A DNA stretch of 35,229 nucleotides from Candidatus Nomurabacteria bacterium (GTDB lineage: Bacteria; Patescibacteriota; Minisyncoccia; Phycocordibacterales; UBA9973), in NCBI GenBank assembly GCA_943359475.1, contig CALRHK010000006.1:1-35229 (forward strand). The letters are read 5' to 3'. Below, in pieces: positions 1 through 35,229 of this stretch; the first letter of the stretch is position 1; each line of letters starts with the position of its first letter. Made by a program: the position numbers and the translations under genes. The notes under the pieces are model-generated. The model saw nothing but the letters and a program-made list of their open reading frames with translations, was not told the origin of the DNA and searched no databases.

Positions 1-48
1 TAATGTCAATTTGTTGAGTATTCCAGCCTATTTCTGTCTCACATAAAT

Positions 49-74
49 AAAAAAGCCCCGCAGTGGGCTTTTTT
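49..74. terminator. Intrinsic (probably bidirectional) terminator
   Basis: AAAAAAGCCC...GGGCTTTTTT inverted repeat flanked by A/T runs, just beyond the 3' end of the tRNA. Confidence 0.75.
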
Positions 75-82
75 AAATCATG

Positions 83-154
83 TGATCCCGGTAGGAATCG
101 AACCTACATCAGCAGCTCCGCAAGCTGCCGTCCTATCCATTGAACGACGGGACC
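83..154 (-). tRNA. tRNA-Arg, anticodon GCG
   Basis: Reverse complement folds as a cloverleaf: GGTCCCG/CGGGATC acceptor, D arm GTTC..GGAC, anticodon arm GCAGC-TTGCGGA-GCTGC, T arm GTAGG-TTCGATT-CCTAC, discriminator A. A20-type D loop (GGA) fits Arg. CCA is not encoded. Confidence 0.93.
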
Positions 155-177
155 AAAGAGGACCGAGGTCCTCGTTT

Positions 178-438
178 TTACTTTGCGTTCTTTGCGTGAC
201 GAGAGAGTTTTGCTTTGCGTCGTGATGCTGTGTTTTTCTTGATAACTCCCTTTTTGAGTGCTTTGTCGATTGCACTGTATGCTTCGCTGAGAGCTCCCTT
301 TGTATCACCTTTTTTCTCACGAATTACTTTCTCTACCTTTTTAATAGTATCCTTCATGTTCTTCTTGCGGCGATCATTCACAAACTTTTTGCGAGATGAT
401 ACACGGAGGGCTTTTTTTGCTGAACGTGTGATTGGCAT
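178..438 (-). CDS. rpsT: 30S ribosomal protein S20
   Basis: 86 aa, Lys/Arg/Ala-rich, MPITRSAKKALRVSSRKKFVNDRRKKNMKDTIKK... typical of S20. Confidence 0.93.
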   Translation of the reverse strand: MPITRSAKKALRVSSRKKFVNDRRKKNMKDTIKKVEKVIREKKGDTKGALSEAYSAIDKALKKGVIKKNTASRRKAKLSRHAKNAK

Positions 439-601
439 AGTGTATAAGTTACTAGCTAGTAATAATTAGAAATGTAAGCTCAACTCATTCCCAACTGAGA
501 CACAATCGAGAGCTATTGAACTCCGAAAATATACCAGAAATTACCAAGAAAGGCAAACGGATTGATTTCTTTAGGAATCGGTCTCGCGGTATACTATCCC
601 T

Positions 602-1180
602 ATGATTTCCTATATACGCGGCAAAGTAATTTCTCAGAATGAACGCTCTCTCGTCATTGATGTTGGAGGCTTAGGCTACCAAATTGCAACCACCCCCGAG
701 ACCCTTGGGCGGGCACGCATTGGTGAAGAGTTTACCCTCAACACCTACCTCGCTGTTCGCGAGGACGCACTTGATCTCTATGGTTTTCTTTCGCTTGAAG
801 AGCGCGACTTTTTCCTTTTACTCTTGCTCGTTTCTGGAATCGGACCAAAGTCTGCACTTTCAATCTTGAGCATTACTTCAATCGACACACTCAAGAAAGC
901 GATCGGTACTGGTGACACTTCTTATCTCACCAAGGTTTCAGGTATTGGCAGAAAAACTGCAGAAAAAATTGTCCTCGAACTTCGTGACAAACTTCGTGCT
1001 GGAGTTGATATGAAAGAAACACCCGGCGCACTTCGCGCGGAGAGTGATGTACTCGAAGCATTGAAAGCAATCGGCTATTCACAAAATGAAGCTCGTGACG
1101 CTCTCAAAGCTATCGCTCCAGAAATCACTGACACAAACGCACGAATTAAAGAAGCACTCAAAATCCTTGGTGGAAGATAG
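602..1180 (+). CDS. ruvA: Holliday junction branch migration protein RuvA
   Basis: MISYIRGKVISQNERSLVIDVGGLGYQI..., HhH motifs (LVSGIGPKSALSILS, VSGIGRKTAEKIVLELRDK). Confidence 0.97.
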   Translation: MISYIRGKVISQNERSLVIDVGGLGYQIATTPETLGRARIGEEFTLNTYLAVREDALDLYGFLSLEERDFFLLLLLVSGIGPKSALSILSITSIDTLKKAIGTGDTSYLTKVSGIGRKTAEKIVLELRDKLRAGVDMKETPGALRAESDVLEALKAIGYSQNEARDALKAIAPEITDTNARIKEALKILGGR

Positions 1181-1182
1181 TT

Positions 1183-2109
1183 ATGCCAGAACTCCCAGAA
1201 GTACACACCACAGTACGTGGGCTCAAGAAAAAAATCCTAGGACACACAATTCGTGCAGTCTGGACTGATCTCGCGCAGATAACACACACTACTCCCCATT
1301 TACGTGAGTCATTAAAAGACAAAAAATTCTTTGTGTATTTCGCAAAACACGTACGCGGCGCCAAGGTACTCACGGTAACGCGACGTGCAAAAAATATTCT
1401 GATTGACTTAGATACTGGCTATACGATTCTTGTTCATATGAAAATGACAGGGCACCTACTCTATGGTCGCTATGTATTTGATTTGAAAAAGAAACTGTGG
1501 GCGCCCGATCCAAAAGAAACAAACAAAGCCCTCCGTGATCCATTCAATAAATATATTCATGTGGTATTCACCCTAGATGATGGTACCCATCTGGCACTCT
1601 CTGATGCACGCAAGTTTGCAAAAGTAACACTCATCGAAACAAAAAACCTACCCGAAAGTATTCATTTGAAAGACCTCGGGCCTGAACCACTCGAAAATAC
1701 TTTTACTTTTGAAACAATGGTGTTACAACTTATGAAACGTCCGCGCGGTGCTATTAAGCAAGTTCTTATGGACCAAACAATTATTGCAGGCATCGGCAAC
1801 ATTTATTCAGATGAGATGCTTTTTCTTGCTTGTATTCATCCAGAAACACCTGTGGCACAAATTCCACCTAAAAAACTTCGTGCACTTTTTAAAGCACTAA
1901 AAAAAGTGCTCACTCAAGGAATAGATTTTGGCGGAGACTCAATGAGCGACTATCGCAACGTAGATGGTCGCCCAGGAAAATTTCAGCATCATCACAATGT
2001 CTATCGACGCACCGGTGCACACTGCCCGAAGCGTGGATGTACTGGTATACTAGTACGTAAGGTAGTTGGCGGGCGGAGCGCACACTTTTGTCCAATACAC
2101 CAACACTAA
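1183..2109 (+). CDS. mutM: Formamidopyrimidine-DNA glycosylase (Fpg/MutM)
   Basis: N-terminal PELPEV catalytic motif; H2TH region (GIGNIYSDEMLF); C-terminal zinc-finger-like CPKRGCTG...HFCPIHQ. Confidence 0.96.
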   Translation: MPELPEVHTTVRGLKKKILGHTIRAVWTDLAQITHTTPHLRESLKDKKFFVYFAKHVRGAKVLTVTRRAKNILIDLDTGYTILVHMKMTGHLLYGRYVFDLKKKLWAPDPKETNKALRDPFNKYIHVVFTLDDGTHLALSDARKFAKVTLIETKNLPESIHLKDLGPEPLENTFTFETMVLQLMKRPRGAIKQVLMDQTIIAGIGNIYSDEMLFLACIHPETPVAQIPPKKLRALFKALKKVLTQGIDFGGDSMSDYRNVDGRPGKFQHHHNVYRRTGAHCPKRGCTGILVRKVVGGRSAHFCPIHQH

Positions 2110-2114
2110 TATAT

Positions 2115-2279
2115 ATGTTTAAAGATCATCCAGATTTAAAATGGCTCGTACTTATCCTCATTGGAATGTGGTTTGTATGGTTCTTCACTGGTGGCCCTGC
2201 GCGATTTGATACTGGCGAAGGTCCTTTCCTTAAACCACCAGCACCACTCGATTCTGGTAATTCATACGGCCCTCGCTAA
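2115..2279 (+). CDS. Small single-TM hypothetical protein
   Basis: 54-aa ORF from the ATG at 2115 (MFKDHPDLKWLVLILIGMWFVWFFTGG...) directly after mutM; one hydrophobic segment. Confidence 0.5.
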   Translation: MFKDHPDLKWLVLILIGMWFVWFFTGGPARFDTGEGPFLKPPAPLDSGNSYGPR

Positions 2280-2752
2280 AGTCCAAGTATCCGAAACAAC
2301 GCGATGCCACAAGCAACTGAAACATTGAGTGATTCTTTTTTTCCGTGCATTGGTATTTCTGCAATAACATCCGCTTGGAGCAAAATCTCTGGTGCTATTC
2401 CCTCAACTTCATTACCGAGAAGAAATACCATCTTTGGTTGTGGTGAGATGGTTTTATAATCAACTGCCCGTGAAGACTGCTCAATTGCAACAATAGTCGC
2501 GCCTTCTTTTTTAAGTACTTCAATGTGTGCCACAATATCAGGAACTACTTCCCACAAGATCGTCTGCTCTGCTCCTAATGCTGCTTTCGCGATATCTTTA
2601 CGAGGTCTACCGAAGCGATCGATTGGTAGTGGCGTATATCCCGAAAGATAGATTTTGGAAATACCCGCCGCATCGGCAGTACGAAAAATCGCCCCGACAT
2701 TCTCGGCGCTTCGGATATTATGCAAAAGGATGCTGTGTGAAGATGGTGCCAT
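2276..2752 (-). CDS. TrmH/SpoU-family RNA 2'-O-methyltransferase
   Basis: ILLHNIRSAENVGAIFRTADAAGISKIYL ... LLGNEVEGI ... IPMHGKKESLNVSVACGIALF: SPOUT motifs. Confidence 0.93.
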   Translation of the reverse strand: MAPSSHSILLHNIRSAENVGAIFRTADAAGISKIYLSGYTPLPIDRFGRPRKDIAKAALGAEQTILWEVVPDIVAHIEVLKKEGATIVAIEQSSRAVDYKTISPQPKMVFLLGNEVEGIAPEILLQADVIAEIPMHGKKESLNVSVACGIALFRILGL

Positions 2753-2824
2753 AGCGTTGATTTATAAAAGCAAATATGCTACTTTTTAGTGTACTTGTAA
2801 AGCAATAGATTGTTTTGCTGTTAT

Positions 2825-2897
2825 GCGCCCGTAGCTCAGTCGGTAGAGCAGCTCCCTTTTAAGGAGATGGTCGTAGGTTCGATTCCTACCGGGCGCA
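2825..2897 (+). tRNA. tRNA-Lys, anticodon TTT
   Basis: GCGCCCG acceptor/CGGGCGC, GCTC..GAGC D arm, anticodon loop CTTTTAA, T arm GTAGG-TTCGATT-CCTAC; CCA not encoded. Confidence 0.96.
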
Positions 2898-2906
2898 CAA
2901 GATTTT

Positions 2907-2930
2907 AAAAAGCTGGCTATCCAGCTTTTT
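2907..2930 (+). terminator. Intrinsic terminator after tRNA-Lys
   Basis: AAAAAGCTGG-CTAT-CCAGCTTTTT. Confidence 0.85.
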
Positions 2931-2973
2931 ATTTTACTTGTGCGATAATTGCTAGTCTTGCAATTATCCTCAA

Positions 2974-3702
2974 TTACCCTGCAATAGACACCACGAGTCC
3001 AATGAACGCAACACCAATAATAGTTGCAATAGTTGTAAACCGTGTTGGGTGCGAGTGAAAACTTTCTGGAATCAAGTCGCTCGCTCCAATATAGACAAAG
3101 AAACCTGCAAAAAGTCCGAGAATAATCCCGAGCAATCCTTCCTTTATCGTAATAAGAGATGCCACGATAATGCCAAGTAGTGGTGCAACAGCATCCATAA
3201 ATAACCAAAAATAAATACGACGTTTTGAGTGTGTACCCTTGAGCACAGCACTGACAGTATTGATGCCATCAGAGAAATCATGCGCAAGAACTGCAAGTGT
3301 TACTACTGCTCCGAGTGAGTATGAAACTTCAAATGAAAGTCCGATTGCCATACCGTCGAGAAAGCTATGAAACGCAAAGCTTGCTGCACGGACAACACCA
3401 CGACTAGAAGGTTCTAACACAAGACTTTCCTCGTGTCCGTGCGAATGACCGTGTTTCAAAAAAAGTCGATCAATCACCATATAGATGAGTATCCCTCCAA
3501 CAATACACATCGAGGCAAACCGTGTGCTATGTGTACTACTCACAAGTGCAAACGACTCTGGTATGAGGTCAAAAAAAGCAACCCCCAAAACTGCTCCCGC
3601 AGAAAAACCTAAGATGAGATGGAGTTTGTCTCGAAAACGTAAAGCAAATATTCCACCAAGATACGTCACCACCGACGCAAGTAATCCAATAAGTAATACC
3701 AT
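2974..3702 (-). CDS. ZIP-family divalent metal transporter
   Basis: Eight-TM-like pattern, GFSAGAVLGVAFFDLIPESF, His-rich loop HGHSHGHEE, AFHSFLDGMAIGLSF and AHDFSDGINT motifs. Confidence 0.93.
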   Translation of the reverse strand: MVLLIGLLASVVTYLGGIFALRFRDKLHLILGFSAGAVLGVAFFDLIPESFALVSSTHSTRFASMCIVGGILIYMVIDRLFLKHGHSHGHEESLVLEPSSRGVVRAASFAFHSFLDGMAIGLSFEVSYSLGAVVTLAVLAHDFSDGINTVSAVLKGTHSKRRIYFWLFMDAVAPLLGIIVASLITIKEGLLGIILGLFAGFFVYIGASDLIPESFHSHPTRFTTIATIIGVAFIGLVVSIAG

Positions 3703-3777
3703 GCACTTATCCTATGTCTTTTTCTTGTCTGATGCAAACGGCTTTTATCGCCATCATAAATGTGCTACAACTGTGAT

Positions 3778-4191
3778 ATGGTTCACATCATTAGGAAAAA
3801 TATGCTTCATATAGTTCTTGCGATATCGCTTGGGGCAACAGTTGGTAGCCTCTTCTTTAGCGAAGTGCTCAACTACGCACCCTGTGTATTGTGCTGGTTC
3901 CAGCGTATCTTTATGTACCCGCTTGTTTTTATTAGTTTTACTGCACTTATGCATCGTGACCTCTCTGCAAGAAAGTATATTCTTCCACTTGCATTGACTG
4001 GTACACTCATAGCTCTGTATCAAAATCTTTTGGTATGGAAAATAATTCCTGAAAAACTTGCACCATGCGTTGGTGGTGTTTCGTGTACAACGACATATAT
4101 CAACTGGCTAGGATTCATTACAATTCCGTTTCTTTCACTTTGCACCTTTCTTATTATTAGTATTGTTACCTTTATTAGTAAGCAAAAATAA
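3778..4191 (+). CDS. DsbB/BdbC-like disulfide bond formation protein
   Basis: TM segments with CVLCW and a second Cys pair (APCVGGVSC); start placed at MVHIIRK because an extended -10 (TGCTACAAC) lies 6 nt upstream. Confidence 0.88.
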   Translation: MVHIIRKNMLHIVLAISLGATVGSLFFSEVLNYAPCVLCWFQRIFMYPLVFISFTALMHRDLSARKYILPLALTGTLIALYQNLLVWKIIPEKLAPCVGGVSCTTTYINWLGFITIPFLSLCTFLIISIVTFISKQK

Positions 4192-4196
4192 TTTTT

Positions 4197-4850
4197 ATGA
4201 ATCAAGATCACAAAGTTACATTGTGGGTTGTGCTCGGTACGCTTATTCTTGTTGTTGGTGGTTTGATGATGTGGAGCAATCCGCAACAAAAACCTGATGA
4301 ACTCGTAGACCCTGCACTACTCTCAAACAGCACAAGTCATGGCACGAGCACCGCAGTTTCACCAAAAGTTACCGTCGTTGAATTCGGTGACTATCAGTGT
4401 CCCGCCTGTGCATATGCGCATCCAATCATTAAACAAGTTCTCGATAAATATAAAGACAATCAAAATTTTACATTCATCTTCCGTAATTTCCCTCTCGCAC
4501 AACACAGTAACGCACTCACTTCTGCGCGCGCCGCAGAAGCTGCAGCACTTCAAGGAAAATTCTGGGAAATGCATGACATGATTTATGAACACCAAACCGA
4601 GTGGGAAAATGTTCGTGACCCGTATTCAATTTTTGAAAGTTACGCAAAGACGCTTGGGCTCAAACTTTCTACCTTTAAAAATGACTACGAAAGCACAGCT
4701 GTTGGTAACACAATCTCAGCTGATCAAAAAGATGGCGAGAAAGTTGGCGTAACCGCAACGCCGACGTTCTATGTAAACGGTAAAAAGTTGCAAGGTGTTC
4801 CAACCCTCGCAGACCTCACCAAAGCAATCGACAGCGCACTTGCCCAATAA
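4197..4850 (+). CDS. DsbA-family thioredoxin-fold protein, membrane anchored
   Basis: N-terminal TM, EFGDYQCPACAYAHPII (CxxC), VGVTATPTFYVNGKKLQG cis-Pro region; adjacent to dsbB. Confidence 0.93.
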   Translation: MNQDHKVTLWVVLGTLILVVGGLMMWSNPQQKPDELVDPALLSNSTSHGTSTAVSPKVTVVEFGDYQCPACAYAHPIIKQVLDKYKDNQNFTFIFRNFPLAQHSNALTSARAAEAAALQGKFWEMHDMIYEHQTEWENVRDPYSIFESYAKTLGLKLSTFKNDYESTAVGNTISADQKDGEKVGVTATPTFYVNGKKLQGVPTLADLTKAIDSALAQ

Positions 4851-4862
4851 AGGTACGTCTCT

Positions 4863-4891
4863 AAAAAACCCAAGCAGTGCTTGGGTTTTTT
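4863..4891. terminator. Intrinsic terminator
   Basis: AAAAAACCCAAGC-AGT-GCTTGGGTTTTTT. Confidence 0.9.
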
Positions 4892-4933
4892 AGTTTCTTG
4901 AAAAAGTATTTTTCTTATCCACAGGCGGAACAC

Positions 4934-4961
4934 TTTACGCCCCCGTGAAAGGTACTACAAT
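4934..4961 (+). promoter_or_regulatory. sigma70-type promoter of an orphan transcription unit
   Basis: TTTACG (4934-4939), 16-nt spacer, TACAAT (4956-4961); a perfect DnaA box TTATCCACA lies at 4915-4923. Confidence 0.5.
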
Positions 4962-4967
4962 AGAGTC

Positions 4968-5185
4968 CAGAGCATAGTTGTATGTTTTCTAAACGTCACC
5001 TCACGTAAAGAGGTTTATAACACTAGAGAAAACAAGGTACACACCACATTTATTATTAGTTCTTTAAATGGTTTCAATGCTCTTCGTTTGTAAAATTGTT
5101 CTTTCGTAAATTGTTTCTCCATAGGAAAGGGCCTCGCGTAGGATACTGTAGTAGTCTAAAGTATCGCACCCGAGGCCCTTTTTTT
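4968..5185 (+). ncRNA. Candidate small structured RNA (~215 nt), family unknown
   Basis: Promoter upstream, no ORF >=60 aa on this strand, inverted repeats (GTTTTCT/AGAAAAC enclosing ACCTC/GAGGT), and a terminal hairpin GGGCCTCG..GATACT..AGTATC..CGAGGCCC followed by T7. Confidence 0.42.
5126..5185 (+). terminator. Large intrinsic terminator hairpin
   Basis: AAAGGGCCTCG ... CGAGGCCCTTTTTTT with inner GATACT/AGTATC stem. Confidence 0.8.
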
Positions 5186-5194
5186 ATTTATTTT

Positions 5195-5914
5195 TTATAA
5201 TGTATTTAAAATAAATTGCTCGAGCCCAACTTCTAAATCAAGAAGACCTCGATGTGCGTCATGATAGAGCACCACTAGTGCATGTGACATTTTTTCCAAC
5301 TCTTCAATTGAAAACTTGCGTGCAAATTCTGAAGATTTTTTATATACAAAAGGATTGAGTCCTGATGATGTTGCTGTTTCCTTTTTTGAGGAATGCGCAA
5401 GGAGTAGTGTTTTTATTTCCCAAAAAATAACCCCATGGATTTCTTCTGGTGCTATTTCTTTATCAAGTGCCTCGCGCAAAAGTATCCACGCATTTTTACG
5501 GTTACGGGCACCGATCGCATCTGCAAGTGAAAAAATTGAAAACGTTGGCTTTTCCTTTTTTGAAACACTATCGCACGAAATTATTTTTGCTTCGACTTTT
5601 TCAAATGCAGTAAGTATCTCTTTAGATACTTTTGTTTCAACAACAATAAAATTATTTTCTGAGTGTGCACATTTTTTAAGTGAAGCACGAATTATAGAAT
5701 AGGCGTCTTCATTCTCGAATGTACCCGAAAGTACAACCGTGTATTGTTCTCCAAACAACGAATTGCCTTCCAGTGTTGTTTGAAAAAAATCTTCACGAAA
5801 ATCAATATCGCTCATCGCCACAACTACACTCCCTTCTTTGGTGCGTACTTCAAGTTCTTTGTCGAGCGAGATTCGTCGCCGCGCACTATCGTTTCCATAA
5901 ATAAGTGTGAGCAT
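5195..5914 (-). CDS. holA: DNA polymerase III delta subunit (HolA-like)
   Basis: MLTLIYGNDSARRRISLDKEL..., SLFGEQYTVVLSG, FSLADAIGARNRKNAWILLREAL, C-terminal HDAHRGLLDLEVGLEQFIL: delta-subunit pattern. Confidence 0.8.
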   Translation of the reverse strand: MLTLIYGNDSARRRISLDKELEVRTKEGSVVVAMSDIDFREDFFQTTLEGNSLFGEQYTVVLSGTFENEDAYSIIRASLKKCAHSENNFIVVETKVSKEILTAFEKVEAKIISCDSVSKKEKPTFSIFSLADAIGARNRKNAWILLREALDKEIAPEEIHGVIFWEIKTLLLAHSSKKETATSSGLNPFVYKKSSEFARKFSIEELEKMSHALVVLYHDAHRGLLDLEVGLEQFILNTL

Positions 5915-5917
5915 AGA

Positions 5918-6391
5918 CTACCAACGCACCTGTGCTTTGTAGGTACGATATGCGTCACCATACTTTGCTTCAAGAAGTGCTTCTTCTTTTTTTATAAAAT
6001 GAAATCGAGTGATCACATACGCGAGGAGTGCCACAAGACCGATGACAATCGAATTTGCAAAAAAGGCAAACGCAAGGATCAGCAATGCAAGTCCAAGATG
6101 TGTAGGACTACGTGTATGAGCATATGGTCCACGTGCAAATTCTTTTTCAGTTAAAGATCCTTCGGTGCGATGTGGTCGTGATGCTCGAGATGTTGATTGT
6201 GCTAAAAAAACAAGGAGTGTGCCGAGTCCTAAAATTATCATACCAATGATCCCCATTGTTTCTGTTGCTGGATCAGATGGCACCAAAAAATAGAGTCCGA
6301 CTCCTACCAGAAAAGCCACAAAATAAACACTGTATGAATACGCTAAAATACTGTGTACATTTTCTTTTCTAATATCGTTTGTGGTATCCAT
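5918..6391 (-). CDS. Isoprenylcysteine carboxyl methyltransferase/PEMT-like membrane methyltransferase
   Basis: Four hydrophobic segments, GPYAHTRSPTHLGLALLILAFAFF and EEALLEAKYGDAYRTYKAQVRW motifs of the ICMT/PEMT superfamily. Confidence 0.82.
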   Translation of the reverse strand: MDTTNDIRKENVHSILAYSYSVYFVAFLVGVGLYFLVPSDPATETMGIIGMIILGLGTLLVFLAQSTSRASRPHRTEGSLTEKEFARGPYAHTRSPTHLGLALLILAFAFFANSIVIGLVALLAYVITRFHFIKKEEALLEAKYGDAYRTYKAQVRW

Positions 6392-6430
6392 ATTCTCAAT
6401 TGTATGCTTAGGTCAAATAAAAATCCAGAA

Positions 6431-8809
6431 CTACTTTGCTTCTTGCCAGGTCACACCACTTTTTGCATTGACCGTAAACGGTATCGGGCTTTTAGTAGTA
6501 CTGTATGATCGGTCAAGCGCTTCTTCCATTGCTTTTGTAATTAGTGCTGTCGCTTTATCCACGACCTCTTGTGTAGCTTCGTAAACAAGTTCGTCGTGTA
6601 TTTGTAAGATGAGGTGCACTTTTTCGCGAATGCCTGCCTTGCGTAAATCTTCGTTTGCAAAACGAATGGCGAGCTTAATAATATCTGCCTCAGTACCTTG
6701 GATTGGCGCATTCATTGCCATACGCTCCGCAAGGGCTCGCAGGTGCGGGATCTTTGATTGCATAGCAGGAAAAAGACGCTTTCTCCCAAAAAGAGTTTCC
6801 GTGTACCCATGTGTTCGAGCAAATGCTTTTATTTCTTCAATGTAGTCACGAACACCCGTAAACTCCTCGAAATACGAAGTGTAAAATTTTTGTGCTTCTT
6901 CACGGGTGGTGTTGAGGTTTTTCTTAAGGGCATTTACTCCCATACCATAGAGAATACCGAAATTTACCACTTTGGCTTTACGACGCATCTCAGCATCAAC
7001 CTTGTCTTCTGGTACCTTAAAAATAAACGAGGCAACACCAGCATGAACATCTTTTCCTTCCTTAAAAATAGAGAGGAGTTTTTCATCCTTCGAAAGGAGC
7101 GCCATGATGCGAAGCTCCATTTGTCCATAATCAAATGCAATAAGTTGTGCGCCTTTCTCAGCAATAAATCCACCACGAATTGCTCTCCCTTGTTCAGTGC
7201 GTATGGGAATATTTTGTAGATTAGGATTTTGTGATGCAAAACGCCCTGTTGTAGTACCGTGTTGGAGAAATTGTGCATGCAGTCGGTCATTACTATCAAG
7301 CAATGTAGGTATTACATCAACATAGGTTGAAAGAAGTTTTTGAAGTTCTCGATACGCAATAATCTCTTTAATAATCGGGTGTACTTCTTCGAGTTCTTCG
7401 AGTACTTCCATTTTTGTCGAGAATGAACCAGACTCACCACGCTTACGTTTTGTGGCTAACTGCAGCCGCTCAAACAATATTTCAGAAAGTTGCTTTGGTG
7501 AATTGATATTAAACTCAACTCCAGCGTGACTATAAATTTTTTGGGTAAGTCTATTGAGCTTCGCAGTATAGTCATCCGCCAATTTTTTGAAAAAGGCAAC
7601 ATCAATTTTTACGCCATACTCCTCCATTTCCTTGACGATAGGAATGAGCGGTGCTTCAATTTCAGTCCACACTTTTTCTAGACGAGCCTCGTCGTGCATT
7701 TTCTTTTCGATTACACTACGTGCTTCTGCAAATGTTTTTGTTTTGGTGAATTGTAAGATCGTTTCAAGTGTTGGGTTTGTGAGTTCTGAATTAAGAAGCC
7801 ATGTTTGAATTGCAAACGGTAATAATTCTTCTTGTGCAATTTCCTCCATAATAGTTTCTTTTATTGGTGGTGGTGTTCCATTGCCATTGTGAAGCAACGT
7901 ATGTACTCGTGGTATCAAACTTCGAAATTCAAGTTCACCAAATAACGTTTCGATTTTTTCAATTTGCATTGCGTCATAGAATGTTTTTTCTGGGAGTGAG
8001 AACGCTATTGGTGCATCTCGGCGAATCGTAGCAAGTGTCTTTGAAAAAAGTGCTTCCTCCTCACCTTCTTCAAGAAGTGTTCGAATACGTGGCGTAATCC
8101 CAATCTCTTTAAACTTTGGGTCGTCTTTTTTGAGTGCCTTATATATTTTTTCAATACTTCCAAACGTAGTGATGAGTGTTGTCGCGGTTTTTTCTCCAAT
8201 TCCTTTTATACCGATAATGTTATCAGATGGGTCACCACGCAGCCCCTTATAATCAGGTAAATGCTCAGGACCGAAACCATAACGCGCAACAACGGCATCC
8301 TCGTCATAGAGCACAGTGTCCGTAATTCCCTTCTTGAGAGTGAAGACTTGCACCTTCTTTTTTTCGACAAGTTGCAACGTATCCATATCGCCAGAAGCAA
8401 TCACTACTTCAAACTCCTTTTCATGTTTTACTTTTTCAGTAATGGTTCCCAACATATCATCAGCCTCAAACCCCGGCATGTCATATATTGGAATACCAAA
8501 TGCCTCAAAGATGTCTCGTGAACGAATCAGTTGTGCAACCAGTCCGTCATCTGTTTTCTTGCGTGTACCTTTATATGCTTCGTATGCTTCATGGCGGAAT
8601 GTTTTTTGTGGCAAGTCATAGCACGCAACAACATAGTCAGGTTTCAGGTCAGTAGCTATTTTCATAAGCATGGTCGAGAGTCCATACAACGCTCCAGTTG
8701 GTTCGCCTTTTGACGACATGAAATCGGGTAACGCATGGTACGCACGATGAATGATCGCATGAGAATCAAGCAAAACAAGGCGCTTTTTTGTCGTTTTTGG
8801 GGTTGCCAT
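6431..8809 (-). CDS. polA: DNA polymerase I
   Basis: 5'-3' exonuclease (LLDSHAIIHRAYHALPD, GADDMLGT-like region) plus family A polymerase motifs (TTTGRFASQNPNLQNIPIRTEQG, DYGQMELRIMA, QIHDELVYE). Confidence 0.97.
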   Translation of the reverse strand: MATPKTTKKRLVLLDSHAIIHRAYHALPDFMSSKGEPTGALYGLSTMLMKIATDLKPDYVVACYDLPQKTFRHEAYEAYKGTRKKTDDGLVAQLIRSRDIFEAFGIPIYDMPGFEADDMLGTITEKVKHEKEFEVVIASGDMDTLQLVEKKKVQVFTLKKGITDTVLYDEDAVVARYGFGPEHLPDYKGLRGDPSDNIIGIKGIGEKTATTLITTFGSIEKIYKALKKDDPKFKEIGITPRIRTLLEEGEEEALFSKTLATIRRDAPIAFSLPEKTFYDAMQIEKIETLFGELEFRSLIPRVHTLLHNGNGTPPPIKETIMEEIAQEELLPFAIQTWLLNSELTNPTLETILQFTKTKTFAEARSVIEKKMHDEARLEKVWTEIEAPLIPIVKEMEEYGVKIDVAFFKKLADDYTAKLNRLTQKIYSHAGVEFNINSPKQLSEILFERLQLATKRKRGESGSFSTKMEVLEELEEVHPIIKEIIAYRELQKLLSTYVDVIPTLLDSNDRLHAQFLQHGTTTGRFASQNPNLQNIPIRTEQGRAIRGGFIAEKGAQLIAFDYGQMELRIMALLSKDEKLLSIFKEGKDVHAGVASFIFKVPEDKVDAEMRRKAKVVNFGILYGMGVNALKKNLNTTREEAQKFYTSYFEEFTGVRDYIEEIKAFARTHGYTETLFGRKRLFPAMQSKIPHLRALAERMAMNAPIQGTEADIIKLAIRFANEDLRKAGIREKVHLILQIHDELVYEATQEVVDKATALITKAMEEALDRSYSTTKSPIPFTVNAKSGVTWQEAK

Positions 8810-8884
8810 ATAGGCTGATTATACCCGTCCGCCCGTTTTTTTGCTAAAAGCGATGGGGCATTTTGGGCAATAAAAAAGACCAGT

Positions 8885-9316
8885 TTATAACTGAATAGAT
8901 ACTTTCCTTCCCCCTCCTTCGTGTTCAATCAAAACATCTATTTTATTTTCTGGGAGCAAACCTGCGATTTTTTCCGGCCACTCAATAAGAATTAAATTTT
9001 TTGGGTCAGAAAGTAAGTGATGGAAACCAAGTACTTGCATTTCTTTTTCTTGCTCGATTCGATAGGCATCAATATGTATGAGCGTCTCCCACTTTTGTTC
9101 TTGTAAAGGATACGACTTCATAATCACAAACGTCGGTGAAATAATATTTTCCTTCACCCCCAAGAGTTGCGCGAAATGTTGCGTGAGTGTTGTTTTCCCT
9201 GCACCCAAATCACCAGAAAGCGCTAGTACCGTTGCGCCGTTTTTTTGAGGCTGTAGTGTTTCTAATACTGTCTCTGCAACACTACTCATTTGATTTTCAT
9301 TCACCACTTTTTTCAT
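8885..9316 (-). CDS. tsaE: tRNA threonylcarbamoyladenosine biosynthesis ATPase TsaE
   Basis: LSGDLGAGKTTLTQHFAQ Walker A, SPTFVIMKSY, HIDAYRI, LIEWPEKI. Confidence 0.95.
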   Translation of the reverse strand: MKKVVNENQMSSVAETVLETLQPQKNGATVLALSGDLGAGKTTLTQHFAQLLGVKENIISPTFVIMKSYPLQEQKWETLIHIDAYRIEQEKEMQVLGFHHLLSDPKNLILIEWPEKIAGLLPENKIDVLIEHEGGGRKVSIQL

Positions 9317-9343
9317 ATGAATGACTCTACCACAAAACCAACG

Positions 9344-9397
9344 AAAAATCCGCCTCTTTGGATACGTGGCATTCCATATCCAAGGAGGCGGATTTTT
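9344..9397 (-). terminator. Long intrinsic terminator downstream of the large surface protein gene
   Basis: AAAAATCCGCCTC ... GAGGCGGATTTTT with nested TTGGATA/TATCCAA stem. Confidence 0.85.
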
Positions 9398-9405
9398 CTA
9401 ACGTA

Positions 9406-12291
9406 TTATTCGTGAGAAGGGCGTCCTACGTACATTCGGCGTGCAATATAGATAAGCACAAGAATGATAAGTATAAGGAGCAACCATCCAACAAGTGTTG
9501 TTGGGAAGAAACCATCACCGAAGAGTGCGAGACCTGCAAGGAAACTTGCATCACGATTGACTGTAGCACTCGCGTACGCGATGGCGTCATCCTGTGCGCC
9601 ACCTGGAATGGTGAACGCTATTGTGCTTGTTGCAACAATGAGATCATTATCTCGTGCGCCACAACGAAGTTTTCCTTCAAGCATTACCGTACCTGATTGA
9701 TTTTTTACTAGTGTACCGACAAGTACTTGTAGTGCATTACTTGGTTCTGAAAACACACCGTTTGTCGCTTGTGAGAATGTAACATCTGTTGGGAGCGCAA
9801 CATTGAGTACTACGTTACGAAGTGTGCTTCCAGAAATATTTTTATAGTTTACGGTATAGGTAACACGATCACATGGTGAGATTGTTACGAATGGTGTCGT
9901 GATTGAGAGCTCAACATATGGCTTTCCACTTCCACCACCAGTTGAAACATATACCACATTACTTCCTGATGTTGCGGTTGTAAATGTAAGAATCGTTCCA
10001 TAAACCGTACCATTACTATTTTGCGCAACTGCACGATAGTAGTAAGTGGTATTTGATGAAAGTCCGTAGATTGCATCAGAGAAACTTTGTGAGTATCCAT
10101 TGACGTATTGACGATTGGTTGAGAAACCAAGGTTCTGTGTACCACCCCATTCAAACCAAGTGGTTGCAGTTCCTGCATTGTTTGAAACAAGCCCATTTAA
10201 TCGAGCCGCTGAACGACCAACGCTTGTTGCTGAAAGTGTTGCGACTTGAAGTTGTGAATTATTGTTCTGACCAATGGTGTAAAAATTTACCCAGTTGCCA
10301 TATGCAGTGCCATAACTATTTGTTGCAACAACGCGGAAAGAGTATGTCGTATTGGCTGAAAGGTTATTGATGTACTGTTGTACATTTGTTCCACCGGTAC
10401 CACAGTTTGTCGATTGTGTATTTGTACTCTGGTAATTGTAGGTGCTTGTTCCGTATTGGAAGAAGTAGGTAGTACATGATCCTTGAGGGTCAACATATCC
10501 GTTAAGAGTTGCTGAATTTTCACCAATGTTTGTTGCACTTTGTGTTGTTGCATATGGTTGATTACCGTAATTACCACCACAGTTTGTGGTCTGGAAATTA
10601 AGCATTTGACCATAGTTCACACCATAGCTATTTTGTGCAACTGCACGATAGTAGTAGTTTGTACTTGATTGAAGATTGCTTGCGTATGCAGTGAAATTGC
10701 CTGAACCTGTACCTTGGTTTGTCTGACCTGTTGTCTGACCAAATGAAGGTGTAGTGCCATATTCAATCCACGTATTTGTTGATGCATTATTTGCAGTATA
10801 ACTACCGTTGAATGTTACAGAAGTACAACTCACATTACTTACGCCAATCGTATTAACCGAAGGAGAGCTTCCCTGTTGTGTTTGACTAACAGTTGTAAAT
10901 GGAATTGTTGATCCACAAAGAGATCCGTTTGCATTACTTACACATGCTTTGAAATAGTATGTTGTGTTTGGAGAAAGTGCCCCGAGTGTGTAATCAAAAT
11001 TACCTGCTCCCTGACTTCCGTGCGCTACGTGCGCAGTATAATTACCAAGCGCATTAGTAGTGCCCCATTCAAACCATGTTGTATTCGTAATGTTTGTGCC
11101 ATTGTCAGTATAGTAACCATTGAGTGTTGCGCCGTACTGCGTAAGTGAAGTTGCTGAGAGTGTGGTAACACTTGGCATCTGGCCAGTAATGGTATTCGTC
11201 TCATCGTTATCAGTTGATGATGAACAACCTGGGTCGTTCATATCTACGAGACCATCGAGATCATCGTCTGCACCGTTGTTACATGCATACACAGCAGTTG
11301 GCGTCGAAAGTGTTTTGAAATCAAGCACTGAACCACAACGTGTACCGGCACTGTTTGTTGCACACGCTTGGAAATAATAAATTGTGTTTTCAATTAAGCC
11401 ACCAGTGATTGTTGAACTTATAGGTATGGTGCTTGTTTGCACACCAGCTACGCTATAACTCATATAGAGGTTACTTGTTGAAGTACCCATCTTGAAAAAT
11501 GAATTGGTTGTACCACCATTTGGATTTACAAGACCGTTAAGAGTCACGCCATGTTGACTGATGTTTGTTGCACCATTTGTTACCACAACTGGAAGTTGTG
11601 TAGTAATGGTATTCGTCTCATCGTTATCAGTTGATGATGAACAACCTGGGTCGTTCATATCTACGAGACCATCGAGATCATCGTCTGCACCGTTGTTACA
11701 TGCAAATGTTTGCACGGTGCTTCCAACACGGAATTTGTATGTGATGTGACCTTGTGTTGCCCATCCAGGCGCAAGACTACCGATAGTTAGACCAGCACCC
11801 ACAATTTCATTACCTGTTTGACCATAGAGAAATCCAGCAGAACTTGTTCCTTGGTTTGGATACCAAAGACCAGAACCAGAAATCGGTGTAAGTGTTTGCG
11901 CACCACCATTAATCGTAATTGAAACTGATCCTGATGCTGGTGCACCAGTAAGATTACTTGCAGAAATAGTTGCGTTTATTGTGTGGTTTGTCTGTGCTGT
12001 GGTTGAACTCTGAGTGAGCTTGAAGTTTGTTCCATTTGCTGTTTGTGTGCCAGTGTTGTGGTAATACACATCAACCGTAATTGTGTCACCAGGATTTGCA
12101 GTTACCGAAGAAACCCAGCACGATGAACAGTTTGGATTCTGTGTTGCGTTCACGACGCGAAGTGTTGGATGATCTTGGATATCGTTATTAAAAGTCACGC
12201 TCGCTGATGCATGAGTCGTAAGGCCAAAGAAGCCCCCAATCACCATGAGGATACCGAGTGCGTATGCTTGAATGTTTGTTTTCATAGTCAT
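9406..12291 (-). CDS. Large secreted/surface protein with tandem Fn3-like repeats and a DUF11-like domain
   Basis: 961 aa; signal peptide; repeated ATLNG...TTYYFRAVAxNSxGTxYG...FxT modules; CNNGADDDLDGLVDMNDPGCSSSTDNDETNTI twice; YTVNYKNISGSTLRNVVLNVALP; C-terminal TM plus basic tail (IARRMYVGR). Confidence 0.88.
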   Translation of the reverse strand: MTMKTNIQAYALGILMVIGGFFGLTTHASASVTFNNDIQDHPTLRVVNATQNPNCSSCWVSSVTANPGDTITVDVYYHNTGTQTANGTNFKLTQSSTTAQTNHTINATISASNLTGAPASGSVSITINGGAQTLTPISGSGLWYPNQGTSSAGFLYGQTGNEIVGAGLTIGSLAPGWATQGHITYKFRVGSTVQTFACNNGADDDLDGLVDMNDPGCSSSTDNDETNTITTQLPVVVTNGATNISQHGVTLNGLVNPNGGTTNSFFKMGTSTSNLYMSYSVAGVQTSTIPISSTITGGLIENTIYYFQACATNSAGTRCGSVLDFKTLSTPTAVYACNNGADDDLDGLVDMNDPGCSSSTDNDETNTITGQMPSVTTLSATSLTQYGATLNGYYTDNGTNITNTTWFEWGTTNALGNYTAHVAHGSQGAGNFDYTLGALSPNTTYYFKACVSNANGSLCGSTIPFTTVSQTQQGSSPSVNTIGVSNVSCTSVTFNGSYTANNASTNTWIEYGTTPSFGQTTGQTNQGTGSGNFTAYASNLQSSTNYYYRAVAQNSYGVNYGQMLNFQTTNCGGNYGNQPYATTQSATNIGENSATLNGYVDPQGSCTTYFFQYGTSTYNYQSTNTQSTNCGTGGTNVQQYINNLSANTTYSFRVVATNSYGTAYGNWVNFYTIGQNNNSQLQVATLSATSVGRSAARLNGLVSNNAGTATTWFEWGGTQNLGFSTNRQYVNGYSQSFSDAIYGLSSNTTYYYRAVAQNSNGTVYGTILTFTTATSGSNVVYVSTGGGSGKPYVELSITTPFVTISPCDRVTYTVNYKNISGSTLRNVVLNVALPTDVTFSQATNGVFSEPSNALQVLVGTLVKNQSGTVMLEGKLRCGARDNDLIVATSTIAFTIPGGAQDDAIAYASATVNRDASFLAGLALFGDGFFPTTLVGWLLLILIILVLIYIARRMYVGRPSHE
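11185..11287 (-). repeat. 103-bp exact direct repeat, copy 1
   Basis: Identical by reading to 11602-11704; encodes CNNGADDDLDGLVDMNDPGCSSSTDNDETNTIT. Confidence 0.93.
11602..11704 (-). repeat. 103-bp exact direct repeat, copy 2
   Basis: Identical to 11185-11287, offset 417 bp (139 codons, in frame). Confidence 0.93.
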
Positions 12292-12337
12292 AAAATTGAT
12301 TTGCTACATTTAGTCTTTCGACTCTATTAATAATTAC

Positions 12338-12366
12338 ATTATATACTAAAATTACTGTTTTGTCAA
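12338..12366 (-). promoter_or_regulatory. Perfect-consensus sigma70-type promoter for the 961-aa surface protein gene
   Basis: Minus strand TTGACA-17 nt-TATAAT; about 40-nt 5' UTR to the ATG at 12291. Confidence 0.88.
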
Positions 12367-12382
12367 TACACCTTTTGTGATG

Positions 12383-12454
12383 TATTTTTTGAGGATTCAA
12401 ATCACTTTCAATCCTTAAAAAATACCTGCAGTAGTGTGTTGCCACTACTGCAGG
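12383..12454 (-). terminator. Two abutting hairpins between the surface protein genes
   Basis: CCTGCAGTAGTG-TGTTGC-CACTACTGCAGG (12425-12454), then TATTTTTT(G)AGGATT..AATCCT(T)AAAAAATA (12383-12424); T-rich on the minus strand. Confidence 0.75.
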
Positions 12455-12466
12455 AAACCTAAAAAC

Positions 12467-13582
12467 TTATTTTCGCCATCCTCCGGTACTACCACCAACA
12501 GACGCGCCATATCTTCCTCCAGAAGGATCTGACCCTGGACCGCCCGTAGGGTTAGGTCCTGGACCACCCCCACCACCTGTGCCACCTGTCGGATTTCCCC
12601 CTGGACCACCGATCATGTGTATTTGTGGTAAGCCATGCGGTACTTGCATACCGTGTGAGTATCCAGAGTTATTTCCGCCAGTTGCAGTGTTGGAATTTTG
12701 ATAGTTGAAGTTGTAATTATTCCCCGATTGGGTATTTCTTACTCCCCCACCATTATTGCCCCAACGAAAATCAACTTGTGCTCCCGCATACCATTGAGGA
12801 TAGTTCGGAAATGAACAATCCCAGCGTTGTCGTGGTTGCTGATAATACACAGGTTCTTGGTAACATACCTGCTGTTGAATTGGTTGACTCTGCACTATCG
12901 TTGGATAGATTTGTGCAAGTGGCGCACTTGCTTGTGGTGCATCATACGAGACAGTATTACTATTGTCTGCGTTGTTTTCTACAAACACATAGACATCCCC
13001 TCCCGCTTGACGACTGACTGTGTAGCCCGGACTATCGGGTACATCTATTCCTGCATCGAGATTCGGTGCGGGTGCAGATTCTGGTTGGTCGAACATGTCA
13101 TCCTCAAGATTTTCACATCCTACCTTTCCCCAGATAAGTGACTGACTTCCATCGCCAATAAATTTGCGGTACGAAGCTGTAGTGTAATTCGTACTCTCTT
13201 CAAGATTACTCTCAAAGAGCACTTGTCCGTTGCGAACATAGCTGTTTCTATAACGTCCCGGACTAAATCCAATTTCGTTAAAGGTAACAACGATGGAGTT
13301 TGCATAAACAAACTCCGCAATTTCTGCATCAGACATACCTGACATATTTTCTCCATAACCGTGGTTACGAAAAAGTGTTGCGATCGCACGATTGTTCTCT
13401 GTCTTACTGACATTAAACATCTCTTGTGACGCTGTCATGTAGCTTTTTGCAAATTCTTCCGGATGCCTTGCTATGTAATCCTGTGCCTGTACCTTGATGG
13501 TCGGCAATCCACGCGCAGCGTGAACCTTTGTATGGGTCCCTGTTAGTATGACAAGGAGACCGAATAAAAAGAGCTGTCTCAT
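12467..13582 (-). CDS. Secreted hypothetical protein with Gly/Pro-rich C-terminus
   Basis: 371 aa; signal peptide MRQLFLFGLLVILTGTHTKVHA; C-terminal GGPGGNPTGGTGGGGGPGPNPTGGPGSDPSGG low-complexity tail. Confidence 0.75.
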   Translation of the reverse strand: MRQLFLFGLLVILTGTHTKVHAARGLPTIKVQAQDYIARHPEEFAKSYMTASQEMFNVSKTENNRAIATLFRNHGYGENMSGMSDAEIAEFVYANSIVVTFNEIGFSPGRYRNSYVRNGQVLFESNLEESTNYTTASYRKFIGDGSQSLIWGKVGCENLEDDMFDQPESAPAPNLDAGIDVPDSPGYTVSRQAGGDVYVFVENNADNSNTVSYDAPQASAPLAQIYPTIVQSQPIQQQVCYQEPVYYQQPRQRWDCSFPNYPQWYAGAQVDFRWGNNGGGVRNTQSGNNYNFNYQNSNTATGGNNSGYSHGMQVPHGLPQIHMIGGPGGNPTGGTGGGGGPGPNPTGGPGSDPSGGRYGASVGGSTGGWRK

Positions 13583-13630
13583 TTTTCGTAGGGTTTTTGT
13601 TGTATGATGATGAGTTTTATTTCTGAGCGC

Positions 13631-13659
13631 ATTGTATCACAAAGAAAATATATTGTCAA
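13631..13659 (-). promoter_or_regulatory. Near-consensus sigma70-type promoter for the 371-aa secreted protein gene
   Basis: Minus strand TTGACA-17 nt-TACAAT; about 40-nt 5' UTR. Confidence 0.85.
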
Positions 13660-13692
13660 TATAGGTCCTTTTGGCCATTTTCCTAAAAAATA

Positions 13693-13721
13693 TTGTGATT
13701 AAAGGATAAAAGGGCTACTAT
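13693..13721 (+). promoter_or_regulatory. Promoter of pilB-like gene (leaderless layout)
   Basis: TTGTGA-17 nt-TACTAT, 8 nt before the ATG at 13730. Confidence 0.55.
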
Positions 13722-13729
13722 ATAAGGTA

Positions 13730-15430
13730 ATGGTGCAATTTGATGATGACAAAGGAAATAAAAAACTTGATGAGTTGCGACACGAAGAAGAAGAGCAGCT
13801 CGTCGAAATGCTCGCGCAATCAAAATACGGGGTACCGTACATCAATCTCCTTACAACGATTGTTGAAAACGATGCACTTCGGGTCATTCCTGAGGCTGAT
13901 GCTCGTGCGCATGGTGTTGCGGGTTTCAAAATAATTGGCAAAAACCTTCACGTAGCAGTACACTCGCCTGCGCAAGAAGGTCTTTCGGCTCTCATGCAAG
14001 ACCTCGAAGGTGAAGGCTATCACATTACACTCTATATGTGTTCACAAGCGAGTCTCAATAAAGCCTGGGAACGCTATAAAGAAATATCTCTCGCCACCGA
14101 AAGCCGTGCAGGCTCTCTTGATGTATCTGGCGAAACACTGATTACACTTGGGGAACAAATTAAAACAATGGATGACATGACTCGTATTGTTGGCGACGTT
14201 TCGAAGGAAAACAAATCGCACAAAATATCGCGTATGCTCGAAATAATTATGGCGGGTGCAATTTCTCTTGGTGCGTCCGACGTGCACATTGAACCAGAAG
14301 AAGACCGTGCACGTCTCCGTTTTCGACTCGACGGTGTGCTCAATGATGTACTTTTTTTTGGACTTGATGTCTACAAAATGCTCAACACCCGATTGAAGCT
14401 TCTTTCTGGAATGAAACTCACCTCAAGTCAGACCGCACAAGATGGACGTTTTTCTATTTGGATGAAAGAAGATGAAATCAGCATTCGTTCGTCGATGATT
14501 CCAGGAACCTATGGCGAATCAATTGTAATGCGTATTTTGAATCCAAAATCAATTCGCGTAAAACTCGAAGATTTAGGTATGCAGACAAACCTTTTTGAGA
14601 TTATTATGCGTGAGATCAAGAAACCAAATGGAATGATTCTCATTACAGGTCCAACTGGCTCCGGTAAAACAACAACACTCTACGCTTTTCTACAGAAAAT
14701 CTACTCACCTGATATAAAAATAATTACCATTGAAGATCCTGTGGAATACCACCTTACTGGTATCACCCAAACGCAAACCGAATCAGAAAAAGGATATACG
14801 TTCCTCGAAGGATTGCGCTCCGCGCTTCGACAAGACCCAGACATAATCATGGTGGGTGAAATTCGTGATGCTGAAACAGCAAAAATTGCAGTTGAGTCTG
14901 CGCTCACTGGTCACCTTGTGTTTTCTACCCTCCACACCAATAATGCTGCTGGTGTCATCCCTCGCCTTATTGATCTTGAAGTAAATCCAAAAATTATGAC
15001 AAGTGCGCTCTCGCTTTCAATTGCACAACGCTTGGTGCGAAAACTTTGTACGTACTGTAAAAAAGAGCGTCCTGCAACACCCGAAGAAATAGCAAAGTTG
15101 AAGAAGATAATTGTGGATGCAGAAGCGGAAGGAAAAAATATGAAAAGTTATGGTGTTACTCCTGACCAAACATTCGTTGTTTGGGATGCAGTTGGTTGTG
15201 AAAAATGTCATAAGACTGGTTATAAAGGTCGTCTTGGTGTTTTTGAAGCAATTTATAATGACGAGGCAATTAGTGTATTGATTCCCAATAATCCATCGGA
15301 ACGAGAAATAAAAAAAGTATCTGAAAAACAGGGTCTTCTCGATATGAAAGAAGATGGTGTAGTAAAAATCCTCAAAGGAATCACTTCTCTTGCTGAGGTT
15401 GAAAGCGTTGTCGATTTTGACGAAGACTAA
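13730..15430 (+). CDS. pilB: Type IV pilus assembly/type II secretion ATPase (PilB/GspE family)
   Basis: ITGPTGSGKTTTLYAFL, EDPVEYHLTGITQTQ, LRQDPDIIMVGEIRDAETA, STLHTNNAAGVIPRL, four-Cys element CTYCKKE..CEKCHKTGYKGR. Confidence 0.95.
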   Translation: MVQFDDDKGNKKLDELRHEEEEQLVEMLAQSKYGVPYINLLTTIVENDALRVIPEADARAHGVAGFKIIGKNLHVAVHSPAQEGLSALMQDLEGEGYHITLYMCSQASLNKAWERYKEISLATESRAGSLDVSGETLITLGEQIKTMDDMTRIVGDVSKENKSHKISRMLEIIMAGAISLGASDVHIEPEEDRARLRFRLDGVLNDVLFFGLDVYKMLNTRLKLLSGMKLTSSQTAQDGRFSIWMKEDEISIRSSMIPGTYGESIVMRILNPKSIRVKLEDLGMQTNLFEIIMREIKKPNGMILITGPTGSGKTTTLYAFLQKIYSPDIKIITIEDPVEYHLTGITQTQTESEKGYTFLEGLRSALRQDPDIIMVGEIRDAETAKIAVESALTGHLVFSTLHTNNAAGVIPRLIDLEVNPKIMTSALSLSIAQRLVRKLCTYCKKERPATPEEIAKLKKIIVDAEAEGKNMKSYGVTPDQTFVVWDAVGCEKCHKTGYKGRLGVFEAIYNDEAISVLIPNNPSEREIKKVSEKQGLLDMKEDGVVKILKGITSLAEVESVVDFDED

Positions 15431-15735
15431 AAAAGCGCCAAAGCTTTCGCTCTAGCGCCTACACACAATACCCCCTTCTGGATCTCGCTTGAACCAAAAG
15501 TAGACTCGCAGCGGTCCAGGTTGTGTGTATTACCCTTTCACACCCCAGATCATAAATCTCTAAACAATCCTTGAAGCGTAAACGCTACAAGTAACGCATG
15601 GGTCGAGGATGGCCCCAGTACATTGTAAACAATAACCAAAACGTCCTTAACACGCATACCTAGAACCAAACGGTTGATTGCTTAGAGATTTATGACCTTG
15701 TGTGACACCACTCAATTTGTCTGAGTGGTAATGGT
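15429..15735 (-). ncRNA. Candidate highly structured RNA (~300 nt), family unknown
   Basis: Intergenic; 23-bp long-range helix 15547-15569/15676-15698 (21 Watson-Crick plus 2 G-U on the minus strand), extended by TCACAC/GTGTGA (15538-15543/15700-15705); inner and outer hairpins; 3' end with an AGC-GAAA-GCT tetraloop inside GCGC/GCGC followed by T6 on the minus strand. Confidence 0.55.
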
Positions 15736-15740
15736 ATACT
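15732..15740 (+). promoter_or_regulatory. Extended -10 promoter element, probably for ruvB
   Basis: TGGTATACT about 60 nt upstream of the ruvB ATG; no clear -35. Confidence 0.4.
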
Positions 15741-15800
15741 TACACAGTAGTAATTATTTCTGACCAAAGCATAGCATTTTAATTATTTTTTGTCAAGACC

Positions 15801-16802
15801 ATGGAAGAACACCCTTCGAAACCAAAAGATGACCACTTTTTAGATAACTCTCTTCGTCCGAGCACCTGGGATGAGTATATTGGCCAAGATACGATTAAAA
15901 AAAATGTTCGTATTCTTTTGCAGGCCGCAAGTGAGCGTGATCACCCTGCTGAGCATTTGCTTTTTCATGGTCCACCAGGACTTGGAAAAACAACCTTTGC
16001 GCATCTCATTGCAAAAGAAACAGGGCGACAACTCAAAAGCACTTCAGGACCCGCAATTGAAAAGGTTGGAGACCTTGCTTCAATACTCACAAATCTCAGT
16101 CCGGGAGATATTTTGTTTATCGATGAAATTCATCGACTTAATAAAATGATTGAAGAGGTGCTCTATCCAGCAATGGAATCAGGCATGCTCGATATTATTA
16201 TTGGGAAAGGTCCCTCAGCACGAACAATTCAGCTTGACCTACCACCCTTTACACTCGTTGCAGCGACTACGCGAATAGCGCTTCTTTCTTCCCCACTACG
16301 CTCACGATTTTCTGGTGGAGTATTTCGTCTAGAGTTTTATTCTGAAAAAGAAGTTGCTGAGATTCTTCGTCGAAGTGCTCGTGTTCTTGGAATAACAATC
16401 ACTGAAGATGGTATTGCTGAAATTGCTCGTCGCTCACGATTTACACCTCGTACTGCAAATTATTTTTTGAAACGTTGTCGTGACTATGCGCAGGTACACA
16501 AAACACCGCTCGATAAGGACACTGTAGTGAAAGCACTTTCACTACTTGGTGTTGATGAGCTTGGACTCAATGAATCAGACCGTCGAATTCTTTCCGTCAT
16601 TATTGAAAAATTTAACGGTGGACCAGTTGGACTCAACACTCTCGCTGCAGCAACGAGTGAAGAAGAGGCAACGATAGAAGAGGTTATCGAACCCTATTTA
16701 ATTCAATCGGGTCTTCTTGAACGTACTCTACGAGGTCGTACCGTCACCAAAAAAGCCTATGAGCATTTAGATTTTGATATCCCAGAAAACTTATTTAGTT
16801 AA
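15801..16802 (+). CDS. ruvB: Holliday junction DNA helicase RuvB
   Basis: LRPSTWDEYIGQDTIKKN, LLFHGPPGLGKTTFAHLIA, ILFIDEIHRLNKMIEEVLYPAMES, TTRIALLSSPLRSRF. Confidence 0.98.
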   Translation: MEEHPSKPKDDHFLDNSLRPSTWDEYIGQDTIKKNVRILLQAASERDHPAEHLLFHGPPGLGKTTFAHLIAKETGRQLKSTSGPAIEKVGDLASILTNLSPGDILFIDEIHRLNKMIEEVLYPAMESGMLDIIIGKGPSARTIQLDLPPFTLVAATTRIALLSSPLRSRFSGGVFRLEFYSEKEVAEILRRSARVLGITITEDGIAEIARRSRFTPRTANYFLKRCRDYAQVHKTPLDKDTVVKALSLLGVDELGLNESDRRILSVIIEKFNGGPVGLNTLAAATSEEEATIEEVIEPYLIQSGLLERTLRGRTVTKKAYEHLDFDIPENLFS

Positions 16803-16813
16803 ACTTATCTTCA

Positions 16814-17350
16814 ATGAGCCATTCGCAATGGGAAAAGAAAAAATATAAGAAGGCAGCAAGTGAGGCCAAAGTGAGTAAGCTTTATTCAAAACTTGTTCGC
16901 AACATTATGACCGAAGCAAAACTTTCTGGTGGTAATCGTGATGCATCAGGATTAAAGGCGGCTATCGCAAAAGCCCGTGCGGTTGATATGCCAAGCGACA
17001 ACATTGAACGTGCAATTAAAAAAGCGAATGAGCAATCGACACAGATGGAATCAATTACCTATGAAGCCTATGGCCCCGGTGGTGTGGGAATGATTATCGA
17101 AGCACTTACCGATAACCGCAACAAAGCGGCTCAAGAAATAAAACATATTCTTTCAAAAAATGGTGCGAGCCTTGGCGCAATTGGCTCAGTAACATGGTCG
17201 TTCTCAAAAGAACTCACCGAAGAAGGTTTTGTTTGGAGACCAACAACACTCCTTCCGCTCAACGAAGAAGATGCCTCATTACTCACACTTCTCATCGATG
17301 AGCTTGAAGAAAATGATGAAGTACAAGACGTCTATACAAACCATGAATAG
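16814..17350 (+). CDS. yebC: YebC/PmpR-family protein, short form
   Basis: SHSQWEKKKYKKAASEAKVSKLYSKLVRNIMTEAKL, YEAYGPGGVGMIIEALTDNRNKAAQEIKHILSKNGASLG, C-terminal LIDELEENDEVQDVYTNHE; 178 aa. Confidence 0.9.
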   Translation: MSHSQWEKKKYKKAASEAKVSKLYSKLVRNIMTEAKLSGGNRDASGLKAAIAKARAVDMPSDNIERAIKKANEQSTQMESITYEAYGPGGVGMIIEALTDNRNKAAQEIKHILSKNGASLGAIGSVTWSFSKELTEEGFVWRPTTLLPLNEEDASLLTLLIDELEENDEVQDVYTNHE

Positions 17351-17831
17351 TACCCGCATTATTGCAATCGACCCAGGCTACGATCGTGTGGGCGTTGCGG
17401 TGTTAGAAAAAAAACCCGGCGCAAAAGAGATAGTGCTCTACTCAACTTGCATTACTACAAATCAGAAACAAAGCATTGCTGAGCGTATTTTTGTAATCGG
17501 TACTGAGATCGCACGAGTCATTTCGGAGTATACCCCTGTCGCGCTTGCGATCGAAAAACTTTATTTCACCACCAATCAAAAAACTGCAATGGGAGTTTCT
17601 GAGGCTCGTGGCGTTATTATCTACGAAGCACTACGGGCACATCTTACACTTTTTGAATACACACCTATTGAAATTAAAGTAGCAGTCACTGGATATGGAA
17701 AAGCCACAAAAGATGCAGTACACCTTATGATAAACAAGCTGGTTTCCCTTGAAAAACAAAGACGATTTGATGATGAGATCGATGCTATTGCTATTGGGCT
17801 CACCTGTTTAGCTCGCGAAAAATTCAAATAA
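17343..17831 (+). CDS. ruvC: Crossover junction endodeoxyribonuclease RuvC
   Basis: Start MNSTRIIAIDPGYDRVGVAVLE; overlaps the yebC stop by 8 nt (the ORF-track start at 17229 is upstream, inside yebC); AIEKLYFTTNQKTAMGVSEARGV; DDEIDAIAIGLTC. Confidence 0.95.
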   Translation: MNSTRIIAIDPGYDRVGVAVLEKKPGAKEIVLYSTCITTNQKQSIAERIFVIGTEIARVISEYTPVALAIEKLYFTTNQKTAMGVSEARGVIIYEALRAHLTLFEYTPIEIKVAVTGYGKATKDAVHLMINKLVSLEKQRRFDDEIDAIAIGLTCLAREKFK

Positions 17832-17958
17832 GTACGTATCAGCTCACCATTTTCCACAATACTCAGATAAAAAGCTTGCCAAGTTTTTCAAGTTTTGTTA
17901 CAACTATGAAATCGCGAACATATCGCGCATTACTAATAACTAATGTAACGAGCGTACT

Positions 17959-18120
17959 ATGAGTTATAACGACGAGGAAATTGATTCACAATCAGAAGAA
18001 GACTTCGATGGATCAAATCCACTTAATGATGCGTTTCTAGATGACGACCTTGGTCTAGAGGCCGATGATGTTGCTCTTGATCTCTCTGATGATGAAGAGG
18101 AGGACGAAGAGATGTACTAA
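17959..18120 (+). CDS. Small very acidic protein (53 aa), hypothetical
   Basis: MSYNDEEIDSQSEEDFDGSNPLNDAFLDDDLGLEADDVALDLSDDEEEDEEMY*, followed directly by an intrinsic terminator; not in the supplied ORF track. Confidence 0.6.
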   Translation: MSYNDEEIDSQSEEDFDGSNPLNDAFLDDDLGLEADDVALDLSDDEEEDEEMY

Positions 18121-18149
18121 AATAAAACACCCCCACGGGGTGTTTTATT
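18121..18149. terminator. Bidirectional intrinsic terminator
   Basis: AATAAAACACCCC-CAC-GGGGTGTTTTATT between convergent genes; overlaps the tyrS stop codon. Confidence 0.9.
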
Positions 18150-19500
18150 TTGTCTCGATTTTTATAAAACGATGCTTTCCAATTTTATATACTGCGTTCT
18201 CAGCAGGTGCAAGCGGATCTTCGATTTTATTACCTGTAGTAAGGTTTGTAACCGCACCGCCCTCAATAAGACGACGCCATTCTGTTTTTGAGGCAATAAT
18301 TTCTTTTTCAATAAGTATCTCGGCGAGCACTCCGGTGTATTCAATAGTTTCTACATCATCGGGTATTTCTTTTTTTTGAAATTTGGTAACAAAATCATTT
18401 TCCGCACTCACCGCTGCTCCTTCTCCATGATAGAGTGCGACAATCTCATGCGCGAGGCGCATTTTTGCGTCACGAGGATTGAGTGTACCCTTCTTCATTT
18501 TCTCGAGCATTTCTTCTACCTCATCACTTGGAGTATAGGTGCAGAGTTCAAAATAACTTCCAAGCACAGCATCGGGAATAGACATTACCTTCCCAAACAT
18601 ATCTGTAGGTATATCGGTTACACCAATATAATTATCAAGACTTTTTGACATTTTTTCTTTACCATCAAGACCCGGAAGAATCGAAAAGGCGAGCACTGCC
18701 TGTGGAACTTGCTTGTTGAGGCGCATCACATCACGTCCCATGAGCATATTGAATGTTTGATCACTACCACCAACTTCAAGATCGCAAGCACCATAGATAG
18801 TTGCGAGGAGAGTCGAGTCAATACCTTGGAGGACTGGGTACATCATTTCATGCATATACAGTTCGTTACCACTTGCAAGTCGATCTTGAAAAAGGTCACG
18901 CTCTATCAAACGGGCATGGGTAATATGTCGGAGCGTAGCGAGTACTCGTGAAAATGAAACCGAATGTACAACTGGTCGCTTAAGGTGTGTGTATTGCATT
19001 CGTGTTTCGTTGTAGAGTACTGCTTTTCCTACAAATGAGTTTGGGTCAATTTGTTTCCCTTCGTACTCAATTGTAGTACCTTTTCCTGGAGCAATATCTG
19101 CAACATCGAGAAACCAATCTGAATTTTTTATCCAGGTAAATACTTTTTCGTCTGTGAGAAGAATTTTACCAACCTGTTCAAGGTATGTGTGCATGTTTTT
19201 TTCAATTTCTTCTTGGGCTAGTTCTGGACGAACCTTACTTTTACCAGTTGGGTCACCAATCATAGTCGTATAGTCGCCAATTAAAAAAACTACCTTACAA
19301 CCAAGATCTTGGAATTTCCTGAGTTTGCGCAACACCACAGCATGTCCAAGATGGAGATCGGGTCGAGTTGGATCAACTCCAAATTTAATTACGATTTGGT
19401 TTGGGTTTTCGATGAGTTTTTTGCGGAAGAGCCCCTCTGGGTCAATAAACTCACTCACTCCCCGACTGAGTAATTCATCTAATTCTTTTTCTTTCGTCAT
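18145..19500 (-). CDS. tyrS: Tyrosyl-tRNA synthetase
   Basis: KFGVDPTRPDLHLGHAVVLRKL (HIGH-type), GSDQTFNMLMGRD, KEKMSKSLDNYI (KMSKS), C-terminal S4-like domain. Confidence 0.95.
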   Translation of the reverse strand: MTKEKELDELLSRGVSEFIDPEGLFRKKLIENPNQIVIKFGVDPTRPDLHLGHAVVLRKLRKFQDLGCKVVFLIGDYTTMIGDPTGKSKVRPELAQEEIEKNMHTYLEQVGKILLTDEKVFTWIKNSDWFLDVADIAPGKGTTIEYEGKQIDPNSFVGKAVLYNETRMQYTHLKRPVVHSVSFSRVLATLRHITHARLIERDLFQDRLASGNELYMHEMMYPVLQGIDSTLLATIYGACDLEVGGSDQTFNMLMGRDVMRLNKQVPQAVLAFSILPGLDGKEKMSKSLDNYIGVTDIPTDMFGKVMSIPDAVLGSYFELCTYTPSDEVEEMLEKMKKGTLNPRDAKMRLAHEIVALYHGEGAAVSAENDFVTKFQKKEIPDDVETIEYTGVLAEILIEKEIIASKTEWRRLIEGGAVTNLTTGNKIEDPLAPAENAVYKIGKHRFIKIETK

Positions 19501-19596
19501 GTGCTCACTTTATCATAGATACGTCTGTTCGATAAGGGATCTACTCTGTAATACCAACCATACCCATACGTCCTTGTGGTATAGTTAAAATAATCT

Positions 19597-22119
19597 ATGA
19601 AAAAAATTTCATTTAAGGAAATAGTGCGCCGTCTACCTAAAAAACCTGAAAAACACCTTATTAAAAATGCTTTTTTGCTTGGTGGGGCAACTTTGCTTTT
19701 TATTGGCGGGGCGCTCTTTATATGGCTTGCGACAATACAAATTCCTGACTTTAAAACATTTGATGAGCGCAAAGTCGCAAAATCAACAAAGATATATGAT
19801 CGCACGGGTCAAATTCCCCTCTACGACATCCATGAAAATGTAAAACGCACCGTGATACCCCTCGAAGAAATGGGTCAAAATATAAAAAACGCTACGATTG
19901 CCATTGAAGATGCTGATTTCTATCAACACAATGGTATTCGAATTAAATCAATCATTCGCGCGATATTTGCGAATATTACTTCAGTAAAAATTTCCCAAGG
20001 TGGTTCAACAATTAGCCAACAGGTAGTAAAGAGGACGCTTCTCTCTGATGAACAAACGTATACCAGAAAAATTAGAGAAGCAATTCTTACTTTAAAGCTT
20101 GAAAAAGCACTCACAAAAGATGAAATTTTAGCGATTTATCTCAATGAAGCTCCTTATGGAGGCACAGTATATGGCGTACAAGAAGCATCAAAAATGTATT
20201 TTAATAAAAATGCTAAGGATCTTACTCTTGCAGAATCTGCATACCTCGCCGCAATTACAAAAGGTCCTTCGTATTACTCACCCTATGGGAAACATCGATC
20301 TGAGCTCGAATCACGAAAAGATACTGTACTTATAAAAATGAAAGAGCAGGGTTATATTACCGACGAAGAATATACAACTGCACGAGCTGAGAAAGTAACC
20401 TTTCAGCCCGACCAACAAACAGGTATTAAAGCTCCCCACTTTGTCTTTTTTATAAAGCAATATTTAGAAGAGAAGTATGGAGTTGATATGGTTGCTTCTG
20501 GTGGACTCAAGGTAACAACAACACTTGATTATGACCTTCAACAAAAAGCGGAGAAAGCAATTACTGATCACATAACCCAAATTCAAAAAGACTACAACGG
20601 CTCAAATGCTGCCCTCGTTGCGATTGATCCAAAAACAGGACAAATACTTGCAATGGTTGGTTCACGAAACTATTTCGATAAAGCAATTGATGGTAACTTT
20701 AATGTTGCTACAGCTCAACGACAACCAGGATCCTCTTTTAAGCCTTTTGTATACGCAACTGCATTTGAAAAAGGATATACCCCTGAGACGGTTCTCTTTG
20801 ATGTACGAACAGAATTTAATGCTTCGTGTGACCCTTCTGCAACGAGCACAAAAGCAACTTGTTATAACCCTGATAACTTTGATAATGCATTTCGTGGCCC
20901 AATGATGCTTCGTGATGCGCTTGCTCAATCTATTAACATTCCCGCGATTAAGCTTCTCTATCTTGTTGGTGTGAAAGATGCGCTTAAAACAGCGCGTGAT
21001 ATGGGTATCAAAAGCCTTACTGACTCATCACGTTATGGTCTTACTCTTGTAATTGGAGGTGGGGAAGTCTCACTTTTAGATATGACAACTGCTTATAGTA
21101 CCTTTGCGGATACTGGTACCTATCATCCAAACAAAGGAATTCTTAAGGTTGAAGATGATCATGGTACTGTTCTTGAAGAATACGAAGATCAGGGAACTAC
21201 TGCACTCCCTGCAAATGTTGCCCTTACTATTTCAGATGTGCTTTCTGACAACAACGCTCGTATTCCAACATTTGGTGCAAATTCCCCACTTGTAGTTCCT
21301 GGATATGATGTTGCTGCTAAAACAGGTACCACAAATAATAATAAAGATGCGTGGACAATGGGATATTCTCCAAATCTTGCTGTAGGTGTTTGGGTAGGAA
21401 ATAACGATAATACTCCTATGAAAAAAGGTGGCTCTGCACTTGCGGGTCCTATTTGGAATCAATTTATGAGAAGTGCCCTTCCAAAATTTGAAAACACAAG
21501 CTTTGAGGCACCAGCACCAATTCAATCTGGTGATAAACCTGTCTTTCGTGGTATTTGGCAAGGGGGTGAAAGTTTTGTAATTGATACTATCTCTGGAAAA
21601 CTCGCAACAGATGCCACACCGAGTGAAACACGCAAAGAAATTGCGATTACAAACGTACACGATATTCTCTATTGGGTTGATAAAGATAATCCTACTGGTC
21701 CCGCACCAAGCAATCCTAGAAATGATTCACAATTTACCAATTGGGAAACTGCAGTGCAACGTTGGTGGTCAAGTCATTCACAAAATTATCCAGTTGTTAC
21801 TGCCTCACAAAAACCTACTAGTTACGATGATATACATATCGTCGGACAAAACCCTATACTCACCATACTTACTCCTTTACCTGGAAGTATTATTCCTTTA
21901 AATGGCTCAACAATGGTTTCTGTAAGTGTTTCAGGTCCTCGACCAATTACTCGCTATGACTATTTTATAAACAACGAATTTATTGGCACAAGTATAAACC
22001 CCTTCTTTACCCTCACGAGCGATGAACTACACTCTGTTGGTGAAAAAGAACTTCGTGTGGTTGTTTACGATACTGTTTATAACCAGGGTGAGAGTAGGAG
22101 TACTTTTTCTGTACAATAA
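19597..22119 (+). CDS. Class A penicillin-binding protein (PBP1A family) with C-terminal Ig-like domain
   Basis: GT51 motifs (IEDADFYQHNGI, GGSTISQQVVKRTLL), transpeptidase PGSSFKPFVYATAFE (SxxK), SIN (AQSINIPAIK), KTGTT; C-terminal ITRYDYFINNEFIGTS Ig-like. Confidence 0.96.
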   Translation: MKKISFKEIVRRLPKKPEKHLIKNAFLLGGATLLFIGGALFIWLATIQIPDFKTFDERKVAKSTKIYDRTGQIPLYDIHENVKRTVIPLEEMGQNIKNATIAIEDADFYQHNGIRIKSIIRAIFANITSVKISQGGSTISQQVVKRTLLSDEQTYTRKIREAILTLKLEKALTKDEILAIYLNEAPYGGTVYGVQEASKMYFNKNAKDLTLAESAYLAAITKGPSYYSPYGKHRSELESRKDTVLIKMKEQGYITDEEYTTARAEKVTFQPDQQTGIKAPHFVFFIKQYLEEKYGVDMVASGGLKVTTTLDYDLQQKAEKAITDHITQIQKDYNGSNAALVAIDPKTGQILAMVGSRNYFDKAIDGNFNVATAQRQPGSSFKPFVYATAFEKGYTPETVLFDVRTEFNASCDPSATSTKATCYNPDNFDNAFRGPMMLRDALAQSINIPAIKLLYLVGVKDALKTARDMGIKSLTDSSRYGLTLVIGGGEVSLLDMTTAYSTFADTGTYHPNKGILKVEDDHGTVLEEYEDQGTTALPANVALTISDVLSDNNARIPTFGANSPLVVPGYDVAAKTGTTNNNKDAWTMGYSPNLAVGVWVGNNDNTPMKKGGSALAGPIWNQFMRSALPKFENTSFEAPAPIQSGDKPVFRGIWQGGESFVIDTISGKLATDATPSETRKEIAITNVHDILYWVDKDNPTGPAPSNPRNDSQFTNWETAVQRWWSSHSQNYPVVTASQKPTSYDDIHIVGQNPILTILTPLPGSIIPLNGSTMVSVSVSGPRPITRYDYFINNEFIGTSINPFFTLTSDELHSVGEKELRVVVYDTVYNQGESRSTFSVQ

Positions 22120-22121
22120 CC

Positions 22122-22379
22122 TTACTTAAAATGGGTAATATGTGCTTGTGGTAAGTGTAATTTGATTTCATCTAACAAGAGCTCTTTTTTAAAAAAGAGC
22201 TCTTGTTTTTCTATAGGACTTAGTTTAAAAGAGATAATTCCATTCTTAACTATAATTGATTCAATAGGAATTTTCCTTTTTATTAACTTTGAAGTAATTT
22301 CACTAATTGACGTACGAACAGTCTCTTCTGAAACAATAATATTTTTATATTTTAACAGGAGATCTCCAACATTTTTCAT
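22122..22379 (-). CDS. Small protein downstream of dnaN, possibly DciA/DUF721-like
   Basis: 85 aa; one nt after the dnaN stop; IIVKNGIISFKLSPIEKQELFFKKELLLDEIKLHLPQAHITHFK resembles the C-terminal half of DUF721-type proteins by eye only. Confidence 0.5.
   Translation of the reverse strand: MKNVGDLLLKYKNIIVSEETVRTSISEITSKLIKRKIPIESIIVKNGIISFKLSPIEKQELFFKKELLLDEIKLHLPQAHITHFK
22174..22207. repeat. 34-bp perfect palindrome (no spacer) inside a CDS
   Basis: AACAAGAGCTCTTTTTT|AAAAAAGAGCTCTTGTT, followed on + by TTTCT; likely + strand terminator for the PBP gene. Confidence 0.95.
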
Positions 22380-22380
22380 A

Positions 22381-23478
22381 TTACCTATTCATTGGCATTA
22401 TAAGATACAAGAAAGAAGTATCATTTACCCCAGTAATAACCATCGCTTTTCCTTCACCGTGTGCACGAAGGACTACACTTTCTTTATTTATTGATTGAAA
22501 ACATTCAAAGAAATATTTGTAGTTAAAATTCATTTCTATTGAATCACCTTGAATAACACCCTCAATTCGCGCTGTTGTTTCACCAATGTCATTATTTTTA
22601 GCGAAGAGCGCTATATATTTATCTTTTGGTCGTGCAGTAAGAGTAATTTGATTGAATTTATCAGAAAAGACGTTTGAAACTTTTAATGCTTGGAGAATTT
22701 CTTGCTTTAATACTGTAATGGTAGTTATGGGTTCTTTTGGAATAATTTGTTTATAGTCTGGAAAAACTCCATCAATAATTCTTGAGGTAATGTATAAACC
22801 GCTCAAAACAAGCGCTAGTTGATTCTTTGAGAACTTAAGGAGTAACTCATCATTATCTTCCGGAAGAACCCTTAAAAGCTCAATAACGTTCTTGTAGGGG
22901 ATGATAAGTGATATACCTTCAGGTATTCCTTTTACCTTAAAACGTTTTTCCGCAAGCCGAAATGAATCAGTAGCAACAAATATTAAAAATTCACCCTCGC
23001 TATATACATACACGCTTGAAATTTCTGGTTTTATATCAGAAAATGACGCACTATAACAAACTGCTTTTACCCCTTCGGTAAATGTTTTATGAGGAATCAC
23101 AATTTCTTCACCTTCTATAAAAGGAATTGTTGGAAAATCTTCATGGTTTTGGGTCTTAAGGACAACCGTATTGGTCTTTGTTGTAATAGTGAGCGTATCA
23201 CCTTCTCCAACAAGGATTACGGTCTCATTTTTTGAAAGTGAAGAGAAAAATGCTGAAAGAATAATACCTTTCACAGCACAAACACCCTCCTTTTCTATTT
23301 TTGCAGGAATTTCTATTTCAAGCCCTAGACTTAAATTGGTTGCACGTAACTTAATAGTTTTTCCTGATGCAATACAAAGAATAGAACCTAGAATGGGTAG
23401 CGCTAAATTTTTACCTGTAATTCGATCTGCTCGAATGATTGCATCTTTAATTTTTTCACCCTGACATTCTGCTTTCAT
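22381..23478 (-). CDS. dnaN: DNA polymerase III beta subunit (sliding clamp)
   Basis: 365 aa three-domain clamp pattern; FSDIKPEISSVYVYSEGEFLIFVATDSFRLAEKRF; C-terminal YLIMPMNR. Confidence 0.96.
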   Translation of the reverse strand: MKAECQGEKIKDAIIRADRITGKNLALPILGSILCIASGKTIKLRATNLSLGLEIEIPAKIEKEGVCAVKGIILSAFFSSLSKNETVILVGEGDTLTITTKTNTVVLKTQNHEDFPTIPFIEGEEIVIPHKTFTEGVKAVCYSASFSDIKPEISSVYVYSEGEFLIFVATDSFRLAEKRFKVKGIPEGISLIIPYKNVIELLRVLPEDNDELLLKFSKNQLALVLSGLYITSRIIDGVFPDYKQIIPKEPITTITVLKQEILQALKVSNVFSDKFNQITLTARPKDKYIALFAKNNDIGETTARIEGVIQGDSIEMNFNYKYFFECFQSINKESVVLRAHGEGKAMVITGVNDTSFLYLIMPMNR

Positions 23479-23725
23479 AGTTATTAGTTATTCTTTTTCT
23501 TCTCTATATAAACCCTATTACTAATGTTAGCACTGTGGATATGTGTATAACTTTTTATAGTAATGTTTTAAACGACTTTTCTTATAAAGTTATACTACTT
23601 ACTGTGGATTATATATACTGATTTTTCATCTTTTTGGTTACTATTTTAAATATACCCTTTTTACTAAATATTCCCCACAAGTTTTCCATTGATTTTTGTA
23701 CACATATCCACAGACTTATCCACAC
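23479..23725. other. oriC: Candidate oriC (dnaA-dnaN intergenic region)
   Basis: AT-rich; exact TTATNCACA boxes at 23542-23550 (reverse) and 23716-23724; one-mismatch boxes at 23534-23542 (reverse), 23604-23612 (reverse), 23704-23712. Confidence 0.7.
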
Positions 23726-25075
23726 TTACTTAAAGAGAACTTTAATACGTTCAAGCTCCTCTGCTAAGGTTGGATCATTTTTACAATCGTTTTTTACCTT
23801 TAAACAAGAGTGGATTACTGTCGTATGATCTTTTCCCCCAAGTTTTTGACCGATTAATGGGTACGATACATTAAATTCCTCTCGAAGTATATACATAGCA
23901 ATTTGTCGGGCGTGAACAATTTCCTTACGACGAGTTTTTTCGTATATGGTTTTATCTTCAAGGTTATAAAAATCAGCAATTGCTTTTACTACCTCTGCTA
24001 CAGAAACGTTCTTTTTAGGCCGTATATTGTTCTTTATAAGGTTTTTAACCTCTGTGAGGGATAATTCCCTATTTTTGAGTGAAGTAGCTGCAATAATCGC
24101 ATTTAAGCTCCCTTCAAGTTCTCGGATATTCCCTTGGATTGAGCCGGCAATATATTCGAGTACTTCACTTGTAATTGGAAGGTTTTGCTCCTGAATTTTT
24201 GCTTTAATTATGGCAAGACGTGATTCAAAATCGGGTTCAATTACATCAACAATCATTCCAGAAGAAAAGCGTGATTTAAGTCGATCCTCTAGATTTTGAA
24301 TATAGTTTGGGTGTTTATCTGAAGAAAAGATAATCTGCTTGTTTTGTTCATAAAGCGCATTAAAGAGGTGAAAAAGCTCCTCTTGGGTCTTTTCTTTGTT
24401 TGAGATGAATTGAATATCATCAATAATTAAGACATCATATTTTCGATATTTTTCCTTAAAACTATTAGGTTTATTACTCTGAACAGCGTTAATATAATCG
24501 ATTGCAAATTTCTCTAACGTTACGTAGTGGACTTTCTTTTCGATATATTTTTGTTTAATTGCGTTACCAATTGACTGAATAAGGTGTGTCTTACCAAGAC
24601 CTGTGGGTCCATAGATAAAAAACGGGTTATATTGTGTTCCCGGTTTTAATATAATCCCCTGCCCTGCTGCATAAGCAAGCTCATTAAAAGGCCCCACAAT
24701 GAAATTTTCAAAGGTATATCGTGGATTAAGGTTGTCCTCTTTATTTATATAGAGATCTTGGAGTGGTAACTCTCGGTGCATGAGTATTTTACTCTCAAAA
24801 CCATGTTCACCAGAGGACTTTTGATTGTGTTTTGAGATAACAAATGAGACACCACGAACATATTCAGAAAATGAAGTAAGGGTCTTAAGGATGAGTTTTT
24901 GATATTTATTTGCAAGCCAATCTTTAACAAATTCATTAGGAACACCAACGTATATTGTCCCCTGCTCCTCACGCACAATTGCGGTGTTTTTAAACCAAGT
25001 GCTAAAGTTAGCCTTCGAAACATTCGTTTCTATTTCTGCGAGACAGTTTTCCCAAAGTTGTTTTGTATCTACCAT
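23726..25075 (-). CDS. dnaA: Chromosomal replication initiator protein DnaA
   Basis: NPFFIYGPTGLGKTHLIQSIGN, VLIIDDIQFISNKEKTQEELFHLFN, C-terminal GGKDHTTVIHSCLKV DNA-binding signature. Confidence 0.98.
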   Translation of the reverse strand: MVDTKQLWENCLAEIETNVSKANFSTWFKNTAIVREEQGTIYVGVPNEFVKDWLANKYQKLILKTLTSFSEYVRGVSFVISKHNQKSSGEHGFESKILMHRELPLQDLYINKEDNLNPRYTFENFIVGPFNELAYAAGQGIILKPGTQYNPFFIYGPTGLGKTHLIQSIGNAIKQKYIEKKVHYVTLEKFAIDYINAVQSNKPNSFKEKYRKYDVLIIDDIQFISNKEKTQEELFHLFNALYEQNKQIIFSSDKHPNYIQNLEDRLKSRFSSGMIVDVIEPDFESRLAIIKAKIQEQNLPITSEVLEYIAGSIQGNIRELEGSLNAIIAATSLKNRELSLTEVKNLIKNNIRPKKNVSVAEVVKAIADFYNLEDKTIYEKTRRKEIVHARQIAMYILREEFNVSYPLIGQKLGGKDHTTVIHSCLKVKNDCKNDPTLAEELERIKVLFK

Positions 25076-25212
25076 GTGTCTGTATTATACGTTGTGCGTT
25101 AAAGCCAATAAGGTACACACTCCTGAATAAACCTGTTGATAAGTTGTGGATACATGCAAGTGATGACCTATTATAGACTGTTCCCCTCTATTGCCACAAC
25201 CCGAAATGTATA

Positions 25213-25241
25213 TTGATTTATAAAAACAAATAGTGTATAGT
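25213..25241 (+). promoter_or_regulatory. rpmH promoter (leaderless layout)
   Basis: TTGATT-17 nt-TATAGT, 6 nt before the rpmH ATG. Confidence 0.75.
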
Positions 25242-25247
25242 CTTCGC

Positions 25248-25382
25248 ATGTCGTTTACCTATAATCCAAAAAAGAAAAAGCGAAAAACAACCCACGGTTT
25301 TTTGGTTCGTTCACGTACTAAGAGCGGTCAAAATGTCTTGCGTCGTCGTCGCACTAAAGGCCGAAAGAAACTTTCTGTCTAA
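25248..25382 (+). CDS. rpmH: 50S ribosomal protein L34
   Basis: [44 protein letters not shown]; between dnaA and rnpA; missing from the ORF track because of length. Confidence 0.96.
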
Positions 25383-25384
25383 AT

Positions 25385-25714
25385 ATGCTCAAAAAGAGCC
25401 AAAGAATTACTAGAAATGAGTATAAGAAAGCCTTGGATAATACTAAGGCTTTTTATACATCATTTTTTACCCTTTCTCATAAAAAAGCCTTAGAAAATAA
25501 TGATAAAATATCAATCGTAGTCAGTAAAAGTGTTGCAAAATCGGCAGTTCAAAGAAATAAACTGAGGCGCAAAATGGCAACACTCATACAAAAAAAGATA
25601 AAAAACATTGAAAATAAAGGGGTTTTTATCTTTTTTATGAAAAAAGGATCAAATACTGCGTCAATTAACGAGCTAGAAAATAGCATAAATGAAGTAATGA
25701 AAAAGCTAAAATAG
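25385..25714 (+). CDS. rnpA: Ribonuclease P protein component
   Basis: Position after rpmH; ISIVVSKSVAKSAVQRNKLRRKM (RNR-type motif). Confidence 0.93.
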   Translation: MLKKSQRITRNEYKKALDNTKAFYTSFFTLSHKKALENNDKISIVVSKSVAKSAVQRNKLRRKMATLIQKKIKNIENKGVFIFFMKKGSNTASINELENSINEVMKKLK

Positions 25715-25734
25715 CCTTATTTTATAAAGCCTTT

Positions 25735-25974
25735 ATGAAAAAAGTTGCCCAAAAATTAATCCGTATTTATCAAAAACTTTTTTCAGCGGACGACAGTCTT
25801 TACCATAGAATTGGTTTCAGGAAGCGTTCAACATGTACCTTTTTCCCATCATGTTCCGAGTATAGCTATCAAGCATTTGAAAAGTACCCATTTTTTAAAG
25901 CAATACAGCTAAGTATAAAAAGAGTTCTTCGTTGTCATCCGTGGCAAAAAGAGCATTTTGACCCATTGCCATAA
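25735..25974 (+). CDS. yidD: Membrane protein insertion efficiency factor YidD
   Basis: LIRIYQKLFS, CTFFPSCSEYSYQAFEKY, RVLRCHPW. Confidence 0.95.
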   Translation: MKKVAQKLIRIYQKLFSADDSLYHRIGFRKRSTCTFFPSCSEYSYQAFEKYPFFKAIQLSIKRVLRCHPWQKEHFDPLP

Positions 25975-26017
25975 TAAATAAATTGCGTTTAGGCGACCAC
26001 AAGGATAGAATGGGTGA

Positions 26018-26752
26018 ATGATAAAGACTTTATGGAACGCTGTGTTATATAAGCCGCTCTACAATGCGCTTATTTTTTTAGTGGCCATTATTCCTGGTGG
26101 AGACATTGGTATTGCACTCATAATCCTCACTATCGTAGTGAAACTTATCCTCTTCCCTCTCACTCAAAAATCAATCAAGAGTCAGGTTGCAATGAAACAA
26201 ATTGAGCCTGAGCTCGCAAAGATTAAAGCCGAAAACCTTTCACGAGAAGAACAAGCACGTCGAACGATGGAGCTTTATAAAACAAAAAAAGTAAACCCTT
26301 TTTCAGGGTGTTTGGTACTTCTTATACAATTTCCAATTATTATTGCGCTCTACCAAGTATTCTTTAAAGGTCTCGCAGTGATTGCACCAGAGAATCTCTA
26401 CTCGTTTGTACACCTCCCGACAACACTTAATACTATGTTTCTTGGTTTAATTGATATGCACGCAAAGAGTATTGTGCTTGCTGTTCTTGCTGGTATCACA
26501 CAATTTATTCAAATGAAGATCGTAATGCCACAAAAACCAACATTACCAAAACCAACCGAAAATAAAACCTTTTCCGAACAGATGTCGCAAAGTATGCAGT
26601 TTCAAATGCGCTATATTCTCCCAGTGTTTATTACTTTTGTGGCATACAGTATTTCTTCAGCAGTTGCACTCTACTGGGTAACGAGTAATATAGTGACCAT
26701 AATTCAGGAACTTTTTGTACGACGCAAAATTGCACGAGCACAAAACGCATAA
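26018..26752 (+). CDS. yidC: Membrane protein insertase YidC/Oxa1 family
   Basis: LFPLTQKSIKSQVAMKQIEPELAKIKAEN, NPFSGCLVLLIQFPIIIALYQVF, SSAVALYWVTSNIVTIIQ. Confidence 0.95.
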   Translation: MIKTLWNAVLYKPLYNALIFLVAIIPGGDIGIALIILTIVVKLILFPLTQKSIKSQVAMKQIEPELAKIKAENLSREEQARRTMELYKTKKVNPFSGCLVLLIQFPIIIALYQVFFKGLAVIAPENLYSFVHLPTTLNTMFLGLIDMHAKSIVLAVLAGITQFIQMKIVMPQKPTLPKPTENKTFSEQMSQSMQFQMRYILPVFITFVAYSISSAVALYWVTSNIVTIIQELFVRRKIARAQNA

Positions 26753-26753
26753 T

Positions 26754-27221
26754 ATGAATGAAGAAATTAAAAAAATAATTGAAGAATTACTTTCTCGTAC
26801 CGCACTCACGTACGACGCTATTGATATGGTGGTCGCTGATGATGGTACAACATGGTGTATGGTAAAAAGCCAAGACTCAAAGCTCTTTATTGGTAAAAAT
26901 GGTGAAACACTCGAATCACTTAACCACCTCATTCGTAAGCTTATTGAACAGCGATTTCGAGACACACCACTTCCCTACCAAGTAGTACTTGATGTGAATG
27001 AATATCAAAAGAAAAAAGTGGACAATATTAAAGCAATCGCACATATGATGGCTGAGCGCGCACGCTTCTTTAAGGCAAGTGTTTCAGTTGATCCAATGAA
27101 TGCGTTTGAGAGAAAGATTATTCACACCTTTCTTGAAAACGCGAAGAACGTAAAAACAGAATCTGCTGGTTTGGGCCACGAACGTCACGTTGTCATTAAA
27201 TATGTAGACGATACTATATAA
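26754..27221 (+). CDS. khpB: KH/R3H RNA-binding protein (Jag/KhpB)
   Basis: KH-like FIGKNGETLESLNHLIRKL and C-terminal R3H region (MNAFERKIIHTFLENAKNVKTESAGLGHERHVVI); ATG at 26754. Confidence 0.92.
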   Translation: MNEEIKKIIEELLSRTALTYDAIDMVVADDGTTWCMVKSQDSKLFIGKNGETLESLNHLIRKLIEQRFRDTPLPYQVVLDVNEYQKKKVDNIKAIAHMMAERARFFKASVSVDPMNAFERKIIHTFLENAKNVKTESAGLGHERHVVIKYVDDTI

Positions 27222-27248
27222 AAAATGCCCCATTATGGGGCATTTTTT
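27220..27248. terminator. Bidirectional intrinsic terminator between convergent genes
   Basis: AAAAAATGCCCC-ATTAT-GGGGCATTTTTT. Confidence 0.92.
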
Positions 27249-28548
27249 ATTGTGCTGTAGAAAGTGAGAGTTGCCAGAGATTTTCTTTTGTTTTATCAAT
27301 GAAGTAAAGATGTGATTCGTCTGGGTCGAGTGCAAGATTTATAGCATCGAGACTCAATTTTTTATCTTTAAAAGGACTTTCAATAAAAACGGCAACTCCA
27401 GTTTTCGCATCAATTTTCCAGAAGGTATCCGTAAACGAAACTCTTCCTTGATACCAAATATCTGGATAGATTCCAGTAGGAATAGTATCTGGGACTGCGC
27501 AGATGACCCAAAGACTCGTTTTAGACCAGGTACATTTTTCTGGTAGGGTGTTTTTTGTAAGTGGAATTTTACTACCAGAAAGTACATCAAAGATATTCGA
27601 TTCAAATCCACCAGTAATTGATGTGCTATAGAGACTATATTTAACGCTCGGGCTTGTGTTCGTGGTGAGTCCAGAAATATTACCCATAAGACGCGAGAAG
27701 CTTTTTTTATTTGTATCGAGGAGGTATGCAAAACCTGGGGCAAGGCCGGAAGCTTTTGTAGTAAGTACTACAGTAGTAGCACTCACCCACTGTGGTAACC
27801 ACTCTGTAAATGCTGAATCAAACACTTTTGTCTTCTTCGTTCCATCTAACTCACTTACATTTCCCATAACACCAGAATCAAATGGAATAAGCGTAAAGAT
27901 CTTTTTTAAATCAGGACTTAGGGTAATTGCGAGTGTGTCGTCGGTCAAAAAAGTACCCTTCATTTCTGGAAACGACCCGTCTGCTTCTGGTGTTGGAAGT
28001 ATCCCCGAAAAGGTTTTTATTGTATGTCCATTTGTATCGAGATAACGATAGAGTGCTGTGCTTCCAGCCACAAGTGCTTCTTGTGCGCCGGGGAGTGTAG
28101 TATTGGCTACCTGCGCCTCACTCCCTCCGGGGAGTTCCCTCTCGAAAATGTGACCAGTCGCTTTTTCAATATAACGAATGAGTGAAATTTTAACGATACT
28201 TTTTTTAATACCAGTGCTTGTTGCTACAAGTGAAGCTGATTCTGTTACTGTTTTTTCTCCGGAAGTAAAACCGAAACCAGCAATAGGTGTTGTAGAAAGC
28301 TGTACGAGGGGGTCTACTTTTTCTACTACTGGTGGCAATGGTTCGCTCGTATCTGGTGTTGTACTGTCAGGCGGGGTGGTTGTATCGGTCGCCACAGGCT
28401 CTCCCCCTAAAGGAAAGAAGTCACGAAAGGCAACACCAATTGATTTGAGTGGTTCAGGTTGTGAAGCAATCGGCGTATTTGAGTAATACGCGTAGACGCC
28501 ACATACGAGAAGCACAATGATTGTTGAAATAATAAGTAGTTTTTTCAT
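27247..28548 (-). CDS. Membrane-anchored secreted protein, possible beta-propeller-like repeats
   Basis: 433 aa; N-terminal TM (LLIISTIIVLLVCGVYAYY), Pro/Thr-rich linker, then repeated short beta-strand/SxxDTxK-type segments. Confidence 0.6.
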   Translation of the reverse strand: MKKLLIISTIIVLLVCGVYAYYSNTPIASQPEPLKSIGVAFRDFFPLGGEPVATDTTTPPDSTTPDTSEPLPPVVEKVDPLVQLSTTPIAGFGFTSGEKTVTESASLVATSTGIKKSIVKISLIRYIEKATGHIFERELPGGSEAQVANTTLPGAQEALVAGSTALYRYLDTNGHTIKTFSGILPTPEADGSFPEMKGTFLTDDTLAITLSPDLKKIFTLIPFDSGVMGNVSELDGTKKTKVFDSAFTEWLPQWVSATTVVLTTKASGLAPGFAYLLDTNKKSFSRLMGNISGLTTNTSPSVKYSLYSTSITGGFESNIFDVLSGSKIPLTKNTLPEKCTWSKTSLWVICAVPDTIPTGIYPDIWYQGRVSFTDTFWKIDAKTGVAVFIESPFKDKKLSLDAINLALDPDESHLYFIDKTKENLWQLSLSTAQ

Positions 28549-28549
28549 A

Positions 28550-30211
28550 TTAATACAGTTCTACATGCCAGTGCTGTGCGGTTGTGTTTGATGTTTGTCC
28601 CGCACTCTCAGCTAAAAATTTACCCACCCCACTTATAATTGTTGTATGGCCTGCAGGAAAAGTGGTGGTTCCAGTGATGTATTTTGTTAGTTCGTTTGAA
28701 ACATGGAAATCAAATATAGTTGCGTCATGTCGGTGTGTTTTATGGAGCCAACATTCTGAACCACCTGTAATTTCAATTGGGCAACTTCCCCCATTTGCTT
28801 GGGCGCAGGCACTTTTTAAGGCATTAAGCTTTTGTGCTACTTGATTTGCGTTGAAATAATACATACTTGTACAGCCAGTATCGCCGACTTTTGAGCAATT
28901 TGCAGCATTGACCGATATTCCAGTAATTGCGGTTCGGAGCGCTTGATCTGCGGTATGAATTGCAGAGTCAGCATCCCAGTCTTGATTTTCGAGGATGCGT
29001 GCACCATTGAGCGTAACACCATTGCAGCGGTCAGTACCTACTCCTGGGATATAGACTGCTTCTGGTGGTCCATCGACTTCAACATGAACACTCGTAAGGC
29101 CGATTTGCAAGTTTACAAGGTTGGGGTTAATAGTATTAAGAATCGCAAAGGCACCAAGGAGAAGGAGTAGCCCAAGAATTGCACCCTCAATTCTTTTTTG
29201 GGAGTCACCTTTCAGTGCGACGGACTCACTCGACATGTGCTGGATACCACCAACAACAATCATTACCACCGCGAGTACTGCACCAAGCCCAATGATGAGC
29301 TTAATCATTCCATTGACGTAATTATTGAAAGTCAGTGAGTTATCAATTTTATTCCCAATGATTGGTAGGGGCGCCAAAAGACAATATTCGCCTGTACCCT
29401 CAGTACAGTTCGTTCCTGTGCCAGTGTCTGACCCTGTGCCAGTTCCTGTACCGGTTCCTGTACCTGTCGAGCCACCAATACTAATACCACCAGTACCACC
29501 TGTTGTTGCTGCGGTTGCGATCAATCCTTGTGCTAATACTTGTGTGACATCGGCAGCATTTACCGCAGTGAGGTTATAGGTAGTATTCGGGAGAAGTCCA
29601 GTTATTGTGTAATTAAAAGTACCATCGGTGTGTGGGGTAATTAACGAGGATGATGTTGATGCTCCTGCTCCATCAGCTTGCCAACGCAATTTTATATTTG
29701 GTAGTGGTGAACCAAAGACCGTTCCAGAAATTTGAGCGCTTGTGTCAGTAATACCAGAAGTCCCACTGTCAAAAATAACTTGTAATCCACCTGTCCCACC
29801 ACCAGTAGTACTCCCTGTTGTAAAGGTGTAAAGACTACTAAGATATGAAACCCCAGTAACACTATTGCGAATATCAATATAGTAGGTTGTATTTGAAGTA
29901 AGTGCCTGAAGGTTAAGAGTGAAACTCCCATTACTTGCGATTGTTTGAATGTTCCCCTGGGAATTTGGTCCGTAAAACGTATTTGAAATAGTATCAAGAC
30001 TGCTTTGGCTTGTACCGTAAAATGCAATAAAACCACTATTTGCAGTATTTGCAGACTGAAGTACTGCTGTTGTTGCAGTACCGTGTACGAGTGCTGTGGT
30101 TGGCGTAACCTCAACATTATTAATAGTGATTTCGCCGCCAGCAAGTGCTGTGGTAGTAACCCCTACAAATAAGAGAATACTAAAAAGAATTTTTAAAAAA
30201 GTTCGTGACAT
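28550..30211 (-). CDS. Secreted Fn3-like / VirB2-TrbC-like two-TM / M15-peptidase-like fusion protein
   Basis: Signal peptide; Fn3-like segments; Thr-Gly repeat linker; MIKLIIGLGAVLAVVMIVVGGIQHM..KRIEGAILGLLLLLGAFAILNTINPNL; C-terminal ITGGSECWLHKTHRHDATIFDF...QHWHVELY. Confidence 0.7.
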   Translation of the reverse strand: MSRTFLKILFSILLFVGVTTTALAGGEITINNVEVTPTTALVHGTATTAVLQSANTANSGFIAFYGTSQSSLDTISNTFYGPNSQGNIQTIASNGSFTLNLQALTSNTTYYIDIRNSVTGVSYLSSLYTFTTGSTTGGGTGGLQVIFDSGTSGITDTSAQISGTVFGSPLPNIKLRWQADGAGASTSSSLITPHTDGTFNYTITGLLPNTTYNLTAVNAADVTQVLAQGLIATAATTGGTGGISIGGSTGTGTGTGTGTGSDTGTGTNCTEGTGEYCLLAPLPIIGNKIDNSLTFNNYVNGMIKLIIGLGAVLAVVMIVVGGIQHMSSESVALKGDSQKRIEGAILGLLLLLGAFAILNTINPNLVNLQIGLTSVHVEVDGPPEAVYIPGVGTDRCNGVTLNGARILENQDWDADSAIHTADQALRTAITGISVNAANCSKVGDTGCTSMYYFNANQVAQKLNALKSACAQANGGSCPIEITGGSECWLHKTHRHDATIFDFHVSNELTKYITGTTTFPAGHTTIISGVGKFLAESAGQTSNTTAQHWHVELY

Positions 30212-30219
30212 AGGTAGTA

Positions 30220-31206
30220 TTATTTGGCACCTAGATTAATCATAAGCGAAGTGTTGTTGAGCTGAAATAGTTTCGGGATACTCTCAATTGCTACATCAAT
30301 TTTTGCTACGCCGTTTGTATTATCACCCTTGCGTACAACAAGCTCACTCTGCTTACCAGTCATTCGAATAACAGTATTATTGAGTTTCCATGTGTACTTT
30401 AATTGTGAAGATTCTTTATTGTCGGGCGAAAAATAGTATGGTTCAGCCAGGAGTGTTGTTTCTGTATCGGTTAGTAGAAAAGTTCCTTCAAGTGCATGGT
30501 TATATTTTGGGCCCTCGAGTGGTTTTGTTCTATAGAAAAGAATTTGAGTCGCAACCGGAATAATGGTGACTTCCTTGTTTGCAGCGTAAGTTCCATCGGG
30601 AGCACTTATCACAACGCCAATTTTCTCGTTCTTGTTGAGATAACTTGCCCGAAAAGAATATGCATTTTTCCCAAAGCCGGATTCAGCTTGGGCAACTTGA
30701 TAATTTTTCTTCCAGTTGTATACAAGCGAAGCATTTTGGTTTTTTATATTTGGGATTGCAACTACTTTGATAAGTGCTTCTGATGCTGGTAGTGCGCGTC
30801 CTTTATAAAAGGGTGGAGTATAAGAATCTACTGCCTGCCAAAGTAAATCTGCTTCAGCCGGCTGTATTACAATGGTTTTCTCAACCTTTTCCCCTGTTGG
30901 AAGAATGATACTAATGACTATTTTAGTGGTTATGCCAACCTTGCCGGCGGTGAGTGAATATTTTTTTGCGCCAAAGCTTGAGAGTTTTACGGTGCCGTTG
31001 ACTGTCCAAGTAATTTTTGCCCCATCAAGATTTGCTGTAAAGCTTGAAAGTGAGATAGTTGTGTTTTCGCCTGGTGCTGGTAGTGCGGGTATGACATCAA
31101 CTGAAATTTCATCACCAGCTTCTTGTGCGTGTACTAGGGGTGCAACGAAAAAGAGTCCGAATACAATCAGACTAGTGGTAAGTATGCGAAAAAGAAACGA
31201 GTGCAT
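30220..31206 (-). CDS. Secreted protein with Ig/PKD-like domains, type IV secretion-associated
   Basis: 328 aa; signal peptide ending APLVHAQ; repeated YxW(K/T)xN beta-sandwich motifs (ITWTVNGT, LVYNWKKN, LKYTWKLN). Confidence 0.62.
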   Translation of the reverse strand: MHSFLFRILTTSLIVFGLFFVAPLVHAQEAGDEISVDVIPALPAPGENTTISLSSFTANLDGAKITWTVNGTVKLSSFGAKKYSLTAGKVGITTKIVISIILPTGEKVEKTIVIQPAEADLLWQAVDSYTPPFYKGRALPASEALIKVVAIPNIKNQNASLVYNWKKNYQVAQAESGFGKNAYSFRASYLNKNEKIGVVISAPDGTYAANKEVTIIPVATQILFYRTKPLEGPKYNHALEGTFLLTDTETTLLAEPYYFSPDNKESSQLKYTWKLNNTVIRMTGKQSELVVRKGDNTNGVAKIDVAIESIPKLFQLNNTSLMINLGAK

Positions 31207-31256
31207 TACACATAGTATACCTTTCTTTTTTATAAAAAGGGTGTGTAAAGTGGAAA

Positions 31257-33092
31257 CTAAAGCTTCCCTTTTGTTGCCGAAAGCTCATCCTTGGCCTTTT
31301 TGATAGACAAAATTTGTGAAGGGTCAGAGGTAATGATTTGGTCCTCTGTATATGAAGCAATGGTTTTAATAGCAACGTGCTTAAGGCCGGCAAAGAAGAT
31401 CCCTTCCCCGACACCAGATTCCAAGAGTAGGTATTTTTCTTCATCAGTAAGATTAAATGTTTTTTGGAGAAGGTCGATCGATGAGGGAGATTGCTTTAAG
31501 AGGAGTTGGAGTGAGGAGTTTGTTACAATCGGAACACCATATGGGCTACGCATAAAGTCACCAACGTCTTGAGTAATTGTTGCCAAGCCCAAGAAATACT
31601 TACGTCCTCGTTTTGCAATAGAGTAAAGGAAGGAAGCAGTATCTTCTGATTTCATCATCCACCATGCCTCATCTACTACCAAAAGACGTTTCTTGAGTGT
31701 TTTTCGTACTGCATTCCAAATGAAGTGCGTCACAATATACATCGCCACTGGTTTAAGCTCATCTTCCATGTCACGGACGGAAAAGACAACAAATTTCTTA
31801 TTGATATCAACATTCGATGGCTGGTTAATAAAGGAAGCCCATGAGCCTTTTGTATATTTTGTAAGACGAGTCAGGATAGAGTCGCTCCCCTCCATACCTG
31901 CGAGGACCATTTCAAAATCTGAAAGAAGCGGTGGTTCAATGTTTGCAAAATCAGATTCTGGAGTAATGTCTTTAATTGCGTAGGTTTCAGTGATTGCGCG
32001 ATCAACAAGCGCATCTTCTTCTGGTGTTAGACCTCCAAGCATAATACGGAAAAGGCCGACAAGATTAATAACATTTGTGCGAAGCACATCTGCTGGTGTT
32101 TCGTCTTCTCGGGGAATTGGTAATTCAAAGGGATTAATGTGGTGATCAGAAGAGAGTGATATGTTAAAGTAGCGCCCCCCAACAGCTTCTGCCATATATT
32201 CATATTCACGCTCAGGGTCAATAACAATCACGTCAGTATCAAACATGAGTGTGCGAAGGATTTCAAGCTTCGTTGCATATGATTTACCTGCACCAGATGT
32301 TGCAAACGTGATTGAGTTGTAGTTTGGAAGTGAGTAGCGGTCAAAAATAACCAAGCTTTGATTATGACGGTTTACACCGTAGAGGATACCTTTATCAGAC
32401 GTGAGGTCAAATGAAACAAAGGGAAACACTGATGAAAGTGGCTCAGAGTTAAGCTTTTGGTGGACATTTAAAAGGTCAGTACCAGTTGGAATTGCGCTCT
32501 TAAAACCTTCTTCTTGTTGGAAAAGTGCTGGTTTGATATAGACAAGTTTTGCTTCGAGTATTGATTTAATTTCATTTTCGATTTTAAAGAGGTCGTTGTC
32601 ATTGTCGGCATAAATGGTTATATAAAGTCCTACATCAAACATTTTCTCTTGTGCTTGCATGAGATTATCACGGAGTGATTCAAGGTCTCGATAGGCAGTA
32701 TCGAGCATCGGATCGCGCACAAGACCACGTTCCTCGCGTGTATTGATTTGGCTTTGTACTTCGGCAACTTTTTTTTGAAATTGGCGGAGCACTTTTGATG
32801 TCTCGATTGGGTGAATAAAGATTGAGACATCAAAAATTTTGTCGAGGTTGATAATCGGTGCAAACCAGTTATCGGTCAAAAAACGAGGGTATGAGATAAC
32901 AAAAAAGGTACGCGCAATCTTTTCTCCAAGGTTGAGGGATTTTGGTTCAACTTTGAGCGCAGAAGGTGCAATAACGTCTTGAAATTCAAGGGTTGCTGCT
33001 TCGTAGATTTCTGCTGGAAGCACAGGCATTATGCCTGAAGGTGTCTTCATTTGATCGCTCTTCTTTTTAAATAGTGAATCAAAAATACCCAT
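31257..33092 (-). CDS. VirB4/TraC-family type IV secretion ATPase
   Basis: ITFATSGAGKSYATKLEILRTLMFDTDVIVIDPEREYEYMAEAVGG (Walker A/VirB4 motif), LLVVDEAWWMMKSEDTASFLYSIAKRGRKY, TITQDVGDF. Confidence 0.94.
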   Translation of the reverse strand: MGIFDSLFKKKSDQMKTPSGIMPVLPAEIYEAATLEFQDVIAPSALKVEPKSLNLGEKIARTFFVISYPRFLTDNWFAPIINLDKIFDVSIFIHPIETSKVLRQFQKKVAEVQSQINTREERGLVRDPMLDTAYRDLESLRDNLMQAQEKMFDVGLYITIYADNDNDLFKIENEIKSILEAKLVYIKPALFQQEEGFKSAIPTGTDLLNVHQKLNSEPLSSVFPFVSFDLTSDKGILYGVNRHNQSLVIFDRYSLPNYNSITFATSGAGKSYATKLEILRTLMFDTDVIVIDPEREYEYMAEAVGGRYFNISLSSDHHINPFELPIPREDETPADVLRTNVINLVGLFRIMLGGLTPEEDALVDRAITETYAIKDITPESDFANIEPPLLSDFEMVLAGMEGSDSILTRLTKYTKGSWASFINQPSNVDINKKFVVFSVRDMEDELKPVAMYIVTHFIWNAVRKTLKKRLLVVDEAWWMMKSEDTASFLYSIAKRGRKYFLGLATITQDVGDFMRSPYGVPIVTNSSLQLLLKQSPSSIDLLQKTFNLTDEEKYLLLESGVGEGIFFAGLKHVAIKTIASYTEDQIITSDPSQILSIKKAKDELSATKGKL

Positions 33093-33093
33093 A

Positions 33094-33735
33094 CTATTGA
33101 AGTTTTATTCCCTGGCTAATGTCCCCTGGATTAAATGTCTTATAAAACAACTCGATAACCTCTTCGGTGCCGAGCTGTGTTGCCCGAACACCAACTCGCT
33201 GTAGTCCTTGAATAATTACTGAAACGCGTTGGTCGAGCTGGCTCCTCTTCTCTTCAAATTCGAGTGAGGCATCCTTTTTTTGCTCTGTCTTCCCTCCTCC
33301 AAAGGATGGTAACATGCCACCGAGAGGATTTCCGCTTTTAAGTGTTGTTGCCGTATAAGGAACGACAATAAAAAAGCTTTTGGTCATAATGTTTACCTGT
33401 TCAGTAAAACCGCGAATGAAGTCCATATACTCTTTTGTCTGCACTTTCAAGAGTGGCTCTAGCTGTTCCTTGAGACGATTTTCGAGAAGCAATAAATAGG
33501 GGCGAATATCGAGCCTGCGTGATTGAATGACAATTTGTGTCGAAAAATCGAGTGAGTTAAGAAAGTTTTGGAATTGCAAAAGGATAGCTTCTTGTTCATC
33601 AGCAGATTTGAGCGAGAGATTAATCGAAGATGCCATCAAAACTGCACGAAGACCGCCGTCTTTAAGAACCACGACACCGTCGCGTACTTCTTTTATTGGA
33701 ACGAACTCTTGTGTTGCTTTTGCTTTTAATGCCAT
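33094..33735 (-). CDS. VirB4/TraC N-terminal-domain-like protein
   Basis: 213 aa; VPIKEVRDGVVVLKDGGLRAVLMASSINLSLKSADEQEAILLQFQNFLNSLDFSTQIVIQSRRLD resembles a VirB4 N-terminal region; abuts the VirB4 ATPase ORF. Confidence 0.72.
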   Translation of the reverse strand: MALKAKATQEFVPIKEVRDGVVVLKDGGLRAVLMASSINLSLKSADEQEAILLQFQNFLNSLDFSTQIVIQSRRLDIRPYLLLLENRLKEQLEPLLKVQTKEYMDFIRGFTEQVNIMTKSFFIVVPYTATTLKSGNPLGGMLPSFGGGKTEQKKDASLEFEEKRSQLDQRVSVIIQGLQRVGVRATQLGTEEVIELFYKTFNPGDISQGIKLQ

Positions 33736-33769
33736 GAGTTTTTATTATAGCGTTTCGTTTCTTTTCACC

Positions 33770-34198
33770 CTATTTCTTATTTACATCAAGTACGTCGAGA
33801 CCCCACGAAATATCTTTAAGCTTACTGTCTGAAAGTCGCGGTATATACGAAGGTTCGATGGGCGCTGTGGGTGTGGTAGATGAAGATCGAGTAGTTTTCT
33901 TGGGTGGATCTTTTCGCCAAATATAGAGATTTCTTCCGTAGAGTTTTTTATTGATATTGAATTTAAACCACGCCTCAAGTATTTGAATGAATGGTTTATT
34001 GTTGATTTTTACAAAAGTGAGTGCAGCAGAAAGACCGAGTATTGCTGGTACAAGAAAGATCGCAATCACAATACCAAAAAATTTATATACCAGATAAGAC
34101 AACCCTAACCCGCCAACCATGTAGACAAATTGGCGAAACGTGAATGGTCCAAAGAGTTTATCTTCGACATCAATAAATTGAGGAACGTGGAATTGCAT
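33770..34198 (-). CDS. PrgI-family (VirB3-like) membrane protein
   Basis: MQFHVPQFIDVEDKLFGPFTFRQFVYMVGGLGLSYLVYKFFG...NKKLYGRNLYIWRK; adjacent to virB4. Confidence 0.85.
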   Translation of the reverse strand: MQFHVPQFIDVEDKLFGPFTFRQFVYMVGGLGLSYLVYKFFGIVIAIFLVPAILGLSAALTFVKINNKPFIQILEAWFKFNINKKLYGRNLYIWRKDPPKKTTRSSSTTPTAPIEPSYIPRLSDSKLKDISWGLDVLDVNKK

Positions 34199-34214
34199 AG
34201 TGAAAGCGGCTTAC

Positions 34215-34257
34215 AAAAAAACCAACTCGTGCTTTTATTGTAGCATACGAGTTGGTT
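34215..34257 (-). terminator. Terminator with promoter-like loop
   Basis: AACCAACTCGT ... ACGAGTTGGTT followed on minus by T7; the 16-nt loop reads ATGCTACAATAAAAGC on minus (extended -10 TGCTACAAT). Confidence 0.7.
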
Positions 34258-34269
34258 TCGCACCCCGCA

Positions 34270-34896
34270 CTATTCAACAGGTTCACGATATGGATCACCA
34301 GATTTTTTTAGTGGTGGAGAAACGGGTGTACCTCCGAGGCTCTGGTCAGTATCTTTTTTAGGAATGGTGAAGGTGTTAGAAAGTTTTGACGCAATAATAT
34401 TTTGGTTTTCAGGATTTGGAATGAGGAGTGGGTTCTCTACTTCTTCAAGGAGCGTGTCGCGATTGACGGTACTTGGAGACGATACATTTCCCGTAGGAGG
34501 TGTTTCTGTCTCGATTTCAATACCAGTATTATTGAGTACCCGTGTCTCTTCAGGAGCAATCGCTGTTTCTTCGTTTCGTGAATAGACTTCTTCGAGCTTT
34601 GTAATCAGTGGGCGAAAAATGAGTTTCTCAGCATCTTGTGCGATCTCTTCTGCTTTATTCCCCACAAGATTGAGGCGTGACTGAATTTCGTGTACATAGT
34701 TTGCTGGTTTGGTGAGACCGAGGAGCACAAGGAACGTTTCCGTCTGAAGCTCCCCTGCTTGGTCGACACGAAGTCCGTGTTTTTTGCGAATATCTTCAAG
34801 TGCACCAAGCCACGAACCTTCAAGTACAACTGCCTGTATGTCTTGCGGAAGGAGTTTGATGCGCTCTTCTATAAGTTTTTTTGTTTTCTCATCCAT
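34270..34896 (-). CDS. Hypothetical protein in the type IV secretion block
   Basis: 208 aa soluble; N-terminal helical domain (EERIKLLPQDIQAVVLEGSWLGALEDIRKKHGL) and a long low-complexity C-terminus. Confidence 0.65.
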   Translation of the reverse strand: MDEKTKKLIEERIKLLPQDIQAVVLEGSWLGALEDIRKKHGLRVDQAGELQTETFLVLLGLTKPANYVHEIQSRLNLVGNKAEEIAQDAEKLIFRPLITKLEEVYSRNEETAIAPEETRVLNNTGIEIETETPPTGNVSSPSTVNRDTLLEEVENPLLIPNPENQNIIASKLSNTFTIPKKDTDQSLGGTPVSPPLKKSGDPYREPVE

Positions 34897-34901
34897 GTTT
34901 T

Positions 34902-35229
34902 TTATAATTCATCATTAGGACCTGTTTTACGAAAGCCGATTGGGTTTCGTTGTGGTTGTGGGTTTGTTGCTTGTGCGGTCGGTGGTTTTGGTACGTTTGC
35001 GCGTTCTACAGAGTAGCTGCTAGGATTTACCGTTTTTTGCTCAGTTGTTGATGATTGGTTGCCAAGCTTAAATCCGATAGGCGTACGTTCACTTGAGGAA
35101 CCTCCACTTCCGCCACCAGCGCTTGCACGGAATCCTATTGGTGTTCTCTCTTGTCCACTTTGTGTTCCACCAGTATTGATTCGTGTGAAGATAGGAGCTT
35201 GGCCAGAGGTGTTGCCTCCGGGTCCAAAG
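34902..35229 (-). CDS. 3' part of a CDS (5' end beyond the window) with repeated PIGF motifs
   Basis: Open minus frame to the window edge: FGPGGNTSGQAPIFTRINTGGTQSGQERTPIGFRASAGGGSGGSSSERTPIGFKLGNQSSTTEQKTVNPSSYSVERANVPKPPTAQATNPQPQRNPIGFRKTGPNDEL*. Confidence 0.7.
   Translation of the reverse strand, partial: FGPGGNTSGQAPIFTRINTGGTQSGQERTPIGFRASAGGGSGGSSSERTPIGFKLGNQSSTTEQKTVNPSSYSVERANVPKPPTAQATNPQPQRNPIGFRKTGPNDEL

Follow-up and report, generated by a model that had tools for sequence, protein, structure and literature searches.

A 34-bp perfect palindrome within a conserved small gene downstream of dnaN is a probable terminator of the convergent penicillin-binding protein gene in a Candidatus Nomurabacteria genome

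An intrinsic (rho-independent) terminator consists of a stable hairpin followed by a U-rich tail, and is found just after a stop codon. The bidirectional terminators of convergent genes described in E. coli and Zymomonas mobilis serve the 3' ends of both members of a pair, while the Rickettsia palindromic elements are palindromes that are inserted in coding sequences. Intrinsic terminators of convergent genes have been documented and are often bidirectional (PMC7566282), and bidirectional terminators between convergent genes are likewise attributed to Ju et al. (2019) in the passage of PMC10937400 that cites that work. In the reduced genome of Rickettsia, by contrast, convergent genes can fail to terminate, with antisense read-through as the result (PMC3027695); such read-through would be the expected alternative at loci that have no hairpin. 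We searched the literature for work on Rho and transcription termination in the Candidate Phyla Radiation and found no paper.

Here we analyzed a palindrome that resembles each of these systems in part. It lies in a 35,229-nucleotide stretch of a Candidatus Nomurabacteria contig (CALRHK010000006.1), referred to below as the window. Like an intrinsic terminator, the palindrome provides a stable hairpin and a U-rich tail just after a stop codon, in this case that of a class A penicillin-binding protein (PBP) gene, but the convergent gene contains all of it within its coding sequence, and the stem is A+T-rich and perfectly symmetric. As with the bidirectional terminators, it would serve the 3' end of a convergent pair; it is, however, predicted to act mainly one way and is not intergenic. 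The likeness to the Rickettsia palindromic elements is that the palindrome is read in frame as protein, the difference being that it is present in a single copy and that the protein carries no insertion. The kind of element is ordinary, and the unusual part is its placement inside the coding sequence of the facing gene.

Table 1. Features at the junction of the dnaN operon and the PBP gene (window coordinates)
Feature	Position	Strand	Remarks
Class A penicillin-binding protein (PBP) gene	19597..22119	+	Transgly 2.5e-60, Transpeptidase 3.4e-25; palindrome is the presumed end of its transcript
Putative terminator hairpin in the PBP transcript (34-bp palindrome)	22174..22207	+	15-bp stem, UUAA loop; RNA MFE -19.5 kcal/mol
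Putative U tract, PBP direction	22199..22212	+	Overlaps the outer stem; T-tail scores in the text
Host ORF, 85 aa, between dnaN and the PBP gene	22122..22379	-	Conserved; 60 aligned family members; possibly DciA-like
dnaN	22381..23478	-	Upstream of the host ORF, same presumed operon
dnaA	23726..25075	-	dnaA-dnaN spacer with DnaA-box-like TTATCCACA at 23716

The ORF that hosts the palindrome is, by sequence comparison, a real gene. A homologous ORF of ~80-100 aa was found downstream of dnaN in 60 of 61 loci (the window and 60 relatives), usually facing the same PBP. The dnaN of the window shared up to 58% identity with its nearest named contigs, which were mostly Candidatus Nomurabacteria, plus other Patescibacteria. 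No confident Pfam or NCBIfam family was found for the host ORF, and the window protein gave no match to Pfam DciA PF05258 (DUF721). The DciA profile did weakly match two of 56 members of the host-ORF family (best E 0.015), and the top fold match of the host ORF model (pLDDT 74.6) was V. cholerae DciA, at a non-significant E of 0.14; that the protein is possibly a DciA-like helicase loader is only a lead.

The palindrome itself, AACAAGAGCTCTTTTTTAAAAAAGAGCTCTTGTT, was confirmed to be its own reverse complement, perfect and spacerless over 34 bp, as claimed in the first-pass annotation. The next-longest perfect palindrome in the window measured 14 bp, and in 100 third-order Markov sequences of window length the longest palindrome averaged 15.6 bp, the highest being 26 bp. 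The setting previously described, i.e., in a minus-strand coding sequence by dnaN and after the PBP stop, was also borne out. The element starts 54 nt downstream of the PBP stop, placing the hairpin a short way 3' of that stop on the same strand, and lies entirely within the convergent host ORF, the two stop codons being 2 bp apart. Its minus-strand codons read (K)QELFFKKELL(L), which agrees with the peptide QELFFKKELLL annotated at first, and fall on a conserved stretch of the host protein (consensus KNEIxLKK; KQELFFKKELL in the window). Across the 60 aligned members, the host ORF aligned without an insertion at the palindrome; given this, and the lack of a second copy, a mobile palindromic insertion was rejected.

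The palindrome could be a by-product of the protein: near-palindromic, A+T-rich codons readily encode the conserved amphipathic sequence E-[IL]-x-x-K-K-[ED]-x-[IL], and chance would have made the palindrome perfect. The conservation of the motif is in keeping with this, as are the near-palindromic nature of GAA-ATT-TTT-TTA-AAA-AAA-GAA and, in one relative (L047), a hairpin on this motif that is independent of the present one. However, when the peptide was fixed and the codon usage of the window was applied, the probability of a 34-bp palindrome was about 5e-5, and that of a palindrome of at least 30 bp was 1.3e-4; the peptide alone therefore does not explain the palindrome. The palindrome axis coincides with a codon boundary in the minus-strand frame, and the less common codons GAG (0.28), CTC (0.31) and TTG (0.07) are used where they pair. 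Furthermore, the hairpins of other relatives occur at other peptides, and hairpins at this junction are enriched above synonymous recoding (see below). We consider a by-product of the protein very unlikely.

In the PBP transcript, the palindrome is predicted to fold into the hairpin given in Table 1, with a z of -6.6 when compared with shuffles. Five of the 15 stem pairs are G-C; GAGCTC is the G+C-rich segment, A+T pairs prevail at the base of the full stem, and the outer stem takes up the first Ts of the tail. On the plus strand, the tails are TTTCTATAGG after the full stem and TTGTTTTTCT after the inner, GAGCTC-closed stem, as compared with AGATGAAATC and TTGTTAGATG, respectively, on the minus strand. 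T-tail scores were 3.07 (plus) vs 0.22 (minus) for the full hairpin, and 3.74 (plus) vs 2.63 (minus) for the inner hairpin. Tail asymmetry thus favours the PBP direction, with the inner hairpin keeping a modest minus tail: the earlier claim of a T run on the plus strand that is lacking on the minus strand stands for the full hairpin, but is not absolute. Between positions 20000 and 25000, the palindrome, with 15 pairs, was the only strong terminator-like site; four others had 5-7 pairs.

Convergent genes elsewhere in the genome were sampled in the window and twelve 15-kb stretches, which together held 28 convergent pairs. Most convergent gaps of ~20-50 bp were filled by a symmetric terminator (e.g., window 27218-27250, L129 12414-12440 and L133 5126-5166). 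The hairpin at 27218-27250 covers both stop codons of its pair and, with a T tail in each direction, represents the bidirectional type that is standard for this genome. Further long near-palindromic hairpins were seen at gene ends at 4861-4893 and 18119-18151 of the window. At another, nearly abutting convergent pair of the same genome (L127 2771-2791), the end of the plus-strand ORF shares sequence with a hairpin, AGCTGTCAC...GTGACAGCT. An apparent hidden terminator at L127 9066-9413 was left out of the count, as the ORF that holds it was judged unlikely to be a real gene.

This prevalence of symmetric terminators at convergent pairs is in line with a second possibility, namely that the palindrome is bidirectional and also ends or attenuates dnaN-operon transcripts, shortening the host ORF message in a fraction of them. 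The inner hairpin (GAGCTC...GAGCTC, -11.8 kcal/mol) has a minus tail, TTGTT, and in the 120 nt beyond the host ORF stop we detected no further terminator in the minus direction. A stop at this point, however, would cost the protein its last ~17-28 codons, the minus-direction hairpin sits inside translated mRNA, and the minus tail of the full hairpin scores poorly. A bidirectional function is, in our view, unlikely.

We instead propose, with considerable confidence, that the palindrome is an intrinsic terminator of the PBP gene, stored in the opposing coding strand. Polymerase that runs past the PBP stop would transcribe the palindrome, the RNA would fold into the 15-bp hairpin, and the UUGUUUUUCU tract that follows would release the PBP transcript; in this transcript the hairpin would be beyond the ribosome. 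Because the two stops leave no intergenic space, the terminator would have been written into the coding strand of the opposing gene, with a codon choice that allows in-register pairing of GAG/CTC, TTT/AAA and CAA/TTG. From the tails and the position of the fold we infer that termination is directional. In the minus direction there is little or no U tract and the hairpin falls ~53 nt within the translated part of the mRNA; ribosomes would unfold it there, such that dnaN-operon transcripts should pass. This effect of the ribosome on the hairpin rests on transcription-translation coupling. The arrangement may be of benefit by sparing the small ORF, dnaN and dnaA antisense transcription from the PBP gene, in a genome in which no Rho was detected.

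A protein-binding site near oriC was offered as an alternative in the first-pass annotation; it would be a DNA-level dyad bound by a regulator or by a replication or partition protein. The perfect symmetry of the DNA, its two GAGCTC half-sites and its distance of ~1.3-1.5 kb to the dnaA-dnaN spacer, the presumed origin, would suit such a site. Yet the genome-wide search for other copies proposed at that stage found the 34-mer only once in the 648-kb genome, allowing up to 3 mismatches, and there was no second genomic copy of the GAGCTC half-site pattern. Moreover, in a 147-genome family set the 34-mer was absent from all 146 other genomes despite the dnaA-dnaN-ORF-PBP order being kept in relatives, and the hairpins that relatives carry in the region are of unrelated sequence. 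Since the 34-mer is not conserved, it fits a terminator rather than a protein-binding site, and we regard the latter as highly improbable. It had also been suggested that conservation of the palindrome be compared with that of the encoded peptide, with loss of the former and retention of the latter arguing against a terminator. Such loss is a poor refutation here: the relatives examined are other genera, several of them with a replacement hairpin.

To compare the junction across the family, regions downstream of dnaN were taken from 100 relatives drawn from the 147-genome search, and the small ORF with a convergent PBP was recognisable in the window and 79 of these. In the second batch of 40 loci, a recognisable small ORF after dnaN was missing from 20 (e.g., L087, L092, L094, L098, L103, L106 and L120), and in L113 an ABC-transporter-like ATPase ORF followed dnaN in its place. 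To count as strong, a hairpin had to reach at least the stability of -9 kcal/mol, carry a T tail and lie no more than 120 nt past the PBP stop. Where the convergent gap was 21-150 bp, 14 of 16 loci possessed a strong hairpin and T tail. Where it was 20 bp or less, these were found in 14 of 60 loci, ten of them having the hairpin wholly inside the small ORF, and the remaining 46 were without by the same criterion. A strong hairpin at the abutting PBP/small-ORF junction is frequent, not universal, and a terminator there is not obligatory. Three shifted control positions per locus yielded no strong hairpin with a T tail.

Synonymous recoding, in which codons are taken as independent, provided a null for the 3'-terminal 120 nt of the small ORF: across the 60 abutting loci, ten with a strong PBP-direction hairpin and T tail were observed vs 1.5 expected (binomial approximation P about 2e-6, which is overstated since the loci are phylogenetically related). 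Two PBP-internal control regions gave none, vs 0.4-0.5 expected. The number of independent hairpin events is below ten given the relatedness of the loci, with L072, L088 and L097 carrying similar hairpins at the same place. Hairpin position and peptide vary between loci, that of L047 being at the motif used in the window and others further on. It is a type of element, in roughly one place, that recurs, rather than a particular sequence. Taken together, the excess in abutting loci, the hairpins in most wider gaps and the lack of sequence conservation support, at the level of sequence, the one-way PBP terminator that was first suggested.

The Rho RNA-binding domain was not found in this genome, whereas it was matched in nine of 14 control genomes. 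When a full-length Rho model was run against 60 relatives, nothing exceeded the cut-off; the sub-threshold matches appear, from open-frame length and paired arrangement, to be F1-ATPase subunits. These searches suggest a lineage without Rho, in which intrinsic terminators would consequently carry the termination load. It is conceivable, although we put this a little short of an even chance, that abutting convergent genes in this lineage of Patescibacteria with no detected Rho repeatedly evolve intrinsic terminators in the opposing coding sequence, constraining the codons, and perhaps the amino acids, of a replication-operon protein.

Where convergent genes abut, a compact genome has no room for terminators. 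This locus and its relatives offer a measurable case of dual coding, with a protein code on one strand and a stop signal on the other. If true, as judged by 3'-end mapping, the finding would aid terminator prediction, which is usually biased to intergenic DNA, and would help to account for codon choices in compact genomes.
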